64,000 nt of DNA, taken from contig NZ_KB905899.1 in assembly GCF_000381085.1 (NCBI RefSeq), positions 1,116,001 to 1,180,000 on the forward strand. The letters are read 5' to 3'. This stretch comes from Thiomicrorhabdus arctica DSM 13458 (lineage in GTDB: Bacteria > Pseudomonadota > Gammaproteobacteria > Thiomicrospirales > Thiomicrospiraceae). How positions within the stretch are numbered: the first letter of the stretch is position 1; every line of letters starts with the position of its first letter. Both the position numbers and the translations under genes were made by a program. Below, in pieces: positions 1-64,000 of this stretch. Under the pieces are notes generated by a model. That model had not been told where the DNA came from, ran no database searches, and saw only the letters and a list, made by a program, of their open reading frames with translations.

Positions 1-739
1 CATCCTCAGCATGGAAAACCGTCATTTCTGAAAGCGAATCCATACGTTTAGCAAACGGTAAACTAAAGGCGGCTGGGATGTGCTGAGTAATCACAATGCC
101 CGGAGTGCTGACTGGAAGGCGCATCAGTACTTCTTTAATCGCTTCTGTGCCACCCGTTGATGCTCCTAGTGCGATAATTTTATCTGTGGTCTTAAAGTGT
201 TTCTGGCGAACAGTCGTCTTTGGGAGCACAGCATCGGTCGACAATTTATCAGGAACATTCTGAGGCTTTACTACTTCGGGACGGCTATTTTGATTAGCAA
301 CATAACGGGCATACTGACGCTCTAACATGGATTTATTAACGCGAGCGGCCGTTTTAACTTTACTGCATATTTCTTGCGTATAAGCCTCAAAACTGTGTGT
401 CAAATCAATTTTAGGCTTGGTCACAAAATCGACAGCGCCTAAGTCCATGGCCTCAAAGGATATATCAGCACCTTTTTCAGTCAGTGTGGATACCATAACA
501 ACGGGGAGAGGATGCAATCGCATTAGATTCTTTAAGAAAGTCACCCCATCCATTTTCGGCATTTCTATATCTAATGTCAGCACATCTGGGTGCAGTAGCT
601 TAATCTTTTCTCTTGCATCAAACGGATCTGAGGCCGTACCAATAACTTGTAGGTCTGGATCAGAAGACAACATCTCATTTAGCATTTTACGAACCAATGC
701 AGAGTCATCAACAATCAGAACTTTAATAGGTGTGTTCAC
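1..739 (-). CDS. cheB: Chemotaxis response regulator protein-glutamate methylesterase CheB (partial, C-terminus beyond window)
   Basis: CheB removes methyl groups from, and deamidates, glutamyl sites of chemoreceptors, opposing CheR. The N-terminal receiver domain is clear: VDDSALVRK near the start and the phospho-acceptor aspartate in LTLDIEMPKMDG at about residue 56. After a long linker comes the esterase domain, with the nucleophile serine in ALGASTGGTEAI and the histidine in ITQHIPAAFS. The left window edge cuts the esterase domain before its catalytic aspartate. I chose the GTG at 739, because GGAA lies eight bases upstream and no ATG fits the receiver domain start. It follows cheR on the same strand but is separated from it by a terminator-like hairpin. 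Confidence 0.93.
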   Translation of the reverse strand, partial: MNTPIKVLIVDDSALVRKMLNEMLSSDPDLQVIGTASDPFDAREKIKLLHPDVLTLDIEMPKMDGVTFLKNLMRLHPLPVVMVSTLTEKGADISFEAMDLGAVDFVTKPKIDLTHSFEAYTQEICSKVKTAARVNKSMLERQYARYVANQNSRPEVVKPQNVPDKLSTDAVLPKTTVRQKHFKTTDKIIALGASTGGTEAIKEVLMRLPVSTPGIVITQHIPAAFSLPFAKRMDSLSEMTVFHAED

Positions 740-765
740 AGAATATTCCTTGTTCTATCGAACGC

Positions 766-795
766 AATAAAAAGGGCTCTAAAGCCCTTTTTATT
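766..795 (-). terminator. Hairpin terminator between cheR and cheB
   Basis: AATAAAAAGGGCT pairs with AGCCCTTTTTATT around a four-base loop, giving about 13 base pairs with A/T tracts on both sides. The hairpin overlaps the cheR stop codon (794-796) and ends about 27 bases before the cheB GTG. The symmetric tracts would let it work on both strands. It suggests that cheB transcription is only partly coupled to cheR. Confidence 0.75.
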
Positions 796-1621
796 ACTCA
801 TTTTTTTTATAGATAGTTTGCCCTAATAACTCAAACCGAGTACAAACTTTATAGAGTGATTCAGAATGCCCTACGAAAAGGTGACCACCTACCGGCAACC
901 GATCAGCATATCGATCGAACAATTTGGATTGGGTTGGTTTATCAAAGTAAATCACTACATTTCGACAAAAAATCACATCAATTGAATCTTTGATAGGCCA
1001 CTCACTCATCAAATTTAACTGATCAAATTTAATAATCTCCTGCAATTCAGACTTAACTTTAACAAACCCCTCTTTCGAGCCTGTCCCTTTCAAAAACCAT
1101 CGTTTTTGACGCGCTTCAGAAACTCCCTTTAATCGGTCAATTGTGTAAACTCCATTTAATCCGGTTTGGACGACGTCAGAGTCTAAATCAGTCGCAATCA
1201 CTTGAACATCCCAATCCAAGGGTGCTTTTTCCTTTAACATAATTGCGATGGAATAAGGCTCTTCTCCTGTTGAACAACCTGCAGACCAAATCCGAATTCG
1301 TCGGCTAGCCGCATTTGAAATGACTAATGCAGGAATCACATGTTCCGCTAAATACTCAAAATGATGATTTTCTCTAAAAAAGAAGGTCAAATTCGTAGTG
1401 ATTGAGTTAATCAACTGAATAAATTCAGACTCACCTTGGGCTTCAACATAGTCAATGTATTGGCTAAAACTTGTTAAAGCTAGGAATCGTATGCGTTTTG
1501 CTAGCCGATTGTAAACCAAGTTAATTTTTGATTCATTTAAATCAATACCTGCAAAATCATACACAATCTTTTGGACTCGTTTAAAATCTTGCTCTGTAAA
1601 GTCAAATTCGCGTTCACTCAT
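794..1621 (-). CDS. cheR: Chemotaxis protein methyltransferase CheR
   Basis: CheR is an S-adenosylmethionine-dependent methyltransferase that methylates glutamates on chemoreceptors in the adaptation branch. The 275 residues are the usual length. The N-terminal helical part (residues 1-75) is followed by the methyltransferase fold, with the SAM-binding motif WSAGCSTGEEPYSIAI at about residues 112-128, TDLDSDVV, and the family motif DVIFCRNVVIYF near residue 215. ATG at 1621. It is divergent from the FliK-like gene at 1733, with about 110 bases between them, and is followed by cheB. Confidence 0.95.
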   Translation of the reverse strand: MSEREFDFTEQDFKRVQKIVYDFAGIDLNESKINLVYNRLAKRIRFLALTSFSQYIDYVEAQGESEFIQLINSITTNLTFFFRENHHFEYLAEHVIPALVISNAASRRIRIWSAGCSTGEEPYSIAIMLKEKAPLDWDVQVIATDLDSDVVQTGLNGVYTIDRLKGVSEARQKRWFLKGTGSKEGFVKVKSELQEIIKFDQLNLMSEWPIKDSIDVIFCRNVVIYFDKPTQSKLFDRYADRLPVGGHLFVGHSESLYKVCTRFELLGQTIYKKNE

Positions 1622-1653
1622 GTATGATGACCTTATTCAAATAATTCTATCGT

Positions 1654-1680
1654 TAAAGTACGATTTAATAGGGCTAATAT
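1654..1680 (+). promoter_or_regulatory. Candidate sigma28 (FliA) promoter for the FliK-like gene
   Basis: TAAAGTAC, 11 bases, GCTAATAT on the plus strand resembles the FliA consensus TAAAGTTT-N11-GCCGATAA: the -35 half is good, the -10 half matches five of eight. It ends 52 bases before the ATG at 1733. A weak call made by eye. Confidence 0.35.
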
Positions 1681-1732
1681 AATTGTAATTTAATGGGATG
1701 CAAGTAAAAGTTCATTTTAACTGGTAAAAACA

Positions 1733-2767
1733 ATGGTTAATATTTCCAATAATTTCACAACTGCACAGTCTCTAACACTGAATAGTGCGGCTCAAAGCGC
1801 TTCACTATTCAAAGTGGGTCAGGTAGTTACGGCAAACATCGAACAAATCCAAGGTAAACAAGTCACTTTGTCTATCGGTAGCCAAACACTTGTTGCCACA
1901 AGTAAACTCGACCTTCAAGAATCCGGCCTTATCCAGGTTCGAATAAAACAACTACAACCGACCATTGAACTTGCCATTATCCGTGCACCTAAACAGAATA
2001 ACAGTCAACAATTACAAAATGTACTCCAAGCCGCTTTACGACAAGTGATACCTAACCAGACTGCACTGCCACAGGCATTTCAGCAAATAAGTTTACTGCA
2101 AGGTCTGCCAGCTTCATTATTGGGACCTGTGAATCAACTTCTAGAACAAATCGTCAAAAGTCAGATACCTTTATCTGGCTCGGCTTTAAAACAAAAAATG
2201 GCGGATAGTGGTCTGTTTTTAGAATCAAAACTTAAACAAGCTGATAAACCAAACTTGAACCATGACATTAAAAGCCAGTTGCTTTCCTTGCGACAGCAAG
2301 CAGAGGCACTGAATATAAGATCGCCTTCACCACAAATTGCTCAACTTTTAGGGTCGCTTAACCAAGCAATCAATAGAATTACGCTGCAACAATTACAACT
2401 CTACGAAAACCCTAATATAACGTCCCTAGACCTCCCCTCTAGTCATAAAAAACAGGATGAACAGGATTATATTGAGTTTAGAAAGCACTCTGAATCCGGT
2501 TCACCACGCTGGGAGGTCTTAATTGATTTACATTTACCTATAGGGGAAATGTCAGCTAAATTAACGCTCAATCAGCAAAATGAATTCAACTGCTTTTTAT
2601 GGTGTGAAACAGAAACCTTAGAACGAAGTATTTCTGAACATCTCACGCAACTGAAGAAGCAATTCGAGCATCAAAATTTGCAGCTGCAGAACCTACTCAT
2701 CGTCAAGCAGAAACCGACCAAAACTGAAAAATCCACCCAAGTTGCGCTGATTGATATTCATATCTAA
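1733..2767 (+). CDS. FliK-like protein (second hook-length-control-type protein)
   Basis: The C-terminal part (residues about 248-340) matches the FliK C-terminal fold: WEVLIDLHLPIGEMSAKL, then FLWCETETLERSISEHLTQLKKQFEHQ... and a final beta strand, the arrangement seen where FliK contacts FlhB. The N-terminal third (residues 25-85) looks like a small beta barrel (VGQVVTANIEQIQGKQVTLSI), and the middle is glutamine-rich and low in complexity. A full fliK lies at 22078-23715, so this is a paralogue. FliK-like genes paired with a small FlhB-C-terminal protein are known in other bacteria (the ylqG/ylqH type); here that partner is at 4510. Exact role unknown. ATG at 1733; the neighbouring ORF upstream is divergent. 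Confidence 0.75.
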   Translation: MVNISNNFTTAQSLTLNSAAQSASLFKVGQVVTANIEQIQGKQVTLSIGSQTLVATSKLDLQESGLIQVRIKQLQPTIELAIIRAPKQNNSQQLQNVLQAALRQVIPNQTALPQAFQQISLLQGLPASLLGPVNQLLEQIVKSQIPLSGSALKQKMADSGLFLESKLKQADKPNLNHDIKSQLLSLRQQAEALNIRSPSPQIAQLLGSLNQAINRITLQQLQLYENPNITSLDLPSSHKKQDEQDYIEFRKHSESGSPRWEVLIDLHLPIGEMSAKLTLNQQNEFNCFLWCETETLERSISEHLTQLKKQFEHQNLQLQNLLIVKQKPTKTEKSTQVALIDIHI

Positions 2768-3147
2768 CCTAGTGTTCTATTTTAGGCATTTGCTCTGTCC
2801 AGAGCTGCATACCCTAGGCATAGGCATTCTAATTTAATGTTGATTGAATGAATAAATACTGAAACTCGTGACAAAAAGGTTAAAACTGAGTCTCTAATAA
2901 GCCCTTTGCTCGAGTCAGGATGACTTAAATATAAACCAAAACCATACCTATTAAAGTAGAACACACTATTAGCAGTAAGCTATTGAACAATCTTTTGTGA
3001 ATTTTAGGCTAAATTGATTCATTTCTTATTTTGTAAAAAGGTCTTTCCAAATATTGTCGTAAAAAAATAAAAGAGAAAACTAGACCTTTACTAGCGAATC
3101 GGTTAGTTTAGCAATATCATTATGTCACCTAAGAGAGAGCCGTCTAA
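2768..3147. other. Intergenic region between the FliK-like gene and cheW
   Basis: 380 bases, AT-rich. I see a small inverted repeat GCTCTG-TC-CAGAGC at 2792-2805, without a T tract, and a spaced inverted repeat AAAGGTCT (3037-3044) / AGACCTTT (3082-3089). The cheW ribosome binding site AAGAGAGAG lies at about 3131-3139. A promoter for the cheW block is expected here but no convincing sigma28 or sigma54 site stands out. A 60-codon ORF on the minus strand (2782-2964) looks spurious. Confidence 0.5.
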
Positions 3148-3672
3148 ATGGACAATAAAATAAACTCCATTCAAGAACAAATTGATCAAAGCGCAAACAA
3201 CACAGACCAAGTGTTAAGTTTTATACTCGGTCATGAAGAATACGGTGTTGACATTCTAAGAGTCCAAGAAATTACAGGTTGGGAAAACACGACCCCTATC
3301 CCGAACACCCCTAGCTATGTAATGGGGGTTATCAACCTCCGCGGCGCGGTAGTTCCAATCATCGATTTACGTGTACGTTTTGGACTACAAGACATCACTT
3401 ACAATGAAACAACCGTTGTGATTATTGTAAGGTCAGAAGACAATACGGGTGCCCAAAAAATTATTGGCCTTGTTGTAGATGGCGTCTCAGATGTCTATAC
3501 TATTAATAAAAAAGAACTTCAAATTGCCCCAGAGATGAGTGGAACGGTGCAATCAGAATATGTACATGGATTGGCAACGATAAATAGTCAATTAGTGATT
3601 ATTTTACATGTCGATCCTTTAATAAATGATGGCATTCTTGCCTCTATTAAAAAAGCCCTAAATCTTGATTAA
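3148..3672 (+). CDS. cheW: CheW-type coupling protein (plus-strand copy)
   Basis: CheW couples chemoreceptors to the kinase CheA in the array. After a non-conserved 20-residue N-terminus the CheW domain starts at VLSFILGHEEYGVDILRVQEI, followed by the diagnostic VMGVINLRGAVVPIIDLR at about residues 58-75 and VVDGVSDVY. 174 residues, slightly longer than E. coli CheW. It is the second CheW of the window (the other is at 4904) and heads a block with a CheY-like regulator and a STAS protein but no CheA, so it probably works with the CheA at 5444 or with a kinase outside the window. Confidence 0.9.
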   Translation: MDNKINSIQEQIDQSANNTDQVLSFILGHEEYGVDILRVQEITGWENTTPIPNTPSYVMGVINLRGAVVPIIDLRVRFGLQDITYNETTVVIIVRSEDNTGAQKIIGLVVDGVSDVYTINKKELQIAPEMSGTVQSEYVHGLATINSQLVIILHVDPLINDGILASIKKALNLD

Positions 3673-3731
3673 CCCCCTGTATAATGACGTTAAAACGTTA
3701 ATTTCTAAGCCTATAATAGTGAGAGGATAAG

Positions 3732-4091
3732 ATGTCAAAAATCTTAGCAGTAGATGATTCTAAGTCAATGAGACAAATGGTAAGTATGTCTCTGAAATCA
3801 GCAGGTCATGATGTGACTGAAGCAGAAGATGGTGCCGTAGCTTTGGAAATTGCCAAGCAAGGTCAGTTTGATTTAGTGGTAACAGATATCAACATGCCTA
3901 ATATGAATGGTATTGAGTTAGTTACCGCTTTGAGAGCCATGCCTAACTATAAATTCACGCCTATTTTATGTTTAACGACAGAGTCTTCAGGTGATATGAA
4001 AGCCAAAGGTAAAGAGGCTGGTGCAACAGGCTGGATTATTAAACCTTTCAGTCCTGAAAAGTTGCTTTCAGTTATTACTCGCGTTCTTTAA
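3732..4091 (+). CDS. Single-domain CheY-like response regulator
   Basis: A 119-residue receiver domain with nothing attached. The acidic pocket is ILAVDDSKSMRQMV, the phospho-acceptor aspartate is in LVVTDINMPNMNG at about residue 52, the switch threonine is in CLTTESS, and the conserved lysine is in IIKPFSPEKL. It is closer in style to the CheY of STAS-associated chemosensory clusters than to the flagellar CheY at 8384. AGAGGATAAG precedes the ATG. It sits 59 bases after cheW and 28 bases before the STAS gene, so the three are probably co-transcribed. Partner kinase not identifiable here. Confidence 0.88.
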   Translation: MSKILAVDDSKSMRQMVSMSLKSAGHDVTEAEDGAVALEIAKQGQFDLVVTDINMPNMNGIELVTALRAMPNYKFTPILCLTTESSGDMKAKGKEAGATGWIIKPFSPEKLLSVITRVL

Positions 4092-4119
4092 ACTTTTAGA
4101 TTAGATAGATGAGGCTTTC

Positions 4120-4395
4120 ATGAGTAATCAAATTAAGTTGCCAGAAAATTTAACCATCCACCATATCGAAGCGCATTTTAGTGAGCTGAACAAGCTTTTC
4201 AATGACTCTGGTGATGAAATTACTGTGGATGCCTCTGGCATTGAAACCATTGACACTGCGGGACTTCAAACACTACTGGTTTTAGTGAGTAATGCTAAAG
4301 AAAATGGTAAAGTTTTAACCTGGTCAAATTCGTCAGAAATCCTTAAAACGAGCGCAGAAAAGCTTGGATTAATACACGATTTGCAACTTACCTAA
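4120..4395 (+). CDS. STAS-domain protein of a chemosensory block
   Basis: 91 residues forming one STAS (anti-sigma-factor-antagonist-like) domain. The key loop is VDASGIETIDTAGLQTLLVL at residues 37-56. The position that is phosphorylated serine in SpoIIAA is threonine/alanine in IDTAGLQ, the form commonly found in STAS proteins next to CheA-type kinases. It follows the CheY-like gene by 28 bases. STAS proteins at such loci are thought to be scaffolds or phosphorylation-dependent switches; the role here is not known. Confidence 0.82.
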   Translation: MSNQIKLPENLTIHHIEAHFSELNKLFNDSGDEITVDASGIETIDTAGLQTLLVLVSNAKENGKVLTWSNSSEILKTSAEKLGLIHDLQLT

Positions 4396-4509
4396 TACCT
4401 CGTCAAGGAGAGAACTTTCTCTCTTTGCTACCCCTTCCTAATCAGAAACCATACTCTTCTGTGATCTGTTCATTTAATATTTTCAAACCTAATAGACAAG
4501 GCTTCGTTA

Positions 4510-4806
4510 ATGGATGAAAAAGGTCTACCGCTTACAACTAAGATTGCGATTTCTATCGAGTACGAAGGTACTAGCGCACCTAAAGTAACGGCTAAAGGCA
4601 AAGGGTATATTGCACAAGAGATTATTCAAACGGCGAAAGAGCTAGGTATCCCCATTCAAGAAAATGGTCCTCTCGTTGAACTACTCAGCCAGGTAGAGCT
4701 AGACCAAGAAATCCCACCAGAACTTTATGAAGCGGTTGTGCAGGTGTTAATTTTTGCCTACCAAATCAGTGGTAAAGAAATCGCGCCAACGACTCCCGAA
4801 GTTTAG
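4510..4806 (+). CDS. FlhB C-terminal-domain-like protein (FhlB/YlqH type)
   Basis: A soluble 98-residue protein resembling the part of FlhB after its autocleavage site. Compare IAISIEYEGTSAPKVTAKG here with FAVALQYDPDNMQEPIVVATG of FlhB, then AQEIIQTAKELGIPIQENGPL and IPPELYEAVVQVLIFAYQI. It has no membrane segments and no NPTH cleavage motif: it begins just where the cleaved FlhB fragment would. The full FlhB is at 13748. Such proteins are known in bacteria that also carry a second FliK-like gene, as here (1733), and may compete with or replace the FlhB tail during the export specificity switch; that is inference. Confidence 0.85.
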   Translation: MDEKGLPLTTKIAISIEYEGTSAPKVTAKGKGYIAQEIIQTAKELGIPIQENGPLVELLSQVELDQEIPPELYEAVVQVLIFAYQISGKEIAPTTPEV

Positions 4807-4810
4807 TTAT

Positions 4811-4841
4811 AAAAAAAGGGCATAACAAATGCCCTTTTTTA
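4811..4841. terminator. Bidirectional terminator between convergent fhlB-like and cheW genes
   Basis: AAAAAAAGGGCAT pairs with ATGCCCTTTTTT around the loop AACAA. The A tract and T tract on either side suit both the plus-strand block ending at 4806 and the minus-strand block ending at 4904. Confidence 0.85.
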
Positions 4842-4903
4842 TAAGATCTTAATGTTTGTTAGCAAATCCGTCCTTCATAGACTAAGCCTTGCATAGAAAT
4901 AAA

Positions 4904-5410
4904 CTACTCTTCTCCTGCGAACATATTATCGACATCAATCAGAATGATAACGTTATTCTGGAAATGAGCAATACCTTGAATATACCGAGAAACATTCTCT
5001 TTAGTCGCTGACAAAGCCTCTATTTTGCTTTCTGGGATATCTTTGACTTCCATCACAAAATCAACCAACATACCGACAGCGCGCTCACCATCCAACTCAA
5101 CAATAATAATACGTGAATAATCACTTATTTCTTTAGCAGGCATTCCATACATGGAACGTGCATCAATGACGGTGACAATGACACCACGGACATTAATAAC
5201 ACCCAGGACATTATGAGGCGTACCCGCAACCGTTCGAATGATACCAACCCTAAGCACTTCCCTGATTTTCTTAACATGAATGCCATAAATTTCATTCTCT
5301 AGAGTAAAGAGCACACAGCGAGCACTTGGCCCTAGATAAGCGGCCTCATCTTGCATTTCACTCATCGAAGGACTATCGTTACCTGTCATACTTTGAGTCA
5401 TCATATCCAT
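4904..5410 (-). CDS. cheW: Chemotaxis coupling protein CheW
   Basis: The CheW of the main chemotaxis operon, 168 residues. An acidic, methionine-rich N-terminus precedes CVLFTLENEIYGIHVKKIREVLR, then VLGVINVRGVIVTVIDARSMYG and GMLVDFVMEVKDIPES, all standard CheW-fold signatures. The start at 5410 has a very strong ribosome binding site (AGGAGGAGTT). It is 33 bases downstream of cheA and ends the cheY-cheZ-cheA-cheW run. Confidence 0.93.
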   Translation of the reverse strand: MDMMTQSMTGNDSPSMSEMQDEAAYLGPSARCVLFTLENEIYGIHVKKIREVLRVGIIRTVAGTPHNVLGVINVRGVIVTVIDARSMYGMPAKEISDYSRIIIVELDGERAVGMLVDFVMEVKDIPESKIEALSATKENVSRYIQGIAHFQNNVIILIDVDNMFAGEE

Positions 5411-5443
5411 AACTCCTCCTTATCTACTTATTGATGGCGAATG

Positions 5444-7531
5444 TTAAAAGCGCTCTACTACGCCAGGTAAATCCAATATGAGTGCAATACTACCATTACC
5501 AGTAATCGTTGCTCCTGCATATCCTCGTACTTTCTTAAGCATTACGCCAAGAGGCTTAATAACAACCTCTTCCTGACCATTAACTTGATTAACAACAAGA
5601 CCTACTCGTTGATTGCCGACTGACACAATCACGACTTTATCACCCACATAGGACTCTTTTGTCTGATGGGGAGCCAACCACTCACTTAAGAATAGAAGTG
5701 GAATGCTTCTATCTCTCAAGCGCACCATCATTTGGCCATCAATTTTATTGGTTTTTTCGGGATTATAATCGAAAATCTCTTGAACACTGCTTAATGGAAT
5801 GGCATAGCTATCCTCATCAAAACCGACCATTAAGGTTGGTAGAATGGCCAAGGTAAGCGGCACACGTATATTGATTTTTGTGCCTTCACCTAAGACAGAG
5901 TGAATCTCAATACTGCCATTCAATTTAGTGATCATTGTTTTGACCACATCCATTCCAACACCACGACCAGAGATATCACTAATCACATCGGCCGTCGAGA
6001 ACCCTGCAGACAGTATCAATTCAAAAGCAGACTTATCATCAAGCTGACTGGCTGCAATTTCATCCATCATACCTTTTTCAACGGCTTTTTGACGAAGTAC
6101 ATCTGGATCCATTCCTTTGCCATCGTCCGTAATCGACAACAAAATATGGTCCCCCTCCTGTTCTGCCGCTAACACAATAGTACCTGTTTTTGGCTTACCT
6201 GCGGCTGCACGTACATCAGGCATTTCAACGCCATGATCCACCGAGTTTCGAACTAAATGCACTAAAGGATCCGCTAAAGCCTCGACTAAATTCTTGTCTA
6301 AATCAGTCTCTTCACCTTTCAATTCAAGGTTAATATCCTTACCCAGTTGTCGGGCAAGATCTCGCACAACACGTGGAAAACGACCGAATACTTTTTTAAC
6401 CGGTTGCATACGTGTCTTCATCACTGACGATTGCAAGTCTGTTGTGACATGGTCTAAATTTCCAACGGCATTCGCTAGATCTTCAAGACTTACGCCTGCA
6501 CCTTTTAACGTTAAAAGACGGTTTCGTACTAATACCAGTTCACCGACTAAGTTCATAATTTCATCTAAACGACGGGTGTCAACACGAACCGTTGATTCAG
6601 TGGTGTTTTTAGCCACAGGCTTTGCCTCTGCAGCGGTGTTAGAAGGTTTAGGTGTGCTTTTAACTGGAGCCGCTGGGACGCTTTCTTGAGGCTTAGAGCC
6701 CTTAACATTTAAAGGCGTCGGAACGTCACCCGACTCACCACCCTCAAGCAAATCTCTCTGACCCAGTAGAGCTTCAAATTCGTCTTCAGACATATCGCCA
6801 TCCGGATCAACACCGGCTGCCAAAACAATAGAACCAGGTTCATCATTAGAATGATCAGGGCCAAGCACCTCACGCTGGTTCAGTAAAGCTTCGAATTCTT
6901 CTTCAGACATATCACCATCAGGATCGACGCCTTCAGTGAGACTGAGTTCAACAGTCGATACCCCAAGGTTAGCATCGTCGTCCTCAGGCTCCATAACATC
7001 ACGTTGACTTAATAAAGCTTCAAATTCATCTTCAGACATATCTCCGTCCGGGTCAACCCCTTCTCCAAGTTGCAATGGAGATTCAACGATCTGTTCTTCA
7101 ACGACTGGAGGTTTATTCTTTGCTGTTATGGCATCTAAATCAGTCAATAAGACAGGATCATTCTCAGGCATTTCACGCACGCCATCTTTCAATAGATCCA
7201 TTAAATCACTAATGACATCAAATGCCCTTAATATCGCATCGGCAACAATTGCATCATAAGCAACTTCTCTATTGCGAATTTTATCGAAAACGTTTTCTGC
7301 TCTATGGCAAACTTCAATAAGAGGAGTAATGGCCAAAAACCCTGCCCCTCCCTTAATAGTATGAAAACCTCTGAAAACAGCATTCAGTAAATCTGCATCT
7401 TCAGGAGAGTGTTCTAATTCAACTAACTGCTCATTAAGTTGATCAACCAGGTCTGCTGCCTCTGCCAAAAAGTCCTGCAAAATCTCTTCATCCACAACCT
7501 TCCCCTCGCTTGCTTGCACTGAATGGAACAT
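5444..7531 (-). CDS. cheA: Chemotaxis histidine kinase CheA
   Basis: CheA autophosphorylates on its P1 histidine and passes phosphate to CheY and CheB. P1 is clear (GFHTIKGGAGF, phospho-histidine at about residue 57). Next comes a long acidic linker, residues about 140-310, in place of a folded P2 domain. Then dimerisation P3 (RVDTRRLDEIMNLVGELV), the ATPase P4 with the N box HLVRNSVDHGVE, DDGKGMD and GRGVGMDVV, and the CheW-like P5 at the end. The linker contains three near-identical copies of GVDPDGDMSEDEFEALL. 695 residues. I prefer the ATG at 7531 over the in-frame TTG at 7537. It is downstream of cheZ and followed by cheW. Confidence 0.95.
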   Translation of the reverse strand: MFHSVQASEGKVVDEEILQDFLAEAADLVDQLNEQLVELEHSPEDADLLNAVFRGFHTIKGGAGFLAITPLIEVCHRAENVFDKIRNREVAYDAIVADAILRAFDVISDLMDLLKDGVREMPENDPVLLTDLDAITAKNKPPVVEEQIVESPLQLGEGVDPDGDMSEDEFEALLSQRDVMEPEDDDANLGVSTVELSLTEGVDPDGDMSEEEFEALLNQREVLGPDHSNDEPGSIVLAAGVDPDGDMSEDEFEALLGQRDLLEGGESGDVPTPLNVKGSKPQESVPAAPVKSTPKPSNTAAEAKPVAKNTTESTVRVDTRRLDEIMNLVGELVLVRNRLLTLKGAGVSLEDLANAVGNLDHVTTDLQSSVMKTRMQPVKKVFGRFPRVVRDLARQLGKDINLELKGEETDLDKNLVEALADPLVHLVRNSVDHGVEMPDVRAAAGKPKTGTIVLAAEQEGDHILLSITDDGKGMDPDVLRQKAVEKGMMDEIAASQLDDKSAFELILSAGFSTADVISDISGRGVGMDVVKTMITKLNGSIEIHSVLGEGTKINIRVPLTLAILPTLMVGFDEDSYAIPLSSVQEIFDYNPEKTNKIDGQMMVRLRDRSIPLLFLSEWLAPHQTKESYVGDKVVIVSVGNQRVGLVVNQVNGQEEVVIKPLGVMLKKVRGYAGATITGNGSIALILDLPGVVERF
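6752..7060 (-). repeat. Three in-frame peptide repeats in the CheA linker
   Basis: Copies of about 21 residues lie at CheA residues 158-178, 201-221 and 240-260, spaced 39-43 residues apart. The shared core is GVDPDGDMSE(D/E)EFEALL(S/N/G)QR(D/E). The part MSEDEFEALL lines up without gaps with LSQDEVDALL at the N-terminus of FliM (residues 5-14, gene at 17569), the segment that binds phosphorylated CheY. Confidence 0.9.
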
Positions 7532-7609
7532 GTCCAATTAGTGGATATATGTATATTGCAGAAAATATAGCAATCATTGTGCCATTCAATAAATTACTCA
7601 CCCTTAAAT

Positions 7610-8290
7610 CTAGAAACCTAAATCACTTAACAAGTCATCGACCTCTGCTTGTGACTGAGTGGAGCCGTTCTTCGATTTTGCAGTGACATTTGGACCGACC
7701 CCTTTCATTTCATCTGAAGTCTTGTCTTCAGCACTCTCCTCACGATCTGGAATCGAGGCATAATCATGTGTAGACTGGTCAATTAAGTGGATTAAACTTT
7801 GCTCTAAAGAGGTAATAATCATAATGACCCGATTCAATACCTGACCAGTCAAATCCTGAAAAGATTGGGCTAACATGATCTCGGTTAATTCTGAATTTAC
7901 CTTATTAATCGTCTTTAGCAAAATTTCTGTGTCACTGCCAGCTATTGAGTTGCAGGTTATTTCTTGCAAAGAACTCATTAGACTCAATGCATTTTCTGCA
8001 GATTCAAGTGTTTTATTACTGGCTTCTGCCGTCATATTTATGACATATTCCAGGCGTTCAGCCGCATCTGGAATATCATGCTTAGTTTGTAGCAAGAGAG
8101 TGCTGTCATTCAAACCATCCAGCGTTTGATGTAAATTCTGAGTCAACTCACTGACTCGCTGATATAGCTCCGACTCACGTACTTGAGTTAACTCATCTAA
8201 TAGAGCTCCTGCCTGAGACGGTTCTCCGGACTCCAAAGCTTTTAATAGTGCCTTAACGAGATTCTGGTCAATTTGTGTAGGGAAAGTCAT
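7610..8290 (-). CDS. cheZ: CheY-P phosphatase CheZ
   Basis: CheZ speeds dephosphorylation of CheY-P. The protein is 226 residues and mostly helical. The catalytic region appears in SFQDLTGQVLNRVIMIITSLE (the family's QDLTGQ signature with the active glutamine), and the extreme C-terminus, VDDLLSDLGF, is the conserved CheY-binding peptide. It lies between cheY and cheA. A terminator-like hairpin separates it from cheY, while cheA follows after 78 bases. Confidence 0.94.
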   Translation of the reverse strand: MTFPTQIDQNLVKALLKALESGEPSQAGALLDELTQVRESELYQRVSELTQNLHQTLDGLNDSTLLLQTKHDIPDAAERLEYVINMTAEASNKTLESAENALSLMSSLQEITCNSIAGSDTEILLKTINKVNSELTEIMLAQSFQDLTGQVLNRVIMIITSLEQSLIHLIDQSTHDYASIPDREESAEDKTSDEMKGVGPNVTAKSKNGSTQSQAEVDDLLSDLGF

Positions 8291-8320
8291 AGTTTATAAA
8301 TCCTTAGCAATAACGGTGAC

Positions 8321-8363
8321 AAAAAAAAGCCTTGTCGGTAATATACTACCGTACAAGGCTTTT
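8321..8363 (-). terminator. Hairpin between cheY and cheZ
   Basis: AAAAGCCTTGTCGGTA pairs with TACCGTACAAGGCTTTT with a single bulged base; on the minus strand it is followed by a run of T. It could attenuate transcription from cheY into cheZ-cheA-cheW, or act as an RNA processing site. Confidence 0.7.
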
Positions 8364-8383
8364 AATCAAATTAAACAAACACT

Positions 8384-8791
8384 CTATTCGCTGTTTTTTC
8401 GCTCAGCGACACGTTCAAAAATCTTATGAATCTTGCCATTTAAAGTTGCTGCTGTAAAAGGCTTTACAATATAACCATCAACGCCTGACTGGGCGGCTTC
8501 CAATATTTGACTTCGTTTTGCTTCCGCGGTAATCAATAGAAATGGTGTGTCTTTTAAAGATTCATCTGCACGAACACGCCTTAATAGATCAATCCCCGTC
8601 ATTTCAGGCATATTCCAATCACTGACAATAAAGTCATATTTCCCTGATTGAACCATAGGCCATGCGGTAGCACCATCATCAGCTTCATCAAAATGATGAA
8701 AACCTAACTCTTTAAGTAAGTTTTTGACAATTTTACGCATTGTAGAGAAGTCATCCACAACTAAAATATTCATCTCTCTATTGACTTGCAT
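8384..8791 (-). CDS. cheY: Chemotaxis response regulator CheY
   Basis: The flagellar CheY: when phosphorylated it binds FliM and changes motor rotation. 135 residues; acidic pair in ILVVDDFSTMRKIV, phospho-acceptor aspartate in FIVSDWNMPEMTG at about residue 61, switch threonine in LLITAEA, and lysine in YIVKPFTAATL. The DW.MPEM form is typical of E. coli-type CheY. It follows fliA by 49 bases and precedes cheZ. A second ATG lies six codons in; I keep the first. Confidence 0.95.
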   Translation of the reverse strand: MQVNREMNILVVDDFSTMRKIVKNLLKELGFHHFDEADDGATAWPMVQSGKYDFIVSDWNMPEMTGIDLLRRVRADESLKDTPFLLITAEAKRSQILEAAQSGVDGYIVKPFTAATLNGKIHKIFERVAERKNSE

Positions 8792-8840
8792 TTCTTGTCC
8801 TTAAAAGGCTGACTGGCCACTGAAAACAGCCATTTCAATC

Positions 8841-9569
8841 CTATTGAATCCAGTCAGCCATTCGTGACCTAATTCTTTTGACGGCCTGACTATGAATCTG
8901 GCTCACTCTAGATTCGCTAACGTCTAAAACTTCTCCAATCTCTTTTAGATTTAACTCCTCATCATAGTAAAGGGACATGACCAACTTTTCTTTATCAGGT
9001 AAGTTTGAAATTTCATTAACAAGTGCTTGTTGAAAGCCACTTTCTGCAAGCTCTCCGAAAGGCGACATATTCTGCCCCACCATTCGCCCTTCAGAAAGCT
9101 CTTCATGATCTGGCTGGTCAATCGAGAGTAACTGAGCCGAGTTGGTATCTTGTAAAATATGGTGGTATTCTTTAAGTGTGACGCCCATCTCTTCAGCGAT
9201 CTCTTCATCACGGGCTTCTCGACCAATTTTCGACTCAACTTGATTGATTGCCTCACTTACCGCGCGTGACTTGCGATAAACTGAACGTGGCGTCCAATCC
9301 CCTTTACGAATCTCATCTAGCATTGAGCCTCGAATACGAATACCTGCATAGGTTTCAAAACTGGCACCTTGATTGGCATTAAATTTTTGCATCGCTTCAA
9401 TTAAACCAACAACACCAGATTGAATTAAGTCTTCAACAAAAACGCTGTCGGGCAATCGCCCCTTCAAGTGATATGCAATACGTTTCACCAAAGGTAAATA
9501 CTGCTCCAGCTCCATCACTTCACTGGCGGATTGTTTTTGAACTTGTTCATAAACAGATGTACCTGTCAT
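8841..9569 (-). CDS. fliA: Flagellar sigma factor FliA (sigma28)
   Basis: Directs RNA polymerase to late flagellar promoters such as those of flagellin and fliD. 242 residues with region 2 (YLPLVKRIAYHL, EDLIQSGVVGLIEAMQKF, FETYAGIRIRGSMLDEIRKGDW), region 3 (GREARDEEIAEEMGV) and region 4 helix-turn-helix (NLKEIGEVLDVSESRVSQIHSQAV). It follows fleN with six bases between them, the usual flhA-flhF-fleN-fliA order of polar flagellates. The anti-sigma factor gene flgM is not in the window. Confidence 0.96.
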   Translation of the reverse strand: MTGTSVYEQVQKQSASEVMELEQYLPLVKRIAYHLKGRLPDSVFVEDLIQSGVVGLIEAMQKFNANQGASFETYAGIRIRGSMLDEIRKGDWTPRSVYRKSRAVSEAINQVESKIGREARDEEIAEEMGVTLKEYHHILQDTNSAQLLSIDQPDHEELSEGRMVGQNMSPFGELAESGFQQALVNEISNLPDKEKLVMSLYYDEELNLKEIGEVLDVSESRVSQIHSQAVKRIRSRMADWIQ

Positions 9570-9575
9570 ACTCTA

Positions 9576-10454
9576 CTAATGCCCCGTCTGAAATAAGTTT
9601 TCAACAAAAAACTGTAAATACCCTGTCATCCCTTTTGGGATTGGCCAGCGGTCGACTTTTTGAGCCAAATTTTTAAATGCTTTTGCAGATTCACTGTTTG
9701 GACGATACACCGTCACAGGCACTTGTTTTTGGACGGCATCTCGTAAATCATGATCGAAAGGTACTGAGCCAAAATAATCTAAACTGACATCTAAAAACTG
9801 TTCGCACACACGGGCTAATTTCTCATAAAGAATCTTACCTTGCTCTGGTGTACGGCTTTGGTTAGCCAACAATCTAAAACGGGTTAATTGATAATCCCGG
9901 CTTAATACTTTAATTAATGCATAAGCATCTGTGATGGAAGCAGGTTCATCAGTCACAACCACGACAACTTCTTGTGCCGCTCGACAAAAACTGACAACAC
10001 TGTCGGCAATACCCGCCGCAGTATCGACAATTAAAATATCTAACTCACCATTGAGCTCGGAAAAAGCATTAATGATTCCAGCATTTTCCATCGCCGTTAA
10101 TTGAGCCATACGGCGGACACCTGAAGCGGCAGGGATAATTTTTAATCCTGCAGGTCCTTCAACAATAACTTCTTGAAGTGTTTTATCACCATCCAAAACA
10201 TGTGAAAGATTGTATTTTGTCTGTAACCCCAACATGATATCGACATTAGCCAAACCCATATCTGCATCCATAAGTAAAACACGGTGTCCAATCTTACTGA
10301 GCGAGACGCCAAGATTCACTGACACATTGGTTTTACCCACACCACCTTTGCCGCTCGCAACCGCAATTACCCTTACAGGTTGAGCGTCATTAGCACTGGC
10401 TGAACTCTGGCTTGAGTGCATTGCTCTTAAACCGGCTGCTTGATCATTGAGCAT
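9576..10454 (-). CDS. fleN: Flagellar number regulator FleN/FlhG (MinD-like ATPase)
   Basis: Limits flagellar number in polar flagellates, partly by antagonising FleQ. ParA/MinD fold with the deviant Walker A motif SGKGGVGKTNVSVN, switch I DADMGLANVDIMLG, and Walker B LDILIVDTAAGI. The open frame extends upstream to 10496, but the ATG at 10454 is preceded by a perfect TAAGGAG seven bases away, so I start there (292 residues, MLNDQAAGL...). This start overlaps the end of flhF by 11 bases, pointing to translational coupling. Confidence 0.94.
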   Translation of the reverse strand: MLNDQAAGLRAMHSSQSSASANDAQPVRVIAVASGKGGVGKTNVSVNLGVSLSKIGHRVLLMDADMGLANVDIMLGLQTKYNLSHVLDGDKTLQEVIVEGPAGLKIIPAASGVRRMAQLTAMENAGIINAFSELNGELDILIVDTAAGIADSVVSFCRAAQEVVVVVTDEPASITDAYALIKVLSRDYQLTRFRLLANQSRTPEQGKILYEKLARVCEQFLDVSLDYFGSVPFDHDLRDAVQKQVPVTVYRPNSESAKAFKNLAQKVDRWPIPKGMTGYLQFFVENLFQTGH

Positions 10455-11619
10455 CTGATATCTCCTTACCCATTCCCATTCGAAAGGCTTGCTCATTTTG
10501 AGCTGAATTTTTATTTTGATGACCTAACACAATAGCACGGTCAATCAGTTCTCTTGTTCTAACAACTTCTAAATCTTCAGGGACTCGTTGTCCATTAGAT
10601 AAATACATAATCGGTAATTGTTTTTCAATCAGGAGTGTTAGCAGATTACCGAGCTGTAAAGCCTCATCCACTTTTGTTAAAATACATCCTCTTAAAATCA
10701 CTTTCCCAAACGAATTCACTATGTCAGTCATCACATTCAACTGAGTGGCGGCTGACATAACCAAATAATTGCGGACGCTGGTAGCTCCTTCATGCCCTGA
10801 GGTTAACTGCTGAGACAGCTGTAGGTCTCTCTGACTCATGCCCGCAGTATCAATTAACACCAATTTCTTGTGTCCTAAAGAAGTCAATAAAGCATATAAC
10901 TCACCCTGAGTGCTGGCAACATGAACTGGTACATTAATTAAATCAGCAAAGGTTTTTAACTGTGCCTGAGCGCCGATCTTATAGCAATCAGTGGTAATTA
11001 AAGCCAATTCACTTGGACTATTGCGCATTACAAATCGACTGGCCATTTTGGCAATTGTTGTCGTTTTACCTACCCCTGTCGGCCCAACTAACGCGACTAT
11101 ACCACCCCGTTCGATAATATCTCGTTCTCCGGTTGGTATACTATTTTCTATTTTCAGAAGTATATCTGACCAGGCCTGGTGATTTTTAGAATCAATCGAT
11201 TCAACTAACTTTTGACTCAACTCCCAGCCAATGCCTAACTTTAGTAATCGTTTAATCAAATCTACTGTATGTGGATTATTTTGTGATTCCTGGCCCCACG
11301 CTAGACCAGACAACTGGTTTTCAAGCATCGCACGAACGGCTTGCAACTCACTTGCAATGCCAGAAAGCTCCTGAGATCCACTCTTAACATCGCCTAGCTG
11401 AGAGGATGCAGACGCTTCAGTCGATTGATAAGTGCTTCTTGCGAGAGGAACCTCTTGCGCGGTTTGAAACTGCGTTGCTTCTGGATCAAGCGCTGCAACG
11501 ATTTCTACCCCTTCAGGCACATCTTTAGTCGACAATATTACCGCATCATCACCGTGTTCATCGCGAACCAAACTCATTGCTTGACGCATTGTAGGTGCAA
11601 CGTAGCGCTTAATCTTCAC
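10444..11619 (-). CDS. flhF: Flagellar placement GTPase FlhF
   Basis: SRP-type GTPase that marks the cell pole for flagellar assembly. The N-terminal basic/variable B domain covers residues 1-120. The NG domain has GPTGVGKTTTIAKMA (P-loop), TTDCYKIGAQAQL, LIDTAGMSQRD and LTKVDEALQLG. 391 residues. The start is a GTG at 11619 with GGAGG upstream, three bases after the flhA stop. One copy of the palindrome ACCAGGCCTGGT (11169-11180) lies in the coding sequence, at NHQAWSD. Confidence 0.95.
   Translation of the reverse strand: MKIKRYVAPTMRQAMSLVRDEHGDDAVILSTKDVPEGVEIVAALDPEATQFQTAQEVPLARSTYQSTEASASSQLGDVKSGSQELSGIASELQAVRAMLENQLSGLAWGQESQNNPHTVDLIKRLLKLGIGWELSQKLVESIDSKNHQAWSDILLKIENSIPTGERDIIERGGIVALVGPTGVGKTTTIAKMASRFVMRNSPSELALITTDCYKIGAQAQLKTFADLINVPVHVASTQGELYALLTSLGHKKLVLIDTAGMSQRDLQLSQQLTSGHEGATSVRNYLVMSAATQLNVMTDIVNSFGKVILRGCILTKVDEALQLGNLLTLLIEKQLPIMYLSNGQRVPEDLEVVRTRELIDRAIVLGHQNKNSAQNEQAFRMGMGKEISDAQ
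11169..11180. repeat. ACCAGGCCTGGT copy inside flhF
   Basis: Perfect 12-base palindrome in the flhF coding sequence, read there as part of His-Gln-Ala-Trp-Ser. Confidence 0.9.
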
Positions 11620-11621
11620 CG

Positions 11622-13718
11622 TTAGCCTCCCTGTCCTACGTTTGCAACGACACTAATTTGTCGATTTTCTGGTACCTCAGAATAAGCTAAGATATACAGT
11701 GTTGGTAAACTATATCGAAATAAACGAGCCAATTGTGCCCGTATTTGTGGCGCAACCAGTAACACAGCTGATTGACCGGCCATCTCGAGCTTCTGACTCT
11801 CCTCTTTCAAGGTATTGTGTAGTCTTTCGGCAAGACCAGGTTCAATCGCCAACTGACCTTCAGGAGCACCTTGCGTGGCTTGAAGCAAAAGTTGTTCCAA
11901 GCTAGGGTCAAGGGTAATGACCTTCAGTTCATCTTCATGACCTACAATATCTTGAATAATCGATCGGCCTAATGCGGCACGCACAAAAATCGTTAATGCT
12001 GTGGCATCTTGTGTGCTGCTGGCCTTCTCAGTCAAGGTTTCAAGAATTGTACGTACGTCACGAATAGAGACTTTTTCACGTAATAGATTTTGCAGCACTC
12101 TCACGACAACGGCTAATGACAATTTATCAGGCACCAACTCTTCGACTAACTTAGGGGAACTTTTCTTAAGTTTATCAAGCAGTTGTTGAGTTTCATCATG
12201 ACCAAACAATTCAAATGCATAATCTTGTATCACCTGGCTGACATGTGTCGCAACCACCGTACTGGCATCAACAACGGTATAACCGAACGCCTGAGCCTGA
12301 TCCTGATCATTTTGTGCAATCCACACGGCATCTAAACCAAACGTAGGGTCTTTAGTCGCCGTGCCAGCAATTTCACCAAAAACTTGACCCGGATTAATCG
12401 CCAGCTCTTTATCAGGAAAGACCTCTCCTTCACCCGAGGGTACTCCCATCAACATTATTCGATATTGATTAGGCTTTAAATCTAAATTATCACGAATATG
12501 GACAGGCGGCACCAAAAACCCTAACTCTTGAGAGACTTTACGGCGCACACCTTTAACACGGTCTAACAATTGGCCATTCTGAGCTTGGTCGACCATGGGA
12601 ATCAACCGATACCCAACCTCTAAACCAAGAACATCGACCGCTTGCACGTCATCCCAACTAAGATCAACAGGTCTGGTATCGGCTTCTGGTTCTAAATCGA
12701 GTACGGATTTATCGGGCTTTGTTGTTTTATGTTGTTGACGATAAATCCAGTAAGCTCCACCCCCAGCCACACTGGCGAATGTCAAAAAGGCAAAGTTTGG
12801 CATCCCTGGAATCAACCCCATAAAACCAACAATACCGGCTGCTGTTCCTAAAGCCTGCGGTGTCGCGAACATCTGCTCTTGCATCTGTTCACCCATATCT
12901 TTATGGCCATCTCCCGTCACTCGTGTAACAATAATAGCTGTTGCCGTTGAGAGTAATAAAGCAGGAATTTGTGCAACCAAACCATCTCCCAAAGTGAGTA
13001 TCGTATAAACCTCTCCTGCCTCAGCAAAACCTAAATTGTGCTGACCAATACCAATGGCAAACCCTCCAATAAGGTTGATAAACAAAATTAAAATACCTGC
13101 GACAGCATCTCCACGAACAAATTTGCTTGCGCCGTCCATAGAACCATAAAATTCTGCTTCTGTTGATACATCAGAGCGTCTTGCTTGAGCATCTTCTTGA
13201 GTAATTAGGCCAGCGTTCAAGTCAGCATCAATCGCCATCTGTTTGCCTGGCATCGAGTCCAAAGTAAAGCGTGCACTGACTTCAGCAACTCGTCCAGCAC
13301 CCTTGGTGATAACTACGAAGTTAATCACAACCAGAATGGCAAAAACGACCAAACCAACGGCTAAATTCCCACCAATTACAAACTCGCCGAAAGCTTCAAT
13401 AACATGCCCAGCAGCTGCGCCACCATCATGGCCTTCGAGTAAAATAACACGGGTTGAAGCAATGTTTAAAGAGAGCCTAAATAGCGTTGCTAAAAGAATA
13501 ATGGTTGGGAAAATGGCAAAATCAAGAGGACGTTTTGCATAAAGTGTCAACATTAAAACCACTAATGACAAAGCTATATTGAAGGTAAAAAAGATATCTA
13601 GTAAAAACGGCGGCAAGGGAATGGTCACCATTGCTAATAGCGCCAATACAGCAATAGGAACGCCTAACCCACTGGTCATCGTTTTTTTAATTTTATTGAA
13701 TAATTGGGTCAGATCCAT
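11622..13718 (-). CDS. flhA: Flagellar export gate protein FlhA
   Basis: Large inner-membrane component of the flagellar type III export gate. 698 residues: about eight transmembrane helices in the first 330 residues, with the conserved cytoplasmic FHIPEP-type loop (AGRVAEVSARFTLDSMPGKQ and AIDADLNAGLI), then a soluble C-terminal domain from about residue 360 that docks chaperone-substrate complexes. It lies between flhB and flhF, 29 bases after flhB, with the ATG at 13718. Confidence 0.96.
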   Translation of the reverse strand: MDLTQLFNKIKKTMTSGLGVPIAVLALLAMVTIPLPPFLLDIFFTFNIALSLVVLMLTLYAKRPLDFAIFPTIILLATLFRLSLNIASTRVILLEGHDGGAAAGHVIEAFGEFVIGGNLAVGLVVFAILVVINFVVITKGAGRVAEVSARFTLDSMPGKQMAIDADLNAGLITQEDAQARRSDVSTEAEFYGSMDGASKFVRGDAVAGILILFINLIGGFAIGIGQHNLGFAEAGEVYTILTLGDGLVAQIPALLLSTATAIIVTRVTGDGHKDMGEQMQEQMFATPQALGTAAGIVGFMGLIPGMPNFAFLTFASVAGGGAYWIYRQQHKTTKPDKSVLDLEPEADTRPVDLSWDDVQAVDVLGLEVGYRLIPMVDQAQNGQLLDRVKGVRRKVSQELGFLVPPVHIRDNLDLKPNQYRIMLMGVPSGEGEVFPDKELAINPGQVFGEIAGTATKDPTFGLDAVWIAQNDQDQAQAFGYTVVDASTVVATHVSQVIQDYAFELFGHDETQQLLDKLKKSSPKLVEELVPDKLSLAVVVRVLQNLLREKVSIRDVRTILETLTEKASSTQDATALTIFVRAALGRSIIQDIVGHEDELKVITLDPSLEQLLLQATQGAPEGQLAIEPGLAERLHNTLKEESQKLEMAGQSAVLLVAPQIRAQLARLFRYSLPTLYILAYSEVPENRQISVVANVGQGG

Positions 13719-13747
13719 TTAGACATTTAATCTTAGTTTGGGGAAAT

Positions 13748-14872
13748 TCATTCTATTTTCATATCTTCAGGTATCGGTAGTTCAGAAAAATTTACGTTAT
13801 CGGCTTTACCATACTCTTTTAACTGGTAAACATAAGCCAAAACGGCCGCCACGGCTTTAAATAAATCATAAGGAATTGGACGGTCTATTTCAGCATTATA
13901 GTACAAAGCTCGTGCTAAGGGGGGGGCTTCTACAATGGTGATATTATTTGCCGTTGCAATCGTTCTTATTTGCGCTGCCATAAAGTCTGCACCCGTTGCT
14001 ACAACAATCGGTTCTTGCATATTATCTGGGTCATATTGTAGCGCAACTGCAAAATGAGTTGGGTTCGTTATAATAACATCCGCATCCGGTACTTTTTGCA
14101 TCATTCGACGCTGTGACATTTCATGCTGTACCTGTCGAATTCGACCTTTAACTTCCGGGTTTCCTTCTTGCTGTTTATGCTCTTCTTTAACCTCTTGCTT
14201 GGTCATTTTGAGTTGTTTATTATGCTCATAAAGTTGAAAAGGCACATCTATTATTGCCACAATCAACAATGATAAGCTAATAAAAATAAAAGCCTCAGCA
14301 ATCAATGCTCCAGCATGCCCTAATGCAAAATTTAAAGGCTCAATACCCAAAGCAAGAATTTCTCCAAAAATCGCATATAAAAAATAGACGGCAACGATCA
14401 TAACCAAACTAAATTTAGCTAATGCTTTGAACAATTCCATCAGGGCTTTTGATGAAAACATGCGTTTAATACCTGAAACAGGATTTAACTTACTAAACTT
14501 AGGTGCCATCGCTTTTGCGCTAAAAGACCACCCTCCCAATAAAAGTGGCGCGACTAAAGCAATTAACATCATCAACAACAGAAAAGGTAAAACTAAATAC
14601 ACAGCCTCCAGTGTAATCGCGGCAATTAAATCAAACATTTTCAATTCATCAAATGCTAGAGAACGCTCAAAACTCAGGCCTTTAGTGATAATCACTTCAA
14701 AATCAGCAATCATGACTTTACCGTAGAACATGAAGAAAAGTGCCGCTATGAGAGTCAATAAAAGTGTGGTGAGCTCTTTAGATCGAGGGACTTGACCTTT
14801 CTCTCTGGCCTCTCTGATCTTTTTCTCAGTGGGTTCTTCCGATTTTTCAGAACCATCAGCATTTTCAGCCAT
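13748..14872 (-). CDS. flhB: Flagellar export switch protein FlhB
   Basis: Membrane export component that cleaves itself at NPTH and switches export from hook to filament substrates. 374 residues: a charged N-terminus (EKSEEPTEKKIREAREKGQVPRS, abridged), four membrane helices, the linker, and the cleavage motif in IITNPTHFAVALQY at about residue 270, followed by the FlhB C-terminal domain. A truncated relative of that last domain is encoded at 4510. It sits four bases after fliR and 29 before flhA. Confidence 0.96.
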   Translation of the reverse strand: MAENADGSEKSEEPTEKKIREAREKGQVPRSKELTTLLLTLIAALFFMFYGKVMIADFEVIITKGLSFERSLAFDELKMFDLIAAITLEAVYLVLPFLLLMMLIALVAPLLLGGWSFSAKAMAPKFSKLNPVSGIKRMFSSKALMELFKALAKFSLVMIVAVYFLYAIFGEILALGIEPLNFALGHAGALIAEAFIFISLSLLIVAIIDVPFQLYEHNKQLKMTKQEVKEEHKQQEGNPEVKGRIRQVQHEMSQRRMMQKVPDADVIITNPTHFAVALQYDPDNMQEPIVVATGADFMAAQIRTIATANNITIVEAPPLARALYYNAEIDRPIPYDLFKAVAAVLAYVYQLKEYGKADNVNFSELPIPEDMKIE

Positions 14873-14876
14873 CTGC

Positions 14877-15656
14877 TTAAGCTCCGGTTAATCGCAATTG
14901 TGTGATGACATCCATCGCCCGATGAATCAACTCTTGTAAATGCGGTAATACAAGGGGTGTCGTCAAGGACAACATGACCAGACCTGTTAACAAGGTTACC
15001 GGAAAACCTACTGCAAAAATATTTAAAGCGGGTGCGGCTCTTGTAACCACACCAAAAGCAACGTTGATTAATAACAGTGCCGTAATTGCCGGGAGGGCAA
15101 TTAAAATCCCCGCAGAGAACATATAACTTCCAAATTCGACGATAAGGAGAAGACTGTCTCGAGTAAGAAAAGAGGTGCCTATTGGCAAATATTCAAAACT
15201 GTCCACCACCACTTGAATAACCAATAAATGACCATTGAGAGCCAGAAAGAGAAGTGTCGCAATAATTGTATAATACTGTGACACAACGGGGGCTTGAGAA
15301 CCTGTACCAGGATCCACCATCGATGCAAAAGCTAAACCCATACCAATCGCAATCATATGCCCAGCAACCACAAATGCTTGAAACACAACTAAAAAAACCA
15401 CCCCCATAGCTAACCCAATCAAGATCTGTTGAACGATAAATAATATTCCCTGCAAAGTAAAGGGGTCGACTGGGGGAGGTAATGCTAACGAAGGAGCGGC
15501 CGCCATCGTAATAAAGATGGTCAGAAATAGTTTAACCTGGACGGGTACTGCTCGAATGCCATAGATAGGCAGAATAGAAAGCATTGCACCGATGCGCACA
15601 AAGGGATAAAAATACAGACCAACCAGTTGTAGAAACTCTGGGTAGCTAAATGACAT
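14877..15656 (-). CDS. fliR: Flagellar export protein FliR
   Basis: Export-gate membrane protein of the FliPQR core. 259 residues with about six hydrophobic helices and the family signatures PFVRIGAMLSILPIYG near the start and IALPAITALLLINVAFGVVTRAAP near residue 185. Four bases separate it from both fliQ and flhB, so it is tightly packed in the export operon. Confidence 0.95.
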   Translation of the reverse strand: MSFSYPEFLQLVGLYFYPFVRIGAMLSILPIYGIRAVPVQVKLFLTIFITMAAAPSLALPPPVDPFTLQGILFIVQQILIGLAMGVVFLVVFQAFVVAGHMIAIGMGLAFASMVDPGTGSQAPVVSQYYTIIATLLFLALNGHLLVIQVVVDSFEYLPIGTSFLTRDSLLLIVEFGSYMFSAGILIALPAITALLLINVAFGVVTRAAPALNIFAVGFPVTLLTGLVMLSLTTPLVLPHLQELIHRAMDVITQLRLTGA

Positions 15657-15660
15657 CAGA

Positions 15661-15930
15661 CTAACCTATCATAGCTGGAATATTTAGATAAAGTTCTCTG
15701 GTAAATGAGATTAAGGTTGTTAACATCCAAGGCCCAGCCAAGACCAATGCAATACCGATAACAGCTAGCTTAGGGATAAAACTCAAGGTCATTTCATTAA
15801 TTTGAGTGGCTGCCTGAAACATCCCCACCAACAAACCCACGACTAAAGCTGGAATTAATAAAGGAGCCGCTAACATCGTGACGACTTCAAGCATCCGTTG
15901 ACCAAGCGTTAACACAAATTCCTGTTGCAT
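15661..15930 (-). CDS. fliQ: Flagellar export protein FliQ
   Basis: 89 residues with two hydrophobic helices, the normal form for this small export-gate protein. Signatures: LVVGLLVGMFQAATQINEMTL (abridged) and FIPKLAVIGIALVLAGPWML. The ATG overlaps the fliP stop codon in TGATG, indicating translational coupling. Confidence 0.95.
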   Translation of the reverse strand: MQQEFVLTLGQRMLEVVTMLAAPLLIPALVVGLLVGMFQAATQINEMTLSFIPKLAVIGIALVLAGPWMLTTLISFTRELYLNIPAMIG

Positions 15931-16682
15931 CAGATGCCTCCGGGCACGACAAAGCTATTGGCAATTGTTCCAACCACCAATGCCCAACCATCAATTAGCA
16001 CAAAGAGCATGAGCTTAAAGGGCAGCGAGATAATCATTGGGGAGAGCATCATCATCCCCATCGACATGAGCAAACTTGCAACCACTAAATCAATGATCAA
16101 AAAAGGGATAAACAACATAAAACCAATTTGAAATGCTGTTTTAAGTTCGCTGGTCATAAAAGCTGGAATAAGAATTTTAAATGGCACCTCCTGAGGATTA
16201 GTCAATGTCACATCCGCCATCTCGGCAAACATGCCTAGGTCATCTTCACGTGTTTGTTGCAACATAAATTGATGCATTGGGCCTGATCCAAGTTTAACTG
16301 CTTCTGTAAATTGGAGTTGCTCTTCCATGTAGGGTGAAACAGCAACATCATATATTTTGTCGAAAACTGGGCCCATAATAAACAGGGTTAAAAATAATGA
16401 CAACCCGATTAATACTTGATTGGAAGGCGTTTGCTGCGTGCCGAGCGCTTGACGTAGCAATGCGAGTACGATAATAATTCGCAAAAATGAAGTTGTGGCA
16501 ATCAATGCCGCCGGCAACAAAGTAAGCCCTGTCATCAGCAACAGGATTTGCATCGTTAACGTGTAGTCTTGACCTCCTGTTGCATCGGTTTCAACCGTAA
16601 ATGCAGGAATGCCAGGTATTGCCCATGAAAGAACGGGGAATAGGGCTAAAAAAAGGAAAACTAATGGTTTAAGTATCTGCAC
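15930..16682 (-). CDS. fliP: Flagellar export protein FliP
   Basis: Core export-gate protein assembled with FliQ and FliR. 250 residues: a signal-peptide-like N-terminus (LVFLFLALFPVLSWA), then membrane helices and conserved stretches FLRIIIVLALLRQALGTQQTP, VLIGLSLFLTLFIMGPV, and IPFLIIDLVVASLLMSMGMMML. The start is a GTG at 16682 inside the end of fliO (14-base overlap), which fits translational coupling. Confidence 0.95.
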   Translation of the reverse strand: MQILKPLVFLFLALFPVLSWAIPGIPAFTVETDATGGQDYTLTMQILLLMTGLTLLPAALIATTSFLRIIIVLALLRQALGTQQTPSNQVLIGLSLFLTLFIMGPVFDKIYDVAVSPYMEEQLQFTEAVKLGSGPMHQFMLQQTREDDLGMFAEMADVTLTNPQEVPFKILIPAFMTSELKTAFQIGFMLFIPFLIIDLVVASLLMSMGMMMLSPMIISLPFKLMLFVLIDGWALVVGTIANSFVVPGGI

Positions 16683-17121
16683 GTGGAGTCTGTTTATTAT
16701 CCCTGGATTTTAACGCTTCTTGCAGTCGTTGAGAAAACTGACCACCAATAGGTGCATTATCCTTTACTTGGACAGGTTCTTCAAGCAGATGTAACATTGA
16801 AATTTGATTCGAAGTCACTCCAACCAGAACCTGCTCTTTACCCACTTGTAGCAACATAATCCTTTCACGTTGGCCAACTGATAGAGCACCAATCACCTTT
16901 AAGTGGCCATCAGCTACACCAGGAAAACGACCATATCGTCTCAACAGCCAAGCTGCGACGAAGATAATCACGAGGACAAGAACCAGTGACACTAAAATTT
17001 GTCCAAAATACTCACTTGGACGGGTGACAGATTCTCCCACAGCTGGCGCTTCAATTGCTAAGCTCGAGGCTGAGAAAAAAAGCAATAGTAATAATGACCA
17101 GATCGGATAAATTTTAAGCAT
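16669..17121 (-). CDS. fliO: Flagellar export accessory protein FliO
   Basis: Helps assemble the FliP ring. 150 residues: a signal-like N-terminal segment (IWSLLLLLFFSASSLA), a single strong transmembrane helix (ILVSLVLVLVIIFVAAWLLRRYG) and a soluble beta-rich tail with IGALSVGQRERIMLLQVG. The position between fliN and fliP confirms the call. Its ATG shares one base with the fliN stop (TAATG). Confidence 0.92.
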   Translation of the reverse strand: MLKIYPIWSLLLLLFFSASSLAIEAPAVGESVTRPSEYFGQILVSLVLVLVIIFVAAWLLRRYGRFPGVADGHLKVIGALSVGQRERIMLLQVGKEQVLVGVTSNQISMLHLLEEPVQVKDNAPIGGQFSQRLQEALKSRDNKQTPRADT

Positions 17122-17576
17122 TATTTCAACTTCTTAATACGATCTTGAGGACTCACGACATCTGTCAAACGTACGCCAAACTTGTCGTTAATAACAACAA
17201 CTTCACCATGCGCAATCAAGGTACCATTGACCAATAAGTCTAAAGGTTCTCCTGCAAGACGATCCATTTCTACGACAGACCCCTGAGTATAAGAAAGTAA
17301 ATTTCGAATCGAGACCTTAGCTCGCCCAATTTCCAACTGCAACGTCACAGGAATATCGAGCAAAACATCCAAATCTACTTTATTTTTGCCATCACCACGC
17401 CCTGATGCTAACTCATCAAAAGCTGCTGAACTTATAGTATCAGTTTCACTACTCGCATCGGCCTGTTCGGATAAAGCAGCTCCCCATGGATCATCATCCA
17501 TTGCACCTTCATCATCAGCACCCGCTTGATCGGCTAATGCATCACCCCAAGCACTTAAATCTTCTTCATCACTCAT
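17121..17576 (-). CDS. fliN: Flagellar motor switch protein FliN
   Basis: C-ring protein that with FliM and FliG controls rotation. The SpoA-type domain is in the last 80 residues: VDLDVLLDIPVTLQLEIGRAKVSIRNLLS and LLVNGTLIAHGEVVVINDKFGVRLTDV (each abridged). The N-terminal half is acidic and alanine-rich. I start at the ATG at 17576 (MSDEEDLSAWG), with AAGGAG seven bases upstream, rather than six codons earlier. This start overlaps the fliM end by eight bases. Confidence 0.95.
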   Translation of the reverse strand: MSDEEDLSAWGDALADQAGADDEGAMDDDPWGAALSEQADASSETDTISSAAFDELASGRGDGKNKVDLDVLLDIPVTLQLEIGRAKVSIRNLLSYTQGSVVEMDRLAGEPLDLLVNGTLIAHGEVVVINDKFGVRLTDVVSPQDRIKKLK

Positions 17577-18585
17577 TATTCCACTCCTTAACATTTTCTA
17601 TCGTTGGCTCATGATAAGCCGGGTGATGCAATATCTTTTCTATTTTAACTGCTTTTTTATTATTACTTTCACCAAGTTGTCCATGCACAAAGGCAATTCC
17701 CTCGGCTTTTATCGTGACCTGTTTTGGCATTTCAAGTGGAATAATGTCGCCTTTTTCCATCTGCATCAAGTCATCCATGCTCATCTGCAACTCAGTCAGA
17801 TTTACACTTAAATTAATTTCTATATTCTTCGCTTCTTCTTTAAGTGTTCTTGACCAACGGTTATCACTTTCACCCTGTAGGTTCGACATCCCCTCCTCAA
17901 GCTTATCTCTAATAGGCTCAAGCATCGCGTAAGGCATAACAATATCGACTCGTCCCTCCGTACCTTCAAAGCGCACATTGATCTGACTAACGATAATCAT
18001 ATCTGTGGGATCAACAATTCCAGCAAACTTGGGATTCATCTCAGAATGCATGTATTCAACCTCAATATCCATTACAGGACCCCACGCTTTACGGAGGTTT
18101 TCTGCAGAAATATCTAAAATACTACGAACCATGCTCATTTCTACTGGAGTATATTCACGCCCTTCGATCTTAAAAGGTAATAACCCAGTACCACCAAAGT
18201 AAATATCAACAGCAGTGAAGATTAATTTAGAATCCAATGTAAATAACGAAACGCCATTCAGTGGATTAATACGGTAAATGTTCAAACTTGTCGGCACAAA
18301 AAGATTTCTTAAGTAATCTATCATTTTTATGATTTTAACTTCGCCGGCAGTGACTTCAACACTTGCCATAATCATTTCATTGAAGTGACGCTGAAAACCT
18401 CTAGCAAAACGCTCATTGATAATATCTAAAGCAGGCAAACGCCCACGAACAATACGCTCTTGATTGGTAAAATCGTAAGATGTAGCATTGCCGCCAACCG
18501 AAGAATCATCCTCGGTGTCAACATCACCGCCACCCATGCCCTTTAAAAGCGCATCAACTTCATCTTGACTTAAAATATCATCCAT
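17569..18585 (-). CDS. fliM: Flagellar motor switch protein FliM
   Basis: C-ring protein that receives CheY-P. The N-terminal MDDILSQDEVDALLKGM is the CheY-binding peptide; the middle domain has the GGXG-like turn in YFGGTGLLPF, and the C-terminal SpoA domain has LSVNLTELQMSMDDLMQMEKG. 338 residues. The N-terminal peptide closely resembles the three repeats in the CheA linker. It follows fliL by 10 bases. Confidence 0.96.
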   Translation of the reverse strand: MDDILSQDEVDALLKGMGGGDVDTEDDSSVGGNATSYDFTNQERIVRGRLPALDIINERFARGFQRHFNEMIMASVEVTAGEVKIIKMIDYLRNLFVPTSLNIYRINPLNGVSLFTLDSKLIFTAVDIYFGGTGLLPFKIEGREYTPVEMSMVRSILDISAENLRKAWGPVMDIEVEYMHSEMNPKFAGIVDPTDMIIVSQINVRFEGTEGRVDIVMPYAMLEPIRDKLEEGMSNLQGESDNRWSRTLKEEAKNIEINLSVNLTELQMSMDDLMQMEKGDIIPLEMPKQVTIKAEGIAFVHGQLGESNNKKAVKIEKILHHPAYHEPTIENVKEWNNE

Positions 18586-18595
18586 TTCGATGGCC

Positions 18596-19213
18596 TTATT
18601 GCATGACGAAACGTGTCATATAAACGTCTTCAATCAAATCGGGGTAAATATTATGCTTCTCCAATACTTTGCGAGCTACCTCAAGAATTTCTGCTCTTAA
18701 ATGATCAGGCCCGTCTGGTTTATCCAAATCGGTAAAGTGTTGGTTACGTAATAGTCGTTGTATATCATTTTTTAAGATTGGACGTAAATGCTCCATCTCG
18801 CCATCTGCTCCAACAACTTGCGCATAATAAGACATAAACTGTAAATCGACCGCTAAAAACTTCGCCTTACCAGCGCCGTCAAAGTTAACGACAAATTTAT
18901 CCATAATAAAATAACTTGGTGCCGCTTCTGGAGCAGGCGGTTCAAATTGCTTGTACTTTGGAGAGTAGCTCTTAGCGTGACTATTTACAGAGGCATCTTC
19001 ACCTGAAGCTTCATCACCATGCTCAGCAGGTGCATGCATTTCACTCGTATCTGTTTTCGTGTCCTTATCATGACTTCCACTCATCAGTAAAAATGCCATG
19101 ATACCCATTCCAACCAGGAGAAGAATTACGACAACAAGTAAAACAATGATCAGGCCTTTACCACCACTTTTTTTCCCTTCTTGACCTTCTTCAATAACTT
19201 CTTCTTTAGACAT
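18596..19213 (-). CDS. fliL: Flagellar basal-body-associated protein FliL
   Basis: Inner-membrane protein near the stator that supports torque. 205 residues, longer than the E. coli protein because of a histidine- and acid-rich linker after the membrane helix (residues about 55-85). The membrane segment is GLIIVLLVVVILLLVGMGIM; the conserved periplasmic domain includes YFIMDKFVVNFDG and the C-terminal DVYMTRFVMQ. The ATG at 19213 is preferred to the adjacent GTG at 19216. Confidence 0.92.
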   Translation of the reverse strand: MSKEEVIEEGQEGKKSGGKGLIIVLLVVVILLLVGMGIMAFLLMSGSHDKDTKTDTSEMHAPAEHGDEASGEDASVNSHAKSYSPKYKQFEPPAPEAAPSYFIMDKFVVNFDGAGKAKFLAVDLQFMSYYAQVVGADGEMEHLRPILKNDIQRLLRNQHFTDLDKPDGPDHLRAEILEVARKVLEKHNIYPDLIEDVYMTRFVMQ

Positions 19214-19264
19214 CACTCTTCCTTTTTCGGTTCAACGTATTTACTATGTTCAAAGGCATTCGCC

Positions 19265-20146
19265 TTAGTGTCCTGTTAACAGCGTTTGATCACTCAGACT
19301 TTCAATTTTTGGCGCTTCACTCAAACTCCGCAAGCGCTCTTCGGCTTCTTTATTGAGGACAATAATACTAATTCTTCTGTTTCTTGGATTATACGGATTT
19401 TCTTTATCAAAAGGGATGGTATCCGCCATGCCCACTGCTTGGGCGATTCGGCTGGTATCAACGCCACCTTCCAATAATAATCTACGTGCAGCGTTTGCCC
19501 TATCAGCAGAGAGTTCCCAGTTGGTATATTCTGAGCTAGCATGGTACCCAGAAGAGTCTGTATGCCCTGCAATACTAATCTTATTACTGGTTTTCGCAAG
19601 CACCGAACCGACTTCCCTTAATAAATTTGAGGCATATTCCTTAGGAATATCCACCCCGGAACCAAACATAGGTCGTTTACGATCATCTAAAATCTGGACT
19701 TGTAAACCATTCGGCGTAATGTCAATTTTAAGTTGATCCTTAAGCTCTTTTAAGGCTTCATTTTCTTCAATTTTTTGTTCAAGGGCAAGCTTCATCGCTT
19801 TTAAACTTGCGGTTTCGTCGGCCTTACCCGAGCCATCCTCATTGCCTTCAGTTCCCTTTGGCGCATCTTTAAATCCACCCATGTCAATCATGGCATCTGC
19901 CGTTTGCCCCGCTTCTTTAGATTCTACCAACGTCGAAGGCGCGGATTCAATAACGGATGGATCCCTGAAGTACTCCGCCATCGCTTTCATTTCTTCGTCG
20001 TTGACCCCCCCTAAAACCCACAGCATCAAGAAAAAAGCCATTGCGGCAGTCATAAAGTCTGCAAACGCTATTTTCCATGCCCCACCATGTGCTACATGTG
20101 GGCACTTGTTTAAGCGCTTGATAATTATGGACTGTTCATCACTCAT
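19265..20146 (-). CDS. motB: Flagellar stator protein MotB
   Basis: Stator subunit that anchors the motor to peptidoglycan and carries the ion-binding aspartate. The plug/membrane region reads WKIAFADFMTAAMAFFLMLWVL, with the critical Asp in FADF (about residue 29). The C-terminal OmpA-like peptidoglycan-binding domain has IAGHTDSSGYHASSEYTNWE and LSADRANAARRLL. 293 residues. It follows motA by 41 bases. Sequence style is that of the E. coli MotB family (normally proton-driven). Confidence 0.95.
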   Translation of the reverse strand: MSDEQSIIIKRLNKCPHVAHGGAWKIAFADFMTAAMAFFLMLWVLGGVNDEEMKAMAEYFRDPSVIESAPSTLVESKEAGQTADAMIDMGGFKDAPKGTEGNEDGSGKADETASLKAMKLALEQKIEENEALKELKDQLKIDITPNGLQVQILDDRKRPMFGSGVDIPKEYASNLLREVGSVLAKTSNKISIAGHTDSSGYHASSEYTNWELSADRANAARRLLLEGGVDTSRIAQAVGMADTIPFDKENPYNPRNRRISIIVLNKEAEERLRSLSEAPKIESLSDQTLLTGH

Positions 20147-20187
20147 GCAAGTTCAACCGATTCTCATATTCAGTACTATTCAATCAA

Positions 20188-21039
20188 TTACTTTTGAGTC
20201 AGTAGAAATTCGTCTACTTCATTAAAGCTTGGACGTTCCATACTTGGAATAGCTTTACGTCCAAATTCAACGGCGACTTGAGGTGCATAACCATTCAAAT
20301 TCGCCATTAAACCTGTTTTAATAACACCAAAAAAGGCACTTTCAGCTTCCGCTCGATTTGCTAAATCAGATGAAATTGGCGCAATAAATCCATAGGCAAA
20401 TAAAATACCCAAGAAAGTTCCAACGAGTGCAACTGACATATGGTGAGCGATTTCCATTGGTCCTGCATCCAGATACCCCATAGTAACAATAATGCCTAAT
20501 ACTGCTGCAACGATACCAAACGCTGGTAAACCTTCAGAAACCTTACCAACTGCCGCGCTGGGCATCATCGCTTCATGATGGTGTAAATCTAACTCCAAAA
20601 TCATCAAATCTTCTAATTGGTAAGGATTACTCGCACCACTTATCATAAGACGTAAATAATCACATATAAAATCTATCGCGTGATGATCAGCAGCGACTAA
20701 AGGAGCACTATTGAATAATTCACTGTCATGAGGATCTTCAACATCTGCTTCGATTGACATTAACCCTTCTCGACGGGCCTTGTTAAATATTTTAAAAAGG
20801 AGACCCAAGAGTTCCATATACAAGGCTTTGTTATGGGGTGAAGGTTTCGCTAAACCAAGCCCTTTAGAAAAACCCGCCTTTACGACCCAGCCTGGATTCG
20901 CAATAATATAAGCACCAATTGCCCCACCACAAATAATGACAACTTCTAGCGGTTGAATCAAAATAGCAAAACCACCATGTGGCAGATACCCACCCAACAG
21001 CGTTCCTATTACGACTAATGTACCGACAATTGCTTTCAT
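20188..21039 (-). CDS. motA: Flagellar stator protein MotA
   Basis: Stator subunit forming the ion channel with MotB. 283 residues, four membrane helices and the E. coli-type N-terminus KAIVGTLVVIGTLLGGYL. Conserved proline-containing segments PAFGIVAAVLGIIVTMGYL and VALVGTFLGILFAYGFIAPI are present, as is the charged cytoplasmic loop (FKIFNKARREGLMSIEADVE) that touches FliG. It is 35 bases downstream of the transducer gene at 21075. Confidence 0.95.
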   Translation of the reverse strand: MKAIVGTLVVIGTLLGGYLPHGGFAILIQPLEVVIICGGAIGAYIIANPGWVVKAGFSKGLGLAKPSPHNKALYMELLGLLFKIFNKARREGLMSIEADVEDPHDSELFNSAPLVAADHHAIDFICDYLRLMISGASNPYQLEDLMILELDLHHHEAMMPSAAVGKVSEGLPAFGIVAAVLGIIVTMGYLDAGPMEIAHHMSVALVGTFLGILFAYGFIAPISSDLANRAEAESAFFGVIKTGLMANLNGYAPQVAVEFGRKAIPSMERPSFNEVDEFLLTQK

Positions 21040-21074
21040 TCTTAACTCACCCTATCTCTTTTATCAAATGATTT

Positions 21075-22067
21075 TTAACTGTTCTGAATAGCACTTGATA
21101 ATTTATTCTGCGCAGATTTTAACTCAGAAAGGTTCTCGACAATACCATTTAATATTTCATTTACTCTGGCCGCTTGAGTTTGGGTCGAACCCACGCGCTC
21201 TTGACTGCTCTCCATGACTTGGACAGCATTTCTGGCACGCTGCTGTAGTTCTTCAATAATCGTTTGAATTTCAGTCGTTGCTTTTTGTGTTTTACCTGCA
21301 AGAATACGTACTTCATCAGCAACAACGGCGAATCCTCGCCCATGCTCCCCGGCTCGAGCGGCTTCAATGGCAGCGTTCAATGCTAATAAATTAGTTTGCT
21401 CAGCAATATCCCGAATCAAAATCAAAACAGTACCAATATTGCTACTGTCTTTTTCTAAATGCTTAATTACATCAGAAGCATGTGCTACATCATTTGTAAG
21501 CCCCCCCACTTCAGTAATCACATTACCAGTCGTCGTCGTCATCTCAACCGAATTGTGATTCATCTGCTCAACAACATCTGATAATTGTGCAGATAACCCA
21601 ATCAATTCAGAGTTATCAAAACGGGTCGCGGGTAAGGCGCCTTGTTGAGCGTAACAACTGGCCAGCATTTCATTCAGCTCTTCCATTTGTGAGTGACAAT
21701 CAGCTACTTTGGATTCAACCTGTGACTTTTCAAGCAGTTGCATTGTTATTTTATTAGAAGCGGCTTCCAACAAGGCATTAATGACAGCAGCGAGCTTGGG
21801 GTCGGTATTCTCAGGATTGATTGACGTTGCAAAATCCTCTGATTTAACAATATCATTAAGCTCATTTATTAATTCAGATTGTTCACAAATACCCGATTTA
21901 TTACACCATAGGATATAAACTAAGGCGCCCACTACGACAGCCGTAACAATCACAGAGAGTGTCACAAAACCAATCGTTGGAACACCCATAATTGAAGAAT
22001 TTGCCAACACTGGCGTGGAGCCCAAGACCAATAAAAGAGGTCCTGTGATCATATTTATAAATTTCAT
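21075..22067 (-). CDS. Short methyl-accepting chemotaxis-type transducer without periplasmic sensor domain
   Basis: 330 residues. The N-terminus has a signal- or membrane-like segment ([16 protein letters not shown]) and a clear transmembrane helix ([21 protein letters not shown]) with only about 12 residues between them. The cytoplasmic helix ends in the highly conserved receptor hairpin tip [20 protein letters not shown] and [15 protein letters not shown], the part that contacts CheA and CheW. There is no recognisable periplasmic ligand domain, so it would sense membrane or cytoplasmic signals, or motor state. The frame is open to 22175, but the ATG at 22067 has TAAGGGT upstream and avoids overlap with fliK. 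It lies between fliK and motA. Confidence 0.88.
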
Positions 22068-22077
22068 AGAAGTACCC

Positions 22078-23715
22078 TTACGCATAATAATCAACGATGT
22101 TATCTGTTGTTTTAACGGTTGAAAGAGAACTCTCAATAATAGTATCCTCTTCCTCAACTGCATTGTTTGATGCAACCCCTACTGAGGTTGGCTTATCAGA
22201 ATCATTATCTGAAAACTGTTTTTGATCACTTACATCCATAGAGCCAAGGGCAATCCCTGCTTGTTCAAGCATTTCACGTAACTTCGGTAAAGCATTCTCC
22301 ATATTTTCACGAGTGATGCCATTTTGTGCATTCAGTGAAACATTCATTTTCTGATCTTTATCTAATTGAAGAGTCACCTGAATGTGGCCTAACTTTTCAG
22401 GGTTTAATGTAATTTGTGCTTGTTGCATGCTATTATTGGCCATAAAAACCACCCGTTGGCCCAATGCCTGCCCCCATTGTGGATGCTTAAGTGGCTGTGG
22501 AATGCTCTGCAAGCCTAAAGGTAACAGACCTCTCCTGTCCGTAGAGGCAATTTCTGCCCCCCCTAATAAATCTTTCCCTTCAGACTTTAGAGCCGACTCA
22601 TCAACCCCTCTAACAGCCGCTTGTTGCTCAAGAGCTTGCACCTTACCCTCTTTAACAAATTGCGCGAACATCATTGCTTGTTGCTGCCCTGACTGTCCTT
22701 GAAAGGCTTGACCATTCTGTCCACCCTGTGTAGAAGCTTGACTCTGCTGAGCTCCTATTTGAGCATCCCCACTCGCCATTGCCGCATGCGTTTGAGTTCC
22801 CCAGCTTGTGACACTATTAGATGCCGCATTAGAAATTCCACTATTCAGCTGAACACTTGCAGAATTTTCCTTTCCAACTGTAGATTGATTCATGGCCAAA
22901 TTTTGAAGAGCTTCACCGCTCACGCTCTCAATTAATTCAGAATTTATTGCCGCATTGTTAGAAACGGCCGATGATGGTATCAACACTTCAGAATCCGATT
23001 TTAATGCAGGAGCATCGATGACCGGAGCTAATATTGGATTGTCGATTTCGGCCTCTGACAACCGAGCAGCTTCAGAACCTTGCAAGTCTGATATAAAGGG
23101 CATATTGCTGTTACCGTCGACTTCCTCAATCCCTAAAGCTGACAAATCGCTATTAATCTGCTCAGAATCTGGCAATGCTTGCCCAACAGTTAAAGACACA
23201 CCCTCTGAATCTTGCAAATTTAATGCGACTGGTGAATTACTTCCAGCGTCATTAGCGACCATGTCTAAAGCAGGCAATTGCTGCATAACAGACAAAGACA
23301 CGCCCTCTGAATCCTGCACACTTAACGCGGTAGGTGAATTGCTATCGATGTAATTAGAGGCCGCATCTAAAGCGGGGAATTTCTGCACAACGTTTAAGGC
23401 CACATCCTCTGAATCCAGCAAACTTAACGCGGCTGGTAAGTTACTATCGGAGTCAGTGGATGCGGCATCTAAAGTGGGCAATTGTTGAATAACAGATAAG
23501 GCCACATCTTCCGAATTTTCACCCGTAAGAACAGAGACTTCTACAGGAGAAATGCTGGCGGGTGCCTCAGAAGCAGCCCCTAATTTCATTGAAGTGAATA
23601 GCTTTGAAAAACTACTCTTTTCAGATAAGTCATTACCTGATTTAGACTCATTTTTAGATGCCAAAACACCCTGTAAAGGTTGCTCTGTACGCGTTGATTG
23701 GTTTGTAGTTAGCAT
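22078..23715 (-). CDS. fliK: Flagellar hook-length control protein FliK
   Basis: Secreted molecular ruler that measures hook length and triggers the FlhB switch. 545 residues. The C-terminal FliK domain is clear: [41 protein letters not shown] and [20 protein letters not shown]. The ruler part is long, low in complexity (Q, S, A-rich), and carries three and a half tandem 34-residue repeats at residues 67-182. It is preceded by a sigma54-type site and followed directly by the transducer, motA and motB. Confidence 0.93.
23170..23517 (-). repeat. Tandem 102-bp (34-residue) repeats in fliK
   Basis: FliK residues 67-100, 101-134, 135-168 and the partial unit 169-182 share the pattern (D/N)SE-(D/G)-V-(A/S)-L-x-V-x-Q-x-(L/F)-P-x-L-D, then SN-x-P-x-A-L. 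Each full unit is exactly 34 codons, so unit gain or loss would keep the frame and change ruler length. Confidence 0.88.
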
Positions 23716-23753
23716 ATTTAGACTCTCATCCTAGCATTTCAGTTATCTCTGAA

Positions 23754-23773
23754 TAAGCAACATACATGCCCAA
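23754..23773 (-). promoter_or_regulatory. Sigma54-type promoter of fliK
   Basis: On the minus strand GGCATGTATGTTGC gives GG, ten bases, GC, the invariant spacing of RpoN promoters, with TTGCTTA at the -12 end. It ends about 39 bases before the fliK ATG and lies in the fliJ-fliK gap. Confidence 0.65.
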
Positions 23774-23798
23774 CACTCAAAAACATAAATATTTCATT

Positions 23799-24254
23799 TT
23801 AAAGTGTAGAGTCAGCTCTTCTTAAAATAACACTTTGAGCTGCTAACTCATCCATCATATGCTGCTCTTGCTTGTCCAGTTTTATTTGAGCCCCCAACTT
23901 CAACTTATCTAACAAAGCTTGCAAAGCTTTGACTCTGACACGCTTTTCTAACCAGCTCTGCCGAGCAGACTCGACTGTATCTACCAATTCATCAACCTGT
24001 ATTGTTTGAGCCACTACAGCCTGCCCAAGTTTTTCACCAAATGCATGTCGTGTCTGTAACTGTATCGGTGAAATTAATGTCGATTGATTAGTCGATACCT
24101 GACCATATTCTTTCGCATAACTGGTTAAAGCCTCAAGTTGAGTCAAGGCTTCTGCATGCTGGGCCCGAATAACTGCAAGCGTCTGTGCCGTTTTATCTAA
24201 CTCCGTTTCTGCCAACTCAACCAGCGCCTGCATTCTATTCATTCTAGGGGACAT
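23799..24254 (-). CDS. fliJ: Flagellar export chaperone FliJ
   Basis: General export chaperone that binds the FliI ring and FlhA. 151 residues, almost all long helix, fitting the two-helix coiled coil of the family; start MSPRMNRMQALVELAETELDK. The frame is open to 24296, but the ATG at 24254 gives the usual FliJ length. It follows fliI by 67 bases. Identity rests on length, helicity and position as much as on sequence. Confidence 0.88.
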   Translation of the reverse strand: MSPRMNRMQALVELAETELDKTAQTLAVIRAQHAEALTQLEALTSYAKEYGQVSTNQSTLISPIQLQTRHAFGEKLGQAVVAQTIQVDELVDTVESARQSWLEKRVRVKALQALLDKLKLGAQIKLDKQEQHMMDELAAQSVILRRADSTL

Positions 24255-24321
24255 AATATGATTACCTAACAATCGAAATAACGTAAAACAACCCATTAAA
24301 ATCTTTAAATAACGACAAAAA

Positions 24322-25668
24322 TTAAGACATCAATGCTGTATCAAGGGCTGTGAGAGAGTCATCTATAGAAAAGTTTTCTGAAATATCCTGAGATAAAAAT
24401 AGGTTTAAATCAGGTTGCTTTGCAATAGCGGCATCAATAATCGGGTCCGTCCCTTTTCGGTAAGCACCGACACTGATCAAATCTTTGTTCTGCTGGTAGC
24501 TTGAATATAGTTTCTTAAATTTACGAGCCTGTTCTAACTGATTTTTGGAGGCAATATCAACCATCACACGACTGATCGAAGATTCCACATCAATCGCAGG
24601 ATAACGACCACTATCGGCAATTTCCCGTGATAATACGATGTGTCCATCCAATACACCACGCGCTGAATCAACGACAGGATCTGCCTGATCATCGCCTTCA
24701 GCCAACACGGTATAAATTGCCGTGATAGAGCCCGAGCCAGCACTTCCGTTACCCGCTCTCTCGACCAGCTGTGGAAGTTTTGCAAATACCGAGGGCGGAT
24801 AACCTTTACTCGCAGGAGGCTCACCAACCGCGAGTGCAATCTCGCGTTGCGCTTGTGCAAAGCGGGTTAAAGAATCCATTAACAGCAAGACATTCAAGCC
24901 TTGATCACGAAAATATTCCGCAATTGCTGTCGCCAACATCGCACCATGCAAACGCATTAAGGGCGGATCATCTGCTGGGGTCGCGACCACAACAGAACGC
25001 TTTAAACCTTCCTCGCCCAGGTTATGACGCACAAATTCGTTAACCTCTCGACCACGCTCACCAATCAAACCAACGACGACGATATCAGCATTGGTATAAC
25101 GAGTCATCATACCTAATAAAACACTTTTTCCAACACCCGTCCCTGCCATCAAACCAACGCGCTGACCTTGCCCTAAGGTCAAGAGTCCATTTATGGCTTT
25201 AACACCGACATCAAGAATTTCAGTTATAGGATGTCTACTAAGAGGGTTAATTCGTTCACCTGCAAGAGAAACATACTTCTCAACTGAAATAGGCCCCAAA
25301 CTGTCTAAAGGCCAACCAGACCCATCCACCACTCTGCCTAACATTGCCATACCCACTCCGACTTTAACTCCACCTTCCATTGGTAGAACACGAGCATTTG
25401 GTGACAGACCTTGGGTATCTCCAATCGGCATCAAAAACAATCGGTCATCATTAAAACCAATGACTTCTGCTTCAATAGGTGGCAGATCATGACTTAAAAT
25501 TTGACAGCGAGAACCGATGGGTGCAAAAGTCCCCACCACCTCTAGTGTCATGCCTACCATGCGTACTAGACGGCCTGCTATCTTCACAGATCCGGGTGTT
25601 ATCAGGGTTTCATTGAAGTGCTTAAGTTGTTCTTGGAGGGAGAGGTTTAAAGACTCAGCGTAATCCAT
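24322..25668 (-). CDS. fliI: Flagellar export ATPase FliI
   Basis: F1-beta-like hexameric ATPase that energises substrate loading. 448 residues. P-loop GLMAGTGVGKSVLLGMMTRY at about residue 168, Walker B LNVLLLMDSLTRFAQAQREIA and the catalytic-glutamate region GLIGERGREVNEFV. The N-terminal beta barrel precedes these, and the C-terminus is helical. It lies between fliH and fliJ in the fliEFGHIJ run. Confidence 0.96.
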   Translation of the reverse strand: MDYAESLNLSLQEQLKHFNETLITPGSVKIAGRLVRMVGMTLEVVGTFAPIGSRCQILSHDLPPIEAEVIGFNDDRLFLMPIGDTQGLSPNARVLPMEGGVKVGVGMAMLGRVVDGSGWPLDSLGPISVEKYVSLAGERINPLSRHPITEILDVGVKAINGLLTLGQGQRVGLMAGTGVGKSVLLGMMTRYTNADIVVVGLIGERGREVNEFVRHNLGEEGLKRSVVVATPADDPPLMRLHGAMLATAIAEYFRDQGLNVLLLMDSLTRFAQAQREIALAVGEPPASKGYPPSVFAKLPQLVERAGNGSAGSGSITAIYTVLAEGDDQADPVVDSARGVLDGHIVLSREIADSGRYPAIDVESSISRVMVDIASKNQLEQARKFKKLYSSYQQNKDLISVGAYRKGTDPIIDAAIAKQPDLNLFLSQDISENFSIDDSLTALDTALMS

Positions 25669-25695
25669 AAGCTAATTGACCTTGATGGTTGATGG

Positions 25696-26457
25696 CTAAG
25701 AAACCTCAGAAGGATTCGTTCGAGACAATAAATCATTAGAAATCTCATCAAAACGGTCCTGCCAACTATTCAGAATGGAAGAATTTTGTTGCTTAATTAA
25801 ACAGGTGCCCAAGACTAATTCAGTATTGGCTTTAAGCTGCCATTGATCCGTGATATCAGAACTCAACTCTTGAAGTAATTGTAAGTCTTCCGGGTGTAAT
25901 TCAACCTTAATAGCTGCTGAATCATCCGGTAAGAGCTGAACTGCTTCTTGAACAGCCTTTAGTACCCACTCTTTATCTTGAGCGACTTCCGCTTTAATAA
26001 CCCGCTTTGTAATGTGCAGGCTTAGTGCAACAAGGTCTGACAGGGCTTGTTTTTCAATTTTTTGATAAGGCGATTGTAACATGTCTAGAATTTGCTCGAA
26101 CTGTATCAACTTAGGTGCAAAAATCTGCACCTGCTTTTCGAGTCCTTGAGTACAACCTTTCTCTAAACCCTCTTCTAAACCTTTAGCAAGACCTACCTGA
26201 TAACCTTCTTTATAAGCTACGTCATACGCATCTTTCTTAAGTAAATCTGCTTTTTGTTGCAATACGGGTTGAAGTCGTTGCTCTGCTTTTTGCAACACTT
26301 CTTCTGAAAACTCTGGAGGTAATTCCACTGCTTTTTGATTAAAATCATGCATCTGCCAGGCTTCAATTTTTGGCGATTCCATACTGGAGGAAGAGACCAA
26401 CTTCGTTAGAACAGGCTCTTCTATAGAGTTAGTCTTTTTAGTTTTTGAATCAACCAC
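25696..26457 (-). CDS. fliH: Flagellar assembly protein FliH
   Basis: Regulates FliI and links it to the C-ring. 253 residues. It has the run of GxxxG repeats typical of FliH (EGYQVGLAKGLEEGLEKG at about residues 83-100) inside a coiled coil, and a C-terminal domain like the V-type ATPase E subunit (VALSLHITKRVIKAEV). The start is a GTG placed immediately after the fliG stop codon. Confidence 0.93.
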   Translation of the reverse strand: MVDSKTKKTNSIEEPVLTKLVSSSSMESPKIEAWQMHDFNQKAVELPPEFSEEVLQKAEQRLQPVLQQKADLLKKDAYDVAYKEGYQVGLAKGLEEGLEKGCTQGLEKQVQIFAPKLIQFEQILDMLQSPYQKIEKQALSDLVALSLHITKRVIKAEVAQDKEWVLKAVQEAVQLLPDDSAAIKVELHPEDLQLLQELSSDITDQWQLKANTELVLGTCLIKQQNSSILNSWQDRFDEISNDLLSRTNPSEVS

Positions 26458-27480
26458 TTACAAGAATTCCTCAGCCCCACCAGGCATCATTACTTTGTCC
26501 TCATCAGCTAAACGGCGTACCGTTTGAATAATGCTACGCTGTGCATCTTCCACCGCACTAAGTTTAACAGGAGGTCCTGTCTCAAGGTCATCTCGCATAA
26601 TATCCGCTTGACGTTTAGAAAGGTTACCTAGGAACTTCTCTTTTAGGGCCGTATCAGCACCTTTAAGTGCAACGATAAGAATATCACTTGGCACCTCACC
26701 TACAATCGTCTGAATGCCACGATCATCAATACCACTAATATCATCAAAGACAAACATTTTGTCTTGGATACTTTTACTGACATCTTCGTGCTCAGAAGCA
26801 ATATCATCCAAAATTCTCGTGTCGATCCCACCGCCAACCATGTTTAGAATTTCAGCGGCACGTTTTTCACCACCAATGGTTGCTAATTTTCCGCCTTCAC
26901 CATCACTTGAAGCATTTTCCAAAACACTGTTTAAGTCAAATAATGCTCTAGGTTGGATCGTCGTTAAAGTGGCAATACGGTAAATAACTTCAGATTGGAA
27001 ACGTTCAGGAATACCGCGCAACACTTCAGCCGCTTGGTCGGAATCAAAATAAGAGAGTACGATAGCAACCACCTGTGGATGTTCGTTTCGTAACATATTT
27101 GCAATCGTTGAAGGATGCTGCCACTTGAGCGCCTCCAACCCTTTAACTTGATCACCAAGCAATGCAGCATCCATAAGATGTCCGCCTCCTTCGCTTAATG
27201 CATCTGCCATTAAGGATTGTGCGAATTCACTTGGATCTACACCTAACGCATCATCACCTACTTCTTCTAAAAAAGATTTCATGACTTTATTAATATGTCG
27301 ATGCGTGACGCCATCCACAGACGTCATGGCCGAACCAATTTGCTGCACTTCTCTAGGATTGAGATGTTTTAGCACTTTAGCAGCGGAATCTTTACCTAAT
27401 GAGAGCAGTAAAATCGCTGCTTTATCTAATTTAGAGATCTCTTTCTCATCTCCAACTTCCTCAATCTCTGAATTTGGCAT
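26458..27480 (-). CDS. fliG: Flagellar motor switch protein FliG
   Basis: C-ring protein that interacts with the stator to generate torque. 340 residues: N-terminal FliF-binding domain (LDKAAILLLSLGKDSAAKVL), a middle domain with the EHPQ motif in MLRNEHPQVVAIVL, and the charged C-terminal torque helix (IMRDDLETGPPVKLSAVEDA), ending VMMPGGAEEFL. One base separates it from fliF, and fliH starts on the next base. Confidence 0.96.
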   Translation of the reverse strand: MPNSEIEEVGDEKEISKLDKAAILLLSLGKDSAAKVLKHLNPREVQQIGSAMTSVDGVTHRHINKVMKSFLEEVGDDALGVDPSEFAQSLMADALSEGGGHLMDAALLGDQVKGLEALKWQHPSTIANMLRNEHPQVVAIVLSYFDSDQAAEVLRGIPERFQSEVIYRIATLTTIQPRALFDLNSVLENASSDGEGGKLATIGGEKRAAEILNMVGGGIDTRILDDIASEHEDVSKSIQDKMFVFDDISGIDDRGIQTIVGEVPSDILIVALKGADTALKEKFLGNLSKRQADIMRDDLETGPPVKLSAVEDAQRSIIQTVRRLADEDKVMMPGGAEEFL

Positions 27481-27481
27481 G

Positions 27482-29170
27482 CTACTTTCCCATCATCCAT
27501 TGTTTAATCACATGAGCCGCCACTTTTGGATCTGCGGCAACAAGGGCTCTTACTTTTTCTAATATTTCACTTTCAGCTTCTGATGTGCGATCAGTATCCA
27601 TAGCCGTCAATTCAACTTCTTGGCTCATTTGCTCAAGAGCTCTTGAAATTTCGTCTACATTTTCAAGCTCTTCATTTTCCTCTGGCACATCTTCTGGGTA
27701 TTCTAAGTAACTCTCTTGCTTTTTCGAAAGATCTTTTAAAAGAGGACGAATCACACCGAAGACAATAATTAAAACGGCAAGCCCTGCAAGTATTTGCTTA
27801 ATCAAATCCCAGAACCAGGATTCTTGCCAAATAGGCGCGTCCTCGATCTGTTCAACAGGCGCAACCATAAAAGAGGCGTTAACAATACTCAAGGTATCGC
27901 CGCGCGCTTCATCCAAAGCGACCGTATCACTGACCAAACGTCGAAAGCGTAACAGTTCATCTTCTGTCAATGGCGTACGTAATAATAAACCCGTCTCATC
28001 TAAACTTGTTTTATCATCCAGAACAACGGCAACCGACAAGCGGTGGATATTGCCGACAGCATTTTTAATATGACTAATGGTCTTATCAAGCTCATAGTTG
28101 ATTGTTTTCTTTTCACTTGAACTCTTTAAGCTTGGATCTTTACCCGCCGTATAACCTTCTTCAGGGGCCAAACCCGCACGCGGCGGTTGATTTGTTAAGG
28201 CACCCGGTATACCGGTCGGCCCTTCATTACGATTAATCTCTTTTAAAGCTTGTTCTGAACGAATCGCTTCAGGATCCGGCTCATAATTTTCACGTGTTTG
28301 CTCTTGCTGCGTAAAGTCTAACTCAGCGGTGACCTGCGCTCGGACTTTGCTTTGACCGCCGACAATAGGGGAGAGTAGTGTAACAATTCGTCGGGAAAGC
28401 GTTTCTTCAACCGTGCGAGTATAGTCAAGTTGTTTCATACTCATATTCATGCCGGTATTAGCGGAATGACTCGTAAGCAGATTCCCCTTTTGATCCACGA
28501 CCGTTACCGAGGCGGCTTCCATATTAGGCACACTAGACGAAACCATATGAATAATGGCACTGACTTGCTCATCATTAAGACCTCGTCCAGGATAGAGTTT
28601 TACCACAACAGAAGCCGATGGTTTTTGAACTTTACGCACAAAAACTGAACGCTTAGGCAAGCCCAGCATCACGCGGGCAGACTTGACTGAATTTAATGAT
28701 GCAACTGACTTTGAAAGCTCGCCTTCTAACGCTCGATGATATTGGGTCGTTTCTTTAAACTGAGAAATCCCGAAACCTTGCTCGACATCCAGCAGTTGGT
28801 AGCCTGTTGCCGCTTCTTTAGGATAACCCGCCGCAGCTAACTTCAACCTAAGGGAATACACTAAATCTGAAGGTACCAAGATACCGCCACTGGTGTGGTC
28901 AATTTGATATTCGACCCCTTGTTGTTCTAGGGTTTGGACAATTTCGGTTAAGTCTTTGGCATCGACACTGCCAAATAAAAGGGTATAGGGTTTACTTTGA
29001 GACCATAATAAAATACCGACAATCAGCGCAACAGTGGCCGCTAAGGCAATCACTAAGCTAACTTGTTTGGCAACGGTAAGAGAGGTTAAATTATTTAATA
29101 GCATCGAACTCGAGCTTATGGGCGGCTGAGTATTAAGAGTATTATTTATAGAGGCTTGCTGTTCTGCCAT
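27482..29170 (-). CDS. fliF: Flagellar MS-ring protein FliF
   Basis: Inner-membrane MS ring on which the basal body is built. 562 residues with two membrane helices (LVIALAATVALIVGILLW near residue 40 and LAGLAVLIIVFGVIRPLL near residue 455), the ring-building motifs between them (VLVPSDLVYSLRLKLAAAGYP, LNSVKSARVMLGLP), and the C-terminal FliG-binding tail VAAHVIKQWMMGK. It follows fliE by 56 bases. Confidence 0.96.
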   Translation of the reverse strand: MAEQQASINNTLNTQPPISSSSMLLNNLTSLTVAKQVSLVIALAATVALIVGILLWSQSKPYTLLFGSVDAKDLTEIVQTLEQQGVEYQIDHTSGGILVPSDLVYSLRLKLAAAGYPKEAATGYQLLDVEQGFGISQFKETTQYHRALEGELSKSVASLNSVKSARVMLGLPKRSVFVRKVQKPSASVVVKLYPGRGLNDEQVSAIIHMVSSSVPNMEAASVTVVDQKGNLLTSHSANTGMNMSMKQLDYTRTVEETLSRRIVTLLSPIVGGQSKVRAQVTAELDFTQQEQTRENYEPDPEAIRSEQALKEINRNEGPTGIPGALTNQPPRAGLAPEEGYTAGKDPSLKSSSEKKTINYELDKTISHIKNAVGNIHRLSVAVVLDDKTSLDETGLLLRTPLTEDELLRFRRLVSDTVALDEARGDTLSIVNASFMVAPVEQIEDAPIWQESWFWDLIKQILAGLAVLIIVFGVIRPLLKDLSKKQESYLEYPEDVPEENEELENVDEISRALEQMSQEVELTAMDTDRTSEAESEILEKVRALVAADPKVAAHVIKQWMMGK

Positions 29171-29226
29171 TGCTAGTCTTCTTCAATTCAAAATAAGGAA
29201 TTCATCTTTTCAGGAATCTACCAATG

Positions 29227-29565
29227 CTATAAGGGCATATTGATAACCGTCTTATACGCTTCTACCAACTTATTACGAACTTGAGTCATGGCCTGAAATG
29301 ATAGACTGGCTTTTTGAACTTGGAGCATAACTTCAGATAGATCAACATCAGCATCTCCTTTTTCAAAAGCCGTTTTCAGGCCACCTGCTTTATGTTGCTC
29401 AGCACTGACAGACTCAACAGACTTCGCCAATAAATCGGCAAAGCCCGTTACCTTATCTTGAGCTGATGGATCAATATTGGCAGCGTTATCAACCGGCATA
29501 GTTCCCGCTTGCGCAGCTAACGACCGCATTTGCAACATTAAACTTTGTGTATCAATCTGACTCAT
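29227..29565 (-). CDS. fliE: Flagellar hook-basal body protein FliE
   Basis: Small adaptor between the MS ring and the rod. 112 residues; the C-terminal conserved stretch [20 protein letters not shown] followed by [17 protein letters not shown] is diagnostic. It is first in the fliEFGHIJ run and is preceded by a sigma54-type promoter. Confidence 0.95.
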
Positions 29566-29652
29566 GATGCTTCATGACTCCAAAATAAGGGTAAGAATTT
29601 TATTCGAGTATTTAGAACTAATGCCATTATCACATAATTCTGTAATGAGAAA

Positions 29653-29669
29653 TAGCAATTGATATGCCA
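29653..29669 (-). promoter_or_regulatory. Sigma54-type promoter of fliE
   Basis: TGGCATATCAATTGCTA on the minus strand: the -24 GG and -12 GC are ten bases apart and the TTGCTA end is consensus. It lies 88 bases upstream of the fliE ATG, in the 229-base gap after fleR. This places fliEFGHIJ in the RpoN class. Confidence 0.8.
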
Positions 29670-29752
29670 ATTTAACCGTCAAATAACTGACCATGCCTAC
29701 ACAATTGCCTCAACATTCTAAAAAGTTGGCCGTTAACAATCAATTTTACGCC

Positions 29753-29775
29753 TAAAAACAATCTCAGAAGAGACT
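29753..29775 (-). terminator. Weak terminator after fleR
   Basis: AGTCTC-TTCT-GAGATT on the minus strand forms a short six-pair hairpin (one G-U) followed by GTTTTTAGG, 20 bases after the fleR stop. Weak but correctly placed between fleR and the fliE promoter. Confidence 0.4.
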
Positions 29776-29794
29776 CTATATCACTATTTATACC

Positions 29795-31216
29795 TTAAGG
29801 TACAGCAACACCAAGCTCTTTAAGCTTAGCTATTTTATAGCGTAGTGTCCTAGGACTGATATTTAAATCCTCAGCCGTTTTCTGACGATGCCCACTATTT
29901 TGTTTGAGCGTTTCAAGAATCAACTCAGTCTCTCTGGTCTTTAGATCAAGCGGATACTTCAATGGCTTAAAGTCCGCATCCGTTGAATCCTCGACATGAT
30001 GAACGACGGTCTCCCGTAGTGCCTGGGATACATTAGAATCCATAGAGTCCGATTCAGACAATGAATCCGCCGTCTGTTGCGCCCCCTCTATCACATACAC
30101 ATCATCCAATAAAATATCTTGCTCTTGAATAGTGTCACCCGACATCATCACCAAGGCCCTTTGAATCACATTATCTAATTCTCGAATGTTGCCTGGCCAC
30201 TTATACTGAATTAAACGTTTCATCGCCTGCGCCGAAACCATTGGCTCGACTCTGGCGGAGCCGCAATGCCGGTGTAACAAACGTTCAGCAATCGCGACGA
30301 TATCTCTAGGGCGATCTCTTAAAGGCGGTAAACGCATCGGAAACACATTCAGACGGTAAAATAGATCTTCCCTGAATTCCCCAACAGAAATCGCCCTCTT
30401 CATATCAACATTAGAAGCACTCAATACTCGAACATCCAACTGAATTAACTTGGCACTGCCAATACGTTCAACCTCTTTCTCTTGCACCACTCTTAATAGC
30501 TTAGCTTGCAATTCTGGCTTCATCTCGCCGATTTCATCTAAAAATATCGTACCATGCTGCGCCTGTTCAAATTTACCTGGCATCGCTTTAGCCGCGCCTG
30601 TAAAAGCCCCTTTTTCGTGCCCAAACAGCATTGCTTCCAGCATTCCTTCGGGAATTGCTGCACAATTAATCGCGACAAAGGGTTGTTTAGCACGATTTGA
30701 CTGATTATGAATAAAACGCGCCAACACTTCTTTACCGGTTCCACTCTCACCACTTATTAGAATACTAGCATCACTTTCAGCCACTTTCTGTGCCATAGCT
30801 TTAAGCTGCTGAGTCGCGGGATCAGCCACCACAAAATCATCTTCACTAGAGGCATCTCGATTAAAATAAACCTTGGCTTTTTCGACAAGAACGCTTGCTT
30901 CAAAAGGCTTAACAATATAATCAACCGCGCCTGATTTCATCGCATCTACGGCTTGCTCTATCGTGCCATAAGCCGTCATTAAAACAATCGGCAGATAAGG
31001 TTTTATTGCCCTTATACGCGTCATTAAAGTATAGCCATCCATGCCATCCATACGAATATCACTAAACACCATGCCAATGTCATCGTCTAGTGCCACAAGT
31101 GCATCTTCGGCATTACTCACACTAATGACATCAAACCCATTCAAAGAGAGGGTATCCACGAGTGCTTCTTGGAGCTCTGAATCGTCTTCAACCACTAAAA
31201 TCTTTGCAATACTCAT
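29795..31216 (-). CDS. fleR: Sigma54-dependent response regulator FleR/FlrC
   Basis: Activates mid-tier flagellar genes after phosphorylation by FleS. Receiver domain (ILVVEDDSELQEALV; Asp in MVFSDIRMDGMDG at about residue 54), AAA+ domain with [16 protein letters not shown], the sigma54-contacting loop GHEKGAFTGAAK, Walker [12 protein letters not shown], and a C-terminal Fis-type helix-turn-helix (GHRQKTAEDLNISPRTLRYK). 473 residues. It overlaps fleS by four bases. Confidence 0.95.
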   Translation of the reverse strand: MSIAKILVVEDDSELQEALVDTLSLNGFDVISVSNAEDALVALDDDIGMVFSDIRMDGMDGYTLMTRIRAIKPYLPIVLMTAYGTIEQAVDAMKSGAVDYIVKPFEASVLVEKAKVYFNRDASSEDDFVVADPATQQLKAMAQKVAESDASILISGESGTGKEVLARFIHNQSNRAKQPFVAINCAAIPEGMLEAMLFGHEKGAFTGAAKAMPGKFEQAQHGTIFLDEIGEMKPELQAKLLRVVQEKEVERIGSAKLIQLDVRVLSASNVDMKRAISVGEFREDLFYRLNVFPMRLPPLRDRPRDIVAIAERLLHRHCGSARVEPMVSAQAMKRLIQYKWPGNIRELDNVIQRALVMMSGDTIQEQDILLDDVYVIEGAQQTADSLSESDSMDSNVSQALRETVVHHVEDSTDADFKPLKYPLDLKTRETELILETLKQNSGHRQKTAEDLNISPRTLRYKIAKLKELGVAVP

Positions 31217-32361
31217 TCTTTTTCCTTCATAACGACCAACGGCAAGCGAATGCCAAACCTAGAACCGTAACCGGGTATTGATTTTACCCAGGCTTTACCA
31301 CTATGCGCTTCAGCAATTGCTCGAACCACCGCTAACCCCAGGCCAGTACCCCGTGCGCGCTTAGTATAAAAAGGTTCAAATATTTTCTCTAACAGTTCAG
31401 GCTCTATACCTGGACCATTATCACTAATGACTAAATCCACTTTTTCATCTGAAATTTTATTAACTGTAACTTGAATCATCGCATGTTGGCCAATCACATC
31501 AATGGCATTACCGACTAAATTCTGCAATGCCGTCATTAAAGCATCCTTATCACCAATAACAACCAGGCCTGGTAGGAATACCTCAAATTTAATCTGACTG
31601 TTGGAAAGTTTTACCTGAGGCTCCACATTTTGCTCGAGTTGCTTCATCAACTCCGTCAGCTCTATGCGCTGCTCACTGCCCTTACCGCCTCGTGCATATT
31701 GCAGCATATCTTTCACTAGGCCTTCTAGATGATGCAAACTATTCATCGCCTTGTCGACGAATTTTGCTCGTTTTTCATCATCTAAACTCTCTGAATTCAT
31801 CTGTGAAACATAAAGCAAAGCAGAGGATAAGGGGGTTCGAATTTGATGGGCGAGTGAAGCGGCCATCTCACCCATAGAATGCAGCCGTTGATGGCGACTG
31901 ACGTGCTCTTGCAAATGGCGTGAAGCTGTGACGTCTTGAATTAAAAGGATCTTTCCAGAGGTTTCATCAAGCAAGGTTTCAGACAATTGATAATAAATTT
32001 CGTCATGGGTCATCAATTCGCCAGCATCATTACTCAGCAAAAAAACATTCATGACCACAATTCCCCAATCTCGACCAAGTGCATCCTTACCCAAAATCTC
32101 ATCGGCACTCGGATTCATTTCAATCACTTGATTATTCGCATTGAGGACAATCACACCCGCAGGCAGTAGATCTAACAAACGACTTAATCGGTCCGCTACT
32201 TGACGTTTATCTTGATCACTCTGAGCGAGCTGGGCCTGCAGACTACCCACTTGTGCTTGTAACGAATCATATGCATTAGTTAGCTGCAAAGAAGTCGTAT
32301 TAAATAGCTCAAAAGCCTGTTCTAACTCTTTTAAACGGTCTTGCTCAACTTGGTTTAACAC
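31213..32361 (-). CDS. fleS: Flagellar sensor histidine kinase FleS/FlrB
   Basis: Cytoplasmic kinase partner of FleR. 382 residues with no membrane helix: an N-terminal coiled coil, a PAS domain (LLPAGVIVLNANNQVIEMNPS), the phospho-histidine in SLAHQIRTPLSSALLYVSQM and an ATPase domain with LVGNAIDV, SDNGPGIEPE and GTGLGLAVVRAI. GTG start at 32361, 17 bases after the FleQ-like gene. One copy of ACCAGGCCTGGT (31562-31573) is in the coding sequence. Confidence 0.94.
   Translation of the reverse strand: MLNQVEQDRLKELEQAFELFNTTSLQLTNAYDSLQAQVGSLQAQLAQSDQDKRQVADRLSRLLDLLPAGVIVLNANNQVIEMNPSADEILGKDALGRDWGIVVMNVFLLSNDAGELMTHDEIYYQLSETLLDETSGKILLIQDVTASRHLQEHVSRHQRLHSMGEMAASLAHQIRTPLSSALLYVSQMNSESLDDEKRAKFVDKAMNSLHHLEGLVKDMLQYARGGKGSEQRIELTELMKQLEQNVEPQVKLSNSQIKFEVFLPGLVVIGDKDALMTALQNLVGNAIDVIGQHAMIQVTVNKISDEKVDLVISDNGPGIEPELLEKIFEPFYTKRARGTGLGLAVVRAIAEAHSGKAWVKSIPGYGSRFGIRLPLVVMKEKE
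31562..31573. repeat. ACCAGGCCTGGT copy inside fleS
   Basis: The same palindrome in the fleS coding sequence, read there as part of Leu-Pro-Gly-Leu-Val, a different frame from the flhF copy. Confidence 0.9.
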
Positions 32362-32378
32362 TATTCAACATCCGAAAT

Positions 32379-33506
32379 TTAAGTTAACTCGTATTTGCGA
32401 ATTTTCTCGACCAACGTGGTTCGGTTAGTCTGTAATAATTTAGCGGCCTGTGAAACATTGCCATCTGTCTGCGAGAGCGCTCTTTGAATAAGCTGCACTT
32501 CCATCTCAACTAAGTAGGATTTCAGGTCTAAACCATCGTCCAAATTAGGACTACTGTCAAGAGAGACTCGCACCGGTGATTCCGCTGATAACTCATTGAG
32601 AGTAGGTTCTGATAGAGGCGTATTATGGTTGGGTTGAGTGAGCGAAATTCCTGCATCCGCACGCTCCGCAACTTCATTATGTGACAAGTTACCATCAGAA
32701 GAGAGTGCTGGTTGAATAAATTCGGCACCATCCGCTAACTGAATCTGATATTTCTTAGGCAAGTCTGCGTAATCTACTGGTAGCCCAGGGAATAAGATTG
32801 ACAACCTTTCGACTAAATTCCCAAGTTCACGGACGTTTCCTGGCCAAGGATAATGCTGAAGAGCAATGAGAGCATGCTCAGACAAAGTTGGAATTTTACG
32901 GCCAGTTTCCTGAATTTTATTAAACATGAAATCTAATAACAACTGAATATCTTCTGGCCGTTCGCGCAAAGAAGGCATCTCAATTGGGAAAACATTTAGG
33001 CGATAAAATAGATCTTCACGGAAACTTCCCGCCTCAATCGTCTCTTCTAAATCTCTATGCGTTGCCGCAATCACACGGATATCACACTGAAAGCTTTTAT
33101 TACCGCCAACTCGTTCATACATACGTTCTTGTAAGACGCGTAACAACTTAACCTGCATAGGTAACGGCATATCGCCGATTTCATCCAAAAAGATAGTGCC
33201 TTTTTCAGCCATTTCAAAACGGCCTTTACGCGCCGTAATGGCCCCCGTAAATGCCCCTCGTTCATGCCCGAAGAGTTCACTTTCTAATAATTCACCGGGA
33301 ATTGCACCACAGTTTATAGGAATAAAGCATTTTTGAGATCGATGAGAAACGTTATGCAACGCTTGCGCAACCACTTCTTTACCTGTGCCCGACTCGCCTA
33401 ATATAAGAACCGTTGCGTCCGTTTCAGCAACTTGTTGAATCAGTTTTTTGACTCGCTGCATCGCAGGGCCATTGCCAACGAGGGAAGAAAAAATACCTTC
33501 TGACAT
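32379..33506 (-). CDS. FleQ/FlrA-like sigma54 activator lacking the N-terminal domain
   Basis: Likely the top regulator of the flagellar cascade. The AAA+ domain starts almost at once ([58 protein letters not shown]), and the C-terminal helix-turn-helix [20 protein letters not shown] has the RTTLVEK form typical of FleQ. At 375 residues it is over 100 residues shorter than FleQ or FlrA (about 490, from memory), and the regulatory N-terminal receiver-like domain is absent. The upstream gap is only 91 bases, so no missing exon-like piece can fit. It forms an operon with fleS and fleR. Confidence 0.87.
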
Positions 33507-33545
33507 TTAGCCGCCATTAATTTAAGTTAAACCATCTAGACTCCC

Positions 33546-33574
33546 TTTATATAGAGGTTTCGATGTGATGTCAA
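33546..33574 (-). promoter_or_regulatory. Sigma70-type promoter of the FleQ-like gene
   Basis: On the minus strand TTGACA (33574-33569), 17 bases, TATAAA (33551-33546), about 40 bases upstream of the ATG. The perfect -35 and correct spacing fit housekeeping transcription of the master regulator. Confidence 0.65.
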
Positions 33575-33597
33575 AAAAATGGCAATATTTTATAGAT

Positions 33598-33885
33598 TTA
33601 TTTTAGGTAAGACTTGATGGAAGAAGTATTTTTAGTACTTTGTTCTAGTTCTCGGAGCATTTTTTTCTGCTCTAATATAAAACATTCTTGAATTTTTTGG
33701 TTATCGTTTATTAACTCTGAGCCAATTGAGTTTAATGCCTTTCCATACTTTTCAACGGATGCTTGCAACCAGACCAACCAACCCGCTTCTAATTCCGAAA
33801 AGCGAGTCCATTGACTTTGCTGTGCCGCTGTCAGCATATTTTTAGAGTGAGTCAACAGCTGTAACTTTCTCATTTCTATGGACAT
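33598..33885 (-). CDS. fliT: FliT-like flagellar chaperone
   Basis: 95 residues, fully helical and charged, located directly after fliS: the usual place of FliT, the export chaperone for the cap protein FliD. Sequence similarity within this family is low, so the call rests largely on size, helicity (MRKLQLLTHSKNMLTAAQQS, WLQASVEKYGKAL) and position. The ATG at 33885 is preferred to the upstream TTG at 33891; it starts seven bases after the fliS stop. Confidence 0.72.
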   Translation of the reverse strand: MSIEMRKLQLLTHSKNMLTAAQQSQWTRFSELEAGWLVWLQASVEKYGKALNSIGSELINDNQKIQECFILEQKKMLRELEQSTKNTSSIKSYLK

Positions 33886-33891
33886 AATCAA

Positions 33892-34326
33892 TTAAACGCT
33901 CATTTGGTCCACTTGTGCTTTCGAGACTCTCTTAATGTTATCAGGCATCTGTTTCCAGGCCTGACTAATCGAAATGATATGCTCTAAAACTTCATCCAGG
34001 AGAGTTATATCATTCTTAACAGATGCTTCAAAAAGGCGACGATAGCAATAATCATATAAGTCATACAAGTTGCCTGCTACCTCAGCACCTTTATCCATAT
34101 CAACACCAGCTCTCAATGCATTAATGATCGAAAGTGCTTTATTAATATGCTCTGATTTTTTTCCAAGATTTTTATGTTCGATAAAAACTTTTGCCAGATT
34201 CATATTCTTAATTGCACCATCGTACAACATCTCCACCAATTTATGCGGTGTCGCTTCTGAAACGGCGGTTTCAATATAGTTATTAGCGTATTGTTTAATA
34301 AACTGTTTTTTAAGTGCTAAATTCAT
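33892..34326 (-). CDS. fliS: Flagellin export chaperone FliS
   Basis: Binds flagellin C-termini and prevents early polymerisation. 144 residues with family signatures YIETAVSEATPHKLVEMLYDG, INKALSIINALRAGVDMDKG and NLYDLYDYCYRRL. The ATG at 34326 is chosen over the adjacent GTG. It lies 20 bases after fliD and just before fliT. Confidence 0.95.
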   Translation of the reverse strand: MNLALKKQFIKQYANNYIETAVSEATPHKLVEMLYDGAIKNMNLAKVFIEHKNLGKKSEHINKALSIINALRAGVDMDKGAEVAGNLYDLYDYCYRRLFEASVKNDITLLDEVLEHIISISQAWKQMPDNIKRVSKAQVDQMSV

Positions 34327-34345
34327 CACTAGATCCTATTAAACT

Positions 34346-36676
34346 TTAGTTAGTACGGTTATTTGAAAAATTGGCTGTTAAAAAATCCCGAGTGCCCGTC
34401 GTGCTTGATATCAAAGATTGCAAAGAGGAAAATTGTATTTGATATTTGAGCAATAATTTTTCATAACGCGCATCTAAGGTGCCACGTTTATCTTCATAAT
34501 CACCCGTTTTAGAGTTCAATGATTCAATTCTCTGTGTCACTAAGCCATTCTTATCTTCAAATAAATTCTTAATGGTTTCATCTAAGCGACTTGCAAATCC
34601 TTGTGAAAAGGTAATGCTGCCTCGCGCTCCTACCGCACCACCCAAAACCTCAAACTGTAGCCCTCGAACGGCGGCTGGGTCCGTGCCAATGATCGCAAAA
34701 TCTGAAACGTTCACTTTACGTCCATCTTGACTATCAACATAGGCACCTATACTCAAAGATCCGGCAGCAGTGGTAATTGTTCCATCGAGATTCAGTCCTA
34801 CATCGGTTAAATTAGCCGTTAGACCAGAATTACCCAAACCGACAAAATTTGAAAGCGTGACATCAGAAGCAGCCCCAAAACGATCAGAAGTAATACCTAA
34901 GACTCCACCTGCCGTTGAAACATTCACCTTAGCACCTGTGGCAACAACTTCACTCAAGCTATTTATATTATTTTGTAATGTATCTGAAAACTCTTGTAAC
35001 GTGTATTTACCGATCGCAATACTCGTTGATGCAGTCGTTGATGCATCAATAGACACATCAAAACTGGTCGCAGTCGGTAAATCAATCAACTGCTCTCCAG
35101 CATAACTAGATGTGGCTGAAAAACCTTGATTACTCATATTGGCGATACTCGTTAAATCAATCGTACCATCTGCCGTCGTCATTTCGTAACGTGATTGCGA
35201 TGCATCATAACTCATCGTAACGGTAGAGGGACCCGCTAAGCCTAATGCCGTGTTAATATCCACTTGCATCTGTGCGGCGACTGCATCCTTAGTAGCATAG
35301 CTGCCAGCCGTTAAACTTACCGCAACACTGGCCGCACCATTAATGGACACTTGCAAACTAGCTCCAGCCGCTACCGTTAAAGAAGCAAGCGGATCAAATA
35401 CACGATCACCGCTGGCGCGATATTCACCTGGTGCATAAGTTACAGCCCCCCCGGCAACTGTCGCTCTTTCTGCAAGCTGGGTCACATCTATAGTGTAGTT
35501 GCCCGCTTGCGTTTCAGCACTGCCGCCAATGACATTGACAAGTGGATCATTACTCGTACCTCCTTTTGCAAAAAGCAAACCTAAGGCATCTACATTATTA
35601 GTGGCCAAATTTTCTAATTTGGCAACGTCTACCGTCAACTGGCCACCTTTATCGAATTCAATACCTGCAGATGCCAGGGTGTTTGGATCCGATAATTGTG
35701 AGATCGCCCCCCCTAAAGCACTTCTAACTTGATCTTTTAAGCCTCTTAAAAGCGAACTGCCAGCAAGATCGCCAAAAAAATCAAAATCTGGAGATGCCTG
35801 CTGTTCCTTAGTAAGAGGCTTATAAGAACCTACATCATCAAAAATAGTATCTAATTGATTATAAACATCAACAAAGCTAGAAACCGTATCAACAATTTTT
35901 TGAGTATCGGAAGCAACGCCTACATTTTGGGTGACTGCTGAAACGGACTTAAGTTGAATATTTAAACCCTTAATCACATCATTAAAATCATTAGTACTGT
36001 TTGAGACATTCAAACCATTGATTGCCATCACCGCATCTTGTGCATCAGTGGTAGTGGTCAATCCAGCCACATCAAAATCACTCAATCCACTTAAGGTAAT
36101 CTCTGAGGCAGCACCGGTACTTTTAGACGAGAACATAATTTGATATTGCCCACCATTGTTTACAATAGCGGCATTTACACCATAATCGCCGTTATTAACA
36201 ATGGTTTGCAGCCCTTCCAACGTATTATTAGAAGCATCAATGACAATACTTTTAGTTTGCCCACCGACACCAATACTTAAAGTACCCGTAGAAATAGCAT
36301 CCGAAGCAGAACTATACGTTTTATTCGCCACTAAAGTATGGGACTGTGCTAATTGCTTAGATTCGATGCCATAGGAACCTGTTGCTGCAGCGCCATCCGC
36401 CTGCACAGAGACCACTGTTTGGTCAGTAGACGTAACATTACGAGATTGAAAAATCTTAGGGGATGATAGATCGAGTAAATAGGACTGAAATGCTTGCATA
36501 TTTGACTCTAAATATGTCAACGCATTTAACTCAGTATTGGTCTTCAATTCTTTCGCATCTAAAGCGGCAATAGGGCCAGCAACACTCGAGTCAGCTAACA
36601 CTTTGGCCATATTCCCGATATCAAACTTACTATTTGTAAGTGTATTTAGTAACGTGGTACCAATTTCATTGGCCAT
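34346..36676 (-). CDS. fliD: Flagellar cap protein FliD (enlarged)
   Basis: Forms the cap under which flagellin polymerises. The conserved ends are present: N-terminal NTLTNSKFDIGNMAKVLADS with the LKTNTELNALTYLESNM region, and a C-terminal coiled coil EDKRGTLDARYEKLLLKYQ followed by LISSTTGTRDFLTANFS. At 776 residues it is far longer than the common 450-500. The extra length is in the exposed middle, where the domain entry motif seen at GSYGIESKQLAQSHTL recurs as GNYTIDVTQLAERATV, and a beta-rich unit is present twice. Start at 36676 (MANEIGTTLL), not the ATG six codons upstream. Confidence 0.93.
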   Translation of the reverse strand: MANEIGTTLLNTLTNSKFDIGNMAKVLADSSVAGPIAALDAKELKTNTELNALTYLESNMQAFQSYLLDLSSPKIFQSRNVTSTDQTVVSVQADGAAATGSYGIESKQLAQSHTLVANKTYSSASDAISTGTLSIGVGGQTKSIVIDASNNTLEGLQTIVNNGDYGVNAAIVNNGGQYQIMFSSKSTGAASEITLSGLSDFDVAGLTTTTDAQDAVMAINGLNVSNSTNDFNDVIKGLNIQLKSVSAVTQNVGVASDTQKIVDTVSSFVDVYNQLDTIFDDVGSYKPLTKEQQASPDFDFFGDLAGSSLLRGLKDQVRSALGGAISQLSDPNTLASAGIEFDKGGQLTVDVAKLENLATNNVDALGLLFAKGGTSNDPLVNVIGGSAETQAGNYTIDVTQLAERATVAGGAVTYAPGEYRASGDRVFDPLASLTVAAGASLQVSINGAASVAVSLTAGSYATKDAVAAQMQVDINTALGLAGPSTVTMSYDASQSRYEMTTADGTIDLTSIANMSNQGFSATSSYAGEQLIDLPTATSFDVSIDASTTASTSIAIGKYTLQEFSDTLQNNINSLSEVVATGAKVNVSTAGGVLGITSDRFGAASDVTLSNFVGLGNSGLTANLTDVGLNLDGTITTAAGSLSIGAYVDSQDGRKVNVSDFAIIGTDPAAVRGLQFEVLGGAVGARGSITFSQGFASRLDETIKNLFEDKNGLVTQRIESLNSKTGDYEDKRGTLDARYEKLLLKYQIQFSSLQSLISSTTGTRDFLTANFSNNRTN

Positions 36677-36731
36677 AATGGCGCTCCAGGTCAAATAGGA
36701 TTTTATACTTCATTTTAACATTAATGACTTA

Positions 36732-36748
36732 AAGCACCAAAAATGCCA
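36732..36748 (-). promoter_or_regulatory. Sigma54-type site upstream of fliD
   Basis: TGGCATTTTTGGTGCTT on the minus strand gives GG, ten bases, GC, about 55 bases before the fliD ATG. The -12 half (GTGC) is less good than at fliE or flgB. Confidence 0.5.
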
Positions 36749-36777
36749 AGTTGATTATATTGTTCTTCTAATATTTA

Positions 36778-36804
36778 GTATCGACTATTAAGAGGAAAAC
36801 TTTA
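36778..36804 (-). promoter_or_regulatory. Sigma28 (FliA) promoter of fliD
   Basis: TAAAGTTT, 11 bases, GTCGATAC on the minus strand; the -35 octamer is perfect and six of eight -10 positions match. It lies just upstream of the sigma54-type site, so fliD may be read in both the middle and late classes. Confidence 0.72.
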
Positions 36805-36853
36805 GAAAAATCGCAGGATTTCGATAAGAGTGTCATATAAACCGAAAATAGGA

Positions 36854-36879
36854 ATAAAAAAAGCGACCAAAAGGCCGCT
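36854..36879 (-). terminator. Terminator after the distal flaG gene
   Basis: AGCGGCC-TTTT-GGTCGCT on the minus strand (one G-U pair) followed by a run of seven to eight T, 27 bases after the flaG stop at 36906. It separates the flagellin-flaG unit from fliD. Confidence 0.85.
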
Positions 36880-36905
36880 AAACACACAAGGGAAAGGGGG
36901 CCACT

Positions 36906-37376
36906 TTAAACAGTCTCGTTGGTAAACATTCCAACGGGTGGCATAAACTTTTCAGAATTCTGTTGGCGCATCTCTATGTATTGACTAATACTTTTAGAAA
37001 TCGCTAAAAATTCTTGGGTTGGAATCTGACGAAGTATTTCGTCAGTTTCACTGTCTTTTATGAAAATCACCATTTTGTCGGTGCTTTCATCTCTTGTAAA
37101 CTTCATGTAATTTTGAAGCTGTTTTAACTGAGTATTTAGATGCATCATCAATGTATCTAATGCAGCTGAATCTATCGAATTATTAGATAAACCCGTTAGT
37201 TGATCGCTCGCTTCCCGTAATTTCAGTTGACCGATATCAGGTTTGTTTTGCGCAACTTCTTGAGCAAACGTTTGCTGATTCGTTTCCTGAAATGCACCTG
37301 AATCGAACGATTTCATTGCATTGCCTGTTGGCATTGTCGTCAAGTTGTTAGGCTGTATACCATTTAAAATGGCCAT
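36906..37376 (-). CDS. FlaG-family protein (distal copy)
   Basis: FlaG proteins influence flagellar filament length. The C-terminal half carries the family core: LKQLQNYMKFTRDESTDKMV, then IFIKDSETDEILRQIPTQEFLAI and SISQYIEMRQQ. The N-terminal half is not conserved. 156 residues from the ATG at 37376, which has AAGGGGGG five bases upstream; an ATG six codons earlier sits in that binding site. Second of two adjacent flaG genes, 30 bases apart, and different enough that they are not a recent duplication. Confidence 0.85.
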   Translation of the reverse strand: MAILNGIQPNNLTTMPTGNAMKSFDSGAFQETNQQTFAQEVAQNKPDIGQLKLREASDQLTGLSNNSIDSAALDTLMMHLNTQLKQLQNYMKFTRDESTDKMVIFIKDSETDEILRQIPTQEFLAISKSISQYIEMRQQNSEKFMPPVGMFTNETV

Positions 37377-37406
37377 ACATCCCCCCTTATTCAATTCAAT
37401 ATATAT

Positions 37407-37814
37407 CTATATAATTTCATTGAATAAGACACCTGTCAAACCTTCTTTATTAAGCACGCCACCTTTTTGCACTGATTCCAGATAGCTTTGAATGTTTTTC
37501 ATCATTTCAAGCGAACCTTCATTCGGGTACTGTTTAATGACTTCATCAGTTGTTCGATCTATTACTTTAATCACCGAAGACTGAGTTGTTTCATCCACTG
37601 AAAACGCTATACCCACTCCAAGCTGCTCAAGTCTTGAATTAACTTGTGCAACCTTTTCAAGAGTGGTCGCTCTCGTTTCTGACGGAGCCTTCGGTGCAGA
37701 AGTCGCGACTGAGGCTTCTATCTGCTGTTGTTTTGGCATTTCTACAGCAGGCTTAACACCTGACTGTAGAGCACTGTTTTCAATAGCGGACGTTGACAAA
37801 GAATTTATATCCAT
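37407..37814 (-). CDS. flaG: FlaG-family protein (proximal copy)
   Basis: 135 residues with the FlaG core NSRLEQLGVGIAFSVDETTQ, VIKVIDRTTDEVIKQYPNEG and SLEMMKNIQSYLESV, the classical form found next to flagellin genes. It follows the flagellin at 37855 by 40 bases without a terminator, so it may be co-transcribed with it. Confidence 0.9.
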   Translation of the reverse strand: MDINSLSTSAIENSALQSGVKPAVEMPKQQQIEASVATSAPKAPSETRATTLEKVAQVNSRLEQLGVGIAFSVDETTQSSVIKVIDRTTDEVIKQYPNEGSLEMMKNIQSYLESVQKGGVLNKEGLTGVLFNEII

Positions 37815-37854
37815 ATCACTCTCTCCTTATTGAACTCAAACGTTAGCCAAGTTA

Positions 37855-38676
37855 TTATCGAAGAAGTGTTAGTACGTTTTGCGAAGACTGGTTCGCTTGG
37901 CTCAACATACTCATACCCGCTTGCTGTAATACTTGGTTTTTCGCTAAGTTAGCACTTTCTTTTGCGAAATCCGTATCTTGAATGTTTGAACGTGCTGCAG
38001 ATACGTTTTCACTGATATTTTGCAAGTTTGATACCGTATGATCAAGACGGTTTTGCACCGCACCTACGCCTGAACGAGCTGTGTTTAGTTTACTAAGCTG
38101 AGTGTCTATTTGAGCGATTGCCAATGCCGCTTTAGTAACTGTTAAAACATCTACGGTTCCGAGTGCAGTTGCGATTGACGAACCACCAATAGTCGTGACG
38201 GCAATTGAATCCTGAGCATTAGTCTCCCAACCCACCTGAATATTGGTAGAGACAGCGGTATCCATAACAGAAACACCATTAAATTTAGTGGTACTTGCAA
38301 TACGTCCTATCTCTGAGGTAAGCGCGCTGAATTCAGCATCCATTGCAGTACGGTTGGCTGCTGAGTAGGTTCCGTTTAATGATTGAACCGCTAACTCACG
38401 CTGACGTTGCATCATGTTACTCATTTCATCTGCTGCACCATCAATGGTTTGTGCCATAGAGATACCGTCATTTGCATTACGAACCGCTTGGTCGGTACCC
38501 TTAATTTGCGTAGTCATATTGGTTGCTACCGCTAAACCAGCTGCATCATCTGCAGCTCTATTGATACGCTGACCAGAAGTCAAACGCTCCATAGCCACTG
38601 CCAAATCTTTACCTGAAGATTCAAGCTGACGAGTTGCATTCAAAGAACCTATATTTGTGTTGATTACCATAGCCAT
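37855..38676 (-). CDS. Flagellin A-type (first of two)
   Basis: Filament subunit of 273 residues. Conserved D0/D1 ends: MAMVINTNIGSLNATRQLES, RLTSGQRINRAADDAAGLAV, and the C-terminal NLAKNQVLQQAGMSMLSQAN with final NVLTLLR. The exposed middle is short, with no D2/D3 domains. It is nearly the same as the flagellin at 38833; over 176 bases of the middle (38117-38292) only two bases differ. Probable target of pseudaminic acid glycosylation through the cluster at 39908-48337. Confidence 0.96.
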   Translation of the reverse strand: MAMVINTNIGSLNATRQLESSGKDLAVAMERLTSGQRINRAADDAAGLAVATNMTTQIKGTDQAVRNANDGISMAQTIDGAADEMSNMMQRQRELAVQSLNGTYSAANRTAMDAEFSALTSEIGRIASTTKFNGVSVMDTAVSTNIQVGWETNAQDSIAVTTIGGSSIATALGTVDVLTVTKAALAIAQIDTQLSKLNTARSGVGAVQNRLDHTVSNLQNISENVSAARSNIQDTDFAKESANLAKNQVLQQAGMSMLSQANQSSQNVLTLLR

Positions 38677-38735
38677 GATAATTCTCCTTTTTAAGATTAG
38701 TTAGTATTGCCCTAGTCGGCTTGCTAACTTTTATG

Positions 38736-38763
38736 TTATCCGCCAACTAGGTGGCGAACGCTA
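38736..38763 (-). promoter_or_regulatory. Possible sigma28 promoter of the first flagellin
   Basis: TAGCGTTC, 12 bases, GCGGATAA on the minus strand, about 60 bases upstream of the ATG at 38676. It resembles the FliA consensus but overlaps a CGCCA/TGGCG inverted repeat and is weaker than the site before the second flagellin. Confidence 0.4.
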
Positions 38764-38832
38764 TTGGGAACTCTATCTTAATTTCCTCAAATTCTGTTCT
38801 CAGCAGACCTACGTAGCCTGATGTTATTCTCT

Positions 38833-39654
38833 TTATTTCAATAGTTGCAATACATTCTGTGAGGCTTGGTTGGCTTGACTTAACATGCTCATACCTGCCT
38901 GCTGCAGCACTTGTGTTCTCGCTAATTCGGCACTTTCTTTTGCAAAATCTGTATCCTGAATAAATGAGCGAGATGCATTGATATTTTCACTAATGCTTTG
39001 CAAGTTAGAGACGGTATGATCAAGACGATTTTGCACCGCACCCACACCTGAACGAGCTGAGTTTAATGAAGTAAACTGAACCCCGAGTTCAGCAATTGCC
39101 AATGCCGCTTTAGTAACTGTTAAAACATCTACGGTTCCGAGTGCCGTTGCGATTGACGAACCACCAATAGTCGTGACGGCAATTGAATCCTGAGCATTAG
39201 TCTCCCAACCCACCTGAATATTGGTAGAGACAACGGTATCCATAACAGAAACACCATTAAATTTAGTGGTGCTTGCAATACGGCCTATTTCTGATGTTAG
39301 TGCACTGAATTCTGCATTCATTGCGGTACGGTTAGCTGCTGAGTAGGTTCCGTTTAATGATTGAACCGCCAACTCTCGCTGACGCTGCATCATGCTAGTT
39401 ATCTCATCTGCCGCACCATCAATGGTTTGTGCCATAGAGATACCGTCATTTGCATTACGAACCGCTTGATCCGTACCCATTATTTGCGTAGTCATGTTAG
39501 TTGCTACCGCTAAACCAGCCGCATCATCTGCTGCGCTATTGATGCGTAGACCAGAGGTCAAACGCTCCATTGCTGTCGCTTGATCTTTACTTGACGCTTC
39601 CAATTGACGAGTTGCATTCAAAGAACCTATATTTGTATTAATTACCATAGCCAT
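38833..39654 (-). CDS. Flagellin A-type (second copy)
   Basis: Also 273 residues from the ATG at 39654 (MAMVINTNIGSLNATRQLEA); the frame is open 27 codons further upstream, but that part is leader sequence. The ends differ from the first copy at several positions (RINSAADD, QFTSLNSARS, SFIQDTDFAKESAELARTQV), while the centre is almost unchanged. It has its own sigma28 promoter. Both copies probably enter the same filament; which is major cannot be told from sequence. Confidence 0.96.
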   Translation of the reverse strand: MAMVINTNIGSLNATRQLEASSKDQATAMERLTSGLRINSAADDAAGLAVATNMTTQIMGTDQAVRNANDGISMAQTIDGAADEITSMMQRQRELAVQSLNGTYSAANRTAMNAEFSALTSEIGRIASTTKFNGVSVMDTVVSTNIQVGWETNAQDSIAVTTIGGSSIATALGTVDVLTVTKAALAIAELGVQFTSLNSARSGVGAVQNRLDHTVSNLQSISENINASRSFIQDTDFAKESAELARTQVLQQAGMSMLSQANQASQNVLQLLK

Positions 39655-39740
39655 AATATTTACTCCCTGTGTATTCTTGTATTGTGTTTTTTGTGTTTCT
39701 ATTTTAAGTTTTGAGGCAGTGTCTCCCGCCTTCAATTAAG

Positions 39741-39767
39741 TTAACGGACTTAAAACCAAAACCTTTA
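39741..39767 (-). promoter_or_regulatory. Sigma28 (FliA) promoter of the second flagellin
   Basis: TAAAGGTT, 11 bases, TCCGTTAA on the minus strand, about 87 bases upstream of the ATG at 39654. Both halves fit the FliA consensus with the standard spacing. Confidence 0.7.
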
Positions 39768-39840
39768 GGAGAAAATTGAAATTAAATACAAATAAATAAC
39801 GAAAAGAAGCTGTTAGAGAGGTTTTAAAGCGTTAGAAACT

Positions 39841-39864
39841 AAAAAACCACTCATGATAGAGTGG
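39841..39864 (-). terminator. Terminator after the glycosyltransferase gene
   Basis: CCACTC-TATCAT-GAGTGG on the minus strand followed by TTTTTT, 43 bases after the stop at 39908. It isolates the glycosylation cluster from flagellin transcription. Confidence 0.8.
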
Positions 39865-39907
39865 CTTTAAATATAGAAAATACTTAATGTTAATGTATGT
39901 TAAAACA

Positions 39908-42364
39908 CTAAGGACTGCCCGTAGCGTTCAGAGAGTCAACGAAATTTTGTAATAACAGTTGATCTATTGTGTCGCTACCTTCTGCTTGTTGAAGCAATTT
40001 ATTAGCGGATTCAACATCCCCTGTCTGAACGAGCAACCGAAGTAAGCTAATAAGCGCTTCACTATCATTGTGCAGATTAGAATAAGAGCTATAAACCTCA
40101 ATGGCAGCTTCAAGGCGATCCAACAAAACTAAAGCATCTGCATATTTTGGTAAATATCTTGAATCCATCTGACTTAATGACTTTAAAGCCGCGAGCCCTT
40201 TTTCATATTGCTGTAATGAAAAGGCTAACGGAACGATTTGCTGTTGAATAATGGCATGTTGTTTAGCTGAATCCAAAGTAAGATAATGTATCAATGCATC
40301 GTCTGTACTCCCCAGAATTTCTAGCAGTAAACCCTTCCCGTAAGATTTGACAAAATCATACTCTGGCTTATCGACAAATCCTAACTGGAGCAGGATGTCT
40401 TCTGTCGCATTACGCTCACGCTTTTCAAATGCTTGCTGCAACCTAAAAATAAATTCACCTGGGCTGTTTAAGCGATCTTTAAAGTGTTGCTCTAAAGCAC
40501 GCTCATCTTCCCTCATTTCTTTAAATTCATGCTCTAACTCTATAACGGTATTTGTAAAGTGCGTTTTGTAGTATTCATAAGGCTGCGAAGCATAGTGCTC
40601 TAACCAAACATTAAAGCGACCGGGGATTCGAGTCTTTGACCAATGATTGGCCAGCTTTTCAAAAGCTGTTTTCGGGTCTATTTCTAATGCACGATAATCG
40701 ATTTCTTTTTTTATCTCCTCCAGTTTTAACAGAAACTCCTGAGACGCGACATTCAAACCATTAAAGAACCCCATTAAAGAGTTCGTAATCTCTTGGTGAG
40801 ACATATCCGATTCGGACTCAACGGGTTGCAGCGTCGTCATAAAAGCTTTATTGGCGTAGTTCACCATCGTTTGGTAATCATGACCCACCAACTTTTCCAA
40901 TTTGTCTTTAAGCTTAATAATGTCTTTAACTCTTGTTCCTTGCTTAGACGCCTCAATAAACAGCCTTGACGTCAAGTGAACACCTTTTTTAGACTCTTTT
41001 GAGACTTTAGACAACCATTGAGCATGCGCATTTACTTCAGCCTTTAAAAAAGTTTGAAAGGCTTTCTCGCTATCTGCATCAAATTGCAAGACATCATTAA
41101 AAGCTTTGACCACCTTAAACTTATGAGGCCCAAACACAACATTATCGATAGGCTGATAATCAATGCCCTCCATCACAGCCGCGCCGTCATTTAGATTGTG
41201 GGCTTGTAAATTAGGCCACTGTTTTTTTAAACGCAGAAACTGCTCTTCAAATTGGTTACGCGCATCATACAGCTGAATATTGGTACCAACTTGCTCACCT
41301 CTATAGTTTAGGATTGTCGTATCAATACTGTCACGTTGTTGAGTTTTTGACTCTATACTACCCGACTCATGACAAATACCATCAAGAGTAAAGCAGAAAT
41401 CAACGCCCGCTAAGTAAAAATTTGACACCCCTAAATAAGCCGCTATTCCAAAGAGTCCATTGGTCACCGTTGGACCATCAGAAATAAAATTATCTTCAGA
41501 ACCTCTGATCCAAGGAAACCGTCTTCGACTATACGTTTTTAAACCTGGCCATTGACGAATTATCCGTGGATATGAATGCTCTCCGGTAATTAAAATACTT
41601 CGATCATGAAACTCAAACATCTCTTTGGAGTATTCAAACATCAAAGGATGTGGATCAAACACGCCGATAAAGTCGGGGGTAACCCCCTCTTTCAGCAAGC
41701 GTTTGCAGATACGACTTGCCGCAAATATCCAAACTTTACTCTGGTTTTCTTTTAACCATGGTATAACCTGGTCTAAAGAAGGACCTCCCCCTAACACCAC
41801 GCCTGGAATATCCCCTTCGAGTTCACCTTTAATGACGGAAAGAGGATGTACTAAATCGCAGGCACTATCGAGCTGGAGATCAAAAAACTTTTTAAAATTG
41901 TGATTATCATCTCTATCAACCAAGAAGCGCTGAAACAGCTCTCGCTTTGCTTTGAACAACCCTTGATACAGCCCTTCGTCTTCGTGCACGACCAAGGATT
42001 TCAATAAGATAATTGCATTACGCATGACATAATCTTGATGCGTTTCATAAAGGGATTCAAACTCAAACTCCTCTATCGTATAGAACGCTACTTTATTTAT
42101 TAAGTTGGGACTTTTGGTTGTTTTTATATATTCAATGACTTCAGGAAAATCTATACAAATAAAACGCTGACCTTTTGTCGAAATTTTTGCCAAATAATCA
42201 AGAATCAAGCCTGAATCCGCCCCCCAAATAACATACAACTTGCTTTTAGGTAACTCTAGTCCGATATAACGTTCATAAATTAACTCTGACAACTGATTGT
42301 TAAGCTGTTCAGGGTAGAAGCCCTTAAGTACTGTTTCTCCGGCATTCGTTTGAATTGTTTGCAT
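39908..42364 (-). CDS. Motility accessory factor-type flagellin glycosyltransferase (DUF115/MAF) with C-terminal repeats
   Basis: Proteins of this family transfer nonulosonic acids such as pseudaminic acid to flagellin. The DUF115 core is at about residues 170-390: GVVLGGGPSLDQVIPWLKEN, VTPDFIGVFDPHPLMFEYSK and LFGIAAYLGVSNFYLAGVDF. A helical region follows, and the last 180 residues look like TPR-type helical pairs (GLAALKSLSQMDSRYLPKYA, ALVLLDRLEAAIEVYSSYSN). 818 residues, ATG at 42364. Its place between the pse genes and flagellins supports the role. Donor specificity is inferred from the neighbouring pathway. Confidence 0.87.
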   Translation of the reverse strand: MQTIQTNAGETVLKGFYPEQLNNQLSELIYERYIGLELPKSKLYVIWGADSGLILDYLAKISTKGQRFICIDFPEVIEYIKTTKSPNLINKVAFYTIEEFEFESLYETHQDYVMRNAIILLKSLVVHEDEGLYQGLFKAKRELFQRFLVDRDDNHNFKKFFDLQLDSACDLVHPLSVIKGELEGDIPGVVLGGGPSLDQVIPWLKENQSKVWIFAASRICKRLLKEGVTPDFIGVFDPHPLMFEYSKEMFEFHDRSILITGEHSYPRIIRQWPGLKTYSRRRFPWIRGSEDNFISDGPTVTNGLFGIAAYLGVSNFYLAGVDFCFTLDGICHESGSIESKTQQRDSIDTTILNYRGEQVGTNIQLYDARNQFEEQFLRLKKQWPNLQAHNLNDGAAVMEGIDYQPIDNVVFGPHKFKVVKAFNDVLQFDADSEKAFQTFLKAEVNAHAQWLSKVSKESKKGVHLTSRLFIEASKQGTRVKDIIKLKDKLEKLVGHDYQTMVNYANKAFMTTLQPVESESDMSHQEITNSLMGFFNGLNVASQEFLLKLEEIKKEIDYRALEIDPKTAFEKLANHWSKTRIPGRFNVWLEHYASQPYEYYKTHFTNTVIELEHEFKEMREDERALEQHFKDRLNSPGEFIFRLQQAFEKRERNATEDILLQLGFVDKPEYDFVKSYGKGLLLEILGSTDDALIHYLTLDSAKQHAIIQQQIVPLAFSLQQYEKGLAALKSLSQMDSRYLPKYADALVLLDRLEAAIEVYSSYSNLHNDSEALISLLRLLVQTGDVESANKLLQQAEGSDTIDQLLLQNFVDSLNATGSP

Positions 42365-42460
42365 AAATATCCTTAAATATTAATTCTCAATAGGCTATTA
42401 ACCAGCTACTTTTCATTAAAAACTATATTGTGTTCTCTAGAGGGGATTTGTATCGAGGCG

Positions 42461-42746
42461 TTAGATAAAACCACAATCGACCAGTCTTAAATCCGGAAAC
42501 AATTCCATCGTATTACCAGTAATACACTTCTACTGGCGTAGGTTGATAAGAATCTGGCAAGAGCAAACAACGTTTACTCGATTGATATAATCTTTTATAC
42601 ATTTTAGGGAGTTCATTAGTGTTTATATCAATCAACTCACCTAAAAGCATGGACTGTTGATAACGACTTGATAATTCAAAGTCTAGCGCGGATAAGGATG
42701 CTTTTGGTAATAACATAGTCAATATTTTTACGTTCAACGCAAACAA
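42461..42746 (-). pseudogene. Remnant of a pseudaminic-acid-biosynthesis-associated methylase
   Basis: A 77-codon frame (TTG at 42746 to a stop at 42513) ends LPKMYKRLYQSSKR, then LLLPDSYQPTPVEVYYW. From memory, the pseudaminic-acid-associated methylase family has a similar run: a YxxLYxxSxRYI-type motif, then EYYNPTPVxVxYRG. After the stop, a second reading (42508-42461) gives MELFPDLRLVDCGFI, like the family's later MxxxPDLRLVDYGFV motif. The segment normally between them (RGHxDxLFKRDFAGE) is deleted and the SAM-binding N-terminus is lost. It lies between pseI and the glycosyltransferase, where an intact copy would be at home. Non-functional as a methylase. Confidence 0.75.
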
Positions 42747-42811
42747 CTTCGTTCGGAATGATGCCTACCCTGTTTATAATCCGCTTTAATTCCTCTTTAA
42801 GAATCTTATTG

Positions 42812-43861
42812 TCACAATGCAATAATGTCCATTGTCACCTTGCGACCACATTTTACAGTCTGCTTTACTTTTTTACCCAGCACTTGATCTAAATATTTGG
42901 GTGCTAAACCAAAACCAGGGCGGATACTTTTAACGTGCTCAGCCGTAATGGTTTCACCCTCGTTAATATCCTTAACAAAATAAAGTGACCGACGAAACTT
43001 CACATTATCTTGCTCACTGGCTTTACAGCCGTAATCCACAGATCCTAATGCACTCCACGCAGTTTTTGCATCATTACATAATGCTTGAAGCTCTGGTGGC
43101 TCTAATGAAAAACTATCGTCCGCCCCCCCTCCATCGCGATCCAAAGTGACATGCTTTTCAATGATACAACTCCCTAGAGCCACACTGGCAATCGCGGTTG
43201 TATTATCAATAGTATGATCCGACAATCCTACTGGAAGATCAAAACGAGTTTGCATATCCACCAAAGTTCTTAAATTATAATCTTCAGGTGGTGCCGGATA
43301 ACCACTGACACAATGTAAAATTGCCAATGATTTGCAACCACCTTCTTTGGCCGCATCAATTGCCTCTTGTATCTCCTCTGCATTGGCCATCCCTGTAGAG
43401 ATAATCATGGGCTTGCCAGTCAATGCAACGTATTTAATCAATGGCAGGTCAATTACCTCAAAGGAAGCAATTTTATAAGCAGGAGCATTTAAGTCTTCAA
43501 GTAAATCCACCGCTGTATTATCAAAAGGTGAGCTAAAAATCGTTATGCCTACTTTTTTAGCATAATCAAATAAGGGTTTATGCCATTCCCATGGCATATA
43601 CGCTTTTTCATACAATTCATAAAGACTTTGGCCGCTCCATAAGCCACCCTCAATCATAAACTCGGACGTTTTCATATCCATCGTAATGGTATCAGGTCGA
43701 TACGTTTGTAACTTAACCGCATCTGCTCCTGAGCTTTTTGCCATATCAATAATTCTGTAGGCATTATTAATATCACCATTATGATTGGCTGACATTTCTG
43801 CAATAACATATGGAGGAAATTCGGCACCTATTTGCCTTTTATTTATGGTTATTTTCCTCAT
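42812..43861 (-). CDS. pseI: Pseudaminic acid synthase PseI
   Basis: Condenses the PseG product (2,4-diacetamido-2,4,6-trideoxy-L-altrose) with phosphoenolpyruvate to pseudaminic acid. NeuB fold: VIAEMSANHNGDINNAYRII near the start, AVKLQTYRPDTITMD, MIISTGMANAEEIQEAI, VGLSDHT and the C-terminal antifreeze-like SAF domain (ITAEHVKSIRPGFGLAPKYL). The ATG at 43861 overlaps the pseGH stop in TAATG and has GGAAG upstream, so I prefer it to the TTG at 43873. 349 residues. Confidence 0.93.
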   Translation of the reverse strand: MRKITINKRQIGAEFPPYVIAEMSANHNGDINNAYRIIDMAKSSGADAVKLQTYRPDTITMDMKTSEFMIEGGLWSGQSLYELYEKAYMPWEWHKPLFDYAKKVGITIFSSPFDNTAVDLLEDLNAPAYKIASFEVIDLPLIKYVALTGKPMIISTGMANAEEIQEAIDAAKEGGCKSLAILHCVSGYPAPPEDYNLRTLVDMQTRFDLPVGLSDHTIDNTTAIASVALGSCIIEKHVTLDRDGGGADDSFSLEPPELQALCNDAKTAWSALGSVDYGCKASEQDNVKFRRSLYFVKDINEGETITAEHVKSIRPGFGLAPKYLDQVLGKKVKQTVKCGRKVTMDIIAL

Positions 43862-45471
43862 TAAAACTTCCAAATCTTTAACATTCTATTTTCAAGCGTT
43901 TCTGAAATGCTTAACCAATCATTTTGTAGTAATCCCAACCTATATACATCTATGAAAACATTATCATATAGGTGTTCTTCCCGAAAAATCCCTTCTTCGA
44001 TAAAGCCAAATTTTTTATGAAGCTTTATTACACTTTGGTTTATCCCTAAAACTTCACATTTTAATTTATGTAAATTCAAAACCTCAAATGCATATTTAAT
44101 TGCATAAAACTCTATTAAAGATCCAATCCCTCGCGGTGAATTAGGGCCAAGATAAAAAGCCCAAACTGCATTTGAGTTAATCAAGTCTATTTGACTGAAA
44201 CTAACGACACCTATGGGAATTGAATCGAGCTCGACTATCATCTGCAAGATATCACATCTATCACGAATCGATTCCCACCAACATTGGTGTTCATCCTTCG
44301 TAATAGCATGGCGAGTGTACATAAATTTTTTGACTTCTTCTCTTTCTCGCCACTCTCTAACGGTATCCAAGTCAGAATCGTTCATTTTTCTAAAATTAAC
44401 TTTATTCATCATTTCTCCTACGACTTTACTAGCTCCTTTCCCATCACAAACATCACTGGATCTTCTACTCAATCCATAAAAATCCAGAGTGTCAATCAAG
44501 TCTTGCAGTCTTAAATTTTTATCCCACGCACGGACGATCCCACTTCTATCCAAAGTCTCCGAGGAAAACTGTTGATTCAAAGCAACAACTTTTTGAATAG
44601 TTGGAACACCTAAACAACATCTTTCCCATGTGGTTGCACCTGCCGCACCAATCGCTAAATCGGCATTTGCCATGATTTCCGCTATATTGTTGATATCGAC
44701 TTTGACTTGCGTGTTATAAGGCATCGCTGCTGCTTGAGCTTTGACTGCGCTAATATGTGGGGCTGTCTCTCCCATCACCACCGTTATTTCTAACGATTTA
44801 GGCAATTTACACTCTGCTAACTCATGCAATACCTGGCCAGTAACATTGCCTGAATCCACTCCGCCCATCGTGATCAACACGTTTTTTAGTTGTGGCTGCC
44901 TCCGACGATTTAAACTATATTCACGCCATTTGATAAATTCAGGTCGGAGTAAAGCGTATTGTGAACCTAGTCTCATTTGACAATATTCAGGCACTAAATT
45001 TCTGTAATCCTTACCTTGACGACCATAGGTCTGATCCAAAAGTAAATCACACTGATGCTGGCGATCTGCCAAGTCATCAATTACCATTAACTTTGTGTAC
45101 AAACCTGTTAAAGCAACCTGCCAAACCTGGTCAATCGCATAGTGGTCCACGATTAACCAATCAGGTCGAATACCCTGGAGAAAAGGTTGGCATTCTAAAG
45201 CATCTTGTTTTTGACTCCCCCCCAACCAATCCGCATGAAACAAATTCGCTTCGGGTTTAAAGTGACCAGGCCTGGTTGCTTGGGAGGCATCTAAAATAAC
45301 TACGGCATAACCTTTAGACTCTATCATTTCTATTAAGTTACCAGGATGCGCTCGACAGATAAAGTGGACCTTTGCACCTTGCTTTTTTAACCCATCAGCA
45401 AGGGTTAAGCAACGCATGACATGTCCTGTACCGATTTGTAGCGATGCGTCTGCTCTAATCACGACTTGCAT
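43861..45471 (-). CDS. Fused PseG (UDP-sugar hydrolase) and PseH (N-acetyltransferase)
   Basis: Two steps of the pseudaminic acid pathway in one chain of 536 residues. Residues 1-355 are PseG: IRADASLQIGTGHVMRCLTL with the active-site histidine in GTGHVMR, LIVDHYAIDQVWQ, LITMGGVDSGN, and AIGAAGATTWERCCLGVP. From about residue 358 a GNAT acetyltransferase of PseH type begins: NFRKMNDSDLDTVREWREREE, PRGIGSLIEFYAIKYAFEVL, LHKLKCEVLGINQSVIKLHKKFGF (abridged). PseH acetylates C4 of the amino-altrose before PseG removes UDP. ATG at 45471 overlaps the pseF stop (TGATG). A copy of ACCAGGCCTGGT is at 45265-45276. Confidence 0.92.
   Translation of the reverse strand: MQVVIRADASLQIGTGHVMRCLTLADGLKKQGAKVHFICRAHPGNLIEMIESKGYAVVILDASQATRPGHFKPEANLFHADWLGGSQKQDALECQPFLQGIRPDWLIVDHYAIDQVWQVALTGLYTKLMVIDDLADRQHQCDLLLDQTYGRQGKDYRNLVPEYCQMRLGSQYALLRPEFIKWREYSLNRRRQPQLKNVLITMGGVDSGNVTGQVLHELAECKLPKSLEITVVMGETAPHISAVKAQAAAMPYNTQVKVDINNIAEIMANADLAIGAAGATTWERCCLGVPTIQKVVALNQQFSSETLDRSGIVRAWDKNLRLQDLIDTLDFYGLSRRSSDVCDGKGASKVVGEMMNKVNFRKMNDSDLDTVREWREREEVKKFMYTRHAITKDEHQCWWESIRDRCDILQMIVELDSIPIGVVSFSQIDLINSNAVWAFYLGPNSPRGIGSLIEFYAIKYAFEVLNLHKLKCEVLGINQSVIKLHKKFGFIEEGIFREEHLYDNVFIDVYRLGLLQNDWLSISETLENRMLKIWKF
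45265..45276. repeat. ACCAGGCCTGGT copy inside pseGH
   Basis: The same palindrome in the PseG part of the fusion gene, read there as Thr-Arg-Pro-Gly, the third possible frame. Confidence 0.9.
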
Positions 45472-46169
45472 CAATTCCATCCAGTTTGATTGAGTGCTTT
45501 ATACATCAATTCAGCTCGAATCCAATCTTCTGGTGTATCCATATCCTGGACTAAATATCTTGGTAAAACAAAGGGGGAAGCTGATTCTGAAAAAATAGGG
45601 ATTTTCTGTTTAAATGCCTCTGGCATACCCCAGTAGAACTGACCTGCATCATGATAGGATTCTTCTAAATCCTGAGAGCGTTTATTAAAGTTTTCAGGGT
45701 GAAACATTTCCAGACGATTTGTTCTGGTAATTTTCAGCGCTCGTTGAATAGGTGATGCAAAAGGTGTCACACTAAAACAATAATCAGCTTGACTGTCTTG
45801 AAGTTGCTGAAAGGCATTTTTTAAAATTTCGGGGGTCACAAAAGGTGCTGTCGCATAAAGACAACAAACCATTTGAGGCGCTACATCATTTTCTTCAAAC
45901 CACTCTACAGCCTGTTTAATAACCGGAATAGTTCCAGCATAATCATTCGCAAGTCCCTCTGGTCGTAGAAATGGGGTTTCAGCACCATACTTACGAGCTA
46001 CTTCTGCGATTTCTTCATCATCGGTTGAAACAATGATTCTGTCAAAACAGCCACTCTTTAGCGCTGCCTCAATAGAATAAGCAATGATTGGTTTGCCAAG
46101 AAAATTCTTAATATTCTTACGTGGAATACGTTTACTACCCCCTCTCGCGGGAATGATGCAAAGCTTCAT
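45471..46169 (-). CDS. pseF: Pseudaminic acid cytidylyltransferase PseF
   Basis: Activates pseudaminic acid as the CMP-sugar. Cytidylyltransferase fold with CIIPARGGSKRIPRKNIKNF, PIIAYSIEAAL, IIVSTDDEEIAEVA and the later HDAGQFYWG motif, the PseF form of the family. 232 residues. It overlaps pseC by four bases (ATGA) and pseGH by one. Confidence 0.93.
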   Translation of the reverse strand: MKLCIIPARGGSKRIPRKNIKNFLGKPIIAYSIEAALKSGCFDRIIVSTDDEEIAEVARKYGAETPFLRPEGLANDYAGTIPVIKQAVEWFEENDVAPQMVCCLYATAPFVTPEILKNAFQQLQDSQADYCFSVTPFASPIQRALKITRTNRLEMFHPENFNKRSQDLEESYHDAGQFYWGMPEAFKQKIPIFSESASPFVLPRYLVQDMDTPEDWIRAELMYKALNQTGWN

Positions 46170-47329
46170 ATCAAATCTCGCTCTAAGAGCTCAATGATCC
46201 TGTTTTGATCCTGAAGAGTCATGGCATGAAACACGGGAATGCTGATGACCTGTTGATAATAAGCTTCTGCCAAAGGAAAACTCCCCTCCGCAAAGCCCAT
46301 TTTTTGATAATAAGGCTGAGTGTGCACGGGAATATAATGAATATTTACCCCAATACCATCTTCACGAAGCGCTTTGTACACCTCTGCACGGGTTTTAAAA
46401 ATAAGATCCGTTTGAATTAGAATCGGATACAGGTGAAAGGAAGAGTCGCTGTCAGCATGTTGAAAAGGTAACACCAAAGGCAGGTTATGTAAAAGTTCAT
46501 CATAGCGTTTAGCAAAGGCTTTGCGAGTGCCGACAAACTCGTCAACTCGCTGCATTTGACTCACCCCTAGGGCCGCTTGCATCTCAGTCATTCTGTAGTT
46601 AAAACCCAAATCTACTTGTTGATAGTACCAAGCGCCTTCAGTTTCTAACGATTTAGTCATCAAATGTGGTTCACGGGTCACTCCATGACTGCGAAGCAAC
46701 TGCATTCTTTCAGCTAAAACCGATTGATTAGTGGTCGCTATTCCGCCTTCACCCGTGGTCACTATTTTGACTGGATGAAAACTAAACACTGTAATATCAG
46801 AATACTGACAACCCCCTACCGACTTTCCTAAATACTTACCACCAATGGCGTGTGCTGCATCTTCAATAATTTTAAAGCCATACTCCAGACTTAAGGCATG
46901 GATCTCCCGCATTTCACAAGATTGGCCTGCGAAGTGTACCGGAATCAAAATTTTAGGCAGTGTATTGCTCAACTTGGCCTGTTTGAGCTTATGCTCTAAG
47001 GCCTCAACGGACATATTATAGGTATGCGGATTAATGTCCACGAAGTCAACTTGTGCCCCACAATACAAGGCACAGTTGGCCGAGGCAACAAAGGTATTGG
47101 GACTGGTCCAAAGCCAGTCGCCTTCGCCTAAACCGAGTGCTAAACAGGCGACATGCAGTGCAGATGTGGCACTGTTCACGGCCACGCCATATTTAGCCCC
47201 ACAATAGCTTGCCACTGTTTCTTCAAACAATGGTACTTGAGGCCCTTGTGTCAGATAATCAGACTTTAAAACGTCAACAACGGCATCAATATCTGCTTGA
47301 GAAATATCTTGTCTACCATAAGGAATCAT
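46166..47329 (-). CDS. pseC: UDP-4-amino-4,6-dideoxy-AltNAc aminotransferase PseC
   Basis: PLP-dependent aminotransferase that puts the amino group on C4 in the second step of the pathway. 387 residues of the DegT/DnrJ/EryC1 family: YGVAVNSATSALHVACLALG, WTSPNTFVASANCALYCGA, FKIIEDAAHAIGG and the PLP lysine in VFSFHPVKIVTTGEGG. Start at the ATG at 47329 (MIPYGRQD) rather than the adjacent TTG. It lies 12 bases after pseB. Confidence 0.93.
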   Translation of the reverse strand: MIPYGRQDISQADIDAVVDVLKSDYLTQGPQVPLFEETVASYCGAKYGVAVNSATSALHVACLALGLGEGDWLWTSPNTFVASANCALYCGAQVDFVDINPHTYNMSVEALEHKLKQAKLSNTLPKILIPVHFAGQSCEMREIHALSLEYGFKIIEDAAHAIGGKYLGKSVGGCQYSDITVFSFHPVKIVTTGEGGIATTNQSVLAERMQLLRSHGVTREPHLMTKSLETEGAWYYQQVDLGFNYRMTEMQAALGVSQMQRVDEFVGTRKAFAKRYDELLHNLPLVLPFQHADSDSSFHLYPILIQTDLIFKTRAEVYKALREDGIGVNIHYIPVHTQPYYQKMGFAEGSFPLAEAYYQQVISIPVFHAMTLQDQNRIIELLERDLI

Positions 47330-47341
47330 CAAGTTAATACC

Positions 47342-48346
<1,005 letters not shown>

Positions 48347-48379
48347 TTATCTTGGGAGAATTTAGAAATATACTTATTT

Positions 48380-49606
48380 TTACGCGTTTAAGCCTAATAA
48401 ATCACGGTATCGATTTTTGGCTTTCAGGACCTTATCTAAATAAAGTCTTGCCTCAATGGACTGATGTTCATACCTTAAGGTACGATAAACTTGCTTAGGG
48501 TGCAACTGATTCACCCGCATAATTGCGATTTCGGGCGTTTTACCGAACAATTTAAGAGTATTAGAGATGCCTCCATTATAAGACGATATAGACAACATCT
48601 CTTTAGCTTCAAGATTATCTACGCCTTGAAGGTATTCGTGTGTTAATAAACCCATATAAGCAGTGCCCATTCTGATATTATTCTGCGCATCAAACAATTC
48701 ATCCTGTCCGGGCTGGCCTTTTTTACCGTCGACATATTGGTAGACATCTCTACCTGCTGTTTCCGCTTTTAACTGCATTAAACCTAATGCATTTGATTTA
48801 CTCACTGCAGATGGATTAAAGGCACTTTCCACCTCTATAATGGCAAAAACTAGATCTTCTGAAACTTTAAAACGTGTCGCGTAATCCTCTACCCAGCTTT
48901 TATACTTTTCAACGTTAATGGGTAATTTTATTCCGATCAATGGGATGTGCACCACAGTAAATTTCAGGCCTGTATCATCGATCTCACTGGTATGCTTTTT
49001 AAGTATGTATTCAGCATAGGCACTGGCCTCAACGGGATATCTAATTGCATGCCCGTACTGATTTCTAATTTTTTTATAATAAAATGGTTCGTACTGGCTT
49101 TTAATCGAATTCAAGCTTAATAAATTAGTTTCATCGACCTCTGACTCTCCAAGCAAGACTTTGCTAATGGCACGCTTTAAATTTTCCTTAGAGGCTAAAG
49201 TGGCTGGAAACTCGAGCACCAATTCATTGGCATATTCAATAAAAGTAGGCGAAGCTAATAGTTCACTATTTTTCGGGTTCAGTAATATTTCAGCATGACC
49301 AGGCGCAGTAGAAGAAGCATTTGACGAGATTTTGACGCTTTCTGGCACAATGGGTATAGCATTTGACTGATTGCTATCAAACCCGCTATTTTCTTCTAAG
49401 TGGACAAAACCAACGGCCATTTTAGGTATTTCACTGCTACTAATCGAGCGTATACTACCGTAACTAACTACTTGATTTACAATTACATTTTTATTAGATT
49501 TACTAAAAACCAGCCAGTTTTGAAGGCTCGATACATAACTGCCCGCTAACATCAGCATAAAACTGAGAATGAACAGAATTGAGAATGATAAGGTTTGGGT
49601 TTTCAC
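48380..49606 (-). CDS. Lytic transglycosylase (SLT/MltC-like) next to flagellar genes
   Basis: Membrane-anchored peptidoglycan-cleaving enzyme of 408 residues. An N-terminal helix (FSILFILSFMLMLAGSYVSS) is followed by a poorly conserved region and a C-terminal transglycosylase domain with the catalytic glutamate in FAIIEVESAFNPSAVS, the motif ALGLMQLKAETAGRD, and SSYNGG, as in MltC. FlgJ here lacks its muramidase half, so this enzyme may open the wall for the rod; that is inference. The start is a GTG at 49606, whose binding site GGAGG is the 3' arm of the flgL terminator. Confidence 0.88.
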   Translation of the reverse strand: MKTQTLSFSILFILSFMLMLAGSYVSSLQNWLVFSKSNKNVIVNQVVSYGSIRSISSSEIPKMAVGFVHLEENSGFDSNQSNAIPIVPESVKISSNASSTAPGHAEILLNPKNSELLASPTFIEYANELVLEFPATLASKENLKRAISKVLLGESEVDETNLLSLNSIKSQYEPFYYKKIRNQYGHAIRYPVEASAYAEYILKKHTSEIDDTGLKFTVVHIPLIGIKLPINVEKYKSWVEDYATRFKVSEDLVFAIIEVESAFNPSAVSKSNALGLMQLKAETAGRDVYQYVDGKKGQPGQDELFDAQNNIRMGTAYMGLLTHEYLQGVDNLEAKEMLSISSYNGGISNTLKLFGKTPEIAIMRVNQLHPKQVYRTLRYEHQSIEARLYLDKVLKAKNRYRDLLGLNA

Positions 49607-49634
49607 AAAAAAGCCTCCGGTTAGGAGGCTTTTA
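49607..49634 (-). terminator. Terminator after flgL that also holds the transglycosylase binding site
   Basis: AAAAGCCTCC-TAACC-GGAGGCTTTTTT on the minus strand: ten pairs, then T6. The GTG start of the next gene begins on the base right after the T tract, so GGAGG is both hairpin arm and Shine-Dalgarno sequence, seven bases from the GTG. Confidence 0.85.
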
Positions 49635-49697
49635 GCAAAAGAAAGGCCAATTCAAAATAATGCATTGCAAAGATATTAAATCTACTGCAAATCAAGC

Positions 49698-50726
49698 CTA
49701 TCTAAGGTAATCAAACAGCGACATAGACTGTACGCGGGTAAAGACTTGTTGAGCCATATCTAATGCATTTTGACTTTTTGTCAGGTCGGTGACACCTTTT
49801 ACAATATCCATATCTTCCAAGCCCATTCGGCGCTCTTCAAGCGCTATTTTAAAAGATTCGCCGGCATTATACTGAGCCTCAATTCTATTCTGCCGGCCAC
49901 CAATTTCAGCGCGTACTACAGACAATTGTTGAATACCACCTAATAGATCATCTAATGCTCCAGCTGGAGGCGCGGAACCTGTACTTAAGGAGTTTTTGAG
50001 CTCAACAAGGACATTCAAAACATTAGAATCAGGTGTACCAGTGAAAGCGGTTGTCGTATTTATCCCAAAGACCTTTTCTCCATTATCTGCTATTCGCACC
50101 CGACTAGAATCCCCTTTATCATCTGCTGTGAGTCGATTATCGGCATCAAAACCAATTTGCACAAAACGCGAACCGTAACCTGCTAACTCATCATAAACAG
50201 GTGTAACACCATCAGACTCAAACTGCCCAATAGCATTGGTGCTCCCAATATAAGCGTAATATCCAGGATTATTCACATCTTCTACAAATGCTTGTTCGGC
50301 TTGAACACTACTTCCAGCAAAAATCAACTCACCCTCTGAGTTTCGATAATTCATCATGCCTTTGGTTTGTTGAAGAATCTGGTCAACTTCTGCTGCTGCT
50401 GCCTGACGATCCGTGGCCGAATAGGTATCGTTGGACATTTGGATGGCCAACTCTCGCGCTCTTTGTAGTTGCGTAATCGAATCCGCAATCGCCGTTTCTT
50501 CTTGCACTAACTGTGATTTCGCAAAATCACCATTTTTGGCGTATTGATCAATCGTGCTCATCGTGCGGTTCAATGAATGTATCTGATTGGTTGCAACAGG
50601 ATCATCGCTCGCAGCATTGACACGTTTACCAGTGCTTAATTTAAGCTGTGCATCCAATACATCGGCTTGATGCTTCTGAATTGAGTTAATCCCTTGACTC
50701 TGAAATTGGTTGGTTGAAACTCTCAT
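49698..50726 (-). CDS. flgL: Hook-filament junction protein FlgL (HAP3)
   Basis: Second junction protein between hook and filament. 342 residues. The N-terminal flagellin-like part reads MRVSTNQFQSQGINSIQKHQ, LKLSTGKRVNAASDDPVATN; the C-terminal end has MGLEDMDIVKGVTDLTKSQN and ALDMAQQVFTRVQSMSLFDY. It follows flgK by five bases and is closed by a strong terminator. Confidence 0.95.
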   Translation of the reverse strand: MRVSTNQFQSQGINSIQKHQADVLDAQLKLSTGKRVNAASDDPVATNQIHSLNRTMSTIDQYAKNGDFAKSQLVQEETAIADSITQLQRARELAIQMSNDTYSATDRQAAAAEVDQILQQTKGMMNYRNSEGELIFAGSSVQAEQAFVEDVNNPGYYAYIGSTNAIGQFESDGVTPVYDELAGYGSRFVQIGFDADNRLTADDKGDSSRVRIADNGEKVFGINTTTAFTGTPDSNVLNVLVELKNSLSTGSAPPAGALDDLLGGIQQLSVVRAEIGGRQNRIEAQYNAGESFKIALEERRMGLEDMDIVKGVTDLTKSQNALDMAQQVFTRVQSMSLFDYLR

Positions 50727-50731
50727 CTCGA

Positions 50732-52588
50732 TTATCCTCTAATCGTACTTAATATCGTTTGAAACAAAGATTGAGAGGTCGCAATAATTTGTGCGGCCGC
50801 TTCATAAGCTTGTTGAAATTTAATTAAATTTGCGGCCTCTTCATCTAAACTCACACCCGAATAGGACTCTCTTTGATCATTTATTTGCTGAAAGACATTC
50901 GTCTGCGCGGTTAATTGAATATCGGAGCTACGAACATACATCCCAATATTGGTCGCCATTTTGGAATAGCCGCCGAGTAGGGTTTCAGACGCTTTACCAC
51001 TATCATTAGCTAATAATAATTTGGCGGATTCTAAGCTTGCCATATTAGCCATATTGACATTGTCTCCCACGGCAGCTGGCGCAGGACTTTCATCCGCTAA
51101 CCCAGCAACACCCGTATCAACTGGACTTTGACCTCGAGTTGCAAGCCCTTCAGGATCGGTCATTTTTGTTGCAAAATTTGAGAGCATTTCTTGATGAGGT
51201 TTCACTAAAAAACTATCGCCTGAACTTGCCGCTGCAACACCATTTAAATCAAATGCTAATCCATCTAACTGAAACACGCCTGGTTTCGCTAGAGATTCAA
51301 CAGCAGAAGCGGTTAAGTTCTCTCCCGTTTGATAGTCAAAAAATGAAAAATTAGCTGGCGTCGCACCATCTGATGTTATTTCATATTCACGGGCTTCAAA
51401 TTGCCCAACCGCTGTAAAGGCGTTTTTCAGGTAATCTTCTTTATTTCCGAACGTTGCTGGCTGAGCATTCAAAGCAGGAAGAACGGCTGTATTATTGTAT
51501 GGAGGTTCAGAAACCCCTACATTCGGATTAAAGCTGACCAAGAGATTAGAGCCATCTGCCGTTCCACTATTTGTGGCATTATTGATCGCCGTTATTTCCA
51601 ACGGAGCAAATAAATCTCCACCTGCAGCCCCGTTAATATCGTAGCCCTGATAATGTTGCCAGTTCATGGATGATGTTAAACCATTTAAGGTAAGACCCAG
51701 ATCAATTTGTGCCTTATCGAGTAAATTATCTCTAAAATCAAGAACCCCACCCAACTGACCGCCATTAATGCTATCACTGACAACCTGCCTTTGCCCACCC
51801 AATGTCATATAGACCTCAGTGCGATTTTCATCACTATAAGGCCCTAAACCTGTTTCTAATCGAGTCAGTGTATTATCACTCAACAAAGGCAACTTCCCAT
51901 TGCCAGTATGAATGTCAATGCGGCCGTTATCTTGAGAAAAGGTAGTAATATCAATATATTGACTAAGCTCCAGAATCGCTTGATTTCGCTGATCCAACAA
52001 ATCGTTAGGGGGTTGACGACCATTATTATTGGCACTTTCTACCTGGAGATTGATGGCTTGAACCGTTTCTAAACGATTATTGATTTCCACAGCCAAACCT
52101 GAAACCTGACCATTCACTTGAGCTTGAGTCTCTTTCATAACCGACGTTAAGTTACTGATATGGCTTTCTAAATTACTGGCCTCGTCAATCACTAATTGTC
52201 GACTGGTATTAGAAGTGGGATTGCCTGCAAGATTTTGCAAGGAGTCAAAATAACTTTGCATGAATTGCTGAATACCTTGGTCGTTACTCGCAACAATGCC
52301 TTCAACCTGACTACCTAGCTGCAACTGAGTATCATAACGTTCAACCTGAGACTGACTACTCACCAGTTGAGTTTGAATGTAGTTGGCATACACACGCTCA
52401 ACACTATCGACCTTTGAACCGCCACCCAAAAAACCTGTACCTGTCACGCCTGGCGAATTGCTTGAAATCTCTGCACGTTGTCGCGTGTAACCTTCAGTTG
52501 ACACATTTGCAACGTTATGACTGGTCACATTTAACGCCGTTTTAAAGGTATTGGTTGCAATCGATCCAATGGTTAGCATATCAGCCAT
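50732..52588 (-). CDS. flgK: Hook-filament junction protein FlgK (HAP1)
   Basis: 618 residues. N-terminal MADMLTIGSIATNTFKTALN followed by VTSHNVANVSTEGYTRQRAE, and the C-terminal SGVSLDEEAANLIKFQQAYE with AAAQIIATSQSLFQTIL, the paired ends that all axial proteins share. The middle is variable. It sits between flgJ and flgL, as is usual. Confidence 0.96.
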   Translation of the reverse strand: MADMLTIGSIATNTFKTALNVTSHNVANVSTEGYTRQRAEISSNSPGVTGTGFLGGGSKVDSVERVYANYIQTQLVSSQSQVERYDTQLQLGSQVEGIVASNDQGIQQFMQSYFDSLQNLAGNPTSNTSRQLVIDEASNLESHISNLTSVMKETQAQVNGQVSGLAVEINNRLETVQAINLQVESANNNGRQPPNDLLDQRNQAILELSQYIDITTFSQDNGRIDIHTGNGKLPLLSDNTLTRLETGLGPYSDENRTEVYMTLGGQRQVVSDSINGGQLGGVLDFRDNLLDKAQIDLGLTLNGLTSSMNWQHYQGYDINGAAGGDLFAPLEITAINNATNSGTADGSNLLVSFNPNVGVSEPPYNNTAVLPALNAQPATFGNKEDYLKNAFTAVGQFEAREYEITSDGATPANFSFFDYQTGENLTASAVESLAKPGVFQLDGLAFDLNGVAAASSGDSFLVKPHQEMLSNFATKMTDPEGLATRGQSPVDTGVAGLADESPAPAAVGDNVNMANMASLESAKLLLANDSGKASETLLGGYSKMATNIGMYVRSSDIQLTAQTNVFQQINDQRESYSGVSLDEEAANLIKFQQAYEAAAQIIATSQSLFQTILSTIRG

Positions 52589-52629
52589 ATTTAAATTCCT
52601 TCTCTCTGGTCATCGTCACAAGCATCGAG

Positions 52630-53115
52630 TTACTTTAAATTATTATTTGTTATGTTTCTTAAAGCTAACGCATGTTCTGTTGAGCCTACCCGCCCTGTTA
52701 CAGTTTGTTGGGGGGAAACGTCCGCGACTGTTTCATCTGCATGTTTAATTTGCATTGACGGATGAATGCTCTTACCAAGCTGCTCAACTATATTATCGGC
52801 AAACCCTAGCGTTCCTTTAGAAGATAAGTTCAATGATAACTGTTTATCAGACCAATCTTTATAAAAATCACCCTGGCCGCCGTCAAGCCAACCTTCATCA
52901 AAGCTGACTTTTCTGGCCTCTTTTAGGATCTGCTGCACAAAAATGGCTTCGAATTGCTCTGCAACTGGCCTCAATGCAGACTCTTGGTCATCTCGAGCTT
53001 TTTTCTTTAAATCGCTCAGCGCATTAACATCTGTATAGTTGTGATATGCCTGAGCGGAAGAGGACTGATTTGGTTGCAAACTGTCCAAATTTGGTTTTAC
53101 ATTTGAAAGTTCCAT
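52630..53115 (-). CDS. flgJ: FlgJ, rod-assembly domain only
   Basis: 161 residues. The N-terminal rod-binding domain is present: ALRPVAEQFEAIFVQQILKE, DFYKDWSDKQLSLNLSSKGT (abridged), and LGFADNIVEQL. The C-terminal muramidase (glucosaminidase) domain found in enteric and Vibrio FlgJ (over 300 residues) is absent, so it is a single-domain form. It lies between flgI and flgK. Cell-wall cutting would have to come from another enzyme; the transglycosylase at 48380 is the nearest candidate. Confidence 0.92.
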   Translation of the reverse strand: MELSNVKPNLDSLQPNQSSSAQAYHNYTDVNALSDLKKKARDDQESALRPVAEQFEAIFVQQILKEARKVSFDEGWLDGGQGDFYKDWSDKQLSLNLSSKGTLGFADNIVEQLGKSIHPSMQIKHADETVADVSPQQTVTGRVGSTEHALALRNITNNNLK

Positions 53116-53135
53116 ACTATTTCTCCAGATCGCGT

Positions 53136-54236
53136 CTAAATAATCATTAAGTCGGCTTTTAAAGCACCAGACTGTTTGAGGGCTTCAAGAATGGCGACGA
53201 GATCTCCAGGAGCCGCGCCGACTTTATTGACAGCCTGCACAATATCATCCAATGAAGCTCCTTTAGGAAATTTAAACATATGACCTTTACCACCCGACTG
53301 GATATCGACCACCGAGTTTGGTGTGACTGCGGTATTGCCTCCTGCCAAAGGATTAGGCTGGGACGTTCCATAAGATTCCGTTATTTTAACGGTTAAACCA
53401 CCATGTGTAATCGCCGCAGGGCTTACTCGCACATTCTGACCAATGACTACGGTGCCCGTCCTCGAGTTAACGATGATTCTGGCAGACTCTTCACCAGGCA
53501 CAACTTCAATATTTTCTAACATCGATAAAAATGCAACACGCTGATTCGTGATTCTTGGCGCCAACACCTCTACCGTATTGCCATCAACCGCACTTGCAGT
53601 ACCGGCACCTAATTTTTTATTAATGGCATTAACTAAATGAGTAGCGGTTGTAAAATCTGAACTTTTCAAATTCAAACTAATGGTGTTGCCTAAGTCGAAT
53701 CCAGTCGTTACCGTTCTTTCAACCATGGCGCCATTAGGAACACGACCGACGCTTGGGATATTAATGGTAATACGCGAACCATCCGCTCCACTGGCGTCTA
53801 GGCCACCCACCACTAAGTTACCCTGAGCTAACGCATACACATTACCATCAACCCCTTTTAAAGGCGTTAAGATCAAAGTACCACCACGCAAGCTTTTGGC
53901 ATTACCCAATGAAGAAACTGTGATATCGATTTTTTGTCCCGGCTTTGCAAAGGCAGGTAATTCGGCATGCACGGCCACAGCTGCAATGTTTTTTGCCTTG
54001 GTTTTCACCCCAGATGGCATATGAATTCCAAATTTATTCAACATGCTTAACAAGCTCTGTTCAGCAAAAGGCGTTTTATCCCCTGAACCTGTTAAACCAA
54101 CCACCAAGCCGTAACCAATCAACTGGTTGGCTCGGACGCCGCCAACATTAGCGATGTCTTTAACGCGTTCAGCGTAACTATAACTGCTCCAAACCATCAA
54201 CAGTGTCAAAATCATGACAAACTTTCGTGTGAACAT
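53136..54236 (-). CDS. flgI: Flagellar P-ring protein FlgI
   Basis: Periplasmic ring protein. 366 residues from the ATG at 54236, with AAGGGG six bases upstream and a signal peptide ([18 protein letters not shown]). Signatures: [39 protein letters not shown] and [20 protein letters not shown]. The frame is open further upstream to 54284 but without a binding site. It is separated from flgH by about 300 bases holding a 24-base palindrome. Confidence 0.95.
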
Positions 54237-54284
54237 TGGAATCCCCTTGGAACCATTACTTTCTGGTAAGTATTTGTTTTGCAT

Positions 54285-54540
54285 ATTTATTATTATAGAC
54301 CCTTGATAGGGTCAACAATAACATAGCACTTGATATGCCAATAGTGCAAAAGGCATTAAAGAAATAGAGACACTGGCCGTTAATAAAAAAATAAGATGAC
54401 AAAGATTCGAAAAAAACGGAAAAATTTACATAAACTGACCAGGCCTGGTCAGTTTGAAAATGGCGTGATAAGAGAAACCTATTGAACTATTCACACCAAC
54501 CAGCCAGGCCTTATTTTAAAACCAGCTAAGATAAATAAGC
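54285..54540. other. flgH-flgI intergenic region
   Basis: A 256-base AT-rich gap inside an otherwise tight flgFGHIJKL run. It contains a perfect 24-base palindrome (54432-54455) and, about 50 bases nearer flgH, the related piece CCAGGCCT (54503-54510). No RpoN or FliA site was seen. The palindrome could form a stem in RNA, but there is no T tract. Confidence 0.7.
54432..54455. repeat. Perfect 24-base palindrome with ACCAGGCCTGGT core
   Basis: The half AAACTGACCAGG is followed directly by its exact reverse complement CCTGGTCAGTTT, with no spacer. It is the most symmetrical of five copies of ACCAGGCCTGGT in the window. Confidence 0.95.
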
Positions 54541-55269
54541 TTACCAAGGCCAATACTTAGATAGCCACCTGGTACCAACACCCGCTCGAGCATTATCACC
54601 TGACATACCAACATCTTTATAAACCAAACGTACATCCGCAACCTTCACGGATGAGATGGTATTATCTGGTTGAATGTCTTCTGGGCGAATAATACCTGCA
54701 AACTGAACGACCTCTTCACCGTCTTGAATTGTAATCCACTTTTCACCTCGAACAACCAAATTACCATTCGAAATAACCTCAACCACGGTCACGGCAATCG
54801 AGCCTTTTAAACTTGAGTTCTGCTTAACATTACTTTTGCCTGAAAATGAACCAGCTGAACCGTAACCAACCGATAACCCTTGCAATGGCGCTGTAATGCC
54901 ATTCACAAGCTGACCCACGACATTATTTGGTGTGGAAACGCTAAACGGTGATTTCACGCCATAGTCTTGATTATTCGATTTATCGTATTTTGTTTCATCT
55001 TTTTTATTAGCAGACATCGTTTCTGACAGATCAATGGTAATGATATCACCAATTCGATGCGCTCTTGAATCATCAAATAATGTCATTGCACCCGTCTGAT
55101 AGAGAGAACCATTTTTAGGTTGCGCGGCTTGTGGGATATTCGTAGGATAACTTGGCGAATAGTCCATTTTTTGCATACGCTCTGGCGCACTGCTACAGCC
55201 TGATAACACAACGGATGCAAAAATAATTGCACTTGCTAACTTGACCATTTCTTTAATTTTACGATTCAT
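54541..55269 (-). CDS. flgH: Flagellar L-ring lipoprotein FlgH
   Basis: Outer-membrane ring protein. 242 residues from the ATG at 55269 (AGGGAG eight bases upstream). Lipoprotein signal with lipobox LSGC (ASAIIFASVVLSGCSSAPER). Conserved parts: MTLFDDSRAHRIGDIITIDL, LVVRGEKWITIQDGEEVVQF and AGIIRPEDIQPDNTISS. The frame is open upstream to 55365, but that part lacks a signal sequence. Confidence 0.95.
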   Translation of the reverse strand: MNRKIKEMVKLASAIIFASVVLSGCSSAPERMQKMDYSPSYPTNIPQAAQPKNGSLYQTGAMTLFDDSRAHRIGDIITIDLSETMSANKKDETKYDKSNNQDYGVKSPFSVSTPNNVVGQLVNGITAPLQGLSVGYGSAGSFSGKSNVKQNSSLKGSIAVTVVEVISNGNLVVRGEKWITIQDGEEVVQFAGIIRPEDIQPDNTISSVKVADVRLVYKDVGMSGDNARAGVGTRWLSKYWPW

Positions 55270-55392
55270 TTTAAGACTCCCTGCATCCTGAATGACACGA
55301 TCTCTAACGGAGGATTTAGACTTTAAAAAATACTCATGGCTTATTTTGAACGAGGCCCATTGCACTTAAATCCATTTCGTTAAACTCGCTGA

Positions 55393-56184
55393 TTAGGTAT
55401 TATTGTTTAAGTACTGCATCATGCCATCCGCCGCTGAAATGGCTTTAGAGTTCATTTCATATGTTCGCTGAGCTTCAATCATTCCGATTAACTCTTCGAC
55501 CGTATTAACATTAGAAGATTCGAGCGCGCCTTGGGTTAAACCACCGGCTTCTGCGGTTTGTGGATTATTGATATTTGCGGTACCGCTGGCGGTAGTCTCT
55601 TTATAAAAGTTATGCCCTATCGATTCAAGCCCGGCCGGATTAATAAAAGTCGCCAACTCTATTTGGCCTACTTGATTTTGTGCAACATTACCCGGCTGGG
55701 TCACATAAACCCCACCATCTCGAGTAATTGAAATACTCGTTGCATCTTGCGGGACATTGACATTTGGTTCGAGTAAGTAACCAGAGGAGGTCACCACATC
55801 ACCATTTTGATTCATCTGAAAGGAACCATCACGTGTATACATTAAATTTCCATCCTGGTCTAAGGATTGAAAAAAACCTTTACCTTCAATAGCCACATCC
55901 AATTGGTTATCGGTCACCATCAAATTACCTTGAGTATGAATCTTCTGTACACCAATCGCTTTCACCCCCGTTCCTAATTGCAAACCAGAAGGCAGTGTAT
56001 TGGTTTCATCTTGGGTTGCTTGCGCACCTGGCTGACGAACATTTTGATACAGTAAATCATCAAACTCCGCCCGTCCTGCCTTATACGCATAAGTATTGGC
56101 GTTGGCTAAGTTGTTGGAAATAGCCGCTAAACGAAACTGCTGTGCTTCTAAACCAGTTTTCGCTATATAAAGTGCTCTGTTCAT
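55393..56184 (-). CDS. flgG: Flagellar distal rod protein FlgG
   Basis: 263 residues. N-terminal MNRALYIAKTGLEAQQFRLA and AISNNLANANTYAYKAGRAE, a central DVAIEGKGFFQSLDQDGNLM, and C-terminal NVNTVEELIGMIEAQRTYEM followed by NSKAISAADGMMQYL. These are the standard FlgG signatures. It follows flgF by 17 bases. Confidence 0.96.
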   Translation of the reverse strand: MNRALYIAKTGLEAQQFRLAAISNNLANANTYAYKAGRAEFDDLLYQNVRQPGAQATQDETNTLPSGLQLGTGVKAIGVQKIHTQGNLMVTDNQLDVAIEGKGFFQSLDQDGNLMYTRDGSFQMNQNGDVVTSSGYLLEPNVNVPQDATSISITRDGGVYVTQPGNVAQNQVGQIELATFINPAGLESIGHNFYKETTASGTANINNPQTAEAGGLTQGALESSNVNTVEELIGMIEAQRTYEMNSKAISAADGMMQYLNNNT

Positions 56185-56201
56185 TTTTCTATCTCCTTAA
56201 C

Positions 56202-56945
56202 CTATTTCAACGACAACAATGAATCTGATTTTTGTGAGTGCGTTTTAGTGGTCGACATCATTTTGACTTGCATCTCATATTTACGAGACAATTCAATCAT
56301 ATTGACCAGTGCGGTGGCGGTATTCACATTACTGCTTTCTACTGCGCCACTGACAACCGTAACGTTCTCTTGAACCACTGGAGCTCCTCCCTCTTTCAAG
56401 CGGATAAACCCATCCAATCCTTTTTCTAAATCTTGTATATTTGGTTTGACCAACTTTAGGCGGTCCAAAACCACTAACTGATTACTCGGTGAGTCGGCTG
56501 GCACAATTGAAATGGTGCCATCATCACCTATCGTAATGCTTTTGGTCGGCGGAAGATTTATCTGGATGCCCGTTTCATTCAAAACTGGGTTGCCTTTCAC
56601 ATCCACTAAATTACCATTTTCCAGTACCTGCAAGCTGGCACTGCGAACAAATGCTTCATCGCCATTCGGTGCTTGAATGGCTAAAAATCCATCTTCTTTA
56701 GTCACAACATCGAGCTCTCGCCCAGTGACTTTAATAGCACCCGCTGAAAAATCAGTCGCTGGGCGTTCATCCATTGAATACGTTCGCGATGCCAAACCTG
56801 GACCCTGTACATGCTGCGCTCTAAACACATTGAAATCTTGTTTAAAGCCGTCAGTATTTGCGTTCGCCAAATTATTAGAGTTATTTGCTTGTGAAAGCAT
56901 GACCTCTTTGGCACCACTCATAGCAATGTACAACATACGATCCAT
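56202..56945 (-). CDS. flgF: Flagellar proximal rod protein FlgF
   Basis: 247 residues. N-terminal MDRMLYIAMSGAKEVMLSQA with NNSNNLANANTDGFKQDFN; centre ELDVVTKEDGFLAIQAPNGD; C-terminal NVNTATALVNMIELSRKYEM and QVKMMSTTKTHSQKSDSLLS. First gene of the flgFGHIJKL run; a sigma54-type promoter is about 175 bases upstream. Confidence 0.95.
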   Translation of the reverse strand: MDRMLYIAMSGAKEVMLSQANNSNNLANANTDGFKQDFNVFRAQHVQGPGLASRTYSMDERPATDFSAGAIKVTGRELDVVTKEDGFLAIQAPNGDEAFVRSASLQVLENGNLVDVKGNPVLNETGIQINLPPTKSITIGDDGTISIVPADSPSNQLVVLDRLKLVKPNIQDLEKGLDGFIRLKEGGAPVVQENVTVVSGAVESSNVNTATALVNMIELSRKYEMQVKMMSTTKTHSQKSDSLLSLK

Positions 56946-57119
56946 GACTTGTTACTCCGATAAATCCGTTTATATCCAGTCAAAAAATAAGAAAGCGTTA
57001 ATCACGAATAATCAACGCAATCTAAAGTTTGGAACTCTTTATTTGATTGGGTCTAGTGCCCGAGTGAGTTTCCCTTGTGTGTTAGCATTTTGACATGCCT
57101 TATCTTTTCAAAGGATGTA

Positions 57120-57136
57120 TAGCATGGAGTGTGCCA
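57120..57136 (-). promoter_or_regulatory. Sigma54-type promoter of flgF
   Basis: TGGCACACTCCATGCTA on the minus strand: consensus -24 box TGGCAC, ten bases between GG and GC, and TGCTA at -12. The expected leader to the flgF ATG is about 165 bases. Confidence 0.78.
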
Positions 57137-57155
57137 GATTATTCAATATTTAAAT

Positions 57156-57181
57156 TAAAGGTTTCAGGAATCGGCCGATAA
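57156..57181 (+). promoter_or_regulatory. Sigma28-like promoter pointing into flgE in antisense
   Basis: TAAAG (57156-57160), 13 bases, then a perfect GCCGATAA (57174-57181) on the plus strand. The -10 octamer is the full FliA consensus; spacing is one base short of the common 14. The only gene downstream on this strand for a long way is flgE read backwards. Confidence 0.5.
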
Positions 57182-57187
57182 ACTTAT

Positions 57188-57240
57188 TTGGAGAAGTCTT
57201 GCCGGGTGGCAAAAGAGTTGCCGGTAAGACCAGAAAAAAT
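57188..57240 (+). ncRNA. Candidate sigma28-driven small or antisense RNA
   Basis: About seven bases after the GCCGATAA box the plus strand can form GTCTTGCC-(bulge GGGT)-GGCAA-(loop AAGAG)-TTGCC-GGTAAGAC, 13 pairs including one G-U. On the minus strand that pair is an A-C mismatch, so the fold favours a plus-strand RNA. No T tract follows, so the RNA would run on into sequence antisense to the flgE 3' end. Purely a candidate. Confidence 0.3.
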
Positions 57241-57263
57241 TGTAGGTTAAAAGTTAAAACTTA

Positions 57264-58811
57264 CTATAGGTTTAGAATCGTTTGCGTTAAGGTTTGTGAC
57301 GTTGAAATAACCTGAGCTGAGGCCTGGTAAGTTCTTTGAATTTGAATCATATTAACCAATTCAGCGGTCGTATCTACATTGGAGTACTCTAACGAACCCT
57401 CCACAATAGAGCCCATACCATTAGTTTCTGGTGTACCCAATTGAGCCGGTCCAGAATCATAAGACTGAGCATAAGCCTGCCCTCCCAACTTCTGCATCGC
57501 ATTTTTGTCGGTGAAATTAGCAAGCACCAACTGCGCGACCGCCACTGAACGACCATTTGAATAACGCGCCTCAATGGTACCATTCTGACCCGTTGCCAAC
57601 CCAACTAAGTCACCAATTGCATAGCCGTTTTGCGTCACACCACGAATATCATAAGAGCCAGAAAACTCTGTCATTTGCTCATAATCTGTGGTCATCGAGA
57701 TAGGATCAACCGCACCTGTAATCGGATTGTTAATTAACCAACTCATAGAAGGGGCTGTTGTCGTCGTATCGACCCAGTCTAAATCCACATTCACGGCAGA
57801 ACCATCAATTGTAGTAACACCAGCATTTGCTGAAGAAGGGACCGTGCTATTAGGCTTACGGACTTCTTGTAAAACGCCCTTATCATCAAATCTTAATTCA
57901 CGTAATACAGCGCTATTGCCACCATTGGTTTGTGCCGTCGTATCATTATCAACACCACTTGGCAACCAGGTACCGCTTACTGCATCATAATCCTGTACCG
58001 TCGTTTGCACCATCCAACTAGTATATTTATCTGAGGTTCCATCACCATTAAAATCTGATGCACTTGCTGGAAGAGGCCCGGCGGTTCCACCGTCAACCAC
58101 CCCACGTTTATAGAAATCAGTGGTCATACGATGCTCGCCACCCAAAGAATCGTGAATGATTTTATTGGTTGAAAAGTCTGGAAACCCCTCATAAGGAATG
58201 GCGGCCGTTGCCGGATCAAGTAATGCGTCTAAATGGGTCGCCGTTCCCACCGTCCCTGTTGCAAGAGAAACATTCCCTGTCGAAACATTATAAGCCTCTT
58301 GACCATCGACATTGATATCGAATGTCATTTCAGAAGTCGAGTTAGGTGTTTTATTCAATGCATCTAAATCAATCGAGCCTAAGGTTGTGCCAAATACAGG
58401 AATACTATCAGTCGAAAGAGTCGAATTTAACGCATAGCCCTGAACTTCGTTACCCGCCTGATCAGTTAACAAACCTCCTGCATTTAGCTTAAAAGAACCA
58501 TTTCGAGTATAAATATTGTCGTATTTACCCGTCTGGTCGGCTAATATAAAAAAACCTTCGCCATCTAATGCCATATCGAGTTCTCGACCAGTATTATTAA
58601 TGGTTCCTTGAGTAAAATCTTGCGTAATCGATTCAACACGAACCCCGTTTCCGGCTGAGTTTTGAGCTCCAGAGAACATATCGGCAAACTCTGCTCGGGA
58701 GCTTTTAAAGCCAACTGATTGAGAGTTCGCTAAGTTATTGGAAATAACGGATAATCCGGTAGACGCCGCATTGATACCACTTAATGCATTTAAATCGAAA
58801 TTCGCAGCCAT
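57264..58811 (-). CDS. flgE: Flagellar hook protein FlgE
   Basis: Hook subunit of 515 residues, longer than the E. coli protein (about 400) because of a larger exposed middle. N-terminal FDLNALSGINAASTGLSVIS with NNLANSQSVGFKSSRAEF, centre ELDMALDGEGFFILADQTGK, C-terminal NVDTTAELVNMIQIQRTYQA and SAQVISTSQTLTQTILNL. It follows flgD by 120 bases that include a perfect ATAACAT/ATGTTAT hairpin at 58837-58856. Confidence 0.96.
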   Translation of the reverse strand: MAANFDLNALSGINAASTGLSVISNNLANSQSVGFKSSRAEFADMFSGAQNSAGNGVRVESITQDFTQGTINNTGRELDMALDGEGFFILADQTGKYDNIYTRNGSFKLNAGGLLTDQAGNEVQGYALNSTLSTDSIPVFGTTLGSIDLDALNKTPNSTSEMTFDINVDGQEAYNVSTGNVSLATGTVGTATHLDALLDPATAAIPYEGFPDFSTNKIIHDSLGGEHRMTTDFYKRGVVDGGTAGPLPASASDFNGDGTSDKYTSWMVQTTVQDYDAVSGTWLPSGVDNDTTAQTNGGNSAVLRELRFDDKGVLQEVRKPNSTVPSSANAGVTTIDGSAVNVDLDWVDTTTTAPSMSWLINNPITGAVDPISMTTDYEQMTEFSGSYDIRGVTQNGYAIGDLVGLATGQNGTIEARYSNGRSVAVAQLVLANFTDKNAMQKLGGQAYAQSYDSGPAQLGTPETNGMGSIVEGSLEYSNVDTTAELVNMIQIQRTYQASAQVISTSQTLTQTILNL

Positions 58812-58931
58812 AATGACTCTCCTAGGTGTGTTTCGAATAACATCTTAAAATGTTATCTATTCTGTATTTAACTTTACGTTCGGTTATTGCACAGGGGTAG
58901 ACTGCGTTAAACAGCTCACCCATTATTGCGT

Positions 58932-59624
58932 TTAACCACTAATTTCACGCACAGTTTCCATGGCGACCTTTTCACCCGTTGCTAGGGTTAAGGTCATAGA
59001 ACCATTACTATTTATTCCAACTGAATTCACTCTGGATGCCACAATCGTATCAATTGACTGCAACCCACCATCTGGATTTGTTCCATAAGCCGTCAATGAG
59101 TAAACGCCATCGCCTTTGGTCACATCAACATTATCCAAACCATTCCAATCCACTCTTTTTTCGCCGGATTGCATATCCGCAATACTCATTTCTTTGACAA
59201 CCCCATTAGCATCACTAATCACGACTTTAACATCCGTTAAAGGAACCGTCGTGTTTAAACTAAACTGTGAAGTCTGCCCTTGAATATGAGAAAAATCCTC
59301 TCCCGAGACCTGCACATTTTTACCAATCAGTGAAGCGCCCTGCATGGTTTGTACATTTTGAAAGCTACTCGCCATCGCCAACAAAGAACTATTCATTGTA
59401 TTGGTGGACTCTAACTGGCTCATCTGAGTTAAATCAGTAACAAAACTCGTCGGGTCCATCGGTTTAGAAGGATCTTGATTTTGCATCTGCGTTGTTAACA
59501 AACGTAGAAAATCCGCCTGACCCATTTGTTTGTTTGGCGCAGAACTTGCCGAATTTGTGTTCTGTTGCATTGCTTTTAAATAATCAGTATTGCCGGTTGT
59601 AATGTTGGGTAGTAAATCTGCCAT
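58932..59624 (-). CDS. flgD: Hook-capping protein FlgD
   Basis: Scaffold for hook assembly. 230 residues. The N-terminal region has the family core ADFLRLLTTQMQNQDPSKPM and DPTSFVTDLTQMSQLESTNT; the C-terminal half is a beta-rich pair of domains (WNGLDNVDVTKGDGVYSLTA). It follows flgC by 16 bases. Confidence 0.95.
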   Translation of the reverse strand: MADLLPNITTGNTDYLKAMQQNTNSASSAPNKQMGQADFLRLLTTQMQNQDPSKPMDPTSFVTDLTQMSQLESTNTMNSSLLAMASSFQNVQTMQGASLIGKNVQVSGEDFSHIQGQTSQFSLNTTVPLTDVKVVISDANGVVKEMSIADMQSGEKRVDWNGLDNVDVTKGDGVYSLTAYGTNPDGGLQSIDTIVASRVNSVGINSNGSMTLTLATGEKVAMETVREISG

Positions 59625-59640
59625 TTTAATTCTCCCTTAC

Positions 59641-60051
59641 CTATTTGCCGAGCTGAATCGTTCTAAGCAAAAGCTGCTTTGATGTATTCATAACTTCGAT
59701 ATTCGTTTCATAAGATCGAGAAGCTGACATCATGTTCGCCATCTCCTCAACTACATTGACATTCGGTCTAAAAATATAGCCTTCGGCATTCGCCATCGGG
59801 TGGTTCGGGCTAAATTCCATCTTTAAAGGGGCTTGACTCTCGACAATCTCTTTAACACGGACACCGCCACGAGGTTCAGATTTATTGCCTTCCAGAATAG
59901 TCTGAAACACCGGCTGCTTAGAACGGTAAGTATCTTCCGCGTTGGAACTAATACTATCGACGTTAGCCATATTAGATGCGACGGTATTTAAACGCACCGT
60001 TTGCGCATGCATCGCTGACGCAGAGATATCTAAAATATTAAACATTGACAT
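59641..60051 (-). CDS. flgC: Flagellar proximal rod protein FlgC
   Basis: 136 residues with FNILDISASAMHAQTVRLNT followed by VASNMANVDSISSNAEDTYR, and the C-terminal NVNVVEEMANMMSASRSYET and NIEVMNTSKQLLLRTIQLGK. It follows flgB by 23 bases. Confidence 0.96.
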   Translation of the reverse strand: MSMFNILDISASAMHAQTVRLNTVASNMANVDSISSNAEDTYRSKQPVFQTILEGNKSEPRGGVRVKEIVESQAPLKMEFSPNHPMANAEGYIFRPNVNVVEEMANMMSASRSYETNIEVMNTSKQLLLRTIQLGK

Positions 60052-60074
60052 ATTTACTCTCCTAAACCGTTAGC

Positions 60075-60482
60075 CTATTCCCCTCGAATAGCGCTACGAA
60101 GCCCTGTTATTTTTCCGTTCAAGAATTCAAGTGTGGCTGTTTGTTGCATACCGTTTTCCATGAACTTTGCTTTTTCAATATGCGATTCAACGGTATTGCC
60201 ATCTAAAGAAGGCTGTGTTGGTTGACGGTACATTAAATAACTTGAAGTGCTGGCAAAGCTATTTGCATCACCGTCTATGTGACGACTATTGGTTTTAGCC
60301 ATCGCACTCGTTTCAAAACGGTTTGTTCCGCTAGAAGCATCTTGCAGAGCCGATCTAAAATCTAAATCTCGGGCCTTAAAATTTGGTGTATCAGCATTTG
60401 CTAAGTTGTTCGCTAGTATCTCAGCACGTTGCTCGCGTATTTTTAAGGCGCTTTCATGAATTCCAAATATTGATTCGGCCAT
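60075..60482 (-). CDS. flgB: Flagellar proximal rod protein FlgB
   Basis: 135 residues: IFGIHESALKIREQRAEILA and NNLANADTPNFKARDLDFRS at the N-terminus, and the conserved C-terminal AKFMENGMQQTATLEFLNGK. First gene of the flgBCDE run, directly after a sigma54-type promoter. Confidence 0.96.
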   Translation of the reverse strand: MAESIFGIHESALKIREQRAEILANNLANADTPNFKARDLDFRSALQDASSGTNRFETSAMAKTNSRHIDGDANSFASTSSYLMYRQPTQPSLDGNTVESHIEKAKFMENGMQQTATLEFLNGKITGLRSAIRGE

Positions 60483-60561
60483 AACAATTCCTTTCTAGGC
60501 TTTTTATTCCGATGCTGAATTCAGAGTTATTGGCATTCGCATCTTTATTTATGAAAATACC

Positions 60562-60578
60562 TAGCAACACAAGTGCCA
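60562..60578 (-). promoter_or_regulatory. Sigma54-type promoter of flgB
   Basis: TGGCACTTGTGTTGCTA on the minus strand is very close to the RpoN consensus (TGGCAC, five bases, TTGC) with correct GG-GC spacing. It ends 80 bases before the flgB ATG. Confidence 0.85.
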
Positions 60579-60757
60579 AACTTTGTTTTTTTGGACTTTT
60601 TTATCGAAAAAGAACTAAAGAAATTCAAAATTGAGGGTATTCGGCCAAAGATTGCAAAACTTTAGACCCACATTGAAATAAAAAGGCGAATCTGACCAGG
60701 TGTACACAAATGCTCCTAAGGTAGAAAATGAAAAAAATAATGAACGACATAAAGCTG

Positions 60758-60769
60758 ACCAGGCCTGGT
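60758..60769. repeat. ACCAGGCCTGGT copy upstream of flgB
   Basis: The same palindrome in the flgB-flgT gap, with a half-like piece CTGACCAGG at about 60691-60700. Confidence 0.9.
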
Positions 60770-60875
60770 TGTTTTTTGACAACTCTTTTTAGGCTTCAGA
60801 ACAAGTTATTAAAAGGCATATATTAAGACGATAAAGATATAACAACCGGATAGTTCTTTTGCCCGCCAGGAGCAG

Positions 60876-60909
60876 AAACAAAAAAGCCAGCCTTATGAGA
60901 GGCTGGCTT
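60876..60909 (-). terminator. Terminator after flgT
   Basis: AAGCCAGCCT-CTCATA-AGGCTGGCTT on the minus strand, a perfect ten-pair stem followed by TTTT, about 50 bases after the flgT stop. Confidence 0.88.
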
Positions 60910-60961
60910 ACAAAAAGAGACTGTTGCAATACCTATTCTGAATAGAATTAGAAAAGTGCGG

Positions 60962-62293
60962 CTACCAAGCTTTGACTAGGTCTCCCACTTGAACGATGCC
61001 TTTTTTGGCGGTTACTTCAGCTATGGCAAACTTTGGTAAAATCCGTTTAATTTTTAAGAAGGCTCCGGGTACCTCATCCGTTCCGAGATTAACACCATTG
61101 ATGCGCACCGGTCGGCCAGTTTTGTGATAAACCGCTAAATCATCACCCACCTTGGCGCCCGATGCCGAATTCAGATAGACAATGTATTCATTATTGCGCA
61201 CATCGATAATTTGGCTTTCAAACGGCTTGCAGTGTAAGAAATCAAGCACATCAGTAGTTTGTTTCTCTAATAATGCATGAAAGGCCATTCCGGTATCGGT
61301 GGCAAAAAAGGCATTACTGCCAAACGGTCTGTCACGACCCACCGTTACATCACCTTGCAAATCAAAACCTTGCCTCATCTGGTGCACCGTTCTATTTTTC
61401 ATTAAATCAAGCACATACCAATCTACTTCTATATGACGACTATCGGGTTTAACCTCGAGATTATAAAAACGCTTGGCACCATTTAGATAGCCATCATTTT
61501 GATGAGCTGAAAGCGAACGAATCACCGTTAATAATAAATACTGTGCCCCCGTTCTATCTCGGATTCCAGATAATAACTCTGGGTCTAAATTGGGTTCCAC
61601 GATGATATTAGGCTGTAAATCTACCGGCTCTAGCAATAGACTGAAGTTACGATACCCCTGAAGTTTGATGCGGCGCTCTAACTCTTGTTGATACCCCATT
61701 AATAAATTAGAAACATCATTTGCTTGGTTGCCGTGCGCGATGACTACTGGGGCAACAGCTAAGCGAGTTTGATACTGATTACCGGTTAAATCAGTACAAA
61801 CACCCCGATCTTCCGTCAGACAAACATTCAAAGTCACCTCATAGTTAAGGGGCCCTTTTTTAGTCTGCCCATACATATCATAAGGATCTTCTAGACCTTC
61901 TTTTAAAACCGTAAAACCTTTTACCTTACTGCTGGACGTAAAACGTGAGCTGTCTAACGTGACTTGGTATTGCTCAACGGATTGATCCGTTTTGACATTG
62001 ACATTATTGTGAAGACTTGCCATTTTTAGAGCATCTCTAATGGCCATTTTACGCGCAAAGGAGTCATCAACTCCATTTGTGCTGGCAACTCCTTTCACAT
62101 CCACACACATATTATCATTGGATGGAGCAGTGGTGGATAACGGTTGCACAGGTTGGGGTGATACGTCAGCAATGGATGGTGTTTCTACGCAGCTAGATTC
62201 GCTCTGAATACAGAAAAGATCTGTCAGGCCTGCCTGGCTATTTAAACTTAGCATCACCAGCAGTAAGCCGAACATTTGTTGAAAACCTGACAT
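60962..62293 (-). CDS. flgT: FlgT-like H-ring protein
   Basis: In Vibrio, FlgT builds the H ring around the basal body and helps hold the stator. 443 residues from the ATG at 62293 with a signal peptide (FGLLLVMLSLNSQA). The N-terminal domain shows the VKGVASTNGVDDSFARKMAI, RDALKMASLHNNV pattern of the FlgT N domain; the middle domain contains RLAVAPVVIAHGNQ and YQQELERRIKLQGYR; the C-terminal domain is a small beta unit ending KKGIVQVGDLVKAW. It lies between cheV and flgB. No MotX, MotY, FlgO or FlgP gene is visible in the window. Confidence 0.88.
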   Translation of the reverse strand: MSGFQQMFGLLLVMLSLNSQAGLTDLFCIQSESSCVETPSIADVSPQPVQPLSTTAPSNDNMCVDVKGVASTNGVDDSFARKMAIRDALKMASLHNNVNVKTDQSVEQYQVTLDSSRFTSSSKVKGFTVLKEGLEDPYDMYGQTKKGPLNYEVTLNVCLTEDRGVCTDLTGNQYQTRLAVAPVVIAHGNQANDVSNLLMGYQQELERRIKLQGYRNFSLLLEPVDLQPNIIVEPNLDPELLSGIRDRTGAQYLLLTVIRSLSAHQNDGYLNGAKRFYNLEVKPDSRHIEVDWYVLDLMKNRTVHQMRQGFDLQGDVTVGRDRPFGSNAFFATDTGMAFHALLEKQTTDVLDFLHCKPFESQIIDVRNNEYIVYLNSASGAKVGDDLAVYHKTGRPVRINGVNLGTDEVPGAFLKIKRILPKFAIAEVTAKKGIVQVGDLVKAW

Positions 62294-62346
62294 CAAGACA
62301 ATCCCTATTATTTATTGAAAACACCCTTAAAGAGCTATAAAATAGA

Positions 62347-63312
62347 TCATACAACCAATGCAGATTCTACTTCTTCAATTCTGGCCACAATGGTTTCTGC
62401 GAGTTCATCAGAGTGCCATTTTGATAAGAACACATTAGCACCAACTTTTTCAGTCAACGTATCATTAAAACCGCCACTCAATGAAGAGTTTAAAATGACA
62501 TACAGATCTTTTAGACGATCATCTTTACGGATGCTTGTGGTTAAGGTGTAGCCATCCATTTCTGGCATTTCGATATCAGAAATAACCATTAATACGCGAT
62601 TACTAACTTTATCGGCAATGCCTTTATCTGCCTCATCTGCCCACTTGGTCAAAAAGTCCAAAGCTAACTTACCATTATTCACAATTTTATTGCTAATGCC
62701 CATCCTATCTAAAACGCCTTTTAATTGGTTTCTTGCGACAACCGAATCGTCTGCGCCCAACACAAAATAATCGTGACCGTTGGTGACCGCCTTATGCTTT
62801 GAAATATACTCTTCAGACAACTCTGTCGAAGTACCAGAGACCTCTACCAATACTTTTTCAACATCGACAATTTCAACGATTTGATTTTGTGCACGCGTTA
62901 TTCCAGTTAAATAGTTAACACCCATTAAAGAGGCAGGTGGAGCAAGAATATCTTCCCAGCGTAAATGTACAATGCGGTCTACATCCTCTACCAAGAAGCC
63001 TTGCACGGAACTATTAAACTCCGTCACAATCGTTAAACTTTTTGAGTAGTTTTCAGGCGCAATCTCCTCAAGATCCAATGCTTTGGCTAAATCAATCATA
63101 GGCATCGTCTGTCCACGAATATCAGCCACACCCACAATTCTTGAATCCGACTTTGGCACTGGAGAGATCGCTGGTGTACGAATGACTTCACGTACTTTAA
63201 ACACATTTATCCCAAACAGTTGCTTACCTTTAATAGTAAACAGCAGCAACTCCATACGATTCATTCCTGCTAAGGATGTTCTTTGGTCAACCCCGGTTAG
63301 AAAGCTAGACAT
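62347..63312 (-). CDS. cheV: Chemotaxis protein CheV
   Basis: Coupling protein with a phosphorylatable tail. 321 residues: a CheW domain at residues 1-160 (LLLFTIKGKQLFGINVFKVR, EVIRTPAISPVPKSDSRIVG, VADIRGQTMPMIDL) and a receiver domain from about residue 178 (YFVLGADDSVVARNQLK; aspartate in VLMVISDIEMPEMDG; switch residue in ILNSSL; lysine in FLSKW). It lies next to flgA and flgT, a common arrangement in polar flagellates. ATG at 63312. Confidence 0.95.
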   Translation of the reverse strand: MSSFLTGVDQRTSLAGMNRMELLLFTIKGKQLFGINVFKVREVIRTPAISPVPKSDSRIVGVADIRGQTMPMIDLAKALDLEEIAPENYSKSLTIVTEFNSSVQGFLVEDVDRIVHLRWEDILAPPASLMGVNYLTGITRAQNQIVEIVDVEKVLVEVSGTSTELSEEYISKHKAVTNGHDYFVLGADDSVVARNQLKGVLDRMGISNKIVNNGKLALDFLTKWADEADKGIADKVSNRVLMVISDIEMPEMDGYTLTTSIRKDDRLKDLYVILNSSLSGGFNDTLTEKVGANVFLSKWHSDELAETIVARIEEVESALVV

Positions 63313-63429
63313 CTTAACGCCACCTTACTCATTGTTTGTTTAATCATCTGTTGTGTTTTCTTATTCATTTATTGAAATTGTTTAAATCACTTTATTTGGT
63401 TGACGGTTCTTATGATAAAGCCATCACTA

Positions 63430-63444
63430 CAGTGTAATACACTG
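63430..63444. promoter_or_regulatory. Palindrome in the cheV-flgA divergent promoter region
   Basis: CAGTGTAATACACTG: seven-base arms around a single central A, a perfect inverted repeat in the 199-base gap between divergent cheV and flgA. Size and place fit a regulator operator, but no known site is recognised. Confidence 0.5.
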
Positions 63445-63511
63445 CAACAATAAACTGACTTAATTTAAAGTGACCTTTAAAAGCCATTTCAACTCATGTT
63501 AGTATTAGCGT

Positions 63512-64000
63512 ATGAATTATCCCATTCCAAAAATAATAACGCTACTGCTAAGTGCTTGTATGACCTTGAATATTCAAGCCCAAGAGCCTCCTGCCTCAAC
63601 CAGTCATCAATCGTTGGATGAGATTCATAACCTTGTGTCTGAGGATATAAAGCAAAAAATTGGCCAACAAATTTTTGAGCCTACAATTAAACTCAGAAAA
63701 TTAAGCTCAACTTTAGAATTACCTCAATGCCAACAACCGCTTGAACTCAATGATAGAAGCCCTGATGAAACGATTGGACGAATGACCTATAGCGTAAGTT
63801 GCCATCAACCTAACTGGCGAGTTTTTGTACCGGCTGTCGTTGACGGCAAACAAGCGGTAATAATGACCACTCAAGGAATTCTAAAGCAGGCCGTTATAAA
63901 GAGCGAAGATCTGAAACGAGTTCTCTTGCCTTATAAGCAAGTACGAAGAGGCAGTGTTATTAACTTAGACACCGCAATCGGCATGAGGACAAAAAAATCG
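63512..64000 (+). CDS. flgA: Flagellar P-ring assembly chaperone FlgA (partial, 3' end beyond window)
   Basis: Periplasmic chaperone for FlgI. 163 codons are visible. A signal peptide (IITLLLSACMTLNIQAQ) precedes SLDEIHNLVSEDIKQKIGQQ, then RMTYSVSCHQPNWRVFVPAV, and the start of the SAF domain (AVIKSEDLKRVLL, VRRGSVINLDTAIGM). ATG at 63512; divergent from cheV. The usual followers flgM and flgN would be to the right of the window. Confidence 0.92.
   Translation, partial: MNYPIPKIITLLLSACMTLNIQAQEPPASTSHQSLDEIHNLVSEDIKQKIGQQIFEPTIKLRKLSSTLELPQCQQPLELNDRSPDETIGRMTYSVSCHQPNWRVFVPAVVDGKQAVIMTTQGILKQAVIKSEDLKRVLLPYKQVRRGSVINLDTAIGMRTKKS

Follow-up and report, generated by a model that had tools for sequence, protein, structure and literature searches.

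CheY is known to be bound by peptides of the type found in the C-terminal tail of CheZ. In E. coli CheA, the P2 domain docks CheB as well as CheY (PMC11978298). P2 is missing in over half of CheAs, and the architecture survey names no replacement dock for these kinases (PMC10782961). The published contacts between FliM and CheY involve FliM L6, I11, D12, L14, and L15, with CheY K119 as the partner of D12 (PMC3774744), and FliM peptides favour phospho-CheY ~20-fold (PMC7355467). In Vibrio, a further element of CheA, the LID, has been placed between P2 and P3 and is reported only in species with ParC/ParP (PMC7534058, PMC5706961).

The CheA considered here is encoded by Thiomicrorhabdus arctica DSM 13458 within a stretch of 64,000 nucleotides (the window), where the gene order is fliA-cheY-cheZ-cheA-cheW (Table 1). 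The core of the kinase is complete, with Hpt, dimerisation, ATPase, and CheW-like domains all detected by Pfam. At the left window edge lies cheB, which adjoins cheR and whose methylesterase domain maps to G000:C1:1115642-1116175. An earlier note on this DNA claimed that the CheA linker carries three FliM-like peptides at 6752-7060, and these were indeed found at 6764-7054 on the minus strand. Copies 1 and 3 are exact (DPDGDMSEDEFEALL), and copy 2 (DPDGDMSEEEFEALL) differs from them at one residue. The repeat units comprise ~26 residues each and are spaced 39-43 residues apart. This arrangement suggests that P2-less kinases may hold CheY by FliM-like peptides.

Table 1. Positions of cheA, its domains and linker repeats, and related chemotaxis features, numbered from the first letter of the window.
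Feature	Position	Strand	Remarks
cheA	5444-7537	minus	697 aa, P1-linker-P3-P4-P5, without P2
CheA P1 (Hpt)	7238-7486	minus	aa 18-100; Pfam PF01627, E=3.9e-16
CheA disordered P1-P3 linker	6599-7123	minus	~175 residues, aa 139-313; located where P2 would be
Repeat unit 1, QLGEGVDPDGDMSEDEFEALLSQRDV	6995-7072	minus	core MSEDEFEALL 7010-7039; predicted helix aa 169-181
Repeat unit 2, SLTEGVDPDGDMSEEEFEALLNQREV	6866-6943	minus	core MSEEEFEALL 6881-6910; predicted helix aa 212-224
Repeat unit 3, VLAAGVDPDGDMSEDEFEALLGQRDL	6749-6826	minus	core MSEDEFEALL 6764-6793; predicted helix aa 251-265
CheA P3 dimerisation domain	6413-6598	minus	aa 314-375; Pfam PF02895
CheA P4 (ATPase) and P5 (CheW-like)	5453-6271	minus	aa 423-562 and 569-695; Pfam PF02518 and PF01584
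cheW	4904-5410	minus	directly after cheA
cheZ	7610-8290	minus	C-terminal tail VDDLLSDLGF
cheY	8384-8791	minus	presumed ligand; 56% identity to E. coli CheY
FliM N-terminal CheY-binding peptide LSQDEVDALL	18544-18573	minus	within FliM, 17569-18585

The absence of a folded P2 from the linker, also put forward in the earlier note, agrees with both the domain searches and the structure prediction. A P2 or CheY-binding domain had no Pfam match in T. arctica CheA or 33 relatives (0/34). In the AlphaFold2 model, which was based on a 34-sequence alignment, P1 and P3-P5 are confident; the linker has a pLDDT mostly below 55, with no beta strand and no fold, and its only helices are three isolated ones located exactly at the repeats. 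Helical propensity within an otherwise unstructured segment is thereby predicted at all three copies. Like P2 of E. coli and Thermotoga, the linker sits between P1 and P3 and has a proposed role as CheY dock; whereas P2 is a folded alpha/beta domain, the T. arctica linker consists of disorder with short helices. A second CheA (CheA2, L002, G000:C1:1233866-1235857), which adjoins a cheD-like gene, has a P2-like linker, so that one genome holds both kinds of CheA. The label P2-like refers only to a conserved alternating strand/helix pattern, as neither Pfam nor a PDB profile confirmed the P2 of CheA2, and the hhalign probability between the repeat-bearing linker and this P2-like region was 0.25%. 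The sampled P2-type paralogues (one from the T. arctica genome and 20 from its family or class) share the conserved P2-like segment WxIxIxPExxLLQTGNEPxRIFRELExLG... and all lack the repeat motif (0/21). Since the motif is absent from E. coli CheA as well, it appears to be mutually exclusive with the P2-like domain.

The earlier note treated the repeats as a feature of the T. arctica kinase; they are present there but not peculiar to it, being class-wide in this CheA lineage and older than the genus. Related gammaproteobacteria, including Vibrio, Pseudomonas, and Shewanella, have a main CheA with one to five short helical FliM-like peptides and no P2. Linkers were compared in 135 CheAs, which are class-sample matches to T. 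arctica CheA at E up to 1e-120 plus those of the genus; the repeat occurs in 133 of them and is present two or more times in 123. A strict count, which permitted only Phe or Tyr at the Phe position (Phe was found almost throughout), gave three copies in 71 CheAs, two in 43, one in 10, four in 9, and none in 2, both of which contain degenerate copies. This comparison bears out that copy number varies among relatives. Named relatives with the motif include Thiomicrorhabdus, Hydrogenovibrio, and Thiomicrospira, which are the closest, as well as Vibrio, Photobacterium, Shewanella, Pseudomonas, Alteromonas, and Marinobacter; the 80 loci behind these names are not an unbiased count, as they were found partly via the motif itself. 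When a repeat profile was run against 398 genomes of the phylum, 62 class members matched, mostly two to four times per genome and in CheA-sized reading frames, and outside the class only five of the 398 genomes gave matches, at marginal E-values of 0.004-0.01. The repeats appear to be restricted to the class Gammaproteobacteria. A phage tblastn with the repeat returned weak matches only (E=3-6).

The repeat core is strongly conserved and the spacers are near random; when the two most conserved peptides were picked automatically from the CheA alignment, one was the repeat motif. The class consensus of the repeat is DEITDDEFEALLDQLHGKG, and the genus and family (Thiomicrospiraceae) unit reads LxLPEGVDPDG[DE][MI][TS]D[DE]EFEALLNQRD, where the conservation of E, F, L, and L is 100% or close to it. 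The DPDG[DE] lead and the NQRD tail (6749-7072) are near-invariant in the T. arctica family and missing from the class consensus elsewhere, NQRD occupying the place of the LHGKG tail of the class. The similarity of repeats within one protein (0.775) is only slightly higher than that between species (0.72). A recent tandem duplication was rejected because the DNA identity between copies is 72% and about half of the codons for identical residues differ synonymously. Literature searches for the motif among open-access papers retrieved no earlier description, and its novelty is provisional because the searches were limited to such papers.

The likeness of the core MSEDEFEALL to LSQDEVDALL of FliM and to the CheZ tail VDDLLSDLGF was already drawn in the earlier note and is correct by the sequences read. 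A FliM profile built from N-termini of other genomes was used to scan 132,049 ten-mers in 421 sampled genes of T. arctica. FliM ranked first, followed by the tail of a CheZ-like protein; the CheA repeats took third, fourth, and sixth place and CheZ fifth, which puts the repeats among the best matches of the genome after FliM itself. Because a generic helix N-cap makes up part of the FliM-type pattern, this part was examined on its own: the 421 genes contain 201 generic helix-capping motifs, of which only five extend to [DE]x[LIM][LIM]. These five are FliM, the CheZ-like tail, and the three repeats of CheA. Within the linker, the shuffle statistics are modest owing to its acid-rich composition (490 of 20,000 shuffles reach the score of the third-best repeat), and class-wide conservation is the stronger evidence. 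In 132 of the 135 CheAs, it is the linker and not P3-P5 that holds the best site of the FliM/CheZ type. A search of solved structures with the repeat profile gave only chance matches to LxxLL peptides of nuclear receptor coactivators.

The repeats follow the FliM/CheZ-type target pattern with two systematic differences, in that essentially every copy has Phe where FliM has Ile/Val11 and an acidic residue at the position of FliM Gln8; the CheA repeat is therefore not a plain copy of FliM. With the FliM peptide (LSQDEIDALL) they share the S/T N-cap, the acidic run, a hydrophobic and an acidic residue, and A, L, and L, at the same contact positions, but they are internal, repeated, and part of the kinase rather than the motor. 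With the C-terminal peptide of CheZ (QDxVDDLLxxLGF) they share a hydrophobic residue, an acidic residue, x, L, and L, followed by xxL in most of the class, but they are not C-terminal, carry Phe, and are repeated. Motor mimicry is only partial, since the consensus outside the T. arctica family continues with DxL as in CheZ (D/SxL) and in addition has Phe. The near-invariant Phe is absent from both FliM and CheZ, so that mimicry of the motor target, as proposed in the earlier note, is only part of the story.

When the published FliM contacts are mapped on the repeat, L6 corresponds to Met/Ile, I11 to Phe, D12 to Glu, and L14/L15 to Leu/Leu. On the side of CheY, the proteins from these genomes show full or near-full conservation of K91, I95, A99, Y106, V108, F111, and K119, and A90 varies (A, S, or Q). 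From sequence, predicted structure, and published contacts, we consider it fairly probable that the repeats replace P2 as short linear motifs for docking CheY. Each repeat would form an amphipathic, N-capped helix like those of FliM and CheZ (a hydrophobic residue, S/T, acidic residues, and E-F-E-x-L-L), pack against the alpha4-beta5-alpha5 face of CheY, and keep CheY beside P1 for phosphotransfer, as P2 does in E. coli CheA. With two or three copies spaced ~40 residues apart on a floppy linker, the local CheY concentration would rise, and the T. arctica CheA dimer would offer six CheY sites. The binding of CheY is putative, as are assistance with phosphotransfer and a possible preference for CheY in its unphosphorylated form. 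Docking is favoured by the observations that the FliM-derived profile and pattern select only chemotaxis proteins at the top of 421 genes and that the motif is retained where ParP is absent. On the other hand, the hydrophobic-S/T-xxE-hydrophobic likeness is partly a generic helix N-cap, which also occurs in the Pfam SHOCT model, and neither LHGKG (most of the class) nor LxLPEGVDPDG and NQRD (T. arctica family) is explained by FliM-type binding.

By analogy with FliM, a preference for phospho-CheY would be wrong for a kinase dock unless Phe alters it. The near-invariant Phe, which stands where FliM and CheZ have Ile/Val, predicts a different preference between phosphorylated and unphosphorylated CheY. 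A more far-reaching proposal is that a lineage-wide motor-mimicking peptide array serves as the CheY dock replacing P2, that kinase, phosphatase tail, and motor compete with variants of one peptide, and that Phe tunes the array towards unphosphorylated CheY; this is tentative, and we judge its chances to be somewhat below even. If true, kinase, phosphatase, and motor would use one interchangeable binding code, and repeat copy number would be an evolvable gain control. The repeats offer a specific and cheap test of CheY recruitment by P2-less CheAs in a lineage to which Vibrio, Pseudomonas, and Shewanella belong, and if docking proves wrong, mutating them would instead delineate a new conserved motif for array binding.

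The earlier interpretation is partly supported: its FliM-like peptides in several copies of variable number and the lack of a P2 fold stand, and the binding of CheY to them is putative. It did not consider the known LID region of Vibrio CheA. It seems unlikely that the repeats are, or contain, this LID, through which CheA binds the AIF domain of ParP and the arrays are tethered to the pole. The LID occupies the same CheA stretch in the same kinase lineage, and the sole conserved segments of the LID region in the CheAs of Vibrio, Shewanella, and Pseudomonas are the repeats, notably the later LHGKG copies. Furthermore, parC (ParA-like) and parP follow cheA in most of the class and are missing there in the T. 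arctica family, which has neither ParP nor the LHGKG tail. However, whereas the LID is reported only with ParC/ParP, the repeats persist without ParP: a ParP search of the T. arctica genome and its genus gave only weak best matches, on CheW- or CheV-sized proteins, and yet this genus, with no parC beside cheA, has kept the core and added conserved flanks of its own. Two other genomes without detected ParP (G037 and G046) retain LHG tails, and the repeat core resembles CheY ligands. As the core is fully conserved in a family with no detectable ParP, ParP binding cannot be the function of the repeats in T. arctica. Among the sampled genomes that do have ParP, the LID could well overlap with the repeats, these being the sole conserved part of the region, and ParP binding may be an added function of some repeats elsewhere.

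We regard it as quite unlikely that the repeats mainly dock a receiver-domain protein or partner other than CheY, such as CheB, CheV, or an unknown array protein. The docking of CheB by E. coli P2, the presence of CheB domains and two CheV-sized CheW-domain proteins encoded in the T. arctica genome, and the near-invariant Phe that sets the repeats apart from FliM and CheZ all speak for such a partner, but the contact pattern of the repeats fits the FliM-binding face of CheY.

Finally, we consider it very unlikely that the repeats have no role for CheY and are acidic N-capped helices or spacers of a generic kind, or a loop of the calcium-binding EF-hand type (DPDGD): DPDGDMSEDEF resembles a shortened EF-hand and SHOCT matches with E-values of 0.01 or lower occur in 28 of 34 CheAs, but DPDG is missing from the consensus outside the T. 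arctica family while EFExLL persists, and only five of the 201 generic caps continue into the full pattern. The EF-hand reading was rejected because T. arctica CheA has no Pfam EF-hand match at E<1 (one relative has a trace at E=0.1). The SHOCT reading was rejected as well, since T. arctica CheA reaches 16.8 bits (cut-off 27) and covers only positions 13-24 of the 28-residue model; CheAs viewed singly score 10.9-22.7 bits with about half of the model covered, the best value coming from a set of five relatives that excludes the one with the best E-value (1.1e-8). The AcrF31 anti-CRISPR model (PF25703) scores 32.7 bits (cut-off 27) on the T. arctica CheA repeats, but with only 2 of 34 CheAs matching, the score is probably spurious and attributable to short acidic helices.

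The CheZ-like small protein is encoded outside the window (G000:C1:725741-726295; L221:5741-6295). It matches Pfam CheZ at E=0.0014, below the cut-off, has a DLNGQ motif, and ends near LSQAEIDILM, a FliM-like candidate CheY-binding tail; it is possibly a second CheY phosphatase. Within the window, positions 4510-4806 encode a 98-aa protein that matches the C-terminal part of FlhB only (Pfam Bac_export_2 positions 259-334), and a full-length FlhB-like ORF is also present at 13748-14872.
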